DNA of 64,000 bases. Origin: Cyanobium sp. ATX 6A2 (GTDB lineage Bacteria > Cyanobacteriota > Cyanobacteriia > PCC-6307 > Cyanobiaceae). The first letter of the stretch is position 1. Every line of letters starts with the position of its first letter. Both the position numbers and the translations under genes were made by a program. The stretch is from NCBI RefSeq assembly GCF_024346355.1, contig NZ_JAGQCU010000014.1, positions 1 through 64,000 of the forward strand. Direction: 5' to 3'. This document shows positions 1 through 64,000 of this stretch, in pieces. Below the pieces are notes generated by a model. That model worked only from the letters and a program-made list of their open reading frames with translations, made no database searches and had not been told where the DNA came from.

Positions 1-568
1 TGTGGAAGCCCTGCAGGAACAGCAGGAAGCGGAAGATGGCGGCCACCCCGAAGCTGGGGGCGAAGAACCAGCTGCTCTGACCCAGGGGGTACATCAGGAA
101 GACGCTGACGAACACCGCGATCGGGCCGGAGAAGGCGATGGCGTTGTAGGGGCGGATGCCCACCAGCCGGGCGATCTCGAACTGGCGGAGCATGAAGCCG
201 ATCAAGCCGAAGGCACCGTGCAGGGCCACGAACGGCCAGAGGCCGCCGAGCTGGCACCAGCGCACGAAGTCACCCTGGGCTTCCGGACCCCAGAGCAGCA
301 ACAGGCTGTGGCCCATGGCGTCAGCAGGGGTGCTGACGGCGGCGGTGAGGAAGTTGCAGCCCTCCAGGTAGGAGCTGGCAATGCCGTGGGTGTACCAAGA
401 GGTGACGAAGGTGGTGCCGGTGAGCCAGCCGCCCAGCGCCAGGTAGGCGCAGGGGAACAGGAGCAGCCCGGACCAGCCGACAAAAACGAAACGGTCGCGC
501 TTGAGCCAGTCGTCGAGGACGTCGAACCATCCCCGGCCCGCTGGCGCGCGCCCTACTGCGATCGTCAT
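1..568 (-). CDS. psbD: Photosystem II D2 protein, N-terminal part (runs off left edge)
   Basis: D2 is one of the two core reaction-centre subunits of photosystem II in the thylakoid membrane; with D1 it binds P680, pheophytin and plastoquinone A. The translation begins MTIAVGRAP and aligns without gaps, from memory, to cyanobacterial D2. Visible are the FVALHG segment containing the His near residue 117 that binds a peripheral chlorophyll, the redox-active Tyr160 (TyrD) in FLMYPLGQ, and His189, TyrD's hydrogen-bond partner, which is the last complete codon in the window. About 189 of roughly 350 residues are present. It starts at an ATG and is divergent from ycf4, so the 134-bp gap between them should hold both promoters. 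psbC, which often overlaps psbD downstream, would lie outside the window. Confidence 0.98.
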
Positions 569-702
569 GGAGAGAGCAGAACACCGTCTGATCGTAACAA
601 CGTTCCGCCGCACTGCGAGGCACTCTGCAATGGGCTGACATCCCTTGCTGGAACTGGCTTCTGCCAGCTCCCCCCACCCTGGCTGCCGTCCCCCGCGCCA
701 AG

Positions 703-1296
703 ATGGCGCCACTTCACTCCGTCCTGAGGGACGTTTCCACCAACGTGACAGACGCGACCTCCGCGATCGATGTGCTCGAGCAGTCGGTGCTGGGATCCCG
801 CCGCCCCTCCAATGTGGCGGTGGCCGTGGTGGTGAGCCTGGGCGGGGTGGGCTTCTTTCTCACCAGCCTCTCGAGCTTTCTGCACCGCGACCTCCTGCCC
901 GTGGGCCATCCCTCCGACCTGGTGTGGGTGCCCCAGGGCCTGGTGATGGGCTTCTACGGCGTGGCGGCCGTGCTGCTGGCCATCTATCTCTGGTCGGTGA
1001 TCGGCATGGATGTGGGCGGCGGCAGCAACCGCTTTGATCGCGGCGCCGGCACGGCCACGATCACCCGGCAGGGCTTCCGCCAGCTGATCGACGTGCAGAT
1101 CCCCCTGCGCGACATCCAGGCCGTGAAGGTGGAGGTGCGGGATGGTCTCAACCCCCGGCGCCGCCTGGCGCTGCGGGTGCAGGGCCGCCGTGACATGCCC
1201 CTCACCCGGGTGGGTGAGCCCATGCCCCTGGCCGACCTGGAGCTTGCCGGCGCCCAGCTGGCCCGCTTCCTCGGTGTGCCCCTGGAGGGGGTATGA
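703..1296 (+). CDS. ycf4: Photosystem I assembly protein Ycf4
   Basis: Ycf4 is a thylakoid membrane scaffold needed for, or stimulating, photosystem I assembly. The 197-residue product has the family layout: a soluble N-terminal stretch, two hydrophobic segments at about residues 38-60 and 76-100 (the second ending in LLAIYLW), then a soluble domain with the conserved [15 protein letters not shown] region. Length fits the family (about 180-190 residues) with a slightly long N-terminus, so the ATG may not be the exact start. Its stop codon overlaps the ATG of the next gene, which suggests co-transcription. It is divergent from psbD. Confidence 0.95.
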
Positions 1297-1976
1297 GGAT
1301 GGGTGCCCAAGTCGCCGCCATCGCCCTGGCCACGGCGCTGCTGCTGGGGGGCTGTGCCAGCGGCGGCGAGGGTGCTGCCGAGTTCGGCTGCGCCACCGCC
1401 GCCGCCCCCTGCCTGAGCGGCACCGCCTCGGTGGCGCTCACCACCAGCAAGGGTGAGGTGCGCCTCGACCTCGATGGGGATGCCGCCCCACTCACCGCCG
1501 GCAACTTTGTGGATCTGGTGCGACGGGGTGTGTACAACGGCACCGCCTTCCACCGGGTGGTGCGAGAGCCCACCCCCTTCGTGGTGCAAGGCGGCGACCC
1601 CCTGTCGGCCAATCCGATGACGCCCACCAGTCAGCTGGGCAGCGGCAACTTCATCGATGCCGACAGCGGCCAGGTGCGCCTGATTCCCCTGGAGCTGAAG
1701 CTCACGGCTGAGGACACCCCCCGCTACGGGGAGGTGCTCACCAGCCCCGCCGTGACCCGCCAGCTGGCCCTGGCCCACCAGCGCGGCGCCGTGGCCATGG
1801 CCCGCTCCTCCGACCCCAACTCCGCCAGTGCCCAGTTCTATGTGGCGCTTCAGGCCCTGCCCGAGCTGGATGGCCGCTACGCCGTGTTCGCTCGGGTGAG
1901 CGAGGGGATGGATGTGATCGACCGCATCCAGCAGGGCGACCGCATCATCCGGGCGACCGTGGTGGACACCGACTAG
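1293..1976 (+). CDS. Cyclophilin-type peptidyl-prolyl isomerase, lipoprotein-like
   Basis: This protein (227 aa) should catalyse cis-trans isomerisation of prolyl bonds outside the cytoplasm. The N-terminus is a short charged stretch, a hydrophobic core and the lipobox-like LLGGC at about residues 17-21, so membrane lipid anchoring is likely. The body shows cyclophilin signatures: a GNFVDLV segment, FHRVV, VVQGGDP and the late AQFYV block. It overlaps the ycf4 stop by four bases (ATGA), so translation is probably coupled. The substrate is unknown; placement beside ycf4 hints at, but does not prove, a role in thylakoid or periplasmic protein folding. Confidence 0.9.
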
Positions 1977-1989
1977 GCGGGTACCCGCT

Positions 1990-2520
1990 TCAGGCCGGTA
2001 CCCGCTTCTCAGAGGCGGTGATCTTGAGGAGTTCGGTGTTCACGCCGGAGGCCCGCTCCAAGGCGACCTTGCCGGTGCGGGCGATCTCGAGGATGCCGTA
2101 GGGCTCCAGCAGCTGTTCGAGGGCCACCAGCTTGCCGGGATCTCCCACCACCTCCAGGGTGAGGGCGTCATCGGCCACGTCCACCACGCGGGCACGGAAC
2201 ACCTGCACCAGCTCGAGGATCTCACCGCGCTGGCGCACCGGGGCGGCCACCTTGAGCAGCATCAGTTCACGCTCCACCGCCGGAATCGTGGACAGGTCGA
2301 TCACGCCCAGCACGTTGATCAGCTTGTCGAGCTGTTTGGTCATCTGCTGGAGGGTGCGGTCGTCGCCCTCCACCACCATCGTGAGGCGCGACATGCCGCT
2401 GTTTTCAGCCGGCCCCACCGCCAGGCTCTCGATGTTGAAACCGCGGCGGGCGAACAGTCCCGAAATCCGGCTCAAGGCTCCGGATTCGTCCTCCACCAGC
2501 ACCGAAAGGGTGTGCTTCAT
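1990..2520 (-). CDS. ilvH: Acetolactate synthase small (regulatory) subunit
   Basis: IlvH is the regulatory subunit of acetohydroxyacid synthase, the first common enzyme of branched-chain amino-acid synthesis; it confers valine feedback inhibition. The 176-residue product starts [16 protein letters not shown] and carries the ACT domain (residues 1-75) with [16 protein letters not shown], then the family C-terminal domain beginning around [10 protein letters not shown]. Length and layout are normal. It lies 23 bp downstream of an alpha/beta hydrolase on the same strand, so the two are probably transcribed together. The frame is open far upstream into the hydrolase, but family alignment fixes the start at this ATG. 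Confidence 0.97.
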
Positions 2521-2543
2521 CGCCTGCACCTGTGCTTGCCAAG

Positions 2544-3536
2544 CTACCGCTCCGGCAGCTGGCTGAGGTCTACCGCCGGCAAGCGGCCCAGCCAGCCCAG
2601 CAGGGCCCCGTTGAACTGGTCCGGTGTCTCGTCGTGGGGGCAATGGCCGCAGTGCTCCAGCACCTCCAGAGGCAGCCCGGGCCGCAGCGAGAGCACCTGC
2701 ACGGCCACGCGCACCGGCACCAGCTGGTCGCGCTGGCCCCAGAGCAGCAGCATCGGCTGACGCAGCCGCCCCAGCAGGGCCGGTGCCGTGGCGCCGTGGG
2801 GCCGCAGGGCCATGGCGATGCTCATCGCCCGCAGGGCCCGCACCGCCCCCGGTCGCCGGGCGGGTCGGGCGATCAGGCGGCGCAGTTCGCCATCGCCGAT
2901 CACCGGGCTGGCATAGGCCGACTGGATGCCCAGATCCAGCAGCGGCGAGTTGGTGAGCAGGGGCACCAGCAACTCGAGGGGCAGCAGCCGGCAGAGGGCG
3001 ATCACCAGCCAGCGCTTCAGTCGCCGCCGCCAGGGGGCTCGCCGCGGCGGCCGCGCCTGGGGGGCGCTGAGCAGGGTGGGGTCGGGCAGCGGCACCGCCG
3101 CCACAGCCCGCACCCAGGCGGGAAAGAACACGGCGCAGCTGAGGGCCACCAGACCGCCGAGGGAATGGCCCACCAGCACGGCCGGCTTGCCCACCACCTC
3201 GGCCAGGAAGGCCTGCAGCTGCCGGGCCCAGAGGCGGTTGTCGAGGCGCAGGGCGGGTTGGCTGGAGGCCCCGAAGCCGATCAGGTCGATTCCATACACC
3301 TGCCAACCGGCGGCCGCCAGGGCGGCGGCGTTGCGGCGCCAGTGGCCGCTGGCGGCCCCGAAGCCGTGCACCAGCAGCAGCGGCGGGTGGCTGGGCTCGC
3401 CCAGCACGCGCCAGTGGCAGCTCTGGCCGCGCCACATCCAGCGGCTGTGCCGGCCCCAGTCGGCGTCACCGCTGTCGCTGGCAGAGCCATGGCCGCTGGT
3501 GGGGGCCCGCTTGGCAGGCTGGGGCTTGGCTCTCAC
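2544..3536 (-). CDS. Alpha/beta-fold hydrolase
   Basis: Predicted alpha/beta hydrolase of 330 residues. It shows the oxyanion-hole motif [10 protein letters not shown] around residues 57-66, an ID-L-GFGAS loop typical of the family, and a nucleophile elbow GHSLGG (Ser is the nucleophile). A late GHCPHDE supplies the catalytic His. Substrate is not evident; related cyanobacterial proteins are annotated only as hydrolases. The first 33 residues look low in family similarity, so translation may begin at the internal Met near residue 34 (MWRGQSCHW); that would also remove the overlap with the divergent trm1 start region. Probably co-transcribed with ilvH downstream. Confidence 0.88.
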
Positions 3537-4767
3537 GGCAGCTGATCCCCTGACATCCCACGCTGATGATCACTATTGCGAAGCTGCGGCGTGGGTGCGG
3601 CTCGGCGGCGGCTTCTTCCGGCCCCAGTCGCGCCCCAGTCGCGATCTGGGGGTGCTGCTGGCCCGCGCGCTGACCGCCAGCGGACCGCTGGCGGGCCGGC
3701 CGCTGCGGGTGCTCGATGCCATGGCCGGCTGCGGCATCCGCGGCCTGAGGCTGGGTCTTGAGGCCGGTGCGGCCGCCGTGTGGGCCAACGACGCCGACCC
3801 CGATCGCCTGCCGCTGCTGCGCGCCAACCTGGCGCCCCTGCTGACCGCCGGCTGCGAGCTGTGCACCACGGCCCTCACCGCCCAGCAGCTGCTGGCCGGG
3901 TGCCTGGAGCGTCGCCAGCGCTTCGAGCTGGTGGACCTGGACGCCTTTGGTTGCCCCACCGCCCTGCTGCCCCTGGCCCTGGAGGCGGTGGCCCTCGATG
4001 GGGCGCTCGTGCTGGCCAGCACCGATGGCCGCTCCGCCACCGGCCACGACCGCCCTGCCGCCTTGCGGCGCTTCGGGGCGGCGGCCCGGGCCCATCCCGC
4101 CAGCTGGGAGCTGGCCCTGCGCCTGCAGATCGGCAGCGTGGCGCGCTGCGCCTGGGCCCTGGGGCGGGGGGTGGAGCCGCTGCTGGCCTTCAGCGAGGGG
4201 CGCACCTTCCGCACCGCCGTGCGCCTGTGCCGCCATCCCGCCCGCAGCGAGGAGGGCCAGCTTGGCTTGATAGCGCTCTGTCACGGCTGCGGTGACCAGC
4301 AGGTGCAGCCCCTGCTCAGCCTGCGCCAGTGGCAACCCTGCCGCTGCGCGCCGGGCAGTGCGCCGCCGCTGGCGATCAGCGGTCCGCTCTGGATCGGGCC
4401 CCTGCAGCACCTGGCCACCCTGGAGGCGATGGCCCGCCAGGCGGCAGCCGTGCCCCAGAGCGCGGCGCCCGCCACCCTGAAGCTGCTGAGCGCGCTGGGG
4501 GCCGATGCGGGCTGGCCTGCCCGCTGCTGGCCCCTGGCGGAGATCGCCCGGCGCCTGGGCCGTGGCGGGCCACCGAAGCTGGCGGCCCTGGTGGATGCGG
4601 TGCGCCAGCGGGGGCACAGAGCCACGGCCAGCGGCGTGATGGCGGCTCAGCTGCGCAGCGACGCCCCCTGGCCCCTGATCCTGGAGCTGGCGGCCCAGCT
4701 CACCCGGGCCCGCGCGGAACCCGGCGGCGGTGCTGCGGGAGCCGCTGCTGAAGGCGCTGCTAAATAA
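3526..4767 (+). CDS. trm1: tRNA (guanine-N2)-dimethyltransferase, Trm1 family
   Basis: Trm1 enzymes use S-adenosylmethionine to dimethylate guanine 26 (and 27 in Aquifex) of tRNAs. The product shows the family N-terminal [12 protein letters not shown] motif, the SAM-binding block [14 protein letters not shown], and the catalytic-loop variant DLDAFGCP (equivalent to DPFGSP in other Trm1 proteins). A C-terminal region rich in short helices follows. The 5' end is uncertain: the conserved sequence begins near 3570 and no in-frame ATG is close, so TTG at 3526 or 3511 is most likely. These overlap or abut the divergent hydrolase. Trm1 is mainly archaeal and eukaryotic, with Aquifex and cyanobacteria as bacterial holders. 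Confidence 0.9.
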
Positions 4768-4790
4768 GACCGATCAACGCTGCTTCGGCC

Positions 4791-4892
4791 ATGGCCTCCG
4801 AGATCTTCGGCATCGCTGCTCTGTTCTGGGTGCTGATCCCCGTGGGTCTGGTGGGCGGCGTCCTGCTCCTGCGCGTCGCCGACAAGGACTGA
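4791..4892 (+). CDS. petM: Cytochrome b6f complex subunit PetM
   Basis: A 33-residue single-span membrane protein starting [19 protein letters not shown]. This matches the small PetM subunit of the cytochrome b6f complex, which sits in thylakoids and stabilises the complex that passes electrons from plastoquinol to plastocyanin. The hydrophobic segment covers about residues 5-27, ending in RVADKD. It starts 23 bp after the trm1 stop. The length is exactly that of known PetM proteins. Confidence 0.95.
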
Positions 4893-4965
4893 TCGGCCCG
4901 GGGCGCAGGGCTTCTCTCGCCGCGCAGGGCGCACCCCTAGGCTCAGGCCCGCTTGCGCGTCGTAT

Positions 4966-5928
4966 ATGCAGCTCCTGGTTGTCGGCGGAACGGGGACCCT
5001 CGGTCGGCAGATCGCTCGTCAGGCCCTCGATGCCGGCCACAGGGTGCGCTGCATGGTGCGCTCCCCCCGCCGGGCGGCGTTTCTGCAGGAGTGGGGCTGC
5101 GAGCTCACCCGTGGTGACCTGCTCGAACCCGACAGCCTCGACTACGCCCTCGAGGACCAGGACGCGGTGATCGATGCCGCCACCGCCCGCGCCACCGACT
5201 CCTGCAGCCCCTACGAGATCGACTGGAGCGGCAACCAGAATCTCTTCGCCGCCTGCCAGCGCGCGGGGGTGAAGCGGCTGGTGTTCATCTCGCTGCTGGA
5301 AGCGGCCCGGCACCGTGATGTGCCGCTGATGGACATCAAGGCCTGCACCGAGGAGTGGCTCGAAGCCTCGGATTTCGACTACACGATCCTGCAGGGTGCG
5401 GCGTTCATGCAGGGGCTGATCAGCCAGTTCGCGATTCCGGTGCTCGAGGGCCAGACGGTGTGGGTGAGCGGCACGGCCACGCCGATCGCCTACATGAACA
5501 CCCAGGACATGGCCCGCTTTGCCGTGGCGGCCCTCGACCATCTCGAAACGGTGCGCCGCTCCTTCCCGGTGGTGGGGCCGCGGGCCTGGACCACCGGAGA
5601 GATCACCCAGCTGTGCGAACGCAACACGGGCAAGGACGCCCGGGTGTTCCGGGTGCCGCCCTTTCTGCTGGGGATGATGCGGGCGGTGACGGCCTTCTTC
5701 GAGGCCAGCCTCAACGTGGCCGAGCGCCTCAGATTCGAGACGGTGACCGGTGGCGGGGCCCGGCTGGATGCACCGATGGAGGAGAGCTACGCGGCCTTCG
5801 GCGTGGATCCGGCCTCCATCACCAGCCTGGAGGATTACCTCAACGAGTACTACGACAGGATCCTCAAGCGCCTGCGGGAGATGGAGGCCGACCTGGACAA
5901 GGACGCCAAGAAGAAGCTGCCGTTCTGA
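4966..5928 (+). CDS. ycf39: Ycf39-like NAD(P)-binding photosystem II assembly factor
   Basis: Atypical short-chain dehydrogenase (NmrA-like), 320 residues. The N-terminus has the Rossmann glycine motif GGTGTLGRQIA at residues 7-17. Ycf39 in Synechocystis associates with high-light-inducible proteins and delivers chlorophyll during D1 insertion into photosystem II; that role is inferred by family membership. The internal sequence AATARATDSCSPYEIDW and the C-terminal acidic/lysine-rich tail (DKDAKKKLPF) resemble cyanobacterial Ycf39. Genes for petM and this protein lie on the same strand, 73 bp apart. Confidence 0.9.
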   Translation: MQLLVVGGTGTLGRQIARQALDAGHRVRCMVRSPRRAAFLQEWGCELTRGDLLEPDSLDYALEDQDAVIDAATARATDSCSPYEIDWSGNQNLFAACQRAGVKRLVFISLLEAARHRDVPLMDIKACTEEWLEASDFDYTILQGAAFMQGLISQFAIPVLEGQTVWVSGTATPIAYMNTQDMARFAVAALDHLETVRRSFPVVGPRAWTTGEITQLCERNTGKDARVFRVPPFLLGMMRAVTAFFEASLNVAERLRFETVTGGGARLDAPMEESYAAFGVDPASITSLEDYLNEYYDRILKRLREMEADLDKDAKKKLPF

Positions 5929-5974
5929 GGCGGCTGGTTCATCTGTACTATGGCCTCAGTGACGCCTGCCGCCC

Positions 5975-6190
5975 ATGTCGGTTGCCCAGATCAAGAACCT
6001 GCAGCGCCGCCTGGCCAACCTGGAAAGCGAGGCCGTTGAGGCCCTCAACCAGGCCTGCGGCCATGAGCTCTGGCAGAGCTTGGGCTTCGATGCCTTCGAC
6101 AGCCTCGAGGATCCCGACCGCCGCGCCCGCGCCAACTACTACTACGGCCAACTGCAGACGGTGCGCGAGCTCAAGGACGTGGTGGGCTGA
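5975..6190 (+). CDS. Small conserved-looking hypothetical protein (71 aa)
   Basis: A 71-residue soluble, helical protein starting MSVAQIKNLQRRLANLE. Heptad-like leucines in the first 35 residues suggest a short coiled coil. No catalytic motif is visible. It follows ycf39 by 46 bp on the same strand, with GC-rich codon use like its neighbours. I do not recognise a named family; small proteins of this kind are common in picocyanobacteria. Confidence 0.75.
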   Translation: MSVAQIKNLQRRLANLESEAVEALNQACGHELWQSLGFDAFDSLEDPDRRARANYYYGQLQTVRELKDVVG

Positions 6191-6214
6191 GGGAGGCAAG
6201 CCGGGTTGCTCAAC

Positions 6215-6397
6215 TCAGGGCGTGGCGGCCAGAGTTGCTGACTGTGTCACCGAAGCGTGCTGCTCAACCGCCTGAACCAGGGTTGGCTTGATCGCCTTCG
6301 AGATGATGAGCGTGTGGATCGCCGAAGCGGCCACCACCACCAGAGGGAAGCCCAGCCAGACGCCCACCAGAACCCGTTTGATGCTGAAGTCGTTCAC
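6215..6397 (-). CDS. Small membrane protein, hypothetical (60 aa)
   Basis: A possible 60-residue protein starting at GTG (MNDFSIKRVLVGVW). One hydrophobic segment spans about residues 9-33, with Lys/Arg before it, so it could be a single-pass membrane protein. The frame occupies an otherwise empty gap and is convergent with the 71-aa gene. There is only a weak purine-rich stretch upstream. I do not recognise it; it could be a chance frame. Confidence 0.45.
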   Translation of the reverse strand: MNDFSIKRVLVGVWLGFPLVVVAASAIHTLIISKAIKPTLVQAVEQHASVTQSATLAATP

Positions 6398-6504
6398 CGA
6401 CCCATCCCAATCCCTCTCGGCTCGAATCTTCGCGCCGTTGTTGGGCTGAAGGTGTCGTCACGACTACCTGCCGGGGATAACTCCTTGCCCGCTGGCAAGC
6501 CGCC

Positions 6505-7200
6505 CTATCCACCACCGCCGGCCCGGCCGGACTTTCCGCCGCCGGCCCGGCCGCCGCGCCCCGGGGAGAGCCGCTTGAGCCCATCCAGCCGCTGCTGCTC
6601 GGCGGCGCTGGGTGCGCGCCACTGGCCTGGCGCCAGGCCCTCCAGGCTCAGGGGGGGCTGGCCGTCCATCAGATCGATCGCCACCCGCAGCAGCCGCAGG
6701 GTGGGGTAGCCCACCGCGGCGGTCATGCGCCGCACCTGCCGGTTGCGGCCCTCGCGCAGCTCCAGCTGCAGCCAGCTGGTGGGGATGGCGCGGCGCCGGC
6801 GGATGGGCGGATCGCGCTCGGGGATCGTTGCCGCCTCCAGCTCCTCGGCCGGCAGGATCCGGGTCCGGGCCGGCAGGGTGCGGCGGCCCTGCACGCTCAC
6901 ACCTTCCGCGAGGCGCTCCAGGGCCTGGGGGTCGGCAGCGATGTTGCCCTCCACCTGCACCCAATACCGGCGCCAGTGCCCATGGGCCGGGTCGGTGAGC
7001 CGCCGCTGCAGCTGGCCATCACCGGTGAGCAGCAGCAGGCCTTCGCTGTCTGCGTCCAGTCGGCCGGCCGCATAGACGCCCGGCACAGGGATGAAGCTGG
7101 CCAGGCACTGCCAGGAGCTGCCGGGTTCCGGCGTGAACTGGCTCAGCACCCCGTAGGGCTTGTGGAACAGCAGCGTGCGCCCTTCAGGAGCGGCGGGCAT
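6505..7200 (-). CDS. Pseudouridine synthase, RsuA/RluE family
   Basis: RsuA-family enzymes convert specific uridines of rRNA to pseudouridine. The 231-residue product has the catalytic motif GRLDADSEGLLLLT at about residues 47-59 with Asp49 as the predicted nucleophile, the N-terminal LLFHKPYGVLSQF strand, and the late EGRNRQVRRM motif. There is no S4 domain, which favours the RluE-like branch (23S rRNA position 2457 in E. coli) over RsuA. The C-terminal tail is Gly/Arg-rich (GRGGRAGGGKSGRAGGGG), a basic extension that may help bind RNA. Confidence 0.9.
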   Translation of the reverse strand: MPAAPEGRTLLFHKPYGVLSQFTPEPGSSWQCLASFIPVPGVYAAGRLDADSEGLLLLTGDGQLQRRLTDPAHGHWRRYWVQVEGNIAADPQALERLAEGVSVQGRRTLPARTRILPAEELEAATIPERDPPIRRRRAIPTSWLQLELREGRNRQVRRMTAAVGYPTLRLLRVAIDLMDGQPPLSLEGLAPGQWRAPSAAEQQRLDGLKRLSPGRGGRAGGGKSGRAGGGG

Positions 7201-7270
7201 TCCAGATGTTCACCAGACCGATCGAGATCAGCAGCATGCCCAGATCCAGCGACAGGGGTGGGAAAACCAT
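7184..7270 (-). CDS. Tentative very small membrane peptide (28 aa)
   Basis: A 28-codon frame starting at ATG reads MVFPPLSLDLGMLLISIGLV and ends IWNARRS. The hydrophobic stretch followed by Arg-Arg resembles a single membrane span with a positive flank. It overlaps the start of the pseudouridine synthase gene by 17 bases and would precede it in an operon. It does not match any small photosystem subunit I know. It may be a real peptide, an upstream coupling frame, or chance. Confidence 0.3.
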   Translation of the reverse strand: MVFPPLSLDLGMLLISIGLVNIWNARRS

Positions 7271-7387
7271 GGCGGAGGGGAATCCGGGGATGGGAGGTGG
7301 GAGGCCCGACCCTACCGCCGCTGCAGGGGCGGCGAGGGCGACACCTAAGCTGGTGACAGCTATTTCCTGGAATGGGCGCACCGCCGC

Positions 7388-7654
7388 ATGATTGAGACCT
7401 CTGGCGTGATCGAGAAGGAGCAGGGCAACGGGTTCTACCTGGTGACCCTGGAGCAGCCCGCCGGTCACCAGTGCCTCTGTCGCGCCGCGGGCAAGCTCAC
7501 CAAGTTCCGTATCAAGCTGCTGGCCGGCGACAAGGTGCTGGTGGAGATCAGCCCCTACGACCTCACCCGCGGCCGCATCACCTACCGGGAGCGCAATGCC
7601 AACGCCGGCCCACGCCCCGGCGGCAACCGCCCCGGCGGGCCGAGGCGACGCTGA
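7388..7654 (+). CDS. infA: Translation initiation factor IF-1, with C-terminal extension
   Basis: IF-1 binds the ribosomal A site during initiation. The body is an S1/OB-fold domain: MIETSGVIEKEQGNGFYLVTLE at the start and the strongly conserved KVLVEISPYDLTRGRITYR at the end. The normal IF-1 length is about 72 residues; here it is 88 because of a Gly/Pro/Arg-rich tail (GPRPGGNRPGGPRRR), a disordered basic extension. The gene stands alone, not in a ribosomal-protein operon. Confidence 0.95.
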   Translation: MIETSGVIEKEQGNGFYLVTLEQPAGHQCLCRAAGKLTKFRIKLLAGDKVLVEISPYDLTRGRITYRERNANAGPRPGGNRPGGPRRR

Positions 7655-7666
7655 GCGCACCAGCCC

Positions 7667-9046
7667 TCAGGCGTGCACGCCGAGCAGGGCCTCGATGGCG
7701 TCCTTGAATGCGCTGCGCTGCTTCACCCCCTTGAACTGCTGCTTGAGTTCCTTGCGGAAGAACAGCTGCACGGTGGGTGTGCCGGTGACGCCGGCCTGCT
7801 GGGCGATCTCCTGATCGGCCTCGATGTCGATCTCCACGCCCTGGGCGGCGCCTCCGAGTTCGTCGAGCACCCGCTTGAGCTGGGGCTTGAGCACGTGGCA
7901 GGGACCACAGGTGGGTGAGGTGTACACCACCAGCAGCGGCTTGTCGCTGTCGTGGTACAGCTTGCGAAGGGCGTAACCGCCTTTCTGCCAGAGGGTTTCG
8001 GCGTTGAAGTTGGCCTCATCGCTTTCAGCGGTGCGCTGGGGCTCGCCCACCTGCTCGGGTTCCACGGCCTTGCGCTTCACCTCCACCGCCAGGTTGTGGT
8101 GGCTGAGCCAGCGCTCGGCCGCCAGGGCCGCCTGGCAGCCGCTGCCGGCGGCGGTGACACCCTGGCGCCACTCGGCATCGGCCACATCACCGGCGGCGAA
8201 CACGCCCTCGATGCTGGTTTCCGGCCGGCCGGGGCGGGTGACGAGGTAGCCGTGGGGGTCGACCTCCAGCTGGTTGCGCACCAGGCGGGTGTTGGGGGTG
8301 TGGCCGATGGCATAGAAGAGCCCCTTCACGGCCAGCTCTTCGCTGGCGCCGCTGGTGACATCGCGCAGGGTGATCGCCTCCAGCCAGTCGCTGCCGCTGC
8401 AGTCGGCCACCTGGCGGTGCCAGTGCACGGTGATGGCGGGGTTGGCCAGCACCCGGTCGGCCATGGCCTTGCTGGCGCGCAGCTGGCCGGAGCGCACGAT
8501 CAGGTGCACGTGGTCGCCGTATTTGGTGAGGTACACGGCCTCCTCGCAGGCGGAGTCGCCGCCGCCCACCACGGCCACGGCCTGGTTACGGAACTGGGGG
8601 GTGGCGCCGTCGCAGATGGCGCAGGCACTGATGCCGCTGCTCCAGAACCGCTCCTCCTGGGGCAGGCCGAGCCGATTGGCGCTGGCGCCGGTGGCCAGGA
8701 TCACGCTGTGGGCCGCGTAGGTGGTGCCGTCGGCGCTGATCTGAAAGGGCCGCTGCGACAGGTCGATCGCGGTGGCGTCGGCGAGCACCAGGGTGGTGCC
8801 CCAGCGCTCGGCCTGGGCCTTCATCCTGTCCATCAGATCCGGACCCAGGATGCCGTCGGGAAAGCCCGGGAAGTTCTCCACGTGGGTGGTGGTCATCAAC
8901 TGGCCACCGGGGATGCCACCGTCCTGGAAGCCGGTGATCATCAGGGGATTGAGATTGGCGCGGGCGGCGTAGATGGCGGCGGTGTAACCGGCGGGCCCCG
9001 AGCCCACGATCACCAGGTTTTCAACGTCCGGACGGGCAACACCCAC
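7667..9046 (-). CDS. trxB: NADPH-thioredoxin reductase with fused thioredoxin (NTRC)
   Basis: NTRC passes electrons from NADPH through FAD and a dithiol to its own C-terminal thioredoxin domain, and reduces 2-Cys peroxiredoxins and other targets. The 459-residue protein has an FAD motif [16 protein letters not shown] (about 14-29), the reductase redox centre CAIC (142-145), an NADPH motif [12 protein letters not shown], and the [10 protein letters not shown] segment. A linker leads to a thioredoxin domain with the active site CGPC. Length and order are those of cyanobacterial and plastid NTRC. It is convergent with infA, 12 bp apart. Confidence 0.97.
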
Positions 9047-9129
9047 GGCTTAAGCGGATTGAGTATGAGTTGAGCCTAGGGGATGGGGCGCCCTCTCTGC
9101 CGCCCCCGCCCCGGCGGCCCGGCTGAGGC

Positions 9130-9393
9130 TCAGATCTCCAGCAGCCCGTCGGTTTCCAGATCGCTGCCGGATTCCAGAGCCTCGCCCCCCCTGGTTCTGC
9201 CGAGGTTGCGGGGCACCATCAGCACGCTGTCGGCGATCAGTTCGGGATGCTCATCGAGGCAGAGCAGCCATTCCCGGAATTCCTCGGTGAGGGCGTAGCT
9301 CTCCTCAAAATGCTCCAGGCAATCGAGGGTGGCCTGGCGGGCCAGGGCCCAGCTCACGGCAACGGTGAGTCGGCGATTCCCGATGGGGTCCAT
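9130..9393 (-). CDS. Hypothetical acidic protein (87 aa)
   Basis: An 87-residue acidic protein beginning MDPIGNRRLTVAVSWALARQ. It is mainly helical and rich in Glu, Asp and Leu (for example HFEESYALTEEFREWL), with no signal or membrane segment. The frame extends 23 codons upstream, but the Met chosen matches where protein-like composition begins. I do not recognise a family. It lies downstream of the helicase gene on the same strand. Confidence 0.6.
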   Translation of the reverse strand: MDPIGNRRLTVAVSWALARQATLDCLEHFEESYALTEEFREWLLCLDEHPELIADSVLMVPRNLGRTRGGEALESGSDLETDGLLEI

Positions 9394-9519
9394 GGTCCGC
9401 GTCTCCGCGAGTGGCACCACGTTGCCTGGCCGTCTGCCGAACTGGGGTAGTGGTTGACACAACGTTGTTAACGCTTGAGCGGATTCCGGTCGCGCCTTTG
9501 TTTGCCCGGTCGTTTTGTG

Positions 9520-11064
9520 CTATGCGCTGCGCTGGGCGCCGGGTAGGAATGGGGGCAGCTCCGGTCCCCGCACCCGCAGCAGGCTGCCGGCCCGCTCGTC
9601 GATCGCTTGCAGTGGCAGCCGGCCGCTCCTGGCCGCGCCCGCTTCCGCCTCCTCGGCGGCGCTGGCCGGGCGCGGCCGCAGCAGGTAGGGCTCGCTCAGC
9701 GACCAGCTGCGGGCGTAGGCGATCAGCAGCGGGTCGGCGGGGGCATACACGTAGGAGGGCTGGCGGGGGATCGCCTCCAGCGCCGCCCGTTCGCCATCCA
9801 TGCGCACCGCCCGGGTGATCGCCTGCACGAAGCGGCTGCGGGTGACCACGGTGGTGAGGTAGGCCACCACCCGCACCCGCGGCGCATCGAAGCCCTCGGC
9901 GGCCATGTCCACGCTCACCAGCCAGTCGGCTTCGCCGCCGCGGTAGGCCGCCAGTCGGGCGGCCGCCTCGGCATCCTGCGAGTGCACCAGCAGCACCTGG
10001 TCGCCCTGCTCCTCCAGCAGCCCACTGAGGGTGCGGGCGTGGGCGATGTCGCGGGCGATCACCAGGCCGCCCGCCCGCCCATGGGCCCCCTGCAGTCGCT
10101 CCAGTCGCTGCCGGGCGCCCAGCAACACCCGCAGGGCGATGCTGCCGCCATCCCCCAGGCGGATGGCCCGCCGCAGGTTGCGGGCCCGCCAGCTCTCGCG
10201 GCTTTCGGCCGAGAGCGGTGAGGTCTCGGTGGCCCCGCTGCCCTCCCCATCGCCGCCCGGACGCCCGTGGTCCACCCAGCCGTCCTGGAAGCGGAACTCC
10301 AGCGGCCGCACATCGCCGGCGGCGATCAGCTGGCGCGGTTCCACGCTGAGATCGGCAACGATGTGCTCCACCACCTGATCCCCATCGCGCACCGCCTGGC
10401 GGCGGGCGGCGCAGAAGGCCAGGTTGTCGGCCCGGAAGGGGGTGCCGGTGAGGCCCAGGCGCAGGGAGGCGTTGGCGCAGAGGCTGGTGAAGGCCTGGCC
10501 CCAGGCCGCTGCGTCCGGCTCGTCTGGATCCACACCCAGGTGGTGCACCTCATCGGCGATGGCCAGCCAGGGCCCGGCGGCTAACGCGGGCCAGCACTGC
10601 CGCAGGCGGGGGAGATGGCGGGCGGCCGCCTGATAGCTGAGCAGCAGCCCATGCCAGGGCCCGTCGGCGGCCAGGGCCGCGGCGCCGGGCTGGGGATCCC
10701 AGCTGCGCAGCTCCAGCCCCAGGCGGGCGGCCGCCTCAACCCACTGCCCGGCGATCGAGCTGCGGTGGCAGAGCACCAGAAAGCGCTGCAGCCGTCCCTC
10801 GCGGCGCAGCTGCCGGAAACTGAGCAGGGCTCCGAGGGTTTTGCCGGCGCCGGGCCCGGCATGGATCAGCACATCGTGACCACCGCCGCCACCGCCGCCG
10901 TCGCTGCCGCCACCGCTGCTCGGCTGGGCCAGGCGGGCGCGCAGCAGCTGGATCAGCTGGCGCTGCCACTGGCGCGGCTCCACGTGGGCCCCGGACTCGG
11001 CTGCGGTGTCAGGCCATTGCGGCTGCCGGAGCTGGAAGGAAAGCGGATCCATGGCCGTGCCCAT
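9520..11064 (-). CDS. DEAD/DEAH-box superfamily 2 helicase (514 aa)
   Basis: ATP-dependent nucleic-acid helicase of superfamily 2. Motif I (Walker A) is HAGPGAGKT, motif II (Walker B) is ADEVHH, motif III is LTGTPFR, and motif VI is QAITRAVR, all in the expected order. A Gly/Ser-rich loop (GGGSDGGGGGGG) precedes motif I, and an AT-free linker separates the two RecA domains. This resembles cyanobacterial type III restriction-like or RadD-like helicases, but no nuclease domain is visible. The frame is open into pntA upstream; ATG at 11064 or 11052 is the likely start. Specific role unknown. Confidence 0.9.
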   Translation of the reverse strand: MGTAMDPLSFQLRQPQWPDTAAESGAHVEPRQWQRQLIQLLRARLAQPSSGGGSDGGGGGGGHDVLIHAGPGAGKTLGALLSFRQLRREGRLQRFLVLCHRSSIAGQWVEAAARLGLELRSWDPQPGAAALAADGPWHGLLLSYQAAARHLPRLRQCWPALAAGPWLAIADEVHHLGVDPDEPDAAAWGQAFTSLCANASLRLGLTGTPFRADNLAFCAARRQAVRDGDQVVEHIVADLSVEPRQLIAAGDVRPLEFRFQDGWVDHGRPGGDGEGSGATETSPLSAESRESWRARNLRRAIRLGDGGSIALRVLLGARQRLERLQGAHGRAGGLVIARDIAHARTLSGLLEEQGDQVLLVHSQDAEAAARLAAYRGGEADWLVSVDMAAEGFDAPRVRVVAYLTTVVTRSRFVQAITRAVRMDGERAALEAIPRQPSYVYAPADPLLIAYARSWSLSEPYLLRPRPASAAEEAEAGAARSGRLPLQAIDERAGSLLRVRGPELPPFLPGAQRSA

Positions 11065-11197
11065 GGCGGCCATTGTGCGGCCGCGATCCAGGTGGGGCTT
11101 CAGGCCGCTGCGTGGGTAACTCCCCACAAAGGCGCCGGATCCGTTGCCGAGGCGGGGGGGTAAACCCCCAAATGGATGTACTGCGTGCGCCTCTGCG

Positions 11198-12376
11198 TTG
11201 ACCCAGCTCCTCATCCCCAGGGAGCGCCATCCGGGCGAGGCCCGGGTGGCGGCCACCCCGGAAACCGTGCATCGCCTGGTGGCCAAGGGCCTCAGCTTCC
11301 ACGTGGAGGCGGGCGCCGGCGAGGCCTCCGGCTTCAGCGATGTCGACTACGCCCGCTCGGGAGCCGCGATCAGCGAACCCGGCAACGGTTTGTGGGGGGA
11401 GGTGGATGGCGTGCTGTGTGTGCAGCAGCCCCCCACCGAACTGCTGGAACTGCTGCGCTCCGGCACCCTGGTGGCCGGCATGCTCTCCCCCTATCGGGCC
11501 CACGGGCTGGTGGAGCTGCTCAACCGCCGCCAGGTGTCGGCCCTGGCCCTGGAGCTGCTGCCGCGCATCAGCCGCGCCCAGACCATGGACGTGCTCTCCT
11601 CCCAGGCCAACATCGCCGGCTACAAGGCGGTGCTGCTGGCGGCGGCCGCCCTGGATCGCTATGTGCCGATGCTGATGACCGCCGCCGGCACGATCCAGCC
11701 GGCCCGGGCCCTGATCCTGGGCGCCGGCGTGGCGGGGCTGCAGGCCCTGGCCACCGCCCGGCGGCTCGGGGCGGTGGTCACGGTGAGCGACGTGCGCCCG
11801 GCCGCCCGTGAGCAGGTGGAATCCCTGGGCGGACGCTTCCTGGCCCCGCCCGATCAGGAGCCGGCCCCTGAGGAGCAGGGCGGCTACGCCCAGGCGGCAA
11901 GTGAGGCCTTCCTGGCGGCCCAGCGGGAGCAGCTGGCCGAGCAGCTGGCTCTGGCCGACATGGTGATCTGCACCGCCCAGGTGCCCGGCCGGCCGGCACC
12001 GCGGCTGATCAGCGAGGCGATGCTCGATCGCATGCGGCCCGGCGCGGTGCTGGTGGATCTGGCCGTGGCCCAGGGCGGCAACAGCGCCGCCACGGTGGCC
12101 GGCCAAACCGTGCTGCGCAAGGGCGTGATACTGATCGGCGCCGATGCCCTGCCCAGCAGCGTGCCCCACCACGCCAGTGCGCTCTACGCCCGCAATCTGG
12201 CGGCGCTGCTGGAGCACCTGCTGGGCCTGGCTGGCGAGGACAGCGGCCCGGGGCAGGCCCTGGGGCTGGATCTGGAGGATCCGATCGTGGCCGGCTGCCT
12301 GTTCACCCACGCCGGCAACTGCATGCGGCCGGATCTGATGGGCGTGGCTGAGGCGCCCGTGGGGGCCGGGGCATGA
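11198..12376 (+). CDS. pntAA: Proton-translocating NAD(P) transhydrogenase, alpha subunit part 1
   Basis: This is the soluble NAD-binding domain (dI) of the transhydrogenase, which uses the proton gradient to drive NADH to NADPH hydride transfer. It opens with PRERHPGEARVAATPETV, has the mobile loop region and the Rossmann motif LGAGVAGLQALATARRLGA, and TAQVPGRPAPRLI. The start is uncertain: TTG at 11198 is closest to the family N-terminus, and an ATG at 11144 would add an atypical extension. Its stop overlaps the start of pntAB by four bases. The split alpha subunit is typical of cyanobacteria. Confidence 0.95.
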   Translation: MTQLLIPRERHPGEARVAATPETVHRLVAKGLSFHVEAGAGEASGFSDVDYARSGAAISEPGNGLWGEVDGVLCVQQPPTELLELLRSGTLVAGMLSPYRAHGLVELLNRRQVSALALELLPRISRAQTMDVLSSQANIAGYKAVLLAAAALDRYVPMLMTAAGTIQPARALILGAGVAGLQALATARRLGAVVTVSDVRPAAREQVESLGGRFLAPPDQEPAPEEQGGYAQAASEAFLAAQREQLAEQLALADMVICTAQVPGRPAPRLISEAMLDRMRPGAVLVDLAVAQGGNSAATVAGQTVLRKGVILIGADALPSSVPHHASALYARNLAALLEHLLGLAGEDSGPGQALGLDLEDPIVAGCLFTHAGNCMRPDLMGVAEAPVGAGA

Positions 12377-12690
12377 GCGGCTTCTCTCAGGCGCTCTGGG
12401 TGCTGCTGCTGGGCAGCCTGCTGGGGCTGGAACTGATCGGCAAGGTGCCGCCCACCCTGCACACGCCGCTGATGAGCGGCGCCAACGCCATCAGCGGCAT
12501 CACCGTGCTGGCCTCGCTCACCCTGCTGGCCCGGGCCGATGGCAACCCCGCCCTGCTGCTGCTGGGGGCGGTGTCGCTGGGCTTTGCCCTGTTCAACGTG
12601 GTGGGCGGCTTTCTGGTGACCGACCGGATGCTGGCGATGTTCCGCCGCCCGGGCGGCAAGCCGGGATCCGGCACCGCTGGAGGCCGCTGA
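12373..12690 (+). CDS. pntAB: NAD(P) transhydrogenase, alpha subunit part 2 (membrane)
   Basis: A 105-residue membrane protein with three hydrophobic segments, matching the C-terminal membrane part of the alpha subunit (PntAB). Characteristic sequence is VPPTLHTPLMSGANAISGI, which contributes to the proton channel. It overlaps pntAA by ATGA and is followed one base later by pntB, so the three genes form an operon. Confidence 0.96.
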   Translation: MSGFSQALWVLLLGSLLGLELIGKVPPTLHTPLMSGANAISGITVLASLTLLARADGNPALLLLGAVSLGFALFNVVGGFLVTDRMLAMFRRPGGKPGSGTAGGR

Positions 12691-12691
12691 G

Positions 12692-14149
12692 ATGGAGCCA
12701 ACAGTGATCGACACGATTTCCGGGGTGTTGCCCTACGCGGTGGATCTGGTGGCGGTGCTGCTGCTGGCCCTGGGCATCAAGGGTCTGGCCAAGGTGCGCT
12801 CCGCCCGCAGTGCCAACGGGCTCGCCGCCCTGGCCCTGGGCCTGGCGGTGCTGGGCCTGCTGTTCGAGCTGCAGCCGCCGCTGCTGGCCTGGCTGGGCAT
12901 CGCCGTGGGTGCGGCCGCCGGCGGCCTGGCGGGCCTGCTCACGGCGCGCCGTGTGCCGATGACGGCCATGCCCCAGACCGTGGCCCTGTTCAACGGCTGC
13001 GGCGGCATGGCCTCGCTGCTGGTGGCCCTGGGCGTGGCCCTCTACGGCGGTGTGGCGGCTGACGCCGGGGCCGTGCTGGTGGAGCGCCTTTCGATCGCCA
13101 TCTCGGTGTTTGTGGGCGCCATCACCTTCACCGGCTCGCTGGTGGCGATGGCCAAGCTGCAGGGCTGGATCGACACCCCCGGCTGGACCCAGAGCCGCCT
13201 GCGCCACGCCGTGAACATCGCCCTGGCGGTGGCGGCCCTGGTGGGGGTGGTGGCCCTGCCGGCCGATCCGGGCGGCGCGGCCCTGTGGCTGCTGTTGCTG
13301 GCCTCCGGCCTGCTGGGGGTGGGCGTGACCCTGCCCATCGGTGGCGCCGACATGCCGGTGGTGATCTCGCTGCTGAACAGCTACTCGGGCGTGGCTGCGG
13401 CCGCGGCCGGTTTCGTGGTGGGCAGCCAGCTGCTGATCGTGGCTGGCGCCATGGTGGGCGCCGCCGGCCTGATCCTCACCCAGGTGATGTGCACGGCCAT
13501 GAACCGCTCCCTGCTCAGCGTGCTGTTCGGCGGTGCCCTGGGGGCGGCCGGCGGCGGCAAGGTGGGTGGCGGCGGCGATGAGGCCGGCTACACAAGCATC
13601 ACCAGCTGCAGCCCCGAGGAGTGCGCCCTGGCCCTGGAGTGCGCCGAGCGGGTGGTGTTCGTGCCCGGCTACGGCCTGGCGGTGGCCCAGGCCCAGCACG
13701 CCCTCAGCGAGCTGGCCAAGCTGCTGCAGGCCAACGGCACCGAGGTGAGCTATGCCATCCATCCGGTGGCCGGGCGCATGCCCGGCCACATGAACGTGCT
13801 GCTGGCCGAGGCCGATGTGCCCTACGAGCAGCTGGTGGAGATGGATGCCATCAACCCCGAGTTTCCCCGCACCGATGTGGTGATCGTGCTGGGCGCCAAC
13901 GACGTGGTGAATCCCGACGCCAAGACCGACAGCAGCAGCCCCCTCTACGGCATGCCCGTGCTGGAGGTGGACCAGGCGCGGCAGGTGTTCGTGGTGAAGC
14001 GCAGCCTGGGGGCCGGCTATGCCGGCATCAAAAACGCCCTGTTTGAACTGCCGCAGACGGCGATGCTGTTTGGCGACGCCAAGGTGGTGCTCAACGGCCT
14101 GGCGAGTGAACTGCGCGAGCTGGGGGTGGGCCGGGTGAAGGCGGCCTGA
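12692..14149 (+). CDS. pntB: NAD(P) transhydrogenase, beta subunit
   Basis: The 485-residue beta subunit holds most of the membrane domain (dII) and the NADP(H)-binding domain (dIII). The N-terminal half has about eight to nine hydrophobic segments, with the conserved NGCGGMASLLVALG and IGGADMPVVISLLNSYSG blocks. The C-terminal dIII shows GYGLAVAQAQHAL, the AIHPVAGRMPGHMNVLLAEA motif and VLGANDVVNP. All parts are intact, so the operon should be functional, supplying NADPH independently of photosystem I. Confidence 0.97.
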   Translation: MEPTVIDTISGVLPYAVDLVAVLLLALGIKGLAKVRSARSANGLAALALGLAVLGLLFELQPPLLAWLGIAVGAAAGGLAGLLTARRVPMTAMPQTVALFNGCGGMASLLVALGVALYGGVAADAGAVLVERLSIAISVFVGAITFTGSLVAMAKLQGWIDTPGWTQSRLRHAVNIALAVAALVGVVALPADPGGAALWLLLLASGLLGVGVTLPIGGADMPVVISLLNSYSGVAAAAAGFVVGSQLLIVAGAMVGAAGLILTQVMCTAMNRSLLSVLFGGALGAAGGGKVGGGGDEAGYTSITSCSPEECALALECAERVVFVPGYGLAVAQAQHALSELAKLLQANGTEVSYAIHPVAGRMPGHMNVLLAEADVPYEQLVEMDAINPEFPRTDVVIVLGANDVVNPDAKTDSSSPLYGMPVLEVDQARQVFVVKRSLGAGYAGIKNALFELPQTAMLFGDAKVVLNGLASELRELGVGRVKAA

Positions 14150-14179
14150 GCTGGGCAGGCTGGGGCTGGCTCAGAAGGA

Positions 14180-14949
14180 CTAGGTAATGCCGGTGGCAAA
14201 CTCAAAGCGCAGCTGCGGATAATCGGGGCCAGGACGCTGTTGTTCATAGCGAACTACAAACTGATGCTTCCAATGCCAACGCGTACTGAGGGGAAGGAGA
14301 GCCCTGTGGACGACCACATTGAGACATCGCTGAGGTCACCGGGGGGAGAGACCAGGGCCAGGGTCTGGTCCCAGAAGCCAAGCCAGAGCGGGATCTGCCG
14401 GGATCGATAGACGATGCCGAGCACAGGGTCGACGTGATCCCTCACCCGCTCGAAGTTGATTTCGTCGTAGCGATACCTGGCGCCAACACCCAGTTGCAGT
14501 TCCTGAAAGGAGCGCGGATCCTTCCCCCTCCCGAGATTGAAACCAGCGCCCGTCAGGGTGGTGCTCAGGAGTGACTTGTCCTCATCATTGTTGTCCGCGG
14601 AAAAGGTATCGGTATTCAGGGATGTGAGTTGATCGAAAAATAGATTGACGTTGGCATCGAGGTGTCGCCGGGCCAGGCGCAGCAGCAGGGCGGCGCGGCG
14701 GGCCGGATCCTCGATCAGCTCGCTGGCCGCCTCCGCCTCCTCCAGCAGGGTCTCGGGGTTGTGGGGGCAGTGGGCCAGAGGGCAGCTCTCGACCAGGTCG
14801 AGCAGCAGGCTGGCCCGGGCCTCAGGGTCGTGGATGCGCCGCAGCCCTTCCAACCCCGGTGATCCCGCCGCCTGGTCAGCGGCGGCCGGCACAGCCCAGG
14901 CGCATCCCAGGAGCACAAGGGGAAGGGTGGCCTGCCGGATGGTCTGCAT
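14180..14949 (-). pseudogene. Exported beta-barrel-like protein with a single-base frameshift
   Basis: The first frame (14254-14949) encodes a signal peptide (MQTIRQATLPLVLLGCAWAV), a short alpha-helical domain and alternating beta strands, and ends abruptly at a stop. Read in the next frame from about 14320-14335 the sequence continues convincingly as beta strands (ALLPLSTRWHWKHQFVVRYE, then YPQLRFEFATGIT) to a stop at 14180. One missing base near the codons for GDLSDVS explains both. It is probably an outer-membrane protein gene broken by a one-base deletion, or a sequencing error. Codon use is somewhat less GC-rich than its neighbours. Function unknown. Confidence 0.7.
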
Positions 14950-14955
14950 CAGGGC

Positions 14956-15189
14956 ATGGTTGCAGAGGCGATGGGGTTGCCGGTTGGCGGTGGTTTCATG
15001 ACCCCTGTGGTTCTCCCCAGCACCCCGATGGGCTTCATCCCCTTCGGCGCCATCGTGGTGAACCAGATCATCGAGAATGTGCTGCCACCGCGGCTGCTGG
15101 GCAAACTCACCGGCCTCAAACCGATCGTGATTCTGTTCTCGGTGATGGTGGGCGCCACCCTGGCCGACTTCGTGGGCATGATCACCTGA
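14956..15189 (+). pseudogene. Fragment of an AI-2E-family (PerM-like) transporter
   Basis: A 77-codon frame whose sequence FGAIVVNQIIENVLPPRLLG followed by LTGLKPIVILFSVMVG matches the conserved C-terminal core of AI-2E/PerM family membrane proteins, where a Q-IE-N-L-PR-LG pattern is diagnostic. The family is about 350 residues long; the first ~230 residues and the last two membrane segments are missing. It ends at a stop that overlaps the next gene's ATG. I read it as a leftover of a deleted transporter gene, though expression of a short membrane peptide cannot be excluded. Confidence 0.55.
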
Positions 15190-16244
15190 TGCCCTCGCTG
15201 TGCTCGCCGTTCCGCCAGCGCTGGCCCTGGATCGGGCCCGACCTCCAGACCCTGCGTGACACCCTGCGGCCGCCGCGGCTGGGCCCGGACACGGCCACGG
15301 CGCTGCCGGTGCAGGTGGGCGATGGCGAACTGCTGGTGCTGCGCGACCCGCCCCTGGGGGCGGCCGCGGGGATCGGCGGCCAGGTGGTGCTGGTGCACGG
15401 CCTGGGCGGCAGCGCCGGCGGCGGCGGTGTGCGGCGCCTGGGGCGCTGCCTGCAGCAGGCCGGTTTCGGGGTGTGGCGCCTCAACCTGCGCGGTGCCGGG
15501 CCGGGGCGGCCCCTGGCGGCCGGCACCTACGCCGCCGCCTGCAACGCCGACCTGCTGCCGGTGCTGGCCGAAGCCCGGCGGCAGGCCGGCGGCTTGCCGC
15601 TGCTGGGGGTGGGTCTGTCGCTAGGGGGGGCGGTGCTGCTCAATGCCGCCCTGGCCGAGCCCGGAGTGCTCGATGGGCTGGTGGCCGTGAGCAGTCCGCT
15701 GGATCTGGCCGCCTGCGCGCAGCGCTTCGATCGGCCCCGCAACTGGCTCTACCAGCGCTGGCTGCTGCGGGGGCTGATCCGTCAGACCCTGGCCGATCCC
15801 TTCGGGCTGAATGCGGCGGAACGGGAGGCCCTCGCCGGCCCCGCTCGTCCGCGCAGCATCCGCGCCTTCGACGCGGCGATCACCGCCCCGCGCTGGGGCT
15901 ATGCCGACGTGGACGCCTACTACGCCCAGGCCTCGGCCCTGACGCGGCTGCGGGCGGGCGCGGCCCCGCTCCCTCCGGCTCTGCTGCTGCATGCCCTCGA
16001 CGACCCCTGGGTGCCCGCCGCCGCGGCCCAGCAGCTGGCCGACGATCCGCCGCCGGGGCTGGAGGTGCTGCTCAGTGCCCACGGCGGCCACAACGGCTTT
16101 CATTCCGTTGCTGATCGGGCGGTGGCTGATCGGGCGGTGGCGGATGGGGCCGGGAGCGCCATCGGCAGCTGGGCCGACCGGCGCACGGTGGACTGGCTCT
16201 GCACGCTTCAGGCCGGTGCGGTAGGTGCGGGACAGAGGCTGTAG
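15189..16244 (+). CDS. YheT-like alpha/beta hydrolase
   Basis: A 351-residue alpha/beta hydrolase of the YheT/ABHD type. Visible are the oxyanion motif HGLGGSAGGGG, the nucleophile elbow GVGLSLGG (Ser nucleophile) and a C-terminal HGGHNGFH supplying the catalytic His, with HALDDPWVP providing the acid. Substrates of this group include short lipids, but none is proven here. A small in-frame tandem repeat (ADRAVADRAVADGA) sits just before the C-terminus, a sign of recent slippage. The ATG overlaps the stop of the transporter fragment. Confidence 0.88.
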   Translation: MPSLCSPFRQRWPWIGPDLQTLRDTLRPPRLGPDTATALPVQVGDGELLVLRDPPLGAAAGIGGQVVLVHGLGGSAGGGGVRRLGRCLQQAGFGVWRLNLRGAGPGRPLAAGTYAAACNADLLPVLAEARRQAGGLPLLGVGLSLGGAVLLNAALAEPGVLDGLVAVSSPLDLAACAQRFDRPRNWLYQRWLLRGLIRQTLADPFGLNAAEREALAGPARPRSIRAFDAAITAPRWGYADVDAYYAQASALTRLRAGAAPLPPALLLHALDDPWVPAAAAQQLADDPPPGLEVLLSAHGGHNGFHSVADRAVADRAVADGAGSAIGSWADRRTVDWLCTLQAGAVGAGQRL

Positions 16245-16576
16245 CGGCGCACGATCCAGGCCTCGATCGGCGTCCCGCCGATTACGTGCTCGCGCACGAT
16301 CCGTTCCATCCGCGCGGGGGTCACGCCGCCGTAGACCAGCCCCTCCGGCCAGATCAGCAGCACCGGTCCTTCGGCGCAGATGCGCAGGCAGTCGGCCTTG
16401 GTGCGCAGCACGACGCCCTGGGGGCGTGCCGGATCCTCCAGCCCCAGCTCGCGCACCAGGCCCTTGAGGGCCTCCCAGCTGGCCGCTCCCACGGCCGGAT
16501 TGGGGCAGCAGAGCGCCTTGCTGGGGGTGGCGCAGAGCAGCAGGTGGTGGGAGATCGGTGGTGGGGCGCTCTGCAT
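16208..16576 (-). CDS. Thioredoxin-like [2Fe-2S] ferredoxin
   Basis: A 122-residue protein with the spacing of thioredoxin-fold ferredoxins: CATPSKALCC near residues 15-24 and CLRIC near residues 63-67 provide the four cluster ligands, and the sequence GPVLLIWPEGLVYGGV follows as in the family. It may carry electrons in the cytoplasm; partner unknown. It overlaps the 3' end of the YheT-like gene by 37 bases (convergent) and sits just upstream of dxr on the same strand. Confidence 0.85.
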   Translation of the reverse strand: MQSAPPPISHHLLLCATPSKALCCPNPAVGAASWEALKGLVRELGLEDPARPQGVVLRTKADCLRICAEGPVLLIWPEGLVYGGVTPARMERIVREHVIGGTPIEAWIVRRYSLCPAPTAPA

Positions 16577-16582
16577 CGCTGC

Positions 16583-17833
16583 TCAGGCCGGCAGCGCCGC
16601 CGGCACCCGGGCCGAGAGGCCGGCTGCAGCCTCATGCACCGCCTGGCGGGCCCAGGCGTCCACGGCGAGCACGTCGGAGAGGGAGGGGGCGGCCATCAGA
16701 TCCACCCGGTGGCGATCACACACCCGTTCGATCAGGCGCGGGATATCCAGGAAGTGCACCTGCTCGGCGAGGAACAGGGCCACGGCCTGCTCGTTGGCGG
16801 CGTTCATCACCGCCGGCATCGTGCCGCCGGCGCGGCCGGCCGCGTAGGCCAGCTGCATGCAGGGGTATTTGGCCGGGTCGGGTTTGCGGAAGCTGAGCGT
16901 TCCCACTTCGGTGAGATCCAGGCGGCGCCAGGGGGTTTCCAGCCGCTCGGGCCAGCTGAGGCAGTAGAGGATCGGCAGCTTCATATCCGGCCAGCCCAGC
17001 TGGGCCAGCACCGAGGAATCGGCCAGCTCCACCATCGAGTGGATGATCGACTGGGGGTGGATCACGATCTCGATGGCGTCGTAATCGAGGCCAAACAGGT
17101 AGTGGGCTTCGATCACCTCCAGCCCCTTGTTCATCAGCGAGGCGCTGTCGACGGTGATCTTGCGGCCCATGCTCCAGTTGGGGTGGCTGGTGGCATCGGC
17201 CACGGTGGCCTTGGCCAGATCGGCCGGGTCCCAGTCGCGGAAGGCGCCGCCGCTGGCGGTGAGCTGGATGCGGCGCAGGCCCGGGGTGGGTGTGCCGGTG
17301 GAGAGGCGGGCGGTGTCGGCCCAGGGGGTGCCCTGTAGGCACTGGAAGATCGCCGAGTGCTCCGAATCCGCCGGCAGCAGGCGCGCCCCGGATTTTTCAA
17401 GCTCCGGCAGCACCACCGGCCCGGCGGCGATCAGGGTTTCCTTGTTGGCCAGGGCCAGGTCTTTGCCGGCGCGCACGGCCGCCAGGGTGGGCAGCAGGCC
17501 GGCGCAGCCCACGATGCCCGTGACCACCAGATCGGCGCTGGGCCAGGCGGCGGCGGCGCACAGTCCTTCGTTGCCGCCCAGCAGTTCCGGCAGGCGGGCC
17601 GGCCGCACGGCGGCATCCAGGGCGCCCAGGCGTTCGCGCAGCTCCGCCACGCGGTCGGCGTTGGCCAGGGCCACCACCTCGGGGGCGTGGCGGCGGATCT
17701 GCTCGATCAGCAGGTCGAGGTTGTTGCCGGCGGTGAGGGCCACCACCTGGAAGCGATCCGGAAACTCCTCGGCCAGCTCCAGCGTCTGGGTGCCGATCGA
17801 ACCGGTGGAGCCGAGCACGGCGAGGGCTTTCAC
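16583..17833 (-). CDS. dxr: 1-deoxy-D-xylulose 5-phosphate reductoisomerase
   Basis: Dxr converts DXP to 2-C-methyl-D-erythritol 4-phosphate with NADPH, the committed step of the plastid-type isoprenoid pathway that feeds carotenoids, chlorophyll phytyl tails and quinones. The protein starts [18 protein letters not shown] (NADPH-binding motif), has [12 protein letters not shown], the metal and substrate site [17 protein letters not shown], and the mobile-loop region SGGAFRDW. Length (416 residues) is normal. The start is a GTG at 17833, chosen because the family N-terminus begins there; the frame remains open upstream. Confidence 0.96.
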
Positions 17834-18145
17834 GGCTGGGCTCCAGGGTGGGAGCCACCAGTGTCCCACCGGCGGTGGGGGATCGGGCGCTCTGCGCCAT
17901 CTCCGCCGGTTGGGCGCTGCGATCACTGGCACCCAGTGGCGCTGGATGGCCAATGGGGTGATCTGGGCCGCCACTGCGTTGATAGCGTGATATCAGTGGC
18001 GTTCTTCCTGCTCGACCCCCTTCAGTGGGCCTGCGCCAGGCCCACCGCTGGATCCAGCCCCACCGGCGATGCGGCTGGCGGGTTGAATGGAGCGCCCGTG
18101 GCCAGCTGAGGCCATGGCGCCCGCGCGATCCACCCCTTCTGCACC
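17834..18145. other. Intergenic gap between dxr and the DUF368 gene
   Basis: A 312-bp GC-rich gap between two divergently oriented genes. It holds the palindrome TGATATCA at 17988-17995 within the context GATAGCGTGATATCAG, related to the operator-like repeat of the toxin-antitoxin region. I see no convincing gene, tRNA or terminator. Confidence 0.5.
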
Positions 18146-19111
18146 ATGACCCCGATGCCTGAGCTTCCCGCCAACGCCAGGCCCCGCTGGCCCTACGTGC
18201 TGGGCTGCGGCCTGGCGATGGGCTCCGCGGATGTGGTGCCGGGGGTGAGCGGCGGCACGATGGCCTTCATCCTGGGGGTGTATGGCCAGCTGCTCGAGGC
18301 GGTGGCGGGCTTCGATTTCAAGCTGCTGGCGCTGCTGCGACGGGGCCTGGGCGGCGACGCGGGGGCCTGGGGCGCGGCGGCGGCGCGGGTGCACCTGGGC
18401 TTTCTGGTGCCGCTGGTGAGCGGGCTGCTGGCCGCGGTGCTGCTGCTGGTGCGGCCGATCACCTGGATGTACGCCAACCAGCCGGTGGTGCTGTTCGCCT
18501 TCTTCTTCGGGCTGATCGTGGGTTCGATCCTGCTGATCGCCCGCCATGCCCACTGGGGGGGCAGTGGCCTGATGGCCATGACCGCGGGGGTGGTGGGGGC
18601 CCTGCTGCTGGTCACCCGGGTGCCGGTGACGATGCCCCACGACCCGCTGACGATCTTCTGGAGCGGGGCGGTGGCGATCATGGCGATGATCCTGCCGGGG
18701 GTGTCCGGGGCGTTCCTGCTGCTGGTGCTGGGCCAGTACCAGCACGTGATGGAGGCGGTGAAAACCCTGGATCTGGGCACCCTGGTGCCCTTCGCCGCCG
18801 GCTGCCTGGTGGGTCTGGCGGTGTTCGTGCGGCTGCTGCGCTGGCTGCTGCTGCGCTGGCACGGGCAGACCGTGGCCCTGCTGGTGGGCTTCATGGCCGG
18901 CTCGCTGTGGAAGATCTGGCCCTTCCGGGTGGTGCTCGAGTCCACCGTGAATGAGAAGGGCAAGTTCATCGTGTTGCGCGATGCCCTGGCGCCCCCCCCC
19001 AGTGGCGGGGCCCTGGCGCTGGTGCTGCTGATGATGGGGGTTGGGGTGGCGCTGGTGGCCGGCCTGGAGCGGCTGCAGGAACGGGCCGGCGGCGCCGAGA
19101 TGGGCAGCTGA
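18146..19111 (+). CDS. DUF368 membrane protein (PopT-type polyprenyl-phosphate translocase)
   Basis: A 321-residue membrane protein with about eight to ten hydrophobic segments. It has the paired DUF368 signatures: SADVVPGVSGGTMAFILG near residue 28 and MILPGVSGAFLLLVLG near residue 190, an internal duplication. DUF368 proteins (PopT) were shown in other bacteria to recycle undecaprenyl phosphate across the membrane, which supports envelope polysaccharide synthesis; extending that role here is inference. Gene order (dxr for isoprenoids nearby) is compatible. Confidence 0.85.
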   Translation: MTPMPELPANARPRWPYVLGCGLAMGSADVVPGVSGGTMAFILGVYGQLLEAVAGFDFKLLALLRRGLGGDAGAWGAAAARVHLGFLVPLVSGLLAAVLLLVRPITWMYANQPVVLFAFFFGLIVGSILLIARHAHWGGSGLMAMTAGVVGALLLVTRVPVTMPHDPLTIFWSGAVAIMAMILPGVSGAFLLLVLGQYQHVMEAVKTLDLGTLVPFAAGCLVGLAVFVRLLRWLLLRWHGQTVALLVGFMAGSLWKIWPFRVVLESTVNEKGKFIVLRDALAPPPSGGALALVLLMMGVGVALVAGLERLQERAGGAEMGS

Positions 19112-19189
19112 AATCCGGGCGCTTTTCGCGCTGGCTCTGGCCAGCCCTTGCCAGCACCCGGACACTGGTGCTATCCCGGCTGCGCTTCG

Positions 19190-20560
19190 ATGCCCCCTTC
19201 GCTCGACCCTCCGCGTCTGTTCTCCCGCGGCCGTCCATCTGAGCGCTGGGGCTCGTCGTTGGGCTTCGTGCTGGCGGCGGCGGGCAGCGCCGTGGGCCTG
19301 GGCAACCTCTGGGGCTTCGCCTACCGGGCCTCCCAGGGCGGTGGCAGCGCCTTCGTGCTGCTCTATCTGCTGATCGTGGTGGTGGTGTGCCTGCCGGTGC
19401 TGGTGGCGGAGATGGTGCTGGGCCGCAGCACCGGTCACGCCCCCCTGATCGCTCCGGTCACCGCCGGCGGCCGCCGCTGGAGGCCGCTTGGCTGGATGTT
19501 CCTGGCCTCGGCGGTGGGGATCCTCTCCTATTACTCCGTGCTGATGGGCTGGACGGGCCGCAGCCTGCTGCATGCCCTCACTGGGCCCCTGCCGGCTGAC
19601 ATTGGCGGCGCCGAGGCCTACTTCATCGGCATCAGCACGGGCGGCGACGCCGTGCTGGGGCACCTGCTCAGCCTCGGCCTCACCGGCCTGGTGGTGGCCG
19701 CCGGGGTGCGGGCGGGCATCGAGCGCCTCACCAAGGTGGCCATGCCGCTGCTGTTTGTGATGCTGCTGGCGCTGCTGCTCTGGGCCGCCTTCCTGCCGGG
19801 GGCCGTGGAGGGCTACAGCACCTTCCTGCTGCGCTGGGATCCGGCCAAGCTCAGCGATCCGGCCACAATCCGCAACGCCTTCACCCAGGCGTTCTTCTCG
19901 ATCGGCACCGGCATCGGCGCGATCCTGGCCTACGCCACTTACCTCAACCGCACCAGCCCGATCTCCGGTGAGGCCGTGGCGGTGGTGGGCATGGACACGG
20001 CCGTGGGCCTGATGGCCGGCTGCGTGACCTTCCCGGTGGTGGCCAGCTTCGGACTGGGGGATGTGGTGAGCGGCAGCACGGTGGGGGCGCTGTTCATCGC
20101 CCTGCCCACCGGCCTGGCCTCCCTGGGCCCGGCGGGCCGGGTGGTGGCGGTGGTGTTCTTCCTGCTGGCCTACCTGGCGGCGATCACCTCGGCGGTGTCG
20201 CTGCTGGAGGTGCCCGCCAGTTCGCTGATGGACCGCCTGGGCTGGAGCCGCCGCCGGGCCGTGTGGCTGAGTGTGGCCGCCATCGCCGTGCTGGGGCTGC
20301 CCTCGGCCCTGGATGTGGGCGTGCTGGAGCGCATGGACGCGGTGTTCGGCGGCGTGTTCCTGATCGCCGGCGGCCTGGCCCTGGCGCTGCTGCTGGGCTG
20401 GCGGGCGCCGGCCCGCTACCGGGCCGACCTGGAGGGTTCGGGCAGCCCACCGGCGCTGGTGGCGGCGCTGCTGTTCGCACTGCGCTGGGTGTCGCCGCCG
20501 GCGATCGCCGTGGGCCTGGTGGTGTCGATCGCCGACCTGGCCCGCAGCTGGGCGGGGTGA
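19190..20560 (+). CDS. Sodium:neurotransmitter symporter family (SNF) transporter
   Basis: A 456-residue membrane protein of the LeuT-fold SNF family, which takes up amino acids or similar solutes with sodium. The first segment has the family signature AVGLGNLWGFAYRASQGGGSAF (sodium- and substrate-binding loop), and a later TQAFFSIGTGIGAILAYATY matches the sixth-segment region. About 11-12 hydrophobic segments are visible. Translation is set at the second in-frame ATG, because the upstream 14 codons look non-family. Substrate unknown. Confidence 0.92.
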   Translation: MPPSLDPPRLFSRGRPSERWGSSLGFVLAAAGSAVGLGNLWGFAYRASQGGGSAFVLLYLLIVVVVCLPVLVAEMVLGRSTGHAPLIAPVTAGGRRWRPLGWMFLASAVGILSYYSVLMGWTGRSLLHALTGPLPADIGGAEAYFIGISTGGDAVLGHLLSLGLTGLVVAAGVRAGIERLTKVAMPLLFVMLLALLLWAAFLPGAVEGYSTFLLRWDPAKLSDPATIRNAFTQAFFSIGTGIGAILAYATYLNRTSPISGEAVAVVGMDTAVGLMAGCVTFPVVASFGLGDVVSGSTVGALFIALPTGLASLGPAGRVVAVVFFLLAYLAAITSAVSLLEVPASSLMDRLGWSRRRAVWLSVAAIAVLGLPSALDVGVLERMDAVFGGVFLIAGGLALALLLGWRAPARYRADLEGSGSPPALVAALLFALRWVSPPAIAVGLVVSIADLARSWAG

Positions 20561-20574
20561 GCGATGCTGGGCTG

Positions 20575-20805
20575 ATGACTTTTCTGCAGCGCTGGAACTT
20601 CATCGAGCGGGCCCGGCTGGAGCGCCAGCTCTGGGACGCCTTCGAGGGGGGGGAAGACCTGGAGGCGCTGGTGGCCAGCTGCCGCACCGCCGTGGAGGCC
20701 GGGGATCAGGGCCGGGCCTTCCAGCTGGAGGTGTGGACCACCACCCTCAAGCGCATCCGCAAGATCGAGACGCTCATGCGGGATCAGAAGCGGCCGGGGA
20801 TGTAG
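20575..20805 (+). CDS. Small conserved-looking hypothetical protein (76 aa)
   Basis: A 76-residue soluble helical protein starting MTFLQRWNFIERARLERQLW and ending in basic residues (KRIRKIETLMRDQKRPGM). It follows the symporter by 14 bp and is probably co-transcribed. The charged, amphipathic sequence suggests a small RNA- or protein-binding helix bundle. I do not recognise a named family. Confidence 0.7.
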   Translation: MTFLQRWNFIERARLERQLWDAFEGGEDLEALVASCRTAVEAGDQGRAFQLEVWTTTLKRIRKIETLMRDQKRPGM

Positions 20806-20836
20806 GGGATGGAGGGGGGTGTAGGGGATGTAAGCG

Positions 20837-20844
20837 TGATATCA
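20837..20844. promoter_or_regulatory. Isolated TGATATCA palindrome (operator-like)
   Basis: The sequence AAGCGTGATATCAATC lies between two convergent genes. It shares GTGATATCA with the operator-like copies beside the FitA-type antitoxins further right. The gap to cysS (20806-21002) on the opposite strand reads like a fragment of a PIN-domain toxin (see findings). Confidence 0.35.
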
Positions 20845-21002
20845 ATCGTTGGTTGTGAGTCCAATTGACTCCAGATCAGCAGCAGCTCGCTCTGCCGGCG
20901 AGCCAGAGGACGCACCAGGCCTTCCAGTTGCACCAGTGGGGAGATCGCCAGGCCCTGGTTCCCTGGAGCCGCAACCCCTCAGCCCCGCACCCCCTCAGCC
21001 AC

Positions 21003-22517
<1,515 letters not shown>

Positions 22518-22562
22518 GCTACGGCGGAGCGTTTCAGGCCGGCTTCACAAACCAGGCCAGCC

Positions 22563-23348
22563 TCACTGCGAGGAGGGGTTGCGGCCGCCTCGGCCACCAC
22601 CGCTGCTGCCGGCCACCACCGCCGCGCCCACGCCCACCACCACGATGCCGATCAGGGCCGGCACCACCCAGCTCGCGGCGCCGGCGGCGGCGGCTCCGGT
22701 GGCCCCTGCGGTGGCGGCCTGGGCAGCAGCCTGGGTACCGGGCAGCGGCGTGAATGGACAGGGCGACTGCTTGCGTTCCATCGCTACGGCCGGCTGGGCC
22801 AGGGCGAAGCGCACTGGGGTTTCCGGTTCCGGCACCACCCGGGGCCCCAGCTCGAACGTCACCGTGGTGATCTCGCCGGGATTGCGATCGGTCTGCGGCT
22901 GGATGGCCATGAACTGGCGGTCCTCGGAGAGGAACACCCGCTCGGAGGGTAAGGGCACCCGCTCCACCTCACGGCCGGGTTCGCCGGGGCCGCTCAGGCC
23001 ATCGGCGGGCGCCGGCGCCGCCCGCAGCACCAGCACCCCGCTGGCGTTGGCGGGCAGGGGCCGGCGGAAGCTGATCTCCAGCTCGTCGCCTGGCGAGAGC
23101 AGCCAGGTGAGATCCGTGGGCAGCGGCGCCAACGCCGCCGGGCCGGGGGCCGGTGCAGCTGCCGGAGATGGGACCTGGGCCTGCGCCTGGGCCTCGCTCA
23201 GCAGCCGGGTCACATCCGGCAGCGGCGTGATCCCCTCGGCGTCGATGCGCACCAGGTTGACCCTGGGGCCGGGGTAGGCCCGCACCGGCAGGCTGTGGAC
23301 GGAGATGGCCGCCGCGGTGGCCAGGGCGAGAGGAACGGCGAAGCGCAT
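22563..23348 (-). CDS. Exported hypothetical protein with C-terminal Gly/Ala membrane tail
   Basis: A 261-residue protein with a signal peptide (MRFAVPLALATAAAISVHSLPVRA cleaved near residue 24), a Pro/Ala-rich middle and a C-terminal hydrophobic segment (VVPALIGIVVVGVGAAVVAG), followed by a Gly/Arg-rich tail. The middle contains beta-strand patterns (LEISFRRPLPANASGVLVLR). The location before a Wza-like operon on the other strand and beside a beta-barrel gene suggests an envelope role. No named family recognised. A frame extension to 23399 exists, but the Met at 23348 begins the signal peptide. Confidence 0.7.
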   Translation of the reverse strand: MRFAVPLALATAAAISVHSLPVRAYPGPRVNLVRIDAEGITPLPDVTRLLSEAQAQAQVPSPAAAPAPGPAALAPLPTDLTWLLSPGDELEISFRRPLPANASGVLVLRAAPAPADGLSGPGEPGREVERVPLPSERVFLSEDRQFMAIQPQTDRNPGEITTVTFELGPRVVPEPETPVRFALAQPAVAMERKQSPCPFTPLPGTQAAAQAATAGATGAAAAGAASWVVPALIGIVVVGVGAAVVAGSSGGGRGGRNPSSQ

Positions 23349-23434
23349 CGTGAACCGATCCCGTGGCGGTGAACAGAATCTAGGGGGATTCCTGCACAAA
23401 AAGCCTGGGCTCAGATGGAAGCTCAGAGGTGAGC

Positions 23435-24574
23435 TCAGAACGACATCGAGAAGCGGGCGTAGAGACGCGGCTCGCAGGGATCGGTGGTGCAGAGCTCTTC
23501 AATGCCGCTGGGTACGTTGCCGAGGAAATCGGTGAGGTAGAAGCTCATCGTGAAGGGAACATCCGGGATGGGGCGCACCGACACCCCGGCGCCGATGCCG
23601 AAGCCGAACCACTCCAGGCCCACCGCCACCTGCGGGCCCATCTGCAGGCTCAGGGAGCCGATCGGCCCCCAGTAGCAGTCGGTGCCGCTGGGGAAGTTGC
23701 GGCTGCTGATGTTGTTGCCGCTGAGGCAGTCGGTGGAGCCGAGGATGCCGTTGTTGCCGTAGCCGTAGAAGTCGGAGCCGATGCCGGCGGTGCCCACCAG
23801 CAGCCAGGGGTCGGGCCTCTGGTTGAGGGGAATCGCCTGGGAGAGCACCAGATAGAAGTTGCGGCCCAGGTCGGTGTTGTCGTCGAGCTGGAGCACGTGC
23901 TCCCCGCCGAAGGCCAGGCCGGTGGTGGGGCCGAGGTTGATGGCGGTGCGGAAGCCCAGGCTCTGGGCGGCGAACTGGGGGGTGCCCTCGTTGCGGCCCG
24001 AGAGGCTCTGCACGGTCCACTGGAAGCCGAGGCTGGCGTTCTCCCAGCGGAAGGGGATCAGGTCGATGTAGGCCTCGAGGTCGGCGCAGTCCTTCCAGTC
24101 GCGATCGCCGCTCACATCGCAGCTGCGGGTGCGGCTGGTGGCCACCATGGCCGTGGACACGGTGTAGTGGGGATCGGCGGCGAAGGCGTTGGGCACCTTC
24201 AGGCCCGTATCGGGGTAGGCCTCGCCGTTCACGGTGATGCCCCGGGCGAGGTTGCGCAGCACCGGCTGGGTGGGGGCCTCGGGCTCCGGCAGCTCGGGCG
24301 GTTCGGGGGGGGCGCTGGCGGCGACCATCTCCGGGGTGATCACCGCCTGGGCGGGCACCGCACTCCAGCGCAGGGGCTGGGGCTCGGGCAGGGGCTGCCA
24401 CTGCAGGGGCTGCCACTGACGGGGCTGGCTCGGTGGCGTAGCCGGGGCGGCGGTGGCCGGCAGGGGTTGCCAGCGCAGATCCTGCGCCCGCCCGGGCTCC
24501 CCCAGCAACTGGGGGCTGAGCGCGGCCAGCAGGGCCAGAGGTGCCAGCGCTGAGGTGGGCCCCCGAACGTGCAC
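23435..24574 (-). CDS. Predicted outer-membrane beta-barrel protein
   Basis: A 379-residue protein with an N-terminal signal peptide (to about residue 30), a Trp/Gln/Pro-rich repeat region ([25 protein letters not shown]), and then about 230 residues of alternating polar/hydrophobic strands ending in Phe (LYARFSMSF), the usual signature of a C-terminal outer-membrane insertion signal. Paired Cys residues ([12 protein letters not shown] and others) suggest surface disulphides. It lies divergent from the Wza-like gene with only 135 bp to the latter's likely start. Family not recognised; specific transport role unknown. Confidence 0.75.
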
Positions 24575-24709
24575 CAGTGGGGCGCGTAGGAACGCCGAGG
24601 GTATCCGGTGGAGCCGCGTCGGCGCCGGCCCAATCGCTACAAACCCCGCTCTGCAGGCGTGGGATCATGGCTCCGCCGTCCCGGGTCCCCAGCGCGGGCC
24701 GCGTCGCCG

Positions 24710-25876
24710 ATGCCCCCTCCCTGCCTGCCGCGGTCGACCCTCTGGGCCGTCGGTTCGGTCGCTCTGGTTCTGACTGCGCCGCTGGGGAGCCCCCTGGCCG
24801 CCTCGCTGCTGCCCCCGGCCCGGGCCCAGCTGCAGATCATCGAGCCGCCCGCCCGTCCCGCCACCCGGCCCGGTGCCGCCGCGCCGGCGCCGCTGCCGGC
24901 GGAGGAGCCGCTGATGCAGGAGGACGTGTACATCCTCGGCGCCGGCGACGGCCTCAACCTGCGCTTTCTGGCCGTGCCGGAGTTTTCCGGCCCGGTGTCC
25001 ATCCTCAACGACGGCACCGTTTCACTGCCGCTGGTGGGCAACGTGATCCTCGCCGGCCTCACCCTGTCGCAGGCCAGCCAGTGGCTGGAAACCCTCTACC
25101 GGGCCCAGCTGCAGCGCCCCAACCTGCAGCTGAGCGTGGTGCGGCCGCGGCCGCTGCGGGTGGCGCTGGTGGGGGAGGTGGAGCGTCCCGGGCTCTACAC
25201 CCTCAGCACCACCGGCGACACGACCAGGACGGAAGACGCCACCGGATTCAGCGGTCCGCCCACCCTGGTGGACGCGATCCAGAAGGCCGGCGGCCTCACC
25301 TCCACCGCCAACCTGCGCCGGGTGTGGGTGCAGCGCCGCCTGCCGGGCAGCGACCGCCGCTTCAAGCAGGCCCAGGTGGATCTGCTGGCGCTGGTGAGGG
25401 TGGGGGATCAGTTTCAGAACCCGCTGCTGTTCGATGGCGACACGATCCGCATCGAGCGGGTGGAGGAATCGGCCGAGCTGAGTGCCGAGCTGGCCTCCAG
25501 CACCCTCTCGCCCACCGCCATCACCGTGAACATCGTGGGAGAGGTGCAGTCGCCGGGGCGGTTGCAGGTGCCGGCGAACACGCCGCTGATGAAGGCCATC
25601 CTGGCCGCGGGCGGCCCCCAGACCTGGCGGGCGAACACGTCGAAGGTGGAGGTGGTGCGCATCTTCCGCAACGGCAGCGCCCAGCGGCGCACCTATGCGT
25701 ACGATCCCAGCCAGGACGTGTCGATGGACAAGAATCCACCGCTGGTGGAGGGCGACACGGTGATCGTGAACCGCACCCGTTATGCGGTGAGTGCCGACGC
25801 CATCGGTGCCGTGAGTCAGCCCCTCACCGGTCTGGTGAACGTGCTCACCCTGTTCCGCCTGCTCGACAACGACTGA
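24710..25876 (+). CDS. Polysaccharide export (Wza/BexD-type) outer-membrane protein
   Basis: Exports capsular or extracellular polysaccharide through the periplasm and outer membrane. The 388-residue product starts with a signal sequence and has the polysaccharide-export (PES) domain: [25 protein letters not shown] and [13 protein letters not shown], followed by SLBB-like domains ([20 protein letters not shown]). The initial Cys of lipid-anchored Wza is not visible, so it may be non-lipidated as in other cyanobacteria. The ATG at 24710 is preferred over one 34 codons upstream. The stop TGA overlaps the gmd ATG by one base, so export and sugar synthesis are co-transcribed. Confidence 0.92.
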
Positions 25877-26979
25877 TGACCAAAACAGCCCTGATCACCG
25901 GCATCACGGGGCAGGACGGCAGCTATCTGGCTGAACTGCTGCTGGAGAAGGGCTACGTGGTGCACGGCATCAAGCGCCGGGCCAGCAGCTTCAACACCAG
26001 CCGCATCGATCACCTCTACCAGGACCCCCACGAGCGCGGGCCGGGCGGGGAGCTGCCCCACTTCCAGCTGCACTATGGCGATTTAACGGACAGCACCAAC
26101 CTGATCCGCATCGTGCAGGATGTGCAGCCCGATGAGATCTACAACCTCGGCGCCCAGAGCCACGTGGCGGTGAGCTTCGAGAGTCCGGAATACACCGCCA
26201 ACAGCGACGCTTTGGGCACGCTGCGGATCCTGGAAGCGGTGCGCATCCTGGGCCTCACCCAGAAGACGCGCATCTACCAGGCCAGCACCAGCGAGCTCTA
26301 CGGCCTGGTGCAGGAGATTCCCCAGACGGAGAGCACGCCGTTCTATCCCCGCAGCCCCTACGGGGTGGCCAAGCTCTATGCCTACTGGATCACGGTGAAC
26401 TACCGCGAGGCCTATGGCATGTATGCCTGCAACGGCATTCTCTTCAACCACGAATCGCCGCGGCGGGGGGAAACGTTCGTGACCCGCAAGATCACCCGCG
26501 GCCTGGCGCGCATCGACGCCGGCCTCGACGACTGCCTGTTCATGGGCAACCTCGACTCCCTGCGCGACTGGGGCCACGCCCGCGACTACGTGGAGATGCA
26601 GTGGCGGATGCTGCAGCAGGAGAGCCCGGAGGATTTCGTGATCGCCACCGGCCGCCAGGAGAGCGTGCGCCGGTTCATCGAGCTGGCGGCCGTTGAGCTG
26701 GGCTGGGGCGCGCTGGAGTGGCAGGGGGACGGGCTGGAGGAGATCGGCCGGCGCCACACCGGCGAGGTGGTGGTGCGCATCGACCCGCGCTATTTCCGCC
26801 CCGCCGAGGTGGACACCCTGCTGGGGGATCCCAGCAGGGCCCACCTGAAGCTGGGCTGGACCCCCACCACCACCCTGGAAGAGCTGGTGGCGGAGATGGT
26901 GTCCGCCGACAAGGAGGAGGCCCGCAAGGAGGCGCTGCTGCGGCTCAAGGGCTTCCAGGTGGTGGGCAGCCGTGAGTGA
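25876..26979 (+). CDS. gmd: GDP-mannose 4,6-dehydratase
   Basis: Gmd converts GDP-D-mannose to GDP-4-keto-6-deoxymannose, the first step to GDP-L-fucose. The 367-residue product has the NADP motif [17 protein letters not shown] (8-24), the ASTSELYG block with catalytic Ser/Thr, and the YxxxK pair [11 protein letters not shown]. It runs between the export gene and fcl with overlapping ends, so the three form one operon. Confidence 0.98.
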
Positions 26980-28018
26980 GGCGCTGCGTGAGGTCGTGGC
27001 GCCCCTGATCACCCCGGCCGACCGGATCTTTGTGGCCGGTCACCGCGGCATGGCCGGCGGGGCGATCTGCCGGGCGCTGGCGCGGGCCGGCTATGGCGAG
27101 TTGCTCACGGCCCCCAGCAGCACGCTCGACCTGCGCGACGCCACGGCGGTGGAGAACTGGTTTGCTGAGCACCGGCCCACGGTGGTGGTGCTGGCGGCGG
27201 CGAAGGTGGGCGGCATCCACGCCAACGCCACCTACCCGGCCGATTTCCTGCTCGACAACCTCAAGATCGAAACCCAGGTGATCGAGAACGCCTGGCGCCA
27301 TGGGGCCCGCCGGTTGCTGTTTTTGGGCAGCAGCTGCATCTATCCCAAGTTCGCGGCGCAGCCGATCCGCGAGGAGGCCCTGCTCACCGGCGAGCTGGAG
27401 CCCACGAACGCGTGGTACGCCATCGCCAAGATCGCCGGCATCAAGCTCTGCGAGGCACTGCGCCGCCAGCACGGCTTCGACGCCATCAGCCTGATGCCCA
27501 CCAATCTCTACGGCCCGGGCGACAACTACCACCCCACCAACAGCCACGTGCTGCCGGCCCTGATCCGTCGCTTCCACGAGGCCGCCGAGCGCCCCGAGCG
27601 GGGGCTGGGCACCAGCGTGAGCTGCTGGGGCACCGGCACCCCCTTGCGCGAGTTTCTGCATGTGGACGACCTCGGCGAGGCCTGCGTGTTCGCCCTGGAG
27701 CACTGGCAGCCGGGGCCGGAGGATCTGCAGTTTCTGAATGTGGGCACGGGGCTCGACCTGAGCATCCGCGAGCTGGCCGAAGCGGTGGCGGCGGCCACGG
27801 GCTTCGCCGGCACGATCGAGTGGGACACCAGTAAGCCCGACGGCACCCCCAAGAAACAGCTGGACGTGAGCCGCCTGGCGGCGCTGGGCTGGCGCGCCCG
27901 CATCCCCCTGGCCGAAGGCCTCACCGCCACCGTGGCCGACTTCCGCGCGCGGCTGGCGAGCGGCCGTCGATCAGCTGGATCAGGCCGCGGCCTCACGCTG
28001 CACCCCCACACCCTCTGA
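26972..28018 (+). CDS. fcl: GDP-L-fucose synthase
   Basis: Fcl (WcaG) epimerises and reduces the Gmd product with NADPH to give GDP-L-fucose. The start is GTG at 26972, overlapping the gmd stop. The protein (348 aa) shows [16 protein letters not shown] near residue 21, [15 protein letters not shown], the [12 protein letters not shown] catalytic YxxxK, and the [20 protein letters not shown] region. A basic C-terminal tail ([12 protein letters not shown]) is extra. Together with gmd this predicts fucose in surface polysaccharide. Confidence 0.97.
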
Positions 28019-28207
28019 AGGCCTGAGGTGGGGCACCCATCCCCCGGCCAGCAGTCGCACCCCAGGCCCATGCCAGATCCCCCCAGCAAGAACAATGGTT
28101 GGAACTTGATGTTGAGTTTCAAATGCAAGAAATGACGTAAAGATATGCGGCGAATGCTGTGGGCTTCGCCAGGGATGATCAAGATATGATTGCATGAAGG
28201 TTCAGTC

Positions 28208-28810
28208 ATGAAAGCTGTTTCTGCCCATCCATCTGTCTCTGCTCATCGATCCACGGGTTGTGAATTCCGACAATCTCGGGGTCGGCGTTTGCAGCGGCTC
28301 TGCAGCTTCACTGCTCTAATGCTGCCCATGGCTGCACTCTCGCCTGCAATGGCCCAGATGCCAACGCCGCAATTCGTGCGCCCAGACATGATCAAGCCCG
28401 ACCCATCGATCAAAGATCGGATCCAGGAGAAGGTGACGGCACCCGTGGTGATGGGAACGGTTTCCGCACCAGATGCGATGCCATCACTCACGGGATCGTG
28501 CTCCGCAATTGCCATGTACCTGGTGAGCAAGGCCGGCAAGTATGAGGGCATGAAGTTTGTGCCGAATTTCAGGAGAGAAGCCAAAGCTACCGGCACCCTC
28601 GCCAGTGGCTGCACGTACAAATTTGACCTCTCCGGCATGCCTGGAGGAGCGGTTCAGATTCTCGGAGAACTGATGGTGACGGCCCTCTATCAGGGAACCT
28701 ACGGAGGGCCTGCCCCCAACATCACCAGTGCCGAGAGCCCCTACTTCAAGCTGTCCCTCCAGGGACCCACCAAGGTTGATCTCAAGCTGAACCACCAGTT
28801 TGTGAAGTAG
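28208..28810 (+). CDS. Exported hypothetical protein
   Basis: About 200 residues (ATG at 28208, preceded by AAGG; another ATG lies 18 bp upstream). A basic N-terminus and a hydrophobic segment (FTALMLPMAALSPAMAQ) indicate a signal peptide. The mature part has beta-rich sequence with one Cys pair (GSCSAIAMYL and ASGCTYKFDLSG), ending in LNHQFVK. Base composition is clearly lower in GC than the fcl operon before it, suggesting different origin. I do not recognise a family. Confidence 0.7.
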   Translation: MKAVSAHPSVSAHRSTGCEFRQSRGRRLQRLCSFTALMLPMAALSPAMAQMPTPQFVRPDMIKPDPSIKDRIQEKVTAPVVMGTVSAPDAMPSLTGSCSAIAMYLVSKAGKYEGMKFVPNFRREAKATGTLASGCTYKFDLSGMPGGAVQILGELMVTALYQGTYGGPAPNITSAESPYFKLSLQGPTKVDLKLNHQFVK

Positions 28811-29162
28811 GAATCGGGGGGTGGGCATCAACTGAGCAGTGCACACCACTGTTCACATCTGTTGCACCCTGGGCCGGTCACCATCGCGGTAGCCGCGGCA
28901 GGGGCGTAGTAATCAGTGGTGCCAGCCGGTGCTATCGTGATATCACAGGCTGGCGCTGCCGCACAGCGTGCTGAAGGCGGCGCCGAGCGGTGCAGAGCAA
29001 CGACCAGCCGCCGCCGCGGTCCATGGCTTTGGGCGGCCAATCGCTGAGCTGGAGCAGTCAATCGCCGAGCTGGAGCAGCCAATCGCCGAGCGGAGGTGGC
29101 CAATCCCGCCTGATCCGAGCCCGCCGACACCGCCCCAGGCCTGCCGCGATCCTGCTCGAGGC
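28811..29162. other. Gap holding an operator copy and a FitA-type antitoxin relic
   Basis: A 352-bp gap. It contains the operator-like sequence GCTATCGTGATATCAC (28931-28946) followed by the same flanking bases (GGCTGGCGCTGCCGCACA) as the intact FitA module at 30.8 kb, and a decayed antitoxin frame (28968-29166, listed separately). Confidence 0.6.
28931..28946. promoter_or_regulatory. Operator-like repeat, copy 1
   Basis: GCTATCGTGATATCAC. It contains the near-perfect inverted repeat GCTATC-GT-GATATC and a TGATATCA palindrome. Position relative to the FitA relic equals that in the intact module, so I infer it is the FitA-type autoregulatory operator. Confidence 0.5.
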
Positions 29163-29166
29163 TTAA
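28968..29166 (+). pseudogene. Relic of a FitAB toxin-antitoxin module
   Basis: The N-terminal half of the antitoxin has gone, but the C-terminal half is recognisable: RPIAELEQSIAELEQPIAE corresponds to DQPIAELQQPI of the intact FitA-type gene at 30904-31137. Here the heptad-like unit PIAELEQ is repeated three times instead of twice. Downstream, CCTGCCGCGATCCTGCTCGA matches the FitB start CCTGCCGTGATCCTGCTTGA, after which the toxin is lost where the convergent dioxygenase-like gene begins. The promoter and operator sequence upstream is retained. Confidence 0.6.
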
Positions 29167-30464
29167 TCGAACACATGGCCGTGGGCGTAGCGCTCTTCGT
29201 TGCCGGCGGCTTCGGTGAGTGAGGCTACGTTTTCGCGGGTGAAGAAGCCATCGTAGCCCTGGCATCTCTGCACGTATTCGGTGATCAACAGGGAATAATC
29301 TGAGCTCTTCGAAAAGATCTGCTTGAGATTCGGCTGGTCGCTGCATTCGCCCACCACATCGGCCAGGAAGGGAATGCCGGACTCCTGCAGCTTGCGCACC
29401 ACGACATCCACATTCTGCTCGCCATCCACCTTGCCGTCTGCCACTTCGAGGGCGAGGTGGTGCATGCGCCGGCCGAAGTTGCGCACGAACTCCTCGGTGG
29501 GCATCGGCAGGTTCACCAGGGAGTTGAGATAGGAAGGGGTGTTGTTGGCCGTGAACACGCGAGCTGGGGACAGCTTGTCGTCGTTGACTTTGGGGTTGCG
29601 GGTGACATTGGTGGAGGAATTCATCTCGTTGATATTGTATGCTCCCCAGAAGTAATAAGGCACCATGGTGAGATATTCCAGAATCGCATCTTCCCTGTCT
29701 CCTGCCAGCACGCGTGTGGCCATATGATCGAGGCCCAGGATCTTGTTGTCGAGGCCCAGGGCTGTGTGTTGCTCGGCCGCCTCGACCATGGGCCGCTCCG
29801 TATCATCGTCGAGCAGGACGCGGTCGCCGAGGTCGAGGGGTGCGAGCGAGTCGAGCGGCAGGTCGACATAGCCCACTCGGTTGTAGGTGTGATCCGAGAG
29901 GAAGCTGAAGATCAGGTGGTTGTAGGCGTAATGCTCATGGGCGTAGAAGGGGTTCTGCGTTTCCCCGGGATACACAAAGCGGATGTTCTGAGCTTCCAGG
30001 ATCTCCCGCACAGACCGTGCCGATTCGGTGTAGAACACCTCTCCCACGTAGCGTGCGTTCGGCCTTCTTGCCGAAAGGGGATACATCGTGTTCCAGCGTG
30101 TGGTTTCGTCTTCGAATCCTGGATTCAGGGGCTCCAGCACGATCATCCGCGGCCAGGCTGGGTTGGCGGCCAGCAGGTAGATGCGGTGGGTGCGCATCAG
30201 CCAGCACTCCCGGAATCGGTAGGGCCCCATCAAGCTGAGTTCGGCCATGTAAGACACGGCATGGCCATGGTCCACCTGGATCACCACAGCCGCCATCGAA
30301 CCCACGAGGTCGTTGATGCCCGTTTGTTGGCGTCGCTCGTAAACCCGGGGCAGAAACTCTTCGAAGAAGGCGGTGTTGCGCTTGTCTCCCCTGGGCTTGT
30401 AAGTTGCCAGATCGAGCTGCGAATTCAAGGGCAAATCCAAGTGCGAATTCAAGTGCGAATGCAA
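29163..30464 (-). CDS. VOC-superfamily iron dioxygenase, 4-hydroxyphenylpyruvate dioxygenase-like
   Basis: A 433-residue protein with two vicinal-oxygen-chelate halves. Candidate iron ligands in family order are His247 (GLDHMATRV), His336 (MHHLALEV) and Glu396 (LLITEYVQR), with the GIPFLADV and ASLTEAAG context found in HPPD-like enzymes. HPPD makes homogentisate for tocopherol and plastoquinone; the sequence is divergent enough that another 2-oxo acid or aromatic substrate is possible. The N-terminus contains short nucleotide repeats (AAGTGCGAATTCAAG) producing the odd HLNSHLDLPLNSQLDL, so the true start may be later. It lies inside the toxin-antitoxin relic zone. Confidence 0.75.
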   Translation of the reverse strand: MHSHLNSHLDLPLNSQLDLATYKPRGDKRNTAFFEEFLPRVYERRQQTGINDLVGSMAAVVIQVDHGHAVSYMAELSLMGPYRFRECWLMRTHRIYLLAANPAWPRMIVLEPLNPGFEDETTRWNTMYPLSARRPNARYVGEVFYTESARSVREILEAQNIRFVYPGETQNPFYAHEHYAYNHLIFSFLSDHTYNRVGYVDLPLDSLAPLDLGDRVLLDDDTERPMVEAAEQHTALGLDNKILGLDHMATRVLAGDREDAILEYLTMVPYYFWGAYNINEMNSSTNVTRNPKVNDDKLSPARVFTANNTPSYLNSLVNLPMPTEEFVRNFGRRMHHLALEVADGKVDGEQNVDVVVRKLQESGIPFLADVVGECSDQPNLKQIFSKSSDYSLLITEYVQRCQGYDGFFTRENVASLTEAAGNEERYAHGHVFD

Positions 30465-30529
30465 GGGATGGATGCAGAGTGATTAGCATGGTTCGCCGCT
30501 CCGTGGCGTCGTTCCGGCGACAACGTCCT

Positions 30530-30795
30530 CCCCGCCACTCCAGCAGCGTGAACGGCTCGAAGCTCAGGCTGTAGCCAGAGCCTTCGCCTGGTGTGGGCGG
30601 TATGTGTGGGCGGCAGTTATGGGCGGTGAGATCGATGCTGCAGGCGTCAGCCTTCTGCGCAGCAAGTTGGTCTTGCGATTGAGCCCGGAGCCCGGAGCGC
30701 GCCCAGCTGCAGGGGGTGGCGGCCCAGTGCAGCCAGTGCAGGTCGATCGTGGCGCGTTGATGGCCCTGGCGGGAGCGTGGTGATCGGCGGTGCAC
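30530..30795 (-). pseudogene. Relic of the amidase-like gene (internally deleted copy)
   Basis: On the minus strand this stretch encodes both ends of the amidase-like protein found intact at 35316-36233. The N-terminal match is ATIDLHWLHWAATPCSWARS versus ATIYLHWAATPYSWVRS, and the C-terminal match is LSFEPFTLLEWRGG versus TSFEPFTLLERRGG. About 200 residues between are missing. It is divergent from the intact FitAB module, with the operator between them. The rest of the gap 30465-30903 holds nothing else recognisable. Confidence 0.65.
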
Positions 30796-30801
30796 GCCGC
30801 T

Positions 30802-30817
30802 GCTATCGTGATATCAC
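30802..30817. promoter_or_regulatory. Operator-like repeat, copy 2, upstream of fitAB
   Basis: GCTATCGTGATATCAC, 86 bp before the antitoxin ATG. FitA-type antitoxins bind inverted repeats in their own promoters, which makes this the best candidate operator of the intact module. Confidence 0.55.
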
Positions 30818-30903
30818 GAGCTGGCACTGCCGCACAACCTGTTGCCGGCGGCCCCGAAGATCTCGCTCCCGCTCCCGCTCCCGCTGCTGATCGTTCTGCA
30901 TCT

Positions 30904-31137
30904 ATGGCTCAGCTGCTTGTGCGCAACCTGGATCTGGCGGTGAAGGAGGCGCTGCGTCGCCGGGCCCTGCGGCATGGCCACAGCATGGAGGAGGAGGCCC
31001 GGCAGATCCTGCGCCGGGCGGTGGAGAGCGACGACCAGCCGCCGCGGTCGATGGGTCTGGGCAGCCGCATCGCCGCCCTGTTCGCGGATGCCGAGCTGGA
31101 CCAGCCCATCGCCGAGCTGCAGCAGCCGATCACCTGA
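30904..31137 (+). CDS. FitA-like ribbon-helix-helix antitoxin
   Basis: A 77-residue antitoxin. The start MAQLLVRNLDLAVKEALRRR followed by ALRHGHSMEEEARQILRRAV is the FitA/StbC-type ribbon-helix-helix fold. The C-terminal tail carries a repeated ELDQPIAELQQPI unit that should bind the toxin. It should neutralise the PIN toxin encoded 28 bp downstream and repress the shared promoter through the upstream palindrome. Confidence 0.85.
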   Translation: MAQLLVRNLDLAVKEALRRRALRHGHSMEEEARQILRRAVESDDQPPRSMGLGSRIAALFADAELDQPIAELQQPIT

Positions 31138-31165
31138 ATCCGCCGATTCCGCGCCGAGGCCTGCC

Positions 31166-31585
31166 GTGATCCTGCTTGACACCAACGTGGTTGCCGCGCT
31201 GATGCAGAAGCGGCCGGATCCGGCTGTGGTGCGCTGGCTCGATCGCCAGCCCAGTCGCACGGTGTGGCTGCCGATCGTGGTGGTGTTCGAGTTGCGCTAT
31301 GGCGTGGCCATTCACCCCGATGCCACCTGCCGGCGGCGGCTGGAATGCGGGCTGGAGGCGCTGCTGGAGCAGCTGTTCCAGGAGCGCGTCGCCCCGCTCG
31401 ATGGGGTGGCGGTGCAGCAGGCCGCGCGGCTGGCGGCCCAGCGCCAGGCCCTGGGCCGGCCGGTGGACCTGCGCGCCACCCTGATCGCCGGCATCGCCCT
31501 GGCCCGCGGTGCGCTGCTGGCCACGCGCCACACGCACCACTTCCGCGGCACCGCCATCGGCCTGATCGATCCGTCTTCGTTCTGA
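31166..31585 (+). CDS. FitB/VapC-like PIN-domain toxin, catalytic site altered
   Basis: PIN toxins are metal-dependent ribonucleases. The 139-residue product (GTG start) shows LLDTN with Asp5 and FELRYG with Glu42, matching the first two catalytic acids of gonococcal FitB numbering. The third is expected in the motif DLRDT-IAG; here it is DLRATLIAG, so residue 104 is Ala (GCC instead of GAC). Position 122, in ATRHTHHF, is His. Such substitutions should abolish or weaken nuclease activity. Frame and length are otherwise complete. Confidence 0.85.
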   Translation: MILLDTNVVAALMQKRPDPAVVRWLDRQPSRTVWLPIVVVFELRYGVAIHPDATCRRRLECGLEALLEQLFQERVAPLDGVAVQQAARLAAQRQALGRPVDLRATLIAGIALARGALLATRHTHHFRGTAIGLIDPSSF

Positions 31586-31623
31586 CGGCGGCCCAGCGGT
31601 GTGACGCGGGCTCCACCATCGGG

Positions 31624-31639
31624 GCTATCGTGATATCAC
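31624..31639. promoter_or_regulatory. Operator-like repeat, copy 3, upstream of the SLC13 transporter
   Basis: GCTATCGTGATATCAC, identical to copies 1 and 2, lies 76 bp before the TTG start of the transporter and 39 bp after the toxin stop. It may bring the transporter under FitA control or be a leftover of another module. Confidence 0.45.
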
Positions 31640-31714
31640 CACCTCAACCGTGGGCAGCTGCCTCAGGCTCACCGTTCTGTGCTTCAGGATGCCCCCCGGA
31701 CCTGAGTAGCAGCG

Positions 31715-33523
31715 TTGATCACCCTCTCCGGCTGGATCACCCTGGTGGTGCTGGCGGCCTCCATCGTGGTGTTTGTGGGCGGCTGGCTGGCGCCGGAGAT
31801 CGTGGCCGTGAGCGCCGCCGGGCTGCTGATCGCCACCGGCGTGCTCGAGCCCAGCCAGGCCCTGGCGGGTTTCGGCAGCCCGGCGCTGATCACCCTGCTG
31901 GGGATGTTCGTGCTCTCCCAGGGGCTGCTGCACAGCGGCGCCCTCGACCGCCTGCGCGAACTGCTGAGCTCCCCGCGCATCCGCGGCCAGCAGCAACTGG
32001 TGGTCCTGCTCGGTGCGGTGGTGGCGCCGCTCTCGGCGGTGATTCCCAACACCCCGATCGTGGCCATCCTGCTGCCGGTGATCGAGGGCTGGTGCCGCCG
32101 CCGCGGGGTGAGCCCCTCACGGGTGCTGATCCCCCTCTCGGTGGCCACGATCACCGGCGGCACCCTCACCCTGATCGGCACCTCCACCAGCCTGCTGGCC
32201 AGTGATGTGTCCGCCGGCCTGGGCTACGGCGGCTTCCAGCTGTTCTCCTTCACCGCCATCGGCATCCCGGTGTGGCTGATCGGCAGCCTCTACCTGCTGC
32301 TCGCCTCCCGCTGGCTGCCCGACCGCGGCCTCAATGCCAGCGGCACCCTCACCGAGCTCACCCGCCAGGGCTACCTCACCGAGGTGGTGCTGCCCAGGCG
32401 CTCGCCCCTCACCGGCACCACCCTGCACGCCAGCCGGCTGCAGCGCCGCTTCGATGTGGACGTGCTCTCGGTGCACCGGCGCGGCCAGAGGCTGCAGCCT
32501 CCGCTGGCCGAGCTGCGCCTCAAGGCCGGCGACCGCCTGCTGCTGCGCTGCACCAGAGGCGAGCTGCTGCGCCTGCAGCAGGATGAGATGGTGGCCCTGG
32601 CCGGCACGCTCCTGGAAGCCGACGAGGAGCCGGCGACCAACGGCACCCCGGCTGCCGAGCCCACGCCGATCCGCCTCACCGAGGTGCTGCTGCCCACCGG
32701 TTCGATGCTGGCCGGCTCCTCGCTGCGGGAGCTGCGCTTCCGCCAGCGCTTCAACGCCACCGTGCTGGCCGTGAAGCGCGCCAACACCACCCTGCACGAC
32801 CGCCTCGGCCGGCTGCCGCTCAAGGCCGGCGACCTGCTGCTGCTGCAGGCCCCGCTCGACGCCATCCGCGGCCTGCAGGAGAACAGCGAGCTGGTGGTGC
32901 TCGACGAACTCGAGAGCGACCTGCCCACCACCCACCGCAAGTGGCTGGCGGTGCTCACCATGGCCCTGGTGCTGCTGGTGTCTGGCCTCAACCTGATCCC
33001 GCTGGTGGCGGCGGTGCTGCTGGGGGTGGGGGTGCTGGTGGTGGGCGGCTGCCTCGATGCCAGCAGCGCCCTGCGCTCGATCCGCTGGGATGTGTTCCTG
33101 CTGCTGGGGGGGCTGTTCAGCTTCAGTGCGGCGCTGCAGCAGAGCGGCCTGGCCCAGCTGGCGGCCGACGGCCTGCAGGGCTGGCTGCAGGGCTGGCCGG
33201 TGTACCTGGCCCTGGTGGCGGTGTACGCCGTGACCATGGTGGGCACCGAACTGCTCAGCAACGGCGCCACCGTGGTGCTGCTGCTGCCGGTGGTGGCCAA
33301 GCTCGCCGAAGGCCTGGGCCAGCCGCCGCTGCTGTTCATCTACGCCGTGGTGTTCGCCGCCAGCCAGAGCTTCCTCTCACCCATCGGCTACCAGACCAAC
33401 CTGATGGTGTTCTCCCCCGGCAACTACCGCTTCCTCGATTTCCTGCGCTTCGGCTGGCCGCTGACAGCGACCTACGCCCTGGTGATCCCGGCGGTGATCC
33501 TGCACGTGATGGGCGGTGGCTGA
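31715..33523 (+). CDS. SLC13/DASS-family transporter with two RCK_C domains
   Basis: A 602-residue membrane carrier of the divalent anion:sodium symporter class (sulfate, phosphate or dicarboxylates). Two sets of membrane segments flank a soluble middle with two TrkA-C (RCK_C) repeats, each ending LKAGDRLLL or LKAGDLLLL. The conserved NTP motifs are visible as SAVIPNTPIVAILLP, and a second half has GTELLSNGATVVLLLP. Cyanobacterial members include sulfate transporters such as SLT types; substrate is not proven here. The start codon is TTG (other starts lie further in). Confidence 0.9.
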   Translation: MITLSGWITLVVLAASIVVFVGGWLAPEIVAVSAAGLLIATGVLEPSQALAGFGSPALITLLGMFVLSQGLLHSGALDRLRELLSSPRIRGQQQLVVLLGAVVAPLSAVIPNTPIVAILLPVIEGWCRRRGVSPSRVLIPLSVATITGGTLTLIGTSTSLLASDVSAGLGYGGFQLFSFTAIGIPVWLIGSLYLLLASRWLPDRGLNASGTLTELTRQGYLTEVVLPRRSPLTGTTLHASRLQRRFDVDVLSVHRRGQRLQPPLAELRLKAGDRLLLRCTRGELLRLQQDEMVALAGTLLEADEEPATNGTPAAEPTPIRLTEVLLPTGSMLAGSSLRELRFRQRFNATVLAVKRANTTLHDRLGRLPLKAGDLLLLQAPLDAIRGLQENSELVVLDELESDLPTTHRKWLAVLTMALVLLVSGLNLIPLVAAVLLGVGVLVVGGCLDASSALRSIRWDVFLLLGGLFSFSAALQQSGLAQLAADGLQGWLQGWPVYLALVAVYAVTMVGTELLSNGATVVLLLPVVAKLAEGLGQPPLLFIYAVVFAASQSFLSPIGYQTNLMVFSPGNYRFLDFLRFGWPLTATYALVIPAVILHVMGGG

Positions 33524-33570
33524 TCTGCAGCAGGATGGCGCCCCAGTGCAGGTCGATGGTGGGCCAGGGG
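33520..33570 (-). pseudogene. Fragment of the amidase-like gene 5' end
   Basis: The reverse complement encodes PTIDLHWGAI, matching the start of the amidase-like gene (PATIYLHWAAT). Only about 15 codons remain. It sits just left of operator copy 4, the same divergent arrangement as at 30.8 kb. Confidence 0.45.
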
Positions 33571-33598
33571 TGGGTGTTGTGGGCCGCGTTTCCGCGTT

Positions 33599-33612
33599 GC
33601 TATCACGATAGC
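33599..33612. promoter_or_regulatory. Operator-like perfect inverted repeat, copy 4
   Basis: GCTATCACGATAGC is a perfect inverted repeat with six-base arms and a two-base spacer. It precedes a truncated FitA start (ATG at 33634). The sequence to its left (GGGCCGC-TT-CGCGTT) is shared with copy 5 at 38.2 kb. Confidence 0.5.
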
Positions 33613-33633
33613 GACGCCGTAAACGACCGTTCC

Positions 33634-33838
33634 ATGGCCCAGCTGCTGGTGCTGCCGGAGCCAGCGCGGGCAGGCCCTGCTGCAGGCGCTCAGCGGCTTT
33701 GATCCCGACTTCGTGGAAGCACTGGAGCAACAGCAGGCTGACAAGCTGCCGGTGCAGGACCGGGAAGCCCGGTGCTTTATCCCCAGGGATCGGGAATCTG
33801 TGAGCATTACGCCGTTCAGGCCACCGCCTTGAAGCGCC
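33634..33838 (+). pseudogene. FitA start fused to an antitoxin-like tail (relic)
   Basis: ATG at 33634 gives MAQLLV as in the intact FitA, then the reading frame is lost. In the next frame the sequence reads QALLQALSGFDPDFVEALEQ and further QQADKLPVQDREA, which resembles the C-terminal tail of a VapB-type antitoxin. I interpret the stretch as two antitoxin remnants joined by deletion. Confidence in the second identity is low. Confidence 0.4.
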
Positions 33839-33899
33839 GTGCCACACCGATCGGCGCGTTCAGCCGGGTGGATGGGCTGCAGCTGGCGGACTGGGCCGC

Positions 33900-34195
33900 C
33901 TGAATTCGGCCCGCCGCTCCAGCAGGATCACCGGCGCGTTGCCGCTCTGGAGGGTCATCTCGAACAGGCGCCAGCCCACCGAGGGCTGCACCTGGTCGTC
34001 GCGGAAGGTGGGCACCACATCGAGGCTGCCGATGAGGATGCGGCGGCGGCTGGCCTCCCAGGCATAGGGGATCTCGTAGAGGGCGAGCAGATCGGCGGCC
34101 AGGGCCCAGGAGCTGCCGTTGGTGTCGAGCTCCACCGCCAGGGTTTCGCCGCGGGCGCTGATGGTGGTGGCGCGGCGGAATTCGAGGCGGCCGGA
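33900..34195 (-). pseudogene. Relic of the amidase-like gene, C-terminal domain
   Basis: The minus strand encodes about 95 residues nearly identical to residues 181-268 of the intact amidase-like protein at 35.3-36.2 kb, for example YEIPYAWEASRRRILIGSLD and NAPVIL. It then jumps directly to LERRAEF, matching the extreme C-terminus LLERRGG. The junction lies at the short direct repeat CAGCAGGAT/CAGGAT, suggesting deletion between short repeats. Confidence 0.65.
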
Positions 34196-34287
34196 TGCGG
34201 CGGGCTTCGGGTTGCAGCCGTGTTCTGCCATCCGACTGCCTTGTACGCCGATGTGGCGTACGATAAGCAGGTGCATGCGGGCGATCC

Positions 34288-34620
34288 ATGGCTCATTCCG
34301 CCCGCTCTGAGGCTGCTACCAGCGAATCCGAGCCCTGCGGCTCTGAAGAGCGCGCGCTGGTGCGCATGAATTTCCGCACCAAGCCGCGGATCAAGGCCAC
34401 CATCCAGAGGGCCGCCGCCTTGGCTGGGCTCGACGACTCCGCCTTCACGATGCAGGCGGCTTACCAGGCCGCCCGTGCCGTGATCAATTCCCATGAGCGC
34501 ACGGAACTGGAGGGGATTGACCATGCCGCCTTCTTCGCGGCCCTGGATCAGCCGGCGCCAGCCACCCCGGCCTTGAAAGCAGCCTTTGAGCGGCATCAGC
34601 GCACTGTCGTCTCCCGTTGA
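34288..34620 (+). CDS. DUF1778 (TacA-like) antitoxin
   Basis: A 110-residue protein whose middle (VRMNFRTKPRIKATIQRAAA and DDSAFTMQAAYQAARAVI) is the DUF1778 ribbon-helix-helix domain of TacA-type antitoxins. The C-terminal part (FFAALDQPAPATPALKAAFE) is the usual toxin-binding tail. It overlaps the following GNAT toxin by four bases. It should repress its own promoter and block the toxin's acetyl-CoA site. Confidence 0.85.
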   Translation: MAHSARSEAATSESEPCGSEERALVRMNFRTKPRIKATIQRAAALAGLDDSAFTMQAAYQAARAVINSHERTELEGIDHAAFFAALDQPAPATPALKAAFERHQRTVVSR

Positions 34621-35180
34621 GCGACTCAGCTCAGGCTGGTCTGCTGCAGCCGCCTTACTCGATAGAGCCCTTTGATCCGGTTCGCCATGACCGTGCCGGC
34701 TTCAGTTGTGGTGTGGCGGCAGTAGACAACTATTTCAAGAAAACAGCCAACAAGCTGGCGGAAGCTGGCAATGTGCGGCTGTTTGTGATGGTGAGCACGA
34801 ATGGGAACTTGATCGGCTTCTACACGATCAATGCCCATGCCGTCGACTATCGCGATCTGCCCAGGCGCTTTGCCCGCACAAGGCCGGGCCACGGGTCCAT
34901 CCCTGCCGCGTTCATCGCCATGATCGGCCGCGATCAGCGCTACAGCGGTGCCGGCTTTGGCGGCGACCTGCTGGTGGATGCACTTCGGCGGATCGCACAG
35001 GCTGCCGATGTGCTCGGCATTGCCATTGCTCTCCTGGATGTGCTCGATTGCGGCGATCCCGACCGTACAGTGCGCCGTAAGGCGCTGTACGAGAGCTATG
35101 GCTTTCAACCTTTACCGTCGAAACCAAGCAGGCTCTTCCTGCCGCTCACGTCCATTCGCGAACTGATGACGGAGCTGTGA
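34617..35180 (+). CDS. TacT-like GNAT acetyltransferase toxin
   Basis: A 187-residue GNAT protein. TacT toxins acetylate the amino group of charged tRNAs and stop translation. Visible are FDCxVxxxDxYFKKxA-like FSCGVAAVDNYFKKTANKLA, the acetyl-CoA P-loop region RDQRYSGAGFGGDLLVDAL, and the C-terminal LYESYGFQPL with the conserved Tyr. Unlike the neighbouring PIN and RelE toxins, all recognised residues are present, so this is the one apparently active toxin in the zone. The start is TTG inside the antitoxin's last codons. Confidence 0.87.
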   Translation: MSDSAQAGLLQPPYSIEPFDPVRHDRAGFSCGVAAVDNYFKKTANKLAEAGNVRLFVMVSTNGNLIGFYTINAHAVDYRDLPRRFARTRPGHGSIPAAFIAMIGRDQRYSGAGFGGDLLVDALRRIAQAADVLGIAIALLDVLDCGDPDRTVRRKALYESYGFQPLPSKPSRLFLPLTSIRELMTEL

Positions 35181-35315
35181 TCCATCTGAGTCACCAGCTA
35201 CCCGCACACCTGCCACGTCCTGCCGCAAAACCCCAGGCGATGTCGCCTCCGGTGCGCTACCCCTGAGTGCTCTCATCTCCCGTGGCTCGTGAAACCGTCC
35301 ACATTCGGGTCTCCG

Positions 35316-36233
35316 TCACCCCCCACGCCGCTCCAGCAGGGTGAAGGGCTCGAAGCTGGTGCTGATGCCGAACTCCTCGGCGAATTCGAGCACCCGGCAC
35401 CAGGCGCGGTTGTCGCGCAGGATGCCGCGCAGGATCACCGGTGCATTGCCGTGCTGGAGGGTCATCTCGAACAGGGGCCAGCCGACGCTGGGCTGCACCT
35501 GGTCGGCGCGGAAGGTGGGCACCACATCGAGGCTGCCGATGAGGATGCGGCGGCGGCTGGCCTCCCAGGCGTAGGGGATCTCGTAGCGATCGAGCAGGTC
35601 GGCGGCCAGGGCCCAGGAGCTGCCGTTGGCGTCGAGTTCCACCGCCAGCTCCTGGCCGCGGGCGCTGATGGCGGTGGCGCGGCGGAACTCCAGACGGGCG
35701 GGTGAACCGCCGGGCCCCGGCTTGGTGGTGACGCCGGGCCCGGCATCGGGAGTGGCCAGAAACCGCCGGATGCGCGCGCGCAGCTCGTCGCCGCCGGTGG
35801 GCGGGCCGCCCTTGCTGAGCTGCAGGAAATCCCAGCGCTCGCCGGTGCCGCCCCAGATCACCGGGCCGTAGTTGTCGTGCAGCCAGCGGCCGTCGCGGTT
35901 GGAGGCGGCCTCGGCGTGGGTCATCACGCGCTCGATGGTGATGTCGGCCTCGCGCCAGCCCCAGCTGCGGGCCACGCTGGCAGCCTCGCGGCACAGCGCA
36001 TCGAGCTGCACCTCGCTGGGCGGGATCGTCCAGGGATCGGGGCGGCCGCCCATGCAGGCGCAGGAGAGGGCCACGGCATTGCCGTTGCGGCGCCAGGTGT
36101 GGGCCGGCAGGTCGACGCTGTAGGCGTGCAGGCGGTGCAGGGTGCCGTCGCCGCCCACGATCGTGTGATAGAGCCCGGAGCGCACCCAGGAGTAGGGGGT
36201 GGCGGCCCAGTGCAGGTAGATCGTGGCCGGCAT
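35316..36233 (-). CDS. N-acetylmuramoyl-L-alanine amidase-like protein (305 aa)
   Basis: The N-terminal domain resembles amidase_2/endolysin enzymes that cut the sugar-peptide bond of peptidoglycan. Candidate zinc ligands are His8 (YLHWAAT), His106 (VMTHAEAA) and Asp135 (GERWDF), with YHTIVGGDGTLHR and AHTWRRN between. Residues 180-305 form a second domain of unknown type (LEFRRATAISARGQELAVEL onward). No signal peptide or membrane segment is seen, as in phage endolysins. At least three partial copies lie within 6 kb. ATG at 36233 begins the conserved sequence, although the frame is open 183 codons further. Confidence 0.7.
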   Translation of the reverse strand: MPATIYLHWAATPYSWVRSGLYHTIVGGDGTLHRLHAYSVDLPAHTWRRNGNAVALSCACMGGRPDPWTIPPSEVQLDALCREAASVARSWGWREADITIERVMTHAEAASNRDGRWLHDNYGPVIWGGTGERWDFLQLSKGGPPTGGDELRARIRRFLATPDAGPGVTTKPGPGGSPARLEFRRATAISARGQELAVELDANGSSWALAADLLDRYEIPYAWEASRRRILIGSLDVVPTFRADQVQPSVGWPLFEMTLQHGNAPVILRGILRDNRAWCRVLEFAEEFGISTSFEPFTLLERRGG

Positions 36234-36242
36234 CGACGGGTG

Positions 36243-36395
36243 CGGGCTTCGGCCTGCAGGATGCCTGAATTCCGTTCCTTCCGGAACCGTGTGCCCCGGA
36301 ACCTGGGCAAGCTGCTTGAATCGTGCGCGCGGATCCGAGATGCTCGAGCCCCGCTCGCGTCCGGCCCGCTGCATCAGGTGCATGGTGTGTGCATG
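36243..36395. repeat. Dispersed intergenic repeat, copy A
   Basis: About 150 bp shared with 38284-38440 (copy B) and, in its second half, with 48286-48368 (copy C). Diagnostic words are GGCTTCGGCCTGCAGGATGCCTGA at the left and GAGCCCCGCTCGCGTCCGG at the right, the latter conserved in all three. It lies between the amidase-like gene and the HEPN module, about 100 bp before the latter. Confidence 0.6.
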
Positions 36396-36491
36396 CAGTC
36401 GTGCGCCGGAGGCCGCCGATGGCAACCGATGGTCGAGCAACGGGGGGCGGGCGCCCCTACGATCACTTCCAGCCCCTGGTGTGCGGTTGCC

Positions 36492-36875
36492 ATGCCGGCC
36501 TTCACCTACGAGCGTGATCTCGACCATCCGGTAGCGCCGGCGGTGGAGGAGGCCATCCGCGGAGCTGTGGAGCCGCTGTTGAACAGCCAGGGCCTCGAGA
36601 GCATCCGGGTGATCCCGGGTCTGGATCACGACGGCGATCCCGTTCTCTATGTGGAGCTGCAGTTCCGGTTGGTGCAGCCGGGCGTGGACCCCAGGGTGCT
36701 GAGCCAGGCCGGCCCGGCCCTGCGCCGGGCGCTCTGGGCGATCGGTGAACGCCGCTTCCCCCACCTCCGCTACGACTTCCACCCGGACCAGCAGGTGCTG
36801 AGCACGCCACGGCCCGTCAGCTGGCCCAGTTGCATGAACGCCGGCCCCGGCAGGCTGACCTCAGACGTGCCCTGA
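36492..36875 (+). CDS. Uncharacterised partner of HEPN module (first gene)
   Basis: A 127-codon frame. The first ~100 residues (from MPAFTYERDLDHPVAPAVEE) form a compact domain with IRVIPGLDHDGDPVLYVELQ and LWAIGERRFPHLRYDFHPDQ. I recall similar small proteins encoded immediately before HEPN proteins in many bacteria, but they have no assigned function. The last ~25 residues (after HPDQ) look out of frame, because they overlap the HEPN coding sequence and a second copy at 37.8 kb reads straight on into the HEPN domain. It could be the antitoxin of a HEPN toxin. Confidence 0.65.
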   Translation: MPAFTYERDLDHPVAPAVEEAIRGAVEPLLNSQGLESIRVIPGLDHDGDPVLYVELQFRLVQPGVDPRVLSQAGPALRRALWAIGERRFPHLRYDFHPDQQVLSTPRPVSWPSCMNAGPGRLTSDVP

Positions 36876-37252
36876 GCACGGCCTACTACGGGCTCTTTCA
36901 TGGCCTTGCCGAAACGGCCGCCGATCGTCTGGTGGGCGTCACCCCCCAGGCTCGACGCTCTCTGGCCTGGAGCCGTGTGTACCGCGATCTCGACCACAAC
37001 AACGCCAAAAAAGCCTGCTTCAGAGTGGAAAATTCCAATGTTTCCTCCGATTTATTGCTCTTTACCACCACATTTCCAGGCCTCCAGGAGCTCCGCCATC
37101 AGGCCGACTACGACCCGAATGTGCGCTTCCAGCACAACTTCGTGGTGACCCGAATCGATGAAGCCGACCAAGCCCTTGCCGCTCTCCAGCGTGTGCCCAA
37201 ACCCGATCAGCTTGACTTCGTGACGCTTGCCCTGGGGATGACGCGCAGCTGA
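36830..37252 (+). CDS. HEPN-domain protein (second gene of module)
   Basis: HEPN proteins are often metal-independent ribonuclease toxins. The sequence RRPRQADLRRALSTAYYGLF is the typical first helix pair of one HEPN family, and SRVYRDLDHNNAKKA contains Arg-x6-His, in the Rx4-6H catalytic pattern. Length is 140 residues from a TTG; protein-like sequence (ATARQLAQLHE) extends about nine codons further upstream without a good start codon. Comparison with the decayed second copy suggests a one-base deletion near 36800-36805 that separates it from the upstream frame. So this may be a split fusion or an overlapping gene pair. Confidence 0.65.
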   Translation: MHERRPRQADLRRALSTAYYGLFHGLAETAADRLVGVTPQARRSLAWSRVYRDLDHNNAKKACFRVENSNVSSDLLLFTTTFPGLQELRHQADYDPNVRFQHNFVVTRIDEADQALAALQRVPKPDQLDFVTLALGMTRS

Positions 37253-37338
37253 CGCTGCGGCCGCACTGGCGGCACGGCCCTGGCCCGCGCACCCAGCACC
37301 GCTAGCCTGATGTCACTGACATTGCAGTGAAGTCGTCC

Positions 37339-37560
37339 ATGGTCCAGGTCACGGCCCGGTTGCCTGATGCGCTCGGAGTGGAGCTGGATGCTGCTGCTGC
37401 ACAACTTCAGCGCTCACGGGCCGACATCATCCGGCAGGCTATTGAGTACTACCTGGATGACATCGAGGATCTGCGCTGCGGCGTTGCGGCTCTGAAGGAT
37501 CCAGCTGACCCCGTGCTGGAGTGGTCTGAGGTGCGCGATGCGCTGCTCGCTGCGGATTAA
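37339..37560 (+). CDS. CopG/RelB-type ribbon-helix-helix antitoxin
   Basis: A 73-residue protein, MVQVTARLPDALGVELDAAA then RSRADIIRQAIEYYLDDIED, a classical RHH DNA-binding domain followed by an acidic tail. A GTG twelve bases upstream is another possible start. It is followed by a broken RelE-type toxin overlapping its last codons, so it is probably the surviving antitoxin of a RelBE-like pair. A TGATGTCACTGACATTGCA repeat-like stretch lies 20 bp upstream and could be its operator. Confidence 0.75.
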   Translation: MVQVTARLPDALGVELDAAAAQLQRSRADIIRQAIEYYLDDIEDLRCGVAALKDPADPVLEWSEVRDALLAAD

Positions 37561-37699
37561 GCGTTCGGCGGCCAAGAATCTGGCAGCTCTTCCGAGGCAG
37601 GATCGGCGCTGAAAGGGGAGTTCGAGGGACTGCGACGGCTCCGCGTGGGGCCTGGTGCTGGTGCTGCGGATTGGTCACCGCAAGGATGTGTACCGATAG
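37538..37699 (+). pseudogene. RelE-type toxin relic
   Basis: The frame starting at ATG 37538 reads MRCSLRIKRSAAKNLAALPR and meets a stop at 37610. Beyond it the expected RelE pieces persist in shifted frames: LKGEFEGLRRLRVG, then LVLVLRIGHRKDVYR ending at a stop at 37699. The central third of a normal ~85-residue RelE is missing. The toxin is therefore dead while its antitoxin is intact. Confidence 0.65.
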
Positions 37700-37766
37700 C
37701 AGCCACCGGCCTTCCTGGATAGGGCAAAGGCAGCGCGTCTGCAGATCCTCGATGAGGGCCCCAGCC

Positions 37767-38240
37767 ATGCCCATGCGCTCACCTGAGCCCCTGGAGAACA
37801 TCCGGGTGATTCCGGGCCTCGATCACGTCGGCGATTCCGTGCTCACTGTGGAGCTGCAGTTCCGGGTGGTGCATCTGGGGGTCGACCCCAATGTGCTGAG
37901 CCAGGCCGGCCCGGCCGTGCGCCGGGCGCTCTGGGCGATCGGTGAACGCCGCTTCCCCCACCTCCGCTACGACGTCCACCCCGACCAGCACGCCACAGCT
38001 CGCCAGCTGGCCCAGTGGCATGAACGCAGGCCCCGGCAGGCCCACCTCAGGCGTGACCTGAGCACGGCCTACGACGCGCTCTTGCATGGCCTGGCGTCGC
38101 ATGTACCGCGATCTCGTCCACAACGACGCCATCAGGCCGACGACGACCCGAATGTGCGCTTCCGGCACAACGTCGTGACGCTTGCCCTGGGGCTGCCGGC
38201 GCGCGCGGAAGTGTTGCGGGCCGCAGTTCAGCGTTGCTAG
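37767..38240 (+). pseudogene. Decayed second copy of the HEPN module, fused into one frame
   Basis: This frame encodes IRVIPGLDHVGDSVLTVELQ and RALWAIGERRFPHLRYD as in the first copy's upstream gene, then runs without break through ATARQLAQWHERRPRQAHLR into the HEPN start. The HEPN part has lost most of its middle, including most of the first gene's helix 2-4 region; only short pieces (HQADDDPNVRFRHN, VTLALG) remain. Deletion endpoints lie in short direct repeats. It gives the comparison used to judge the frame of copy 1. Confidence 0.6.
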
Positions 38241-38249
38241 CACGATAGC
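38236..38249. promoter_or_regulatory. Operator-like repeat, copy 5
   Basis: GCTAGCACGATAGC, one change from the perfect inverted repeat of copy 4, with the same left flank. A FitA-like start (MAQLLA, ATG at 38271) follows, but its frame runs directly into the dispersed repeat copy B and stops. Confidence 0.45.
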
Positions 38250-38283
38250 GAGGCTGAAACGGTGCGCTGCATGGCTCAGCTGC

Positions 38284-38440
38284 TGGCTTCGGCCTGCAGG
38301 ATGCCTGATTTCTGTGCCTCCCGGAACCGGGAGCCCCAGAACCTGCGCGCGGCTGCTTGAACCAGCACCGTGGTCCCGAGACGCTCGAGCCCCGCTCGCG
38401 TCCGGCCCGATGACCCAGGGGCATGGTGTGTGCGACAACC
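38284..38440. repeat. Dispersed intergenic repeat, copy B
   Basis: About 75-80 percent similar by eye to copy A over its whole length (GGCTTCGGCCTGCAGGATGCCTGA at left, CTCGAGCCCCGCTCGCGTCCGGCCCG at right). It is joined to the FitA-type start at its left end. No coding function is evident. Confidence 0.6.
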
Positions 38441-38521
38441 CAGTGTGTGCGACATCCGGTGGCCCCAGTCCCTGTGCAAGGAAAAATTGCCTTACGCTGC
38501 GGCCAGCGGTGATGCCAGGCG

Positions 38522-38833
38522 ATGCCGAGCTCTGCCGGTCGCAGGTCTGCCGGTCCCAAAGCCCGCTCGCTCACCGTCACCAGCAAGGGCCAGCTGACCC
38601 TGCGCAAGGAGTTGCTGGCTCATCTCGGGGTGCAGACCGGCCAGCGCATCGATGTGGAGGTGTTGCCGGGAGGGCGGCTGGAGCTCCATGCCGAGCAGGC
38701 CACCGGCACGATCGACGGCTTCATCAGCCTGCTGGCGGGCCGCAGCAGCCATCGGGCCACGTTGGCCGAACTCGATGAGGCCGCCGCCGCCGGCTGGGCG
38801 GGATTCCCAACGCCTGATGCTGGACAGCCGTGA
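38522..38833 (+). CDS. AbrB/MazE-type (VapB-like) antitoxin
   Basis: A 103-residue protein with the swapped-hairpin AbrB domain: SLTVTSKGQLTLRKELLAHL followed by GVQTGQRIDVEVLPGGRLEL. The tail (ATGTIDGFISLLAGRS and TLAELDEAAAAGWAG) is the usual toxin-binding part. The ATGA-like overlap with the next frame shows a classic antitoxin-toxin pair. The N-terminal 15 residues are Ser/Arg-rich and may not be translated. Confidence 0.8.
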   Translation: MPSSAGRRSAGPKARSLTVTSKGQLTLRKELLAHLGVQTGQRIDVEVLPGGRLELHAEQATGTIDGFISLLAGRSSHRATLAELDEAAAAGWAGFPTPDAGQP

Positions 38834-39164
38834 AGATCACGGCCGCCACCAATCTGCTGGTGCGTGCCCTGGTGCAGGACGATCCGGAGCAGGCCAGGGC
38901 GGCGAGTGCCCTGCTGTCGCAGGCGGAGCTGGTGGCCATCCCCCTGCCGGTGCTGTGCGAACTGGTGTGGGTGCTGCGGCGGGTGTATCGCTTCCCCTCC
39001 ACCGACTGCGTCAGGGCGTTGGAGGTGCTGATGGCGTGATCGCCTTCGGTGGGCGCCAGCTGGGCAGCGAGCAACTGGCCACATTCGACCGTGATGCCGC
39101 ACGGCTGCTGGCGGACGCCGGTGAGCCCGTGCTGCTGCTCGGAAGTGGCGAAGCCGGCGGCTGA
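38830..39164 (+). pseudogene. VapC-like PIN toxin, mutated and internally deleted
   Basis: The start MKITAATNLLVRALVQDDPE is a VapC N-terminus in which the catalytic Asp of the expected ADTN is Ala (GCC). The frame then ends at 39037-39039; in another frame VIAFGGRQLGSEQLATFDRD continues as the normal VapC C-terminus to 39164. About 40-50 residues between are missing. The toxin has thus lost both its first catalytic acid and its reading frame. Confidence 0.75.
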
Positions 39165-39254
39165 TCGATCCGCTCCGGCTGGAGCTCAGCCCGGCCGCCC
39201 TGGACCTACCCTCGGCCCCGCGCCACCTGGAGTGGATCAAGGCAAGTCCAGCTG

Positions 39255-40940
39255 ATGGAGCGTTCCCCTGCAGGAGGCCGCCTGAGCCTGTGGCTTGCCC
39301 TGGCCCGCGAGGCGGGACGGGGGCACACGCTGCTGCTGGCCGCCCTGGCCCTGCTCAGCAGCCTGGTGGAGGTGGCGGGTCTGGGCCTGGCGGTGGGGGT
39401 GCTGCTGGGCAGTGGCGCCAGCAGCGCCCCGCCCTTGCCCGCTCCGGCGCTGGATCTGCGTCAGCTGCTGGGGCTGCTGGTGGGGCTGATGGCGGTGCGC
39501 GGGCTGCTGCAGGTGGGCATCGCCGTGCTTCGGGAATGGCTGAACAGCGCGCTCACCGACCGGCTGCGCAGCGACCTGCTCAGCCGCGTGCTGCACGCCT
39601 CCAGCCTGCGTCTGGAGCGGGTGGGCCGCGGCGAGCTGCTGGGCCTGCTGATGGACGACATCGACACCAGCGTGTACGCGCTGGACGAGGGTCTGCGCGT
39701 GCTGCAGAACCTGATCGCCCTGCTGATCTATGGCGGCGGCGTGCTGGTGGCTGGGCGCGGGCAGGCCGGGCCGCTGCTGCTGGGGTTGCTGGCGGCGGCG
39801 CTGGCGGGACTGCTGCAGCGCTCCGGCGCCTGGAGCCTGGGCACGCTGCACACCCGCCTGAATGCAGCCTTGCAGAGCATCGTGGGCGATGGCTTGCATG
39901 GCCTCAAGGCGGTGCGGGCGGCGGCCGCCGAGCCCTGGCTGCTGGCTCGTTTCGCTGCGGCGGCGCGCGACTACCGCCGCAACGCCCGCCGCACGCTGCG
40001 GCGTCAGGCGGTGTTCGCCGCCCTGCGCGACTGGCTGGTGGTGCTGGTGGTGGCGCTCTGGCTGGGGGTGGGCGGCACGGCGCTGGAGCCGGCGGCGGTG
40101 GCCACGGTGCTGCTGCTGGCCTACCGGGCGGCCGGGGCTCTGGGGGGCGTGATCAGCAGCCGGCGGTCGTGCCTGTGGGCGCTGCCGGGCTACGAGGCCC
40201 TGCGACAGTTGCGCGGCCGGCTGGGGGCTCCGGTGCTGGCGGCCGCCGCGCCCCGGCCGCTGCCGGCGGGGGCGGTGCTCCTGGAGGCCACCTGGCGGGG
40301 CCGCGGCCAGCCGGGCGTGACGCTCCGGCGCGGTGCCCTGGTGGCGGTGGTGGGACCTTCGGGCACGGGCAAGAGCACCCTGCTCGACCGGGTGGCGGGC
40401 CTGCTGGCTGAGGAGAGCAGCTCCTGGCAACTGCAGGCGGCTGGCCAGAGCGAGCCATTGGAGCTGGCGGGCAGCCAGGGGGCCGCGGCCTGGCGCACGC
40501 TGGTGGCCTACGCGCCCCAGGGGGCGGTGCTGTTCGAGGGCAGCCTGGCGGACAACCTGCTGCTGGGCCGGCTGCCGGACCGGCGTGAACGCGAGGCCCT
40601 GCTGGGGCCGTGGCTGGAGCAGCTGGGGCTGGAGCCGGTGCTGCAGCGGCCCGAGGGGCTCCACGAGCCGCTCAACCTGGCGGTGGACTGTTTCTCGGGG
40701 GGCGAGATCCACCGGCTGGGGCTGCTGCGGGCCTGGCTGCTGGACCACCGGGTGGAGCTGCTGGATGAACCCACGGCGTTTCTGGATGCGCAGGCGGCGG
40801 CGCGGGTAAGGCAGCTGGTGCTGGAGCGCAGCCAGGAACGCCTGGTGCTGGTGGCCACCCACGACCCGGAGCTGGTGGCGCAGGCGGCAGTGGTGATTCA
40901 GCCGGCGCGGTTTGAGCGGCAGGGGGGGGCGGTGCAATGA
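39255..40940 (+). CDS. ABC exporter, half-transporter with divergent ATPase motifs
   Basis: A 561-residue fused membrane/ATPase half-transporter beside the lasso-peptide cluster. Six membrane segments precede the nucleotide-binding domain, with Walker A GPSGTGKST, signature CFSGGE in place of LSGGQ, Walker B VELLDEP and H-loop ATHD. The ATPase lacks the usual Asp-Glu pair in Walker B only in context (VELLDEP keeps D and E). It may export the lasso peptide or act with the second ABC protein at 48.6 kb; the two flank the cluster. Divergent signature residues mark it as unusual. Confidence 0.85.
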   Translation: MERSPAGGRLSLWLALAREAGRGHTLLLAALALLSSLVEVAGLGLAVGVLLGSGASSAPPLPAPALDLRQLLGLLVGLMAVRGLLQVGIAVLREWLNSALTDRLRSDLLSRVLHASSLRLERVGRGELLGLLMDDIDTSVYALDEGLRVLQNLIALLIYGGGVLVAGRGQAGPLLLGLLAAALAGLLQRSGAWSLGTLHTRLNAALQSIVGDGLHGLKAVRAAAAEPWLLARFAAAARDYRRNARRTLRRQAVFAALRDWLVVLVVALWLGVGGTALEPAAVATVLLLAYRAAGALGGVISSRRSCLWALPGYEALRQLRGRLGAPVLAAAAPRPLPAGAVLLEATWRGRGQPGVTLRRGALVAVVGPSGTGKSTLLDRVAGLLAEESSSWQLQAAGQSEPLELAGSQGAAAWRTLVAYAPQGAVLFEGSLADNLLLGRLPDRREREALLGPWLEQLGLEPVLQRPEGLHEPLNLAVDCFSGGEIHRLGLLRAWLLDHRVELLDEPTAFLDAQAAARVRQLVLERSQERLVLVATHDPELVAQAAVVIQPARFERQGGAVQ

Positions 40941-41045
40941 CGTGCCCCTGAGGACCGCTTGAGCTAGTCGACCTGGTTCTGGCTGGTTCGGTTTTCCAAC
41001 ACCTCCAGCAGAGGGATTGATGTTGCAGCCCTGATGACTGGTTGC

Positions 41046-41858
41046 TTACTGCCAACGGGTTATCGCTTGGCAACTATGACGCCGAATCTCTGGTAGCTCG
41101 GCCAGCTCTGGAAGGCAAAAGATCTCAGGCCACTGGGCAGGATTCACCAGCTTGCCAGTGCCAAGGGGAATGTAGTGAAAAAAGAGCAGATCACAGAACT
41201 CATCTCTGGCCGGCGAGGGAATGGGATCGCGGTAATGCCATTGGCTGCTCCCCGAGAACAGAATGGCATCCCCGGGCTTCAGCGCATAACTCTTGAAACT
41301 GAGTTCGGGATCATTGCGGATTGTATCGTCCCAGCTTCCTCCTTCAATGCCAGCCTCTGGCCAGGGCACGATCTGGCTGAGATGAATATCCCAGGGTTGG
41401 CTTTGCTGAATGCAGACATCAAGGGTGTACTTCGCCTGGGGGGCATCCATATGGATCGGGCAGCGCCCCAACCGAGAATACAAGCTTAGAAAGTTATAAG
41501 AAGGCTCTAGCGGTTCACCGGCAAGCTCTGACACGAAGCTGGTCAACCCCGTCTGAACTTCAGTGAGCCGAGGGTGATCGTGGAGTACCCAGCGACCGAA
41601 ACTTGCGGCCTCATGCAATTCGATCTCCTCATGCGACAGGGAGCGCGAGATGCGTCGAATTTCTTCCAGGAGTTCCTGGGGTAGAAAGCCCCATAGGTGT
41701 TGCACCTGGAAATCCTCACGTGTGCGAAGGATGTCCATCGCCAGCTGGAATTCAGCCAACCGCTCTGGATGGCGACTGCTGAGGAAGGCACTTGCTGCTG
41801 CATAGGCTGCCAACCATGAGGAGTCGTACCATGGATAGCTCGGGCTACGTGATGCCAT
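41046..41858 (-). CDS. Fe(II)/2-oxoglutarate-type oxygenase, lasso cluster
   Basis: A 270-residue protein. The facial triad candidates are His136 and Asp138 (CPIHMDAPQ) and His208 (SSQWHYRDP), with LKPGDAILFSG before the distal His, as in prolyl-hydroxylase-like double-stranded beta-helix enzymes. It is the last gene of the minus-strand cluster and overlaps the kinase gene by 14 bases. It may hydroxylate the precursor core, where Thr, Met, Asn and Gln are available. The frame extends upstream to 41897, but the Met at 41858 is the likely start. Confidence 0.7.
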   Translation of the reverse strand: MASRSPSYPWYDSSWLAAYAAASAFLSSRHPERLAEFQLAMDILRTREDFQVQHLWGFLPQELLEEIRRISRSLSHEEIELHEAASFGRWVLHDHPRLTEVQTGLTSFVSELAGEPLEPSYNFLSLYSRLGRCPIHMDAPQAKYTLDVCIQQSQPWDIHLSQIVPWPEAGIEGGSWDDTIRNDPELSFKSYALKPGDAILFSGSSQWHYRDPIPSPARDEFCDLLFFHYIPLGTGKLVNPAQWPEIFCLPELAELPEIRRHSCQAITRWQ

Positions 41859-42714
41859 CACCAAGGCCAGTATGGGTAAGGATCGCCTGGCGGACATCGG
41901 CCAAGGCCGTGTAGTTCCTAGGATAATCCAGGCGGAAGTGGATCGGTAGGGCGGCGAGGTTGGTTACCTGATTGAAATGGGAGGCCAGGCGGAGGTGTGC
42001 CTCAATGTCCAGCAAAAAGGAGTTCTTCACCCACTCGATCAGGGCTTGGGCAGGGCTGAGTGGCTCGATGGTTACTGCCTCGGCAATGCCCTCACCGAGG
42101 AAATACACATGGCGTAGGGGCTGGGGGCAGTCGCAGAAGCGCACCTGCTCTCCGGCCAGGAATCGGGATTTTGAGGTATAGCACACAACTGGAGCGGTGG
42201 GGGTATCTGACCCGATCAGCGCCTCGCTGGAGTCGGCCCAAAGGCGGATCGAGGGATGGCTGGGTAAAACGGTGTAGCCAGTGGCTGAGCGGTTGAGCAC
42301 CAGGCCATCATCGGTGAGGAAGGGATAGCCGTTGACGGCAAAGCTGGCCGCCAGGGTTGACTTGCCGCGACCTGATTCGCCGGCGAACACTGCGACACCG
42401 GAATCGATCGCCACGGCGCTGGCGTGGAACACCAGCTGGCCCTGAGTGCTGAGCATCAGCGGCAGCACCTGGTTGAGATAGAGATGCTCAACCGTGCCCA
42501 CGGACACTCCGGGTACCGGATGGGCCACCGAGGCATGTCCATCGCCGCTGATCTCGAAATCGGCCAGATCAGGAAAGCGCAGGAGGAAGCCTGCTTCCAG
42601 GCGATAGAACTCGGTCCACAGGGTGCCGTCTGGAAAGGCCCAGGTGTGGAAGGGGGCACGAGCGATGGGCGCCTGTACTTTCGCCTGCTGCAGATCAAGA
42701 GCGCTGGGCATCAC
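41845..42714 (-). CDS. HPr-kinase-like P-loop protein, lasso cluster
   Basis: A 289-residue protein with an HPr kinase/phosphorylase core: FHASAVAIDSGVAVFAGESG, P-loop GESGRGKST at 112-120, and FLTDDGLVL (metal/catalytic Asp pair) at 132-140. Homologues in some lasso clusters (for example those of paeninodin) phosphorylate a C-terminal Ser of the precursor core. Here the predicted core ends in Ser, which makes the same chemistry plausible. It overlaps the methyltransferase gene by four bases (ATGA), so translation is coupled. Confidence 0.82.
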   Translation of the reverse strand: MMPSALDLQQAKVQAPIARAPFHTWAFPDGTLWTEFYRLEAGFLLRFPDLADFEISGDGHASVAHPVPGVSVGTVEHLYLNQVLPLMLSTQGQLVFHASAVAIDSGVAVFAGESGRGKSTLAASFAVNGYPFLTDDGLVLNRSATGYTVLPSHPSIRLWADSSEALIGSDTPTAPVVCYTSKSRFLAGEQVRFCDCPQPLRHVYFLGEGIAEAVTIEPLSPAQALIEWVKNSFLLDIEAHLRLASHFNQVTNLAALPIHFRLDYPRNYTALADVRQAILTHTGLGDGIT

Positions 42715-43829
42715 TCGGAATCCTTGCCGAGAACCTGCATCACAAAGCGGGAGATCTCCTGAGCTGATGGAAACAGATCGGGGTGTTCACGCAGCACGAG
42801 CTGCTCGATCTCATGCACACTGCGCTCCCCATCGCAGTAGTGCAACACAGTCATCCGAGCCTGGCCTTCTCGGCTGAGTTGCGGAACTCTGTCCGGTTGA
42901 GCACGGACCAGGTCTTCAGGTGTCAATACCAGGCCCTGCCAGGTGGAGTGACTGAAGCGTTTGCCGGAGGCGGGAAACTCCACCACCCACGCAATCAGGT
43001 GATCGGCAGGCCGCGCCATCACAGTGGCTTTGATCACGTCACCGGCGCAGACCGGCACGGCTTCATCGATGGGCAGGAACGCCTGGGGGCGGTCGATGGC
43101 ATCGTCCACTAGTGGTGAGTTGGTCATCCAGACCCCTTCGACCAGTTTGCAGTCGAACCAGCCGGCTAGGCCATGCACCACCCCGTCGCGTTCGATGGGC
43201 AGCTCTGCTGACCAGGAGAAAAACTCGGGTTGATCGAGATGAAGATCGAGGTCATCGAGCATGGCTGGTTGGCCCAGAACGCACGTCGCGGGAAGCTTTA
43301 ACCCATGCTTTTCATTCACCGTAAGATTGCGCACCCAGTGGAACTCCGGCGGGATGCCTGCTTCCTGCCAGCCGTGGGCCTTTGCTTGGGCAGTTTCTGA
43401 TTCGACTGCACCAAGGTAGAGCCGAAGGCCGGCAGGGATCAGATGGCCACCGCGCTTGAGGAGGCGTGTGCGTGCATCCTGAAGGGTGTGGATGATTCCG
43501 TAATCGAATCCGAAGTAGCCCACATGATCGCAGATCACTAGATCGACCGGATCGGACAGTTCGACGCGCTGTGAAGGACTGCGGATGAATGTGCTCTTCC
43601 CATCAAGACCGGCCCGCTGAAAGGTTTCGCGGGCGACTTCGATGATGTCTGTCGAGTCGATGGCGAGCACGTGAGATGCACCCGCTTCACAACAGAGCAG
43701 GCCCAAGATACCGGATCCACAGCCTAGATCTACAACAGTATCGGCACTATCAACAACTTTGGCAATCGCTGACCTGAAGCGTTCTAGCCGGGTGCTGTCC
43801 TTGAGGTAGTCAAGATGCTCGCTGAGCAC
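42711..43829 (-). CDS. PRMT-like methyltransferase fused to a PqqD-like (RRE) tail
   Basis: A 372-residue protein. Residues 1-310 are a protein-arginine-methyltransferase-like SAM fold: DTVVDLGCGSGILGLLCCEA, an acidic loop AIDSTDII, and DLVICDHVGYFGFDYGII. The last ~50 residues (TVLHYCDGERSVHEIEQLVL then SRFVMQVLG) fit a PqqD-like RiPP recognition element, used by RiPP enzymes to grip leader peptides. So it may methylate the core or leader with its own recognition domain. It lies 29 bp after the precursor gene. Confidence 0.78.
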   Translation of the reverse strand: MLSEHLDYLKDSTRLERFRSAIAKVVDSADTVVDLGCGSGILGLLCCEAGASHVLAIDSTDIIEVARETFQRAGLDGKSTFIRSPSQRVELSDPVDLVICDHVGYFGFDYGIIHTLQDARTRLLKRGGHLIPAGLRLYLGAVESETAQAKAHGWQEAGIPPEFHWVRNLTVNEKHGLKLPATCVLGQPAMLDDLDLHLDQPEFFSWSAELPIERDGVVHGLAGWFDCKLVEGVWMTNSPLVDDAIDRPQAFLPIDEAVPVCAGDVIKATVMARPADHLIAWVVEFPASGKRFSHSTWQGLVLTPEDLVRAQPDRVPQLSREGQARMTVLHYCDGERSVHEIEQLVLREHPDLFPSAQEISRFVMQVLGKDSE

Positions 43830-43858
43830 GAGTGATCAGAGAAGGGGGGTAGCCGCGC

Positions 43859-44281
43859 TCAGCGTGGATGACGAGATATCCCGAGCATGCCATAGTCAAC
43901 CATCTTGTAACCACTTGGATGCTTGATTACAGCAGCTGGCATCACCTGTTCGACTTCCTGAGCGATCACGCCGAACTGGCGACCGTAGCCACAGGTTTCA
44001 CGGTATTCAGGCAAGTAATCAAACAAGTACAATCCGATGCCGATAGGGTGCTGATCGATTCTGATCACTCCGGTCTTGATGCGCCGGTCGGAACCCACAG
44101 TCATTTGTAGGGTTATAACGTTCATAGTAGATTGCCCTTCATTCATAGTCCCAGCGCCACCCTGCGTCAATGAACTAACACTCCCATAAACTTGCAATTG
44201 GGGTCGTTCGTAGCGTTTTTGGGTGGCAATGTCCTGCAGGTCAGTATGTCTTTGCTCGTCAGTGAAATCTTGTTGGTTCAT
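43859..44281 (-). CDS. Lasso-peptide precursor fused to a peptidase S74 domain
   Basis: A 140-residue precursor. Residues 1-40 are a leader with the YxxPxLxxxG motif (YERPQLQVYGSVSSLTQ at 24-40), ending in Thr39 at the penultimate position. The putative core begins GGAGTMNE, with Gly at 1 and Glu at 8 for the macrolactam. From about residue 64 it becomes a peptidase S74/endosialidase chaperone domain: SDRRIKTGVIRI, QFGVIAQEVEQVMP, GYKMVDYGML. In S74 proteins the Ser before Asp in SDxRxK is the cleavage Ser and the Lys five positions later is catalytic (here Ser64, Lys69). Self-cleavage there would leave a 24-residue core ending in Ser. It is lower in GC than the flanking genes. Confidence 0.88.
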   Translation of the reverse strand: MNQQDFTDEQRHTDLQDIATQKRYERPQLQVYGSVSSLTQGGAGTMNEGQSTMNVITLQMTVGSDRRIKTGVIRIDQHPIGIGLYLFDYLPEYRETCGYGRQFGVIAQEVEQVMPAAVIKHPSGYKMVDYGMLGISRHPR

Positions 44282-44365
44282 TTTTGGGTTGTTTGAGCTA
44301 ATTTGAGCTGAGTTAAAATGGTGTTCCCTCTTTGGGTGAAACCGCAGCCGGAAAGTCCAGCGGAC

Positions 44366-46291
44366 TTAGGCAGTAACTTTGACACGGCTCAGCCACTCGG
44401 TCAAGGAGGTCGCGGCGTAGGCATCATAGGTCGCATCGTCGCTCGTGCCCGCCTCGGCGCGAGGCAGCAAGGTGTGCAGTGCCTGACGATCCACGAACTC
44501 GCTGATCATGCGGTCGTGACGTTGCAGTGTGCTACGAACATGGGCGTGGTTCTGGGCCATCAAGCGGTGAACCAGGGTCATGCCTAGGTGGGCTTTGCCT
44601 CGGTGCCAGGCCACGCGGCTGCCGAGCAGTGATGCCGTGGCCTGCCGGACCACTGATTTTGTCCAGCCATTGTGCGCTTTGTTACTGAGCGGCAAGCGAA
44701 GGTAGAACTCCACCAGACGCCGATCCGACCAGGGATGGCGGGACTCGACGCCATAACGGGCCGCCACGGCGTTGAAGCCCTCCATCCCACTGACGAGCCC
44801 CGAGGGGACGAGGGCATGGATGTGGCGTTCCTGGTAGCTGAGCAGGCTGATCTTTCTCGCCTGCTCTTGTTGTTCCGCGATGCGTTCGCGGAGGTGAAGC
44901 TTCCTGGCGAAGTCGCGATTGATCAAACTGCCGCGAAACGGATCACGAATGCGAAGCTTTCCGGCGCGATATTTCAGTGATTTGGCGGCAGCTGGCGCAT
45001 ACACTCTCCAGAGGGCTCTAGCGAACAGAACCTCTGCGGAGTGGCCCTTGAGGTAAATATTGTTGTTGCTGGCTTGCCTGGCATGTGCCCATGCATGTCG
45101 CCAGCCGGATGAGTGAAGAATGCCAGCCACATAGCATCCAGGCGTGTGAGTTACCAGATCGCCATCGATGCCGTCGAACATCACGCGATGGCCTGCACGG
45201 CTGGCGGCCAGGTACATCATCGCGGGCAGAAGAATCGAGTTGCCAACTGGATGTGCATGCGTCCAGGCAGCGTCCTTGAGATCGTCGTCTGTGATCGTTC
45301 CGCGCAGGCTCGGCACACAGACCCAGTGTGCCTGCTGCTCGAATCCCATGCATACCGTCTGGATGTTCCGGCTTTCCTCGCATGAGGCTGGATCGTCTGC
45401 CACCACCGAATAGGTGTGCAGTTCACGGGAGGGCATCTCCGGCAGGATCTCGCGGGCCATGGCCGCGACACTGGCCGAGTCGATACCACCGCTCAGCATC
45501 AAGGCTGGGTGGCCCAGCGTTCGCATGCGACACTGAACCGCTTCACCGAACACCAACCAGAACGCTTCCACGCACTCCTGCTGAGAGGCGAACTGAAGTT
45601 CCTCCTGGGGCTCCAGTTGCCAGTAGGTTCGCATCACCCTGTGGCCGGAACGTTGCGCTGTGAGGGTGCTGCCGGCGGGGAGCTTGAGGATGTCAGCGAG
45701 CCAGCCGCGGTTGAAATCACCACCATCGAACGCGGGCAACAGGTTGGCAGCGATGAAGTCTTCGTTGAGTCTGCGAGATACTCCAGGGATGCCCAGCAAT
45801 GCCTCTTCGTCTGAAGCAAAGGCTAGACCGTCTTTGTTGGCAAAAAAGTAGAAGGGTTTGACTCCGAGATGGTCGCGCGCCAGGACAAACCGTTGCTGCT
45901 TGCTGTCCCAGATCGCCACTGCAAACTCCCCGAGCAGCTGGAGAGGGAAGTCCTCCCCCCACGTTTCGTAGGCCCGCAGCACCAGTTCGGCATCGGAACG
46001 ATTGCGTAGCACCGCGCCTCGCCCCAGCAGTTCGCGCCGCAGTTCCTCCCCGTTGTCCACCCGTCCATCCATCACCAGCACCAGGCTTTCGCCTTCGTTG
46101 GTGAGCGGCTGGGATTCCTCCAGCGATTCCGGCGTGGTGCGCAACATGCAGTGGCCCAGGGCCACCGAACCCCTGCGCCAATGGTGGATACCGTCCGGGC
46201 CGCGATGGGCCATGGCCGAAGTCATCCCCTCGATCAGCCCGTGCTCCACGGGCTTGCCATCGAACTGGATGATCCCCGCGATCCCGCTCAT
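44366..46291 (-). CDS. Lasso cyclase (asparagine synthetase-like, Cys2 absent)
   Basis: A 641-residue asparagine-synthetase-type protein, the lasso C protein that adenylates the Glu/Asp side chain and forms the ring amide with Gly1. The N-terminus is MSGIAGIIQ, so the glutaminase nucleophile Cys2 is Ser: no ammonia from glutamine, as in other lasso cyclases. The ATP-binding motif is LSGGIDSAS (267-272 core). It overlaps the B2 gene by four bases and precedes the precursor by 84 bp, on the same strand. Confidence 0.9.
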   Translation of the reverse strand: MSGIAGIIQFDGKPVEHGLIEGMTSAMAHRGPDGIHHWRRGSVALGHCMLRTTPESLEESQPLTNEGESLVLVMDGRVDNGEELRRELLGRGAVLRNRSDAELVLRAYETWGEDFPLQLLGEFAVAIWDSKQQRFVLARDHLGVKPFYFFANKDGLAFASDEEALLGIPGVSRRLNEDFIAANLLPAFDGGDFNRGWLADILKLPAGSTLTAQRSGHRVMRTYWQLEPQEELQFASQQECVEAFWLVFGEAVQCRMRTLGHPALMLSGGIDSASVAAMAREILPEMPSRELHTYSVVADDPASCEESRNIQTVCMGFEQQAHWVCVPSLRGTITDDDLKDAAWTHAHPVGNSILLPAMMYLAASRAGHRVMFDGIDGDLVTHTPGCYVAGILHSSGWRHAWAHARQASNNNIYLKGHSAEVLFARALWRVYAPAAAKSLKYRAGKLRIRDPFRGSLINRDFARKLHLRERIAEQQEQARKISLLSYQERHIHALVPSGLVSGMEGFNAVAARYGVESRHPWSDRRLVEFYLRLPLSNKAHNGWTKSVVRQATASLLGSRVAWHRGKAHLGMTLVHRLMAQNHAHVRSTLQRHDRMISEFVDRQALHTLLPRAEAGTSDDATYDAYAATSLTEWLSRVKVTA

Positions 46292-46776
46292 GCCGGAACG
46301 ATGATCTGATCGGCCGATGCCCGTTCAACCGGTTCAACCCGTTCCAGGGGCAGAAACCGCTCAGCCACATCCGCGCCGTCGTTGAGGGGGTGGCCGTGGC
46401 TTTCGATCCAGGCGTGGGCCTGCAGCTGGCCGTTGATCAGCTGCACGCCCAGGCGCAGATCGGTGGGCACTCCGCGCCGGTTCAGCAGCCATTGCAGCAC
46501 CAGCGAACGGGTGAGGCAGTTGTCGGGGGGAAGCAGGGTGTGGGCTGCGGCGTTGACGAGCTTGCCCAAGTGCCTCAGCGCTTCAAGGGAGGCGGGGCTG
46601 CCGGCACTGGCAGCATCGATTGCGGCTCCATTGCGGCAGCTCAGCTCCCAGCGGCCCAGCAGTTTCACGCGCACCCAGAACACTGGCAGCAGCAACACGC
46701 TGCCCAGCACCACACGTCTGGAGTCGGCGTCGAGGGCTCTGAAGCGCCGTGCCTTGCGTCGCCAGGAGCTGATCAT
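46288..46776 (-). CDS. Lasso B2 protein (transglutaminase-like leader peptidase)
   Basis: A 162-residue protein with the transglutaminase-like triad of lasso B2 enzymes: Cys87 (NCLTRSLVLQWLL), His121 (AHAWIE) and Asp133 (PLNDG). B2 removes the leader after the conserved Thr-x site. It overlaps the cyclase gene by four bases. The B1 recognition partner is encoded divergently 42 bp away. Start at the ATG; an adjacent upstream N-terminal hydrophobic stretch (VLGSVLLLPVFW) is common in the family. Confidence 0.9.
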   Translation of the reverse strand: MISSWRRKARRFRALDADSRRVVLGSVLLLPVFWVRVKLLGRWELSCRNGAAIDAASAGSPASLEALRHLGKLVNAAAHTLLPPDNCLTRSLVLQWLLNRRGVPTDLRLGVQLINGQLQAHAWIESHGHPLNDGADVAERFLPLERVEPVERASADQIIVPA

Positions 46777-46818
46777 CTGCGTAGTTTATCGGGGTTGATG
46801 CTCGCCTCATCGGCAGCC
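46777..46818. promoter_or_regulatory. Divergent promoter gap between B2 and B1 genes
   Basis: Only 42 bp separate the start codons of the minus-strand B2-cyclase-precursor operon and the plus-strand B1 gene. Both promoters must lie here or overlap the coding starts; I cannot name boxes. Confidence 0.4.
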
Positions 46819-47157
46819 ATGTCCACAAACCCCAAGACAGACGCGGCCCCAGACCAAGCGGCAGCCCCGGAGCCGCTCACGCTTGCGGCCCGCCTCACGG
46901 TGCCCGCCGAGGTGATGGACCGCAGCGTGGGGGATGAAACGGTGATCCTGCACCTGGCCACGGGCACCTACTACGGCCTGGATCCGGTGGGAGCACGGAT
47001 CTGGGAGCTGATCGGCGCCGGGCAGTCCCTGGCCGACATCCGCGATCAGATGCTGCAGGAGTATGCGGTGGAGGCTGAGCAGCTCGAAGCGGATCTGCTC
47101 AAGCTGGTGCACGACCTGCTCGCCCAGGGCCTGGTGGGGATCGACGCTGAGGCGTGA
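46819..47157 (+). CDS. Lasso B1 protein (PqqD-type leader recognition)
   Basis: A 112-residue PqqD-like protein. The core VGDETVILHLATGTYYGLDP then IWELIGAGQSLADIRDQMLQ and LVHDLLAQGLV matches PqqD/RRE proteins that bind the lasso leader and deliver it to B2. Translation starts at the ATG at 46819, or 46798. It stands alone on the plus strand, divergent from B2 and convergent with the nucleotidyltransferase-family gene. Confidence 0.88.
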   Translation: MSTNPKTDAAPDQAAAPEPLTLAARLTVPAEVMDRSVGDETVILHLATGTYYGLDPVGARIWELIGAGQSLADIRDQMLQEYAVEAEQLEADLLKLVHDLLAQGLVGIDAEA

Positions 47158-47167
47158 GCGAGGAGCT

Positions 47168-48253
47168 TCAGCGTTGCCGGCGCACACGCTCGCGCCATCC
47201 CTCAACACCACGCCGGATGTAGAGCCAGGGCAGCCCCCAGCTGCTGGCGTCTGGGTATTTGCTCAGCATGTAGCGCCTGGACGGCACGATCTGGCCCCGC
47301 AGGTAGCGGAGGCGTGCCCTCCAGCCCTGCATCCCCCGCAGGATCAGGATCTGGGCGGCCAGCGGCCGGCCATCGATGCGGGTGATCGCGCTGCGCCACT
47401 GGTCTTGTCCGGCCTGGTGCAGTTCGGCGAGCACGGCCGGGGGGATGCCGGTGTGAAAGCGGGTGTTGGCACGCTCGAGAAAGGCGCCCACAACGCCAGC
47501 CACCTCCAGATCGATCGCTCGGGCCACGGCGCTCCGCCTGTCGGCAGCGTTCATCCGCTGCCAGAGCAGGTCGCCATCCAGCAGCCACTGGGCCGGCCGG
47601 TCGCCTTCATCGTGGTGGGCGAAATAGTGCAGCGCTGAGTGCAACAAGGCGTCCACGGGGCCGAGGCCAAAGGTGTGGTGGCCGGCGATCGTGATGGCCT
47701 GGCGCCGGCGCCAGAGGGCCTCGAAGCTGAACAGGGGTGCGAAGGCCGGATGGCTGAACAGGTGCCAGTGCAGATCGATCAGCACCGGATGTCGGTGGAT
47801 GGAGCCCTGCCAGCCATCCTGCGCCTCCATGGTGAGCACCATCGGAGCCCGGTTGGGCGTCAAGCCAAGGCGCTCCAGCACCGCCTGGGCCGCCTGGCGC
47901 TGGTGGGGGGCCACCAGCAGATCGGTGTCGCTGCGCAGACGCTGGGCCTGGGTGTCGTACACCGTGTGGGCCAGCAGGGTGCCCTTCAGCACCAGCACCC
48001 GCAGGCCGGCCCGCTCGAGGGCCTCGATCACCACCCGGTCCGCCGCCGGGTGATTGCCGCCCTGGTGCTCAGCCCCACCCCAGGCTGCCAGGTCTGCCAG
48101 CTCCGGGGGCACCAGCCCACGGCGTTCCAGGATCGGCAGGGCCGGCAGCAGCCGGTCGCCGGCCAGCTGGGTGAGTTCCCCGATCAGGCGAGCAGCCTGC
48201 GATGGCGTCGCGGCGTTCAGAGCACCAAGGCCTGGATTGAGCCCCATGAGCAT
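47168..48253 (-). CDS. Nucleotidyltransferase-family (NTP_transf_5-like) protein
   Basis: A 361-residue protein. VLVLKGTLLAHTVYDTQAQR then LRSDTDLLVA fits the NTP_transf_5 fold: Gly-rich loop, then a metal-binding Asp-x-Asp. Family members are repeatedly found in lasso and other RiPP clusters, where some modify the product by adding nucleotides, but the function of most is unproven. It is convergent with the B1 gene (10 bp apart). Start chosen at Met 48253 or 48247. Confidence 0.8.
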   Translation of the reverse strand: MLMGLNPGLGALNAATPSQAARLIGELTQLAGDRLLPALPILERRGLVPPELADLAAWGGAEHQGGNHPAADRVVIEALERAGLRVLVLKGTLLAHTVYDTQAQRLRSDTDLLVAPHQRQAAQAVLERLGLTPNRAPMVLTMEAQDGWQGSIHRHPVLIDLHWHLFSHPAFAPLFSFEALWRRRQAITIAGHHTFGLGPVDALLHSALHYFAHHDEGDRPAQWLLDGDLLWQRMNAADRRSAVARAIDLEVAGVVGAFLERANTRFHTGIPPAVLAELHQAGQDQWRSAITRIDGRPLAAQILILRGMQGWRARLRYLRGQIVPSRRYMLSKYPDASSWGLPWLYIRRGVEGWRERVRRQR

Positions 48254-48285
48254 GGCCGATCCACCCACACCGCGCCCCAATCAGC

Positions 48286-48368
48286 CTGCACTGCTGCTTG
48301 AATCGGGCAGCACTGAGACGCTGGAGCCCCGCTCGCGTCCGGGGCGGCTGCCACGGTTGTGGTGTGCC
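48286..48368. repeat. Dispersed intergenic repeat, copy C (partial)
   Basis: CTGCTTGAATCG...GAGACGCTGGAGCCCCGCTCGCGTCCGG matches the right-hand part of copies A and B. It lies 10 kb away, in the gap 48254-48612, upstream of the ABC transporter. Confidence 0.5.
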
Positions 48369-48405
48369 TGCCCATAGATGGCTTGCCACTTCCCGCGATG
48401 GAACT

Positions 48406-48416
48406 CGTGATATCAC
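48406..48416. promoter_or_regulatory. Operator-like TGATATCA copy, near ABC gene
   Basis: CGTGATATCAC shares eleven bases with operator copies 1-3, but without the left arm. The rest of the gap 48254-48612 contains repeat copy C and a C-rich stretch (CACGCCCACGCCCACGAC and similar), with no other gene seen. Confidence 0.35.
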
Positions 48417-48612
48417 CAAGGGGTTGGGGGCTGTAGACCCTGGGCTGCAGGGGCTTCGGCACCATGCCGGGCAGTTTGAGCCGTTCGCCTGGTGACCTTG
48501 GCCGAGCCGCGCCCGTCACGCCCACGCCCACGACTCCGCCCTTGCCCCACATGCCCATGCCCGCACCGCACCGCACCAGCAGCCACCCGCGGCTGCAGGA
48601 GGACGCCCCGGT

Positions 48613-50520
48613 TTGACCGTGAAGCCTTTGCCCGCCACTCCCCTGCGCCGGCTCTTGACGCGCCTGTTCGGGCCGATGCTGGACCCGTGGCTGAGCCAGC
48701 AGCCCGCGGCGCGCCTGATCCGGGGCACGGCCCGACAGCAGTGGCGGCTGATCGCCGTGAACCTGGCCAGCGGCGTGGTGGAGGCCTTCAGCGAGGGGGC
48801 CACGCTGGCGGTGATCTTCCTGGCGGTGGAGGTGCTCTCGGCGCCGGTGGGCCAGGCGTTCAACTGGGCCAGCAACCCGATCGTGAGCCGCTGGCCGGCG
48901 GCGGCGGCCTGGCTGAACGGACTGCCGGCCACCCAGGTGTTCATGAGCCTGCTGGCGCTGGCGCTGCTGCTGCAGGCGCTGCAGAGCGCCAGCCGCTTTC
49001 TCAACCTGGTGAGCGTGAGCTACTTCGCCGCTCGCTGCAGGGCGTTGGTGACGGCGCGCATCCACAGCCAGGTGCTGCGCTGGAGCTATCCCTGCGCCAG
49101 CGGCTACAAGGTGGGCGACCTCAGCGACTACGCCGCCCAGGGCCCGGAGGCACTGCGCATCCAGGTGGAGAGGAGCGCCGGCCTGGTGGTGGGGCTGCTG
49201 CTGAGCACCACCTATCTGGTGGTGCTGGTGGGGCTGTCGCCCTGGCTGCTGCTGGCGGCGGCCGTGCTGGCGCTGGTGATCGTGCTGGTGCAGAAGCGAC
49301 TGCTGCCCCGCATCCGGGCCGGTTCGCGGGCGGTGGCCCAGATCCAGGCGGCGATCAGCGCCCGGGTGACGGAAGACTTCCAGGGCCTGCGGCTGCTGCA
49401 CAGCAGCGGCCAGCTGGAGGCAGCCGATACCCAGCTGCAGCAGCGCATGGGTGATCTGGAGCAGGCCCTGCGGGGCCAGGGCCGGCGGCTCTCGGTGGTG
49501 CAGCCCCTGGCCGGCTTCCTGCCGGTGCTGGCGATGGTGCTGATCGCGGCGCTGAGCCTGGCGCTGTTCGGGGGCAGAAGCACCGGCGTGCTGCCGAGCC
49601 TGGTGACGTTCGTGCTGGCGCTGCAGCGCCTGAATGTGCGCCTGGCCAGCATCGCCACCACCGTCAACGAACTGGCCGACAACAGCGGCCGGCTGGAGCG
49701 GCTCAACCAGATCCTCTCGCCGGCGGGCAAGCAGTTCCGGCGGCTGGGCGGCACGCCGTTCACGGCCCTGGAGCGCGACATCCGCTTCGAGGGGGTGGGG
49801 TTGCGCTATGCCCCCGAGCTGCCGCCGGCCTTGAGCGATGTGAGCTTCACGCTGCCGAAGGGCCGGATGCTGGCGCTGGTGGGGCCGAGCGGCGCCGGCA
49901 AGAGTTCGATCGCCGATCTGCTCACCGGGCTGTATGAACCCACGGCAGGGCGGATTCTGGTGGACGGGGTGCCGCTGGAGCAGCTGGAGCTGGCCAGCTG
50001 GCAGCAGCGGCTGGGGGTGGTGAGCCAGGACACGTTTCTGTTCAATGCCACCATCGCCGAGAACATCGCCTTCGGCACGCCGGGGGCCACGCCGGAGCAG
50101 ATCGCGGCGGCATGTGCGGCGGCCCAGGCGGCGGGGTTCATCGAGGGCCTGCCGCAGGGCTACGCCACGCTGGTGGGGGAGCGGGGCTTCCGGCTAAGCG
50201 GCGGGCAGCGGCAGCGGCTGAGCCTGGCGCGGGCGATCCTGCGGGATCCGGAGTTGCTGATCCTGGATGAGGCCACCAGCGCCCTGGATTCCCAGAGCGA
50301 ACGGCTGGTGCAGGAGGCGATCGAGCGCTTCGAGCGCAACCACACGGTGCTGGTGATCGCCCACCGGTTGAGCACGATCGTGAGGGCCGATGAACTCCTG
50401 GTGCTGGATGGCGGCCAGGTGGTGCAGCGCGGCCGCCACAACACCCTGCTGGCCGAAGCCGGGCTCTATGGGCAGCTGTGGCGGCAGCAGGCAGAGGCGA
50501 CTCTGCCGGTGCCTTCCTGA
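48613..50520 (+). CDS. ABC exporter (MsbA-type), candidate lasso-peptide transporter
   Basis: A 635-residue half-transporter. Six membrane segments fill residues ~40-340; then Walker [10 protein letters not shown], signature [18 protein letters not shown], Walker [14 protein letters not shown] and H-loop IAHRLSTIV are all normal. In lasso clusters a D-type ABC protein exports and gives self-immunity. TTG (48613) or GTG (48619) is the start. Compared with the divergent ABC protein at 39.3 kb, this is the better candidate exporter, but it is followed directly by polysaccharide genes and could instead flip lipid-linked sugars. Confidence 0.9.
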
Positions 50521-50543
50521 CTTCTGATTCTTCCCTTGCCTTG

Positions 50544-51605
50544 ATGAACAAGCTCCTGGTCACCGGTTCCTCGGGCCTGATCGGCTCGGAGGTGTGCAGC
50601 CATTTCGCCGCGCTCGGCTGGCAGGTGTTCGGGCTCGACAACAACCAGCGGGCGGTGTTCTTCGGCGACGCCGGCGACACGCGCTGGAACCAGCGGCGCC
50701 TGCAGGAGCAGCTCGGTGATCGCTTCGTGCATCAGGAGCTCGACATCCGAAACCGCGCCGGCGTGCTGGCGATGATGGAGGAGCTGAGGCCCGATGCCAT
50801 CGTGCACACGGCGGCCCAGCCCTCGCACGACCGGGCCGCTGCGATCCCGTTCGACGACTTCGACACCAACGCGGTGGGCACCCTCAACCTGCTGGAGGCG
50901 GTGCGGCGCAGCTGCCCGGAGAGCCCCTTCGTGCACCTCTCCACCAACAAGGTGTATGGCGATCGGCCCAACACCCTTGCCTTGCAGGAGCTGGACACCC
51001 GCTGGGACTACGCCGATCCGGCCTACGTCGATGGCATCGATGAGAGCTTCTCCATCGATCAGAGCAAGCACTCGTTGTTCGGTGCCTCCAAGGTGGCGGC
51101 CGATGTGATGGTGCAGGAATACGGCCGTTACTTCGGCATCCCCAGCTGTTGCCTGCGGGGGGGCTGCCTCACCGGGCCCAACCATTCAGGGGTGGAGCTG
51201 CACGGGTTCTTGAGCTATCTGGTGAAGTGCAACCTGGAAGGGCGGCTCTACACGGTGTTCGGCTACAAGGGCAAGCAGGTGCGTGACAACATCCACTCCC
51301 ACGATGTGGCGCGCTTCATCGAGGCTTTTCTGGGCGCGCCACGGGTGGCTGAGGTGTACAACCTGGGTGGGGGCCGCGCCAACTCCTGCTCGATCCTGGA
51401 AGCCTTCCAGATTGCTGAGCAGCATTCCGGCAAGGCCCAGGTGTATGAGTATGTGGATGAAAACCGGATCGGCGATCACATCTGCTACATCAGTGATCTC
51501 AGCAAGATGCGTGGCCACTATCCCGGCTGGGGTATCTCCATCTCTCTTGGTGAAACAATTGGGCAGATCGTGCGCAGCTGGCAGACACGGGAGATGATGT
51601 CTTGA
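50544..51605 (+). CDS. NAD-dependent epimerase, CDP-paratose/tyvelose-epimerase-like
   Basis: A 353-residue extended short-chain dehydrogenase. The N-terminus is [19 protein letters not shown] (NAD-binding), catalytic region [11 protein letters not shown] and the YxxxK-like [15 protein letters not shown] (here the Tyr is replaced in the SKHSLFG variant typical of Tyv-like enzymes). It makes an activated sugar for surface polysaccharide. The stop overlaps the next gene's ATG, so they form an operon with the ABC gene 24 bp upstream. Confidence 0.85.
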
Positions 51606-52675
51606 TGCGGATCCTGATCACCGGTGCCTGCGGCTTCGTGGGGTCCGAGGTGGCCCTGGCGCTGCAGGAGCACCTGAGCGGCGTAGCGATCACCGGCCTT
51701 GACAACCTCAGTCGTCGGGGCAGCTGGCGCAACCTAGAGCGCCTGGAGCAACGGGGCATCCGCGTGCTCCATGGCGACATCCGCCAGGCAGCCGACCTGG
51801 AGGGCCTAGAGCCGCATGATTGGTTGATTGATGCAGCCGCCAACCCGAGCGTGCTGGCGGGAGTGGATGGCAAGGCCAGCAGCCGGCAGCTGGTGGAGCA
51901 CAACCTGCTGGGAACCGTGCAAATGCTGGAGGCCTGCAAGCGCTGGGGGGCGGGCTTCGTGCTGCTCTCCACCAGCCGGGTGTATTCAATCCCTCCCCTG
52001 GCGGCCATGGACGTGAAGACACGCCATGGGGCGTTTACGCCCACACCCTACGCAGTGGCCGCCACACCGGGCTTGAGCGAGGCAGGCATCAGTGAAGCCT
52101 TCTCAACCGCCGCGCCGGTGTCGCTCTACGGCGCCACCAAGCTGGCATCAGAGGCTCTGGCGCTGGAATACGGCGAGGCGTTCGGGTTGCCGGTGTGGAT
52201 CAACCGCTGCGGCGTGCTGGCGGGAGCTGGGCAGTTCGGCAAGGCGGATCAGGGGATCTTTGCCTATTGGCTGCACAGCTGGCGGGAGCAGCGGCCACTC
52301 CGGTACATCGGTTTTGATGGGCAGGGCCATCAGGTTCGCGATTGTCTACATCCGCAAGATCTGGCACGGCTGTTGGCGCTCCAGGTGCAGGCCGGCGACG
52401 ATCAACGCAAACCACGCCTGCTTAACGTTGCGGGTGGCATTGAGACTGCTTGTTCACTGCAACAGTTGAGCTGCTGGTGCAGCGAGCGCTGGGGAGTACG
52501 GGCTGTGGCTCAGAGCCCAGAGCCCCGCCCCTACGACCTGCCCTGGGTGGTGCTGGATCAAAGGGCCTGCCGAGACGCGTGGGGCTGGCAGCCCCAGATT
52601 AGTCGCGAACTAGTGCTCGAAGAGATCGCTGTTTTTGCCGATGGCAATCCCAACTGGATTGCTCTTTCTGCATGA
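51605..52675 (+). CDS. NAD-dependent epimerase/dehydratase
   Basis: A 356-residue extended short-chain dehydrogenase starting [20 protein letters not shown]. The catalytic area shows VLLSTSRVYSIPPL and SLYGATKLASEALALEYGE with the YxxxK pair. It resembles nucleotide-sugar epimerases of the CDP-paratose type; the partner enzyme upstream is similar, so the two may act in sequence on one sugar. It overlaps the previous gene by one base. Confidence 0.85.
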   Translation: MRILITGACGFVGSEVALALQEHLSGVAITGLDNLSRRGSWRNLERLEQRGIRVLHGDIRQAADLEGLEPHDWLIDAAANPSVLAGVDGKASSRQLVEHNLLGTVQMLEACKRWGAGFVLLSTSRVYSIPPLAAMDVKTRHGAFTPTPYAVAATPGLSEAGISEAFSTAAPVSLYGATKLASEALALEYGEAFGLPVWINRCGVLAGAGQFGKADQGIFAYWLHSWREQRPLRYIGFDGQGHQVRDCLHPQDLARLLALQVQAGDDQRKPRLLNVAGGIETACSLQQLSCWCSERWGVRAVAQSPEPRPYDLPWVVLDQRACRDAWGWQPQISRELVLEEIAVFADGNPNWIALSA

Positions 52676-53198
52676 CCATATTCCCGGCACTGAGCCCAGC
52701 TACTCTGCATACTCGGTTCGATCAATTGACAGGCCATGACCACGCGACGACTGCTGGTAGTAAGCAAAGTTGAACGGATGGCCGAGATATTGACAAGTGG
52801 AATTATGATATATTGATTCTACTCGCAATCAGCGGGCTCTTGTTCGACTATAGCACGTTACTATGGCTGGAATTGTAGATTACCACCTGGCAGCAGTTTC
52901 GGGGTCAGGAAACTGGGATCACCCACCTAATCCCTGAGGAGGAGATGACGGCTTTTGCATACCCCAATTTTATGGTACATTTAAGGCAGCGACAAGATCA
53001 TTACTCGCTGTCTTCAATTGTAGACTTTTTCAAGCGATGCATCACGATAATTGAGATTAGAACTTATGACCAAGAGCAGGGCATTATAACTTGCGAGATC
53101 TTGAATTGAAGCAGGAAATGCAATGCCACTTCTGAACTCCTAATGGATGACACACCTCCCCTTGCCTCTGGGCGACGTTCACTTCATCTCCAACCTGT
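52676..53198. other. AT-rich gap with possible decayed gene pieces
   Basis: 523 bp of markedly lower GC than the left side, marking the entry to the transferred polysaccharide island. Short open pieces occur (MTTRRLLVVSKVERMAEIL at 52737, then DKWNYDILILLAISG in another frame), suggesting remnants of a glycosyltransferase-type gene, but nothing long enough to name. Confidence 0.4.
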
Positions 53199-54182
53199 AT
53201 GAAATACATCGGAAGATATGCTTGCAGTACATCTACGAGCAGAATACTGCCGGGCTTAAGCGAGAAATATCCAACACTTTCATACCTCAAAGAGGACATA
53301 TCAGGCGAGCCAGCCTCCGCTTTGATGTATGAGAAGCTTCTAGATTGTAAGCCATGCCTAATTGCGAAGATTGGCTCAAATGAGCTTGGATGCGTAGCCA
53401 CATATATCTCGGTCCTACGCCGCAGAAATTTCTATGATTATGTTGGGCAAAGATATTTGCGATTCTGCCATCGGCGATTCTGGCGGCTTGATTGGAACCA
53501 TGATCTCGCCTATCGGATGGAATATCAGGCTGGGTTCTTTTCATCGGCGACATCCAATCTAGAATTATGTGCCGCCTTGCATGTAAATGCGATCAAGGAC
53601 GTTGATATCTATGGTTCTTGGAGGCATGAAGAGGGATATTTTCCCCACCTGTTTCGTAATGCGACGATCGTTCCACTAAACGATTTGGCCCCTTTCAGGC
53701 ATCTAAACCCTTGGAGCAGTGCACTGCAAGGCCAAAAGGTTCTTGTTGTTCACCCTTTCTCAGAATCAATACTAAGAAACTATCGAGAACGGAGAGAAGT
53801 TCTATGGGATCATCCTGACATCCTTCCAGATATGGACCTCAAGGTCGTCAAATCTATTCAGACAAGTGGAGGAGCCTTTAGACCTCATCAAGACTGGATT
53901 TCTTGCCTCCGAACCATGGAGGATAAAATAGCTCGTACTGATTTTGAGGTTGCAATAATTGGCGCTGGTGCATATAGTCTTCCCTTGGGAATGCACGTGA
54001 AGCGTCTAGGCAAGAAGGCTGTTGTGCTGGGCGGGCTAACACAGATAATGTTTGGGGTATGGGGATCGCGCTGGGATACTGACAGCGACCTTGTTAAGAG
54101 AAAGAATAGATGGTGGACGAGGCCACTTCCTTCTGAGAGGCCACCTAGGGTAGATCTTGTTGAGAATGCTTGCTACTGGTAA
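53199..54182 (+). CDS. Hypothetical protein, GT-D-fold-like, polysaccharide locus
   Basis: A 327-residue soluble protein of low GC. The segments LLDCKPCLIAKIGSNELGCV and DFEVAIIGAGAYSLPLGMHV then LGKKAVVLGGLTQIMFG resemble GT-D-type (DUF1792-like) glycosyltransferases, in which a late GxGA-x-S/L-x4-A region precedes the acceptor site. The 5' end is uncertain; Met 53322 (MYEKLLDCKPCL) is another start. Its neighbours are glycosyltransferases, supporting a role in glycan assembly. Confidence 0.55.
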   Translation: MKYIGRYACSTSTSRILPGLSEKYPTLSYLKEDISGEPASALMYEKLLDCKPCLIAKIGSNELGCVATYISVLRRRNFYDYVGQRYLRFCHRRFWRLDWNHDLAYRMEYQAGFFSSATSNLELCAALHVNAIKDVDIYGSWRHEEGYFPHLFRNATIVPLNDLAPFRHLNPWSSALQGQKVLVVHPFSESILRNYRERREVLWDHPDILPDMDLKVVKSIQTSGGAFRPHQDWISCLRTMEDKIARTDFEVAIIGAGAYSLPLGMHVKRLGKKAVVLGGLTQIMFGVWGSRWDTDSDLVKRKNRWWTRPLPSERPPRVDLVENACYW

Positions 54183-54347
54183 GCATTGCAGTCTATCTAA
54201 GAGATCCGTGATAAAACCATCTCAGTCATATCAAGAGACCCTAGCATTACGTCATATGCTTATTATTAGTCTGATCATCACTTTCGGCACATCACGCTAA
54301 CATCTGTCCTGTAATTCCTTGCTGATGTTCAGACGGATTTCAAGATT

Positions 54348-55523
54348 ATGAAACGACATAAGATACTCCTGATAACAATTGCACCGCCTGAAAATGTTCA
54401 TGGTGTGCGCATTGTCCTGTATCGCCACTTGGTTGAACATAGGACTTTTGAGATCAAGACTGCCTCATTGGCAAACAATTATTCTCAGAGTGCTATCGAT
54501 GTATCGTTAGAATATCCTTTCCTAATTCGTAAACTTCGCAATTCCCGATTTGGCCCATCAGTCGCCTCCTGGGTTAAAGACTATGAATGTCTCATCTGGT
54601 GTCGACGGGCGCACAGGCAGCTTGATGCACTCATAGCCGATTTTCGCCCCAATGCCATCATGTTCCTTGCTGACAACTCACTGGGCGAAATTGCGTTAAG
54701 ATTAGCACGGCAACATAGTCTTCCCACAATTGGTCTTTTTCTCGACTGGATTCCTATTATGAAGGGCTACTATGGCCATGCCTGGTCAGTTTCATACCTT
54801 AATGGGAGGTTCCGCCGTCAATATAACCAATGTGATCTAGCCTTCTGCACGAGTGATGGAATGATAGAAGAACTCGGTCCACATCATAATTCTCATGTGC
54901 TTTATCCAATTGGCGGCAAGCATCGTATTCCGCCCAGGCGACGAAGCTATAATAATAAGAAGTTTCGTCTGGTCTACGTTGGTTCGGTGGAGAACTTCTA
55001 TGGACGTATGCTGTGTTCCTTGATTCGTAAGTCTCGCGAATTCCCAAATCTAGAAATTCGAATCGTTGGCCCGAACGCCGACTGGCCTTCAGATGATCTT
55101 GATTATGCCAGAAGAGAGGGCATCTATCTGGGCTTCAAGCCACCGGAGAAAGCAGCCCAGGAACTCGCGGATGCAGACGCCTGCCTTGTGGTGATGAGTT
55201 TTGAGCAGGAATATGAGCTCTTCATGCGGACTAGCTTCACAACCAAGTTTCTTGACTACGCGGCTTTCGGTAAGCCAGTAATCCTATGGGGGCCGGACTA
55301 CTGCACCCCATCCAGGCTCGCCACCCAACAAAATGCCGCAGTTGTCATCGACAAACAAAACCCAGAAGCGGTGCTCATGTCTATCGACAGCTTACGAGAC
55401 GACCCTGAAAAGATAAATCTTTATGCTTCAGCATCGAGACGCCTGCATAGAACAATATTCAACCCAGATCGCTTGCAAACTATCTTTGTCGATGAGATCA
55501 CAAAGATGATTGATGAGCGATGA
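54348..55523 (+). CDS. Glycosyltransferase (GT-B fold, GT4-like)
   Basis: A 391-residue cytoplasmic glycosyltransferase. The C-terminal half has [45 protein letters not shown] and [15 protein letters not shown], the usual nucleotide-sugar side of GT-B enzymes. Sugar unknown. Low GC and AT-rich flanks mark the transferred island. It overlaps the next gene by four bases. Confidence 0.78.
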
Positions 55524-56182
55524 GAGAAAGGAAACTTAGCATACTAAAGCGCCTAGCCCTAAGGGCCCTTCAATGGGTGCTCTCGGACGTGGATCTATCT
55601 AATACCCATTCAATCAATCCTCTATTGTATCAAAGATGCTACTTTGGCCGTCTCCTGGCGCCACCTTATCGACATCCGCAGGTTCGAATCGGAGCTTATA
55701 CCTATGGCTTTAGAAGAGAAACCTTCTTTGCGTATCATCCCAGTGATTATGTCGAAGTTGGGAAGTTCTGCAGCATTGCAGATGGTGTAAGATTCGTTTT
55801 TGGAGAGCATCAAACTGATAATGTAGCGTCGTATCCCCTCAGAGCTCTATGCTTTGGCCATGAACCACATGCTGATAGTGGCTCCAAGGGGCCCATCAGC
55901 ATTGGAAATGACGTTTGGATTGGAGCAAATGCAATTATTCTGTCAGGAGTTAATATTGGTGACGGAGCTGTGATCGCCGCCGGTGGAGTAGTTACTTGCG
56001 CAGTACCCGCATACGCCGTTTTTGGAGGTGTTCCAGCAAGACTATTGCGCCAACGACTCCCAGCCGATCAGGTAGCTGCACTTTTGCGAATTCGCTGGTG
56101 GGATTGGCCGATTGAGAAAATCAAACATAATGCTGATCTTTTCTACGGTAGTGTAGCAGAATTTATTTCCATGCACGAGTAG
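55520..56182 (+). CDS. Hexapeptide-repeat acetyltransferase (CatB/XAT-like)
   Basis: A 220-residue left-handed beta-helix acyltransferase. Repeats of the (I/V)-G-x-x-(A/V) type occur in the C-terminal half: [20 protein letters not shown] and [20 protein letters not shown], followed by [12 protein letters not shown]. The family (XAT) transfers acetyl groups to sugars or antibiotics; here a glycan acetylation role fits. The start ATG overlaps the upstream gene. Confidence 0.85.
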
Positions 56183-56213
56183 ATTAGATCTTCATGTCGA
56201 CCAAAAGAGATGC

Positions 56214-57152
56214 ATGCACCGCAAGCAAAAGTCAGTCGAACTAGTTATTCTTAACTACAATGGTCGGAAGCATTTGGAGTTTTTGCTTCCGTCTGCTGTA
56301 AGGGAATCTGAGTTGTACGGCTCTGAATGTTCTGTGGTTGTTATCGACAACCTCAGCACTGATCAGGATGTAGAATGGATTATGGAAACTTTCCCGACAG
56401 TTGAAGTCTGGATAGCCCCAAAAAATGATTTTTTATTTTCCTACAACGAATATGCTCTTCAATCACGAGCTGAGATCTTAGTTTTGCTGAATAACGACCT
56501 CGTGCTCCTTCCTAATTTTGTGGCTCCGCTTGTCAAGTATTTTGTAAATGACGATGTTTTCTCTGTCGGAGCATCCTCAATGGACTGGGATGGCGAAAAA
56601 TTCATTTCTGGCCCGGCAATCTTAATTCACCACAAAGGATCATACCGCTGGCCTTATGATTGCACAATCCAAACAGGTTGCCATACATTCTTCACCTCAG
56701 GGGGGTTTATGGCCGTTGATCGGATTAAGTTCGTCAGAATGGGAGGCTTTGATCGATTATTTTATCCTGCTTATTGCGAGGATGTCGATCTTTGTTTCCG
56801 AGCCTGGAGAAATGGATGGCGTTGTATTTTTGAACCCATGAGCATCGTGCTCCATCGGCACGGCGGTAGTTGGCAGGCTTCTAGATCCAAAGGAGTTGAA
56901 AGGCTCTTGCTCAGAAATGCCCTTCTCTTTCAATGGACGTCGCTTCCAATGAACCAACATGTTCTATCCCGCTGGTATTCTAATCTTAAAGTAATAATTG
57001 GCAGGTTGCTCTCAGGGGATTTCGAATGGGCTTTGACACTTCTTGCCACCTGGCTGGAGTATATTTCGCTCCAGCCACAGAGGACAAGGGGCCCGGCAAC
57101 CTCATCTGAGTTGAAACAAGTACTAAGGAAAATACACCAAGCCCTATACTAG
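56214..57152 (+). CDS. Family 2 glycosyltransferase
   Basis: A 312-residue GT-A enzyme of family GT2. VELVILNYNGRKHLEFLL at the N-terminus, VVVIDNLSTDQDVEWI, then LVLLNNDLVLLPNFVAPLV holds the DxD equivalent (NND), and YCEDVDLCFRAWRNGWRCIF with the ED-x-D catalytic motif. Related proteins are annotated as rhamnosyltransferases. Low GC. Confidence 0.85.
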   Translation: MHRKQKSVELVILNYNGRKHLEFLLPSAVRESELYGSECSVVVIDNLSTDQDVEWIMETFPTVEVWIAPKNDFLFSYNEYALQSRAEILVLLNNDLVLLPNFVAPLVKYFVNDDVFSVGASSMDWDGEKFISGPAILIHHKGSYRWPYDCTIQTGCHTFFTSGGFMAVDRIKFVRMGGFDRLFYPAYCEDVDLCFRAWRNGWRCIFEPMSIVLHRHGGSWQASRSKGVERLLLRNALLFQWTSLPMNQHVLSRWYSNLKVIIGRLLSGDFEWALTLLATWLEYISLQPQRTRGPATSSELKQVLRKIHQALY

Positions 57153-57655
57153 CATTCTCTATAGTGTGCATCCAATTGAAGGCCTGATAAGGGTTGTTGG
57201 GCCGCATCTTGAGAACGTGCATTGCGCAATAAGCTTATATCTAGTCTAGTGCCGTAATGAGGAATGGCGTTCGCCTCGAGAAAGCCCTTCTTGCTTGCCT
57301 CTATCTCGTTGACTAGATGAACGACATGGCTTGCGATTATGCAGAGATGTCATTGAAGACTTTGTGTCCAAATTCCGCTCCAAGGATGAGAATGTGTGTC
57401 GCGGCTCAAGTAACGTTCCGCTTTCAGAAGGCCAGGTAGCGTAGTATGGATCAGTAACGCGCTACAAGGTGAAAGTGCTGTCAGGGCTGACGAATCTATT
57501 CCTCGTACGGCGTGTATTACTCGCGGCCCCATGATCAACGGAGTGATGCTCCCGAATTAGGCTATTTACCGATCCAAGGAAGTAGAGATGGATCACATGC
57601 TCTCCTTGACAGGGAACAGATCAATCACCTGCTTCAGCCAGTGTAGGAATCCAGT
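57153..57655. other. Gap without recognisable gene in the polysaccharide island
   Basis: About 500 bp of intermediate GC. On the minus strand HWLKQVIDLFPVKES occurs near 57595-57645, perhaps a piece of a sulfotransferase or other glycan gene, but it is too short to assign. No transposase or repeat is evident. Confidence 0.35.
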
Positions 57656-57775
57656 GTGTCTGATCTTGGGATTCGTGCACCCCCTTATTTCTCAGGGCGA
57701 CCCGAGGTAAAGTGCCAGCCATGTCTGGTTCATGCCAATGTGATTTTGAATCAGCTCCTTAAAAGAAGATTACGC

Positions 57776-58489
57776 ATGTGGCGTAGGGCGCCGGCTTATT
57801 TTGTAGGAAAGTTCCACGATAGAGTTTTCGGTGTCGATGAATCATGGCTGTCCAAGCCGAGAGAGGCCTTTCCTGTGGGAAGCTGGCAATGGCTCGCGCT
57901 AACAGAAACAACATACGGGGGGTTCAACATTGGTGTGGCAAGCAAGGCCAATCGCGGTGGAGATCGTATGTCACCTTTCTTCCACCGATATGGTGTCATC
58001 TATGAGGAGTTCCTAGAATCGCTTTTGCCGCGACGCGAACAGTCGCTCACCCTCGTCGAGGTGGGTATCCTTAACGGAAGCGGCCTGGCCATCTGGTGTG
58101 ACCTTTTCCCCAACGCTCGAGTCATCGGGTTCGATATCGACTTGAGGAATTTTGCCGCGAATCGTGCTGAGCTTGAAGCTGCTGGTGCTTTTTCGGCCAA
58201 CCGCCCGGAACTGTATGAATTTGACCAGCTAGACCTCGGGAGATCTGCGCTGATTCTCAAGAATGTTTTGGGCGGTACCAAGGTTGATGTGGCTATTGAT
58301 GACGGTTGCCACTCGATCGAGTCCATCAAAACAACTTTTGAGAACTTCATGCCGCACATGGCCGAGCGCTTTGTCTACTTCATCGAGGACAACTTCGATA
58401 CCTACGATGTGCTTGCGCCAGTCAATCGACACTTGCGCTGGTTTCAGCGCGGGGAAATGACGGTGTCAACACGCCCATTTCGACCTTAA
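57776..58489 (+). CDS. SAM-dependent methyltransferase (CmcI/MT_24-like)
   Basis: About 237 residues from Met 57776, although the frame is open from 57656. The body has TLVEVGILNGSGLAIWCDLF then RVIGFDIDLRNF (SAM-binding strand pair) and VDVAIDDGCHSIESIKTTFE, the Mg-binding DDG-H motif of CmcI/RhlM-type sugar O-methyltransferases. It may methylate a glycan sugar. It overlaps the next gene by one base. Confidence 0.8.
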   Translation: MWRRAPAYFVGKFHDRVFGVDESWLSKPREAFPVGSWQWLALTETTYGGFNIGVASKANRGGDRMSPFFHRYGVIYEEFLESLLPRREQSLTLVEVGILNGSGLAIWCDLFPNARVIGFDIDLRNFAANRAELEAAGAFSANRPELYEFDQLDLGRSALILKNVLGGTKVDVAIDDGCHSIESIKTTFENFMPHMAERFVYFIEDNFDTYDVLAPVNRHLRWFQRGEMTVSTRPFRP

Positions 58490-59451
58490 TGGAAATTCTT
58501 GCGCCCTTCGGTTTTGTGACCGCCTGCCATCCCGGTGACAAATTCATGGACCAAGCCACCCTTGCAAGCATGCGGCACTATTGCCCAGAGGTGCCGATTT
58601 GCCTTTTGGCAGATGGTGACGTCATGGTAGATGACCTGCAGCTTGAATATGACCTCATTGTCCTCCGGCCGCGCGATTTGCCTGACAAGGAGATGGGCAA
58701 GTTGGTGTCCGGCAACTACTGCATCAAGCTGGCTGCCATGTGGGAGGGGCCATTTGAGTTTTATGTCTGGATGGACTCTGATGCCATCGTTTGGGGAGAT
58801 TTTACCTGGAAAGTCAGGCGGGATTTAGACTTCCAGATCTTTTGGAGCGAAGTCTCCGTTGAACCAAGCGCCACGGACGTGCCAACCTGGTTGCCTCATT
58901 TCTATTTTGATCTGGATCAGCTGATGGTCCTTGACCCGGAATTCGAGTGGCGCGGCTGGCCTTATTTCTCAGCCGGGGTTTATGCTTGCCGGCGGAACTG
59001 TTTTTCTTTCGAGGATTGGCAGCGTGTTCGGGCGTGGAACGAACTCGCACCTGATCCACTCTTCAGATTTGGTGATCAAGGGCAATTGAACTATATGGTA
59101 CATAGCGCAGCCCAGCGAGGCGTCCGACGGGTTGACTGGGCGGATCTGCAGTATCTCGTACGGCACCACGGAACCAGAGAAATCGAAATCGATACTGAAG
59201 ATTGTGGTTGGCGTTTTCCCCGCCAGATCTCGCGACCCCGCGTCGCCCATTTTCCTGGGCAAAAGCCGCTCATCCTGAATCACCGCGCCTATTCGCGGGC
59301 ATTCACCATTGCACGCCTAGAACATTACCGCCGAACCAGGAGTGAGATTGGAGCTTGGTGGGCGGTATGGAGAGAGGAGATCGTCGTTCTCTGCAAAAGG
59401 GTTTGCGCACGCTTGCGGAGGGCATCCTTGCTTCTCATGTCTAAGTCTTGA
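58489..59451 (+). CDS. GT-A-type glycosyltransferase
   Basis: A 320-residue protein with FYVWMDSDAIVWGDF, a DxD metal motif, in a context of alternating strands and helices (GFVTACHPGDKFMDQATLAS). The fold suggests a metal-dependent GT-A glycosyltransferase, but the family is not recognised precisely. It overlaps the methyltransferase gene. Confidence 0.7.
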   Translation: MEILAPFGFVTACHPGDKFMDQATLASMRHYCPEVPICLLADGDVMVDDLQLEYDLIVLRPRDLPDKEMGKLVSGNYCIKLAAMWEGPFEFYVWMDSDAIVWGDFTWKVRRDLDFQIFWSEVSVEPSATDVPTWLPHFYFDLDQLMVLDPEFEWRGWPYFSAGVYACRRNCFSFEDWQRVRAWNELAPDPLFRFGDQGQLNYMVHSAAQRGVRRVDWADLQYLVRHHGTREIEIDTEDCGWRFPRQISRPRVAHFPGQKPLILNHRAYSRAFTIARLEHYRRTRSEIGAWWAVWREEIVVLCKRVCARLRRASLLLMSKS

Positions 59452-59458
59452 TCGAGAG

Positions 59459-60670
59459 TTGATTTATCACCTAACCAAATCGCTAGTGGGAGGCGGAGGG
59501 ATTTATGCCAAGCGCCTTAGCGATGCACTTTCCCAAGCCGGACACCCCAGCAGCGTACTGAGCACCGAGGCTGGAGCCTTGCAACCGAGGGGTGGTGGGT
59601 GGCCGCTGTTTGATCGCGTGCTGGCCGGTGTGCTCCATCGCTGTGCCACGCAGACGATGCATTCTTTCCTGCGGCAGACACGGTGGCGAAGTCATCCTTC
59701 GATTAGGCGCGCTGATGCCGTGCACTTGCACAGCGTTACGGGTTTTATCGGCTTTGCCGGACTGCAAGACCTAATCCCGGATGGCGCGATGGTTTTTTGG
59801 ACGGCGCACAATCCGTGGCTCTTCACCGGCGGATGCGTGGTCTACACGGGGTGCGATCGCTTCGAGGAAGGATGTAGAGGATGTCCTATTTTGCCTCCCG
59901 CTGTTCGAGGCTGGGCGCAGCTGGATCACGGTGCCAAGCAGCGCTTCGCATTGGAGCGCCGCGTACAGCCTGTAGCCAACAGCGAGTGGATGGCTGCTCT
60001 CATGAAGCGCAGCAGCATTTATGGTCAAACGAGTGATATCCCCGTGGTGCCCCCCATCGTGGATCGAGTTTTTCGACCGGATGGTGACGGTAGGGCGTTG
60101 CGCGCCCAGTTCGGCATCGCACCGGAACGCTACGTCATCGGCCTCTCTGCTCGCGCGGTGACGGATTTGGCAAAGGGTATTGGGCAGTTCTTTGCTGCTC
60201 TTCCCGTCGGATGGCAGCCGTTGTCGAACGTCACTTTTCTCATCCTTGGCGATGGTCGGATTCCCATGCCAAGCAGCGTGGATCATCGGTTTGCCGGGCT
60301 TGTTGAGGGTGCGCATGATCTGTTGTGTTACTACCGTGCCATGGATATTTTTGTTTCGCCCTCAGCCATGGAGACATTCGGTATGGCACTGCTCGAAGCG
60401 CAGGCTTGCGGGATACCAGTGGTGGCCTTTTCCACAGGTGGCACGCCAGAGGCAGTATGCCCATATGCGAACTGTCATCTCGTGCAAAATGGAGATTTTG
60501 CGGCGATGTTTGATGCCTTGCGCGCGGTTATTTTGGAGGGGCGTCCAACAATTCAACTGTCCGATGCGCTGCACCGCTGGGTGGACTCCCGGCACGGTGC
60601 GGGGGTGATCGCTAGAAAGCAAATCGGTGTCTATCAAAGGCATGGATTCGATCAGATTGCACACTATTGA
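59459..60670 (+). CDS. Family 4 glycosyltransferase
   Basis: About 403 residues. The start is set at TTG 59459, because LIYHLTKSLVGGGGIYAKRL is the usual GT4 N-terminus (K-x-L-x-GG-x-x-x-Y). Later VGLSARAVTDLAKG, LILGDG, LVEGAHDLLCYYRAMDIFVS and SAMETFGMALLEAQACGIPV, the EX7E donor motif, confirm GT4. It overlaps the next gene by 29 bases if that starts at 60642. Confidence 0.85.
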   Translation: MIYHLTKSLVGGGGIYAKRLSDALSQAGHPSSVLSTEAGALQPRGGGWPLFDRVLAGVLHRCATQTMHSFLRQTRWRSHPSIRRADAVHLHSVTGFIGFAGLQDLIPDGAMVFWTAHNPWLFTGGCVVYTGCDRFEEGCRGCPILPPAVRGWAQLDHGAKQRFALERRVQPVANSEWMAALMKRSSIYGQTSDIPVVPPIVDRVFRPDGDGRALRAQFGIAPERYVIGLSARAVTDLAKGIGQFFAALPVGWQPLSNVTFLILGDGRIPMPSSVDHRFAGLVEGAHDLLCYYRAMDIFVSPSAMETFGMALLEAQACGIPVVAFSTGGTPEAVCPYANCHLVQNGDFAAMFDALRAVILEGRPTIQLSDALHRWVDSRHGAGVIARKQIGVYQRHGFDQIAHY

Positions 60671-61835
60671 CGTGCCGATCCGCAGACGGCTGGCGATTGT
60701 AGTGCCTCACTCAGGCCAACCGACTGAGACCTTCATCCGGAGGTACGCGGAGATGCTTGATCCGGGCAATGTAGTCATGGTGCATTTCTATCATGGTGCG
60801 GACGCTTGGGGTCTTGATGCCCCTACTTATTTCCCAGAGCAAGCCTTCGGAGGGTCTCGCAAGTTGGCCAAGGCTTGGCGTGCGGTGCAGAAGTTGGCGG
60901 GCATCGAATCCCTTTTTGGGGATCCCTTCATGGCGGCAAGTCTCATGAACTTCTTGCGACAGAATGGAGTAACGGCAGTCTTCAGCCAATATCTCGTTGC
61001 TGGCGCCACGGTGCAGGACGTGGTCGCTCGCTTGGGTCTCAGACATGTGGTGCGCGGGCACGGATATGACCTTTCCTCATCTCTGGAGCAAGATCAGTGG
61101 AAACGTCGATACCAAGTACTTGAGTCTGCTGATTCCATTGTGGTGCCTACGGAATACCAGACGGCCCGGTTGCGAGCGATCGGCCTCAACAGCGTTCCGA
61201 TCCATGCCTATCCTTACGGCGTCGATCTTTCGCCTGATCGGCCCGAATCGCACGAATCCGAGCATCAGGTACGTATCGTCACTGCGGGACGCATGGTTGC
61301 AAAGAAGGGGCCACTGCTCGCGTTGAAAGCCTTTCTTATTGCCGCCGAGCGTTGCCCAGATATCGTGTTGACCATGGTCGGTGATGGGCCAATGCTTGGT
61401 CAGGTTCGAGAACTTTGTGAGCAGCACCCCCTAGGCAAGAGAGTCACACTTGTTGGTGCGCTTCCTCACGCCAAGACCTTAGAGGCGATCGGCAAAGCAG
61501 CCATTTTTCTTCAGCACAGTCTTTCTGACCCAATAACAGGAGACCAGGAAGGTGCTCCTGTGGCGATACTAGAGGCAATGGCTCGTTCCGTGCCGGTCGT
61601 TTCTACTAGGCATTCCGGAATTCCCTATTTGGTTCGGGAAGGTGTAGCTGGCCTATTGAGCGAGGAAGGTGATGTAGTGGCCATGGCGGAGAATCTACTA
61701 AGTCTGGCTACCAATCATGATATGCGGCGCCGGATGAGTGTAGAAGCTAGCAAGCATGCGCAGAATTTCACCTGGGAGATTGAGCGTAGTGTGTTGCTGC
61801 AACTTCTCTATAAGACCACTCACATTAGTGCATGA
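60642..61835 (+). CDS. Family 4 glycosyltransferase (WcaL/TarM-like)
   Basis: About 397 residues, starting at ATG 60642 (GTG at 60672 is possible). VPHSGQPTETFIRRYAEML opens the acceptor domain; RIVTAGRMVAKKGPLLALKA, GDGPMLGQVRELC and EGAPVAILEAMARSVPVVST (EX7E-like) mark the donor domain. Resembles colanic-acid WcaL-type enzymes. Confidence 0.85.
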   Translation: MDSIRLHTIDVPIRRRLAIVVPHSGQPTETFIRRYAEMLDPGNVVMVHFYHGADAWGLDAPTYFPEQAFGGSRKLAKAWRAVQKLAGIESLFGDPFMAASLMNFLRQNGVTAVFSQYLVAGATVQDVVARLGLRHVVRGHGYDLSSSLEQDQWKRRYQVLESADSIVVPTEYQTARLRAIGLNSVPIHAYPYGVDLSPDRPESHESEHQVRIVTAGRMVAKKGPLLALKAFLIAAERCPDIVLTMVGDGPMLGQVRELCEQHPLGKRVTLVGALPHAKTLEAIGKAAIFLQHSLSDPITGDQEGAPVAILEAMARSVPVVSTRHSGIPYLVREGVAGLLSEEGDVVAMAENLLSLATNHDMRRRMSVEASKHAQNFTWEIERSVLLQLLYKTTHISA

Positions 61836-62773
61836 GGCTCAGTGTAATTTGTCCTACCTACAATCGCGCCCCTTTCCTGCTCGACTGCGTGACACCGCTT
61901 ATGGATTTGCCTGTGGGCGCGGTCGAGGTAATTGTGGTCGATGACTGTTCGAGTGATAATACAAGAGAAGTGTGTACTCAGCTAGAGCGAAAATATGGCA
62001 CGGATCGGGTCCGCTATTACCGGCTGAAGAAGAACGAAGGTGCACCAGTTGCTCGCAATCGTGGTATTTCCGAGGCTCGTGGTGACTGCATCATGTTTCT
62101 CGATTCAGACGACCAGCCGTTCCCTGAAGGTATCGCAGAATTGTTGGCTGTGTTACAGGCGAGCCCCTCTCTTGATTTTGTCTATGGCAGTGTAATTGTT
62201 ACTGACGATGCACTCGTAGCGTTGCCGCATTGCCCCCCCATTGGCTCGCCATATGTTGACACTTGCGCTGAGATTGGCGGTTATCATTGGCATACAATGG
62301 GCGCCATCTACCGTCGAGCATGCATCCAACGCGTGGGGCTATGGAATTCTTCCCTAACCGGCTCCCAAGACTGGGAGTACCAAGCGCGCGTTAAAATAGC
62401 CGGAGCCAAGGGTGTATTTGTAGACGCCATCGTTGGGTATTGGCGTCAACACGAAGGGGCGCGCGTCGGTGCAACTGCCTTCCGGCCTGACTATGTCCGG
62501 AGTGTTATGGCTGCATGCAAATCTATACTGACCACTGCTTCGCTCGCTCGGCGACGTGATAGTCGCCTAGAACTGCGGATTGCAAAGAGGCTCTTTGTGC
62601 ATGCCCTTGAGTGGGGGGCCAACGGGTTCGATCTTGAGCGGCATGCCTGCTTGATACAGGCTGCAGGATGCTTCACCACCTTTTCTTTATATCAATTGTT
62701 CCTGTATATATATGCACTAGTTCCTCCCTTGCCCGACCGAAGCGTAAGAGCTTTTATTGTATCGCTTCGTTGA
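61832..62773 (+). CDS. Family 2 glycosyltransferase
   Basis: A 313-residue GT2 protein. MRLSVICPTYNRAPFLLDCV, VEVIVVDDCSSDNTREVC and CIMFLDSDDQPFPEG (DxD) are the classical motifs, and SQDWEYQARVKIAG carries the catalytic ED-like site. A short C-terminal extension follows. It overlaps the previous gene by four bases. Confidence 0.88.
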   Translation: MRLSVICPTYNRAPFLLDCVTPLMDLPVGAVEVIVVDDCSSDNTREVCTQLERKYGTDRVRYYRLKKNEGAPVARNRGISEARGDCIMFLDSDDQPFPEGIAELLAVLQASPSLDFVYGSVIVTDDALVALPHCPPIGSPYVDTCAEIGGYHWHTMGAIYRRACIQRVGLWNSSLTGSQDWEYQARVKIAGAKGVFVDAIVGYWRQHEGARVGATAFRPDYVRSVMAACKSILTTASLARRRDSRLELRIAKRLFVHALEWGANGFDLERHACLIQAAGCFTTFSLYQLFLYIYALVPPLPDRSVRAFIVSLR

Positions 62774-62873
62774 GTCGGTCCTCGCTACCCCTGCTCGCAA
62801 TGTTCTTATCTGAAATGCATCAGCTTTTTGAAATCGCTAATTCAGGGGTTCCAATTCCTGTTATTCAAGATCA

Positions 62874-64000
62874 GTGCCAAAACTGAACGAACCGCTGCCT
62901 GCACACAGCCATCGCCTCTTTATCCACTTTATTCGCTTCGGCCCTTATCACCTGGCTAGGCTTGGCAGTGCTCGCGATGTGCTCGCTGCCCAGGGTTGGG
63001 ACGTGGTGGGCCTGGAAACAGCCAGCCTCGATTCCACCTATGCGTGGAAGTCCACCAATTTAGAGTCGGATTTGCAGCGAATTACGGTTTTCCCTGACCG
63101 CTCGGCCGAGCAAATCTCATTACGGCACCTGAGGCAAGGTATAGCGAGAACTCTCGACCGTTTGCAGCCATCTGCTGTGGCCATCGCCGGCTGGGCGCAG
63201 CCTGATGCCCTGTCATGTCTCAGATGGTGCCGCCGCCATCGTGCTCGGTCGATCCTCATGAGTGAAACGCGCGAGGCTGACGGCAACCGCAGCTGGTGGA
63301 AGGAACGGCTCAAGGCACGTCGGGTCCGCGCGTTTGACGCCGCGCTGGTTGGTGGCAGAAGCCATCAGGCCTACCTGCGCAAACTTGGCTTTCAGGGGCC
63401 GATCACCACCGGCTATGACGTGGTGGATGATCGCTTCTTTGCAACAGAAGCATCGCGCTGGCGCCTTGCCCAACGCGATGCGGCTCACCAGCCGCGCCCT
63501 TATCTGTTGGCCTCTAACAGATTCATCCCCCGCAAGAACCTTCCCAGGCTGGTCGAGGCCTTCGCTGAAGCTTCGGCATCCTCGACAGCTCACACCAGAG
63601 CTGATCTCTGTTTGCTAGGTGATGGTGAACAGCGCCAGGCCCTGGAAGGCCTCTGCACGGCAAACGGCCTCCCCACTCTCCCCGCAGCCCCATGGGACGA
63701 ACAAGCCTATGCTGGCCCAGCACAGGAGCCCAGGGTTCTGTTTCCGGGATTTCGCCAGATCGAGGAGCTGCCGCGCTTCTATGCCCATGCCTTGGCGCTG
63801 GTTCACCCTGCCCTCGCCGAGCCCTGGGGCCTGGTGATCAATGAGGCCATGGCGGCAGGGCTGCCGATTCTCAGCAGCAGCAATGTGGGTGCGGCTGAGG
63901 AACTGCTGGACGATGGCGTGAACGGCTATCGCTTCGACCCCACCAGCACTGCTTCCATCTCCCTGGCCCTGTTGCGCTTCCTGGCCCTCAACGCTCAGCA
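62874..64000 (+). CDS. Family 4 glycosyltransferase, truncated by right edge
   Basis: An open frame from GTG 62874 to the window end, at least 375 codons. It reads PAHSHRLFIHFIRFGPYHLA at the start and contains LLASNRFIPRKNLPRLVEAF, LCLLGDGEQRQALEGL, VLFPGFRQIEELPRFYAHAL and LVHPALAEPWGLVINEAMAA, the GT4 donor EX7E motif. GC content returns to the host level, so the transferred island ends just before it. The 3' end is missing. Confidence 0.85.
   Translation, partial: MPKLNEPLPAHSHRLFIHFIRFGPYHLARLGSARDVLAAQGWDVVGLETASLDSTYAWKSTNLESDLQRITVFPDRSAEQISLRHLRQGIARTLDRLQPSAVAIAGWAQPDALSCLRWCRRHRARSILMSETREADGNRSWWKERLKARRVRAFDAALVGGRSHQAYLRKLGFQGPITTGYDVVDDRFFATEASRWRLAQRDAAHQPRPYLLASNRFIPRKNLPRLVEAFAEASASSTAHTRADLCLLGDGEQRQALEGLCTANGLPTLPAAPWDEQAYAGPAQEPRVLFPGFRQIEELPRFYAHALALVHPALAEPWGLVINEAMAAGLPILSSSNVGAAEELLDDGVNGYRFDPTSTASISLALLRFLALNAQ

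Follow-up and report, generated by a model that had tools for sequence, protein, structure and literature searches.

How the C-terminus of a lasso-type peptide might be formed is a question raised by one gene of the window, the whole 64,000-nucleotide stretch of Cyanobium sp. ATX 6A2 DNA analysed here. Its product carries a lasso leader and a putative core, and runs on into a domain of the peptidase S74 family.

The precursor gene and its neighbours

The gene is organised as follows.

43859..44281, minus strand: precursor gene A (lasso leader, core and short S74), 140 residues, stop codon at 43859-43861
44162..44281, minus strand: leader, residues 1-40, NF033521 at 21.5 bits (cut-off 19)
44183-44212, minus strand: YxxPxLxxxG motif, residues 24-33, reading YERPQLQVYG
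44093..44161, minus strand: putative core, residues 41-63, GGAGTMNEGQSTMNVITLQMTVG, 23 residues if the cut precedes Ser64
43862..44092, minus strand: short S74 domain, residues 64-140, as predicted from PF13884 (34 bits), AlphaFold2, Foldseek and mapping of the dyad
44090-44092 and 44075-44077, minus strand: codons of Ser64 and Lys69

The open reading frame, first described in an earlier note on this DNA, is real: it encodes 140 residues on the minus strand, without internal stop. The lasso leader model NF033521 of NCBIfam matches residues 24-42 above its cut-off, with Thr39 at position -2 and Gln40 at -1. The core starts with Gly41 (residue 1), and Glu48 (residue 8) is the putative ring acceptor. 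A leader model match, a Thr at -2, a Gly at position 1 and an acidic residue within positions 7-9, which characterise lasso precursors, are all found. The Pfam model PF13884 (Peptidase_S74, cut-off 22) matches residues 64-118 over positions 1-57 of its 58. As the curated cut-offs are passed for both leader and S74, the earlier description of a YxxPxLxxxG leader with penultimate Thr, a core with Gly start and Glu at position 8, and an S74 domain in a single gene holds. So does the register of the dyad, with Ser64 in the motif SDRRIK and Lys69 five residues later; the same dyad occurs in the two other fusions presented below. The S74 domain had been called complete, which is correct for the Pfam profile but not for the full ICA (intramolecular chaperone auto-processing) domain, the C-terminal coiled coil of which is absent.

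The genes of B1, B2 and C adjoin the precursor gene, within the following set.

39255..40940, plus strand: ABC transporter, CydC/CydD-like, 561 residues, with an uncertain link to the cluster
41046..41897, minus strand: 283-residue protein beside the kinase, without Pfam match
41845..42714, minus strand: HprK-like kinase, 289 residues, TIGR04352 at 39.3 bits, below the cut-off of 200; homologues in related clusters
42711..43829, minus strand: methyltransferase, 372 residues, weak PRMT-like matches among others
44366..46291, minus strand: lasso cyclase C, asparagine synthetase-like, 641 residues, PF00733/PF13537; NF033535 at 476.7 bits, below the cut-off of 525
46288..46776, minus strand: leader peptidase B2, 162 residues, NF033537 at 76.1 bits (cut-off 33), PF13471
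46819..47157, plus strand: B1, PqqD-family recognition protein, 112 residues, PF05402 at 70.9 bits (cut-off 23.4)
47168..48280, minus strand: NTP_transf_5 nucleotidyltransferase, 370 residues, PF14907 at 111.9 bits
48613..50520, plus strand: ABC exporter, HepA/MsbA-like, 635 residues, possible exporter of the product

B2 passes a lasso-specific NCBIfam model. B1 and C are recognised by Pfam models and stay below the lasso-specific NCBIfam cut-offs, which for B1 are those of the PqqD models; NF033535 is nevertheless the best NCBIfam match of the cyclase. The 283-residue protein displays an HxD...H pattern that recalls Fe/2OG hydroxylases, and may be one of these. The C-terminal end of the methyltransferase appears PqqD-like by eye. 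The core beside this PRMT-like methyltransferase contains neither Arg nor Lys.

The kinase and the nucleotidyltransferase suggest that the product may be phosphorylated and possibly glycosylated, as in other lasso clusters known from partially available reports; this would not be specific to S74. The kinase was considered as a proof of a C-terminal Ser and was set aside: BsfK, the kinase of a similar cluster, acts on Ser3 according to the available part of its description (PMC10368454), and S74-less relatives of the cluster also carry the kinase.

The lasso cluster looks acquired, because of its base composition and of the rarity of its components among relatives. The G+C content is 49.4% in the precursor gene, 61.4% in the stretch 41049-48280 and 65.4% in the window outside 39.0-50.6 kb, and 400-base values climb to 0.73-0.80 flanking the cluster on either side. 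The cyclase was found at E ≤ 1e-70 in three of 149 genomes (the window genome and its relatives), namely the window genome and two others of the same class, and in none of the 12 same-genus genomes listed among them. The precursor search of the same 149 genomes matched the window genome only. Among 386 genomes of the phylum, leader matches (E ≤ 0.1) occur in 16, with 13 over the cut-off, and S74 matches in 108, the window genome being the sole S74-bearing member of its own family. Genome G314, with a 438-residue frame, is absent from the phylum genomes with an S74 match.

Recurrence of the fusion and position of the S74 domain

A precursor matched in one genome out of 149 could result from a sequencing, assembly or gene-call error joining two genes, and the earlier note had named a local error as grounds to abandon the fusion. 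This explanation is hardly credible, as the same join was found at the same place in two other genomes, one of which has homologous neighbours. For the same reason, the leader-core-S74 fusion is real rather than due to chance.

The leader was searched for in 337 genomes of Alphaproteobacteria, the class that includes Bradyrhizobium neotropicale. Eight of them carry a leader, which in one (G815) is followed by a core and S74 within a single frame of 119 residues (L149). A profile of the window and G815 proteins was then run on 149 genomes of the family of G815. It matched six: G815 itself, a genome with a third fusion (G635, of the same alphaproteobacterial family), three with S74 in other frames, and one with an S74-less leader. 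The Ser and the Lys were never required in these leader model and profile searches. Beyond G815 and G635, the profile revealed no fusion in 137 genomes of the order or 150 of the phylum; these draws overlap and are therefore not independent samples. The open frames of L108-L110 (72, 90 and 78 residues) are too short for a fusion.

PF13884 is above its cut-off in both additional fusions. NF033521 is borderline in the G815 protein (17.5 bits in one run, 19.4 in another, for a cut-off of 19), and no match to this model was reported for the G635 protein. All three fusions have a Thr at -2, a Gly at core position 1 and an acidic residue at position 8, which is Glu in the window and Asp in G815 and G635.

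The gene order in G815 is cyclase, fusion gene, methyltransferase, then kinase and B1. No B2 is present in this cluster; the only B2 match of the genome is found on the same contig at a distance of about 1.3 Mb. The fusion of G635 (L159:9282-9674) is an orphan gene, which converges with a gene of the TauD family (L159, 9671-10645). Its other neighbours are transporter and sugar-metabolism genes by eye, and no match to the other lasso proteins of the window was found in the surrounding 19.5 kb. An S74-less lasso cluster (L151) is also present in G635, about 0.2 Mb from the orphan fusion.

Such S74-less relatives show where cores of this type end. A methyltransferase profile matched four of the 149 genomes of the family (G815, G734, G635 and G944), and S74-less precursors adjoin the methyltransferase in G734, G635 and G944. 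A fourth S74-less precursor, in G934, has no methyltransferase match within the 18 kb read. The leaders of these four precursors are similar to those of the fusions, and residue 8 of their cores is Asp. Their cores are ended by a stop codon after 17 (G734), 21 (G635), 24 (G944) and 17 residues (G934), whereas the putative fused cores, counted up to the residue before the Ser, comprise 23 (window), 16 (G815) and 25 residues (G635). As the two sets of lengths compare, the S74 domain is placed at the normal core end, where it takes the place of the stop codon. A Met immediately precedes the Ser in two of the three fused cores, and a Met is found among the last five residues in three of the four unfused ones. 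The earlier note had proposed a 24-residue core ending at Ser64. The Ser is indeed where cores end in the S74-less relatives, but family precedent, described below, gives 23 residues.

Only two of the five methyltransferase-bearing clusters (that of the window and four others) have an S74 domain. It is therefore dispensable for this cluster type, as three of the five do without. The methyltransferase is kept in clusters of both kinds.

It was also considered that an internal start just before Ser64 might yield S74 additionally, or mainly, as a separate protein that acts beside the peptide. All three fusions have an in-frame ATG at most 33 bases before the Ser codon, and a 4-mer resembling a Shine-Dalgarno sequence precedes this ATG by 4-11 bases. 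However, synonymous recodings yield the same pattern in 100%, 23% and 40% of cases, so that the pattern is no evidence for separate translation. As the reading frame is moreover continuous, separate production of S74 is very improbable.

Fold, descent and possible cleavage of the S74 domain

Residues 64-140 of the window protein are predicted to fold as an S74/ICA domain, in line with the S74 fold anticipated in the earlier note. In the AlphaFold2 model of the window protein, block-mean pLDDT values are 88-95 for residues 61-130 and 44-57 for the leader and core. The G815 model has the same structural elements as that of the window protein, and in both only the S74 part is predicted with confidence. 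A Foldseek search against viral models, thus comparing predicted models only, gave for the window model a best E-value of 2.2e-9 (probability 1.00) with an 'Intramolecular chaperone auto-processing' protein. Against the PDB, the ICA domain of MyRF came first for both the window (E = 0.12) and G815 (E = 0.047) models, as weak matches. Structural alignment with VIA-align was likewise weak, with Z-scores of 4.4 for MyRF, 2.6 for two ICA chaperones and 2.4 for unrelated entries. Profile matching gave 3.2e-5 with MyRF and 5.4e-4 with a long tail fibre.

The domain is short. The Ser is 77 residues from the protein end in the window and 75 and 79 residues in the other fusions, all three of which lack the C-terminal trimeric coiled coil; the last helix has four residues in both AlphaFold2 models. 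The best S74 matches in viral contigs are the ends of predicted phage proteins, 63-74 residues from the Ser, and other viral-contig matches have longer ends. An origin from tail fibres was considered and set aside, as phrog_6121 (virion structural protein) is the best match of the window protein, the G815 protein and all three phage proteins tested. Phrog_4287 (DNA ejection protein) is among the matches of four of these five proteins.

A tree of S74 domains (39 rows, 70 columns) places the three fusions inside a 15-row group (support 96/98) with short S74 domains of phages and alphaproteobacterial genomes. Measured along the paths of this tree, the non-fusion rows closest to the S74 of the window are phage virion and DNA-ejection protein ends, with up to 60% identity. 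The fusions come together with a support of 74/82, which is not firm.

These relationships raise the possibility that S74 is a captured phage fragment with no present role in maturation, acquired by recombination, the tail being trimmed by host proteases. Phage domains are indeed the nearest relatives, the precursor gene is AT-rich in comparison with the stretch around it, and relatives of the same cluster type do without S74. The degree of conservation argues against it. Between the window and G815, identity is 57% (43/75) in S74, 33% in the cyclase (602 aligned residues), 44% in the methyltransferase, 39% in the kinase, 38% in B1 and 31% in the core; S74 thus exceeds all of these, and only the 17-residue leader end (59%) is as high. 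Moreover, the three fused S74 lie on one side of a branch in the tree, which, with its limited support, is compatible with a single ancient capture retained in distant genomes. An idle fragment is on balance improbable.

Short S74 domains also end proteins unrelated to lasso peptides. A species-collection scan with the window protein gave 41 loci, 37 of which end in a short S74 of 87-89 residues and belong to Bradyrhizobium or its family. Two proteins from among the closest cellular relatives of the S74 domain were considered as lasso precursors and discarded: L062:6582-8264 of Bradyrhizobium is a DUF3300 protein ending in a short S74, and L103:7659-8318 of Rhizobium, with a short S74 end as well, contains a Ser/Gly linker. 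The latter is a plasmid protein with an apparent lipobox and a PF13884 score of 21 bits (cut-off 22), encoded directly downstream of a caspase-family gene. Of 56 plasmid records found with the window protein, 51 are from Rhizobium. None of the matches in plasmids (56 and 68 records) or phages (nine records) spans over 80% of the query. In plasmids, two methyltransferase queries gave no match and the cyclase was matched in two records at E ≤ 1e-40. Two scans of viral contigs gave 33 loci and one locus (L178); no lasso leader was found within 60 residues before the Ser in the 33 S74 loci.

The position of a cut may be deduced from known members of the family. According to the accessible portions of the reports, MyRF is cleaved between P586 and S587, as determined by mass spectrometry (PMC8326128), and T5 pb1 at Thr1263-Ser1264 (PMC4690869). 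The earlier note had placed the cleavage after Ser64, and this precedent contradicts it: both proteins are cut before their Ser, so that the cut in the window protein would probably fall before Ser64, between Gly63 and Ser64.

In the same available text on MyRF (PMC8326128), S587 and K592 are indispensable, and cleavage is perturbed when R590, Y615 or Y617 is altered. Ser64, Arg67, Lys69 and Tyr89 of the window protein, identical in all three fusions, align with S587 (which is Ala in the chain compared), R590, K592 and Y617, respectively. The position of Y615 is occupied by Phe in all three; at that of Q639 the window protein has Gln, and the G815 and G635 proteins have Asp. The Ser and Lys are invariant in an alignment of 31 S74 rows; as 28 of these rows were chosen by their Ser...Lys pattern, only the fusions count as evidence for the dyad.

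Cleavage of MyRF requires trimers, for the formation of which the C-terminal coiled coil is mainly responsible, as far as the accessible text describes it. As this coiled coil is absent from all three fusions, their trimerisation, and hence autocleavage, is in doubt. The domain might instead stay in place, or leave late, as a carrier, stopper or display domain, yielding a natural lasso-protein conjugate in which the ring would encircle a tail terminated by a folded and perhaps oligomeric protein. Fusions of astexin-1 to GFP or to a leucine zipper have been engineered successfully, according to the part of PMC8498205 available, so that ring closure may proceed despite a C-terminal domain. The short S74 that ends Bradyrhizobium and Rhizobium proteins with export signals apparent by eye is also consistent with such a role. 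However, a pure carrier would need neither the Ser, Arg and Lys of the cleavage site, which are kept in all three fusions, nor a Ser at the usual core end. Retention of the domain is less likely than its self-removal for this reason, but it is the main rival reading.

Proposed maturation and known systems

A self-removing C-terminal S74 domain that sets the C-terminus of the core of a lasso-type precursor is the explanation that we favour, at slightly better than even chances. From the architecture of the gene, its neighbours, the recurrence of the fusion, the shared dyad and the predicted fold, we infer the following chemical steps, threading and autocleavage included. B1, a PqqD protein, would bind the YxxPxL leader, and B2 would cleave the leader after residue 40. 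C would link Gly41 to the side chain of Glu48, giving an 8-residue ring. S74 would fold, and Ser64, activated by Lys69, would cut the Gly63-Ser64 bond, whereupon S74 would depart, either before or after ring closure. A fused autoprotease, in place of a stop codon, would thus define the C-terminus of the 23-residue core. The calculated mass of the resulting macrolactam, prior to tailoring, is 2278.04 Da ([M+2H]2+ 1140.03, or 1183.54 with Ser64 retained). The methyltransferase, the HprK-like kinase and the nucleotidyltransferase may tailor the product, and an ABC transporter may export it.

The chemistry of the family may involve an ester that links Gly63 of the core to Ser64. If this is true, another nucleophile could take over the activated end, and the C-terminus would then be modified or conjugated instead of being a free acid.

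More broadly, it is proposed tentatively, with somewhat less than an even chance, that these genes represent a class of RiPP in which a fused phage-type S74 autoprotease is a self-excising follower defining the C-terminus of the lasso core. Lasso precursors normally end at the core, and three genes place there a domain of a self-cutting family; a phage-type virion module occurs in a biosynthetic gene. If the cleavage is real, it would be a new way to make the C-terminus of a RiPP, and would offer a natural means of releasing lasso peptides or of loading them. With S74 retained, the product would be a natural lasso-protein conjugate, where the examples found were engineered. The fusion also bears on whether a short S74 without coiled coil can cleave at all. 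Searches of a collection of open-access papers gave no published example of a lasso-S74 fusion.

The gene shares with YxxPxL lasso precursors accompanied by B1, B2 and C (NF033521, NF033537, PF05402) the leader motif, the Thr at -2, the Gly at position 1 and the acidic residue 8. These precursors end at the core, whereas that of the window runs on into a folded S74. With the S74/ICA domains of endosialidase NF, T5 pb1 and MyRF, it shares a nearly full Pfam profile, the Ser-Lys spacing and the predicted fold, and the active-site Arg and Tyr of MyRF are matched. It differs from these three proteins by the lack of the C-terminal trimeric coiled coil and of an upstream beta-helix, and by the N-terminal partner of S74, which is a RiPP core instead of a fibre or a transcription factor.

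The bsf cluster of Bradymonas sediminis has in common a precursor, B1, B2, C, a transporter, a kinase and a nucleotidyltransferase; S74 and a methyltransferase are not named in the available part of its description, where the kinase acts on Ser3 (PMC10368454). The engineered astexin-1 fusions (Zong et al. 2016, as related in the accessible text of PMC8498205) carry a folded protein on the C-terminus of the lasso, as in the window, but they are man-made, with a flexible linker and no autoprotease.

The S74 domains of phage virion structural and DNA ejection proteins (phrog_6121, phrog_4287) often end soon after an xYGxL motif, 63-74 residues from the Ser. They are attached to a virion protein, and that of the window to a RiPP precursor. 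In the borosins and the plant burpitides, too, the RiPP precursor is joined to a catalytic domain, the substrate of which is the precursor's own core. The domain modifies or cyclises the core in these systems, whereas the S74 domain of the window would make its C-terminus.
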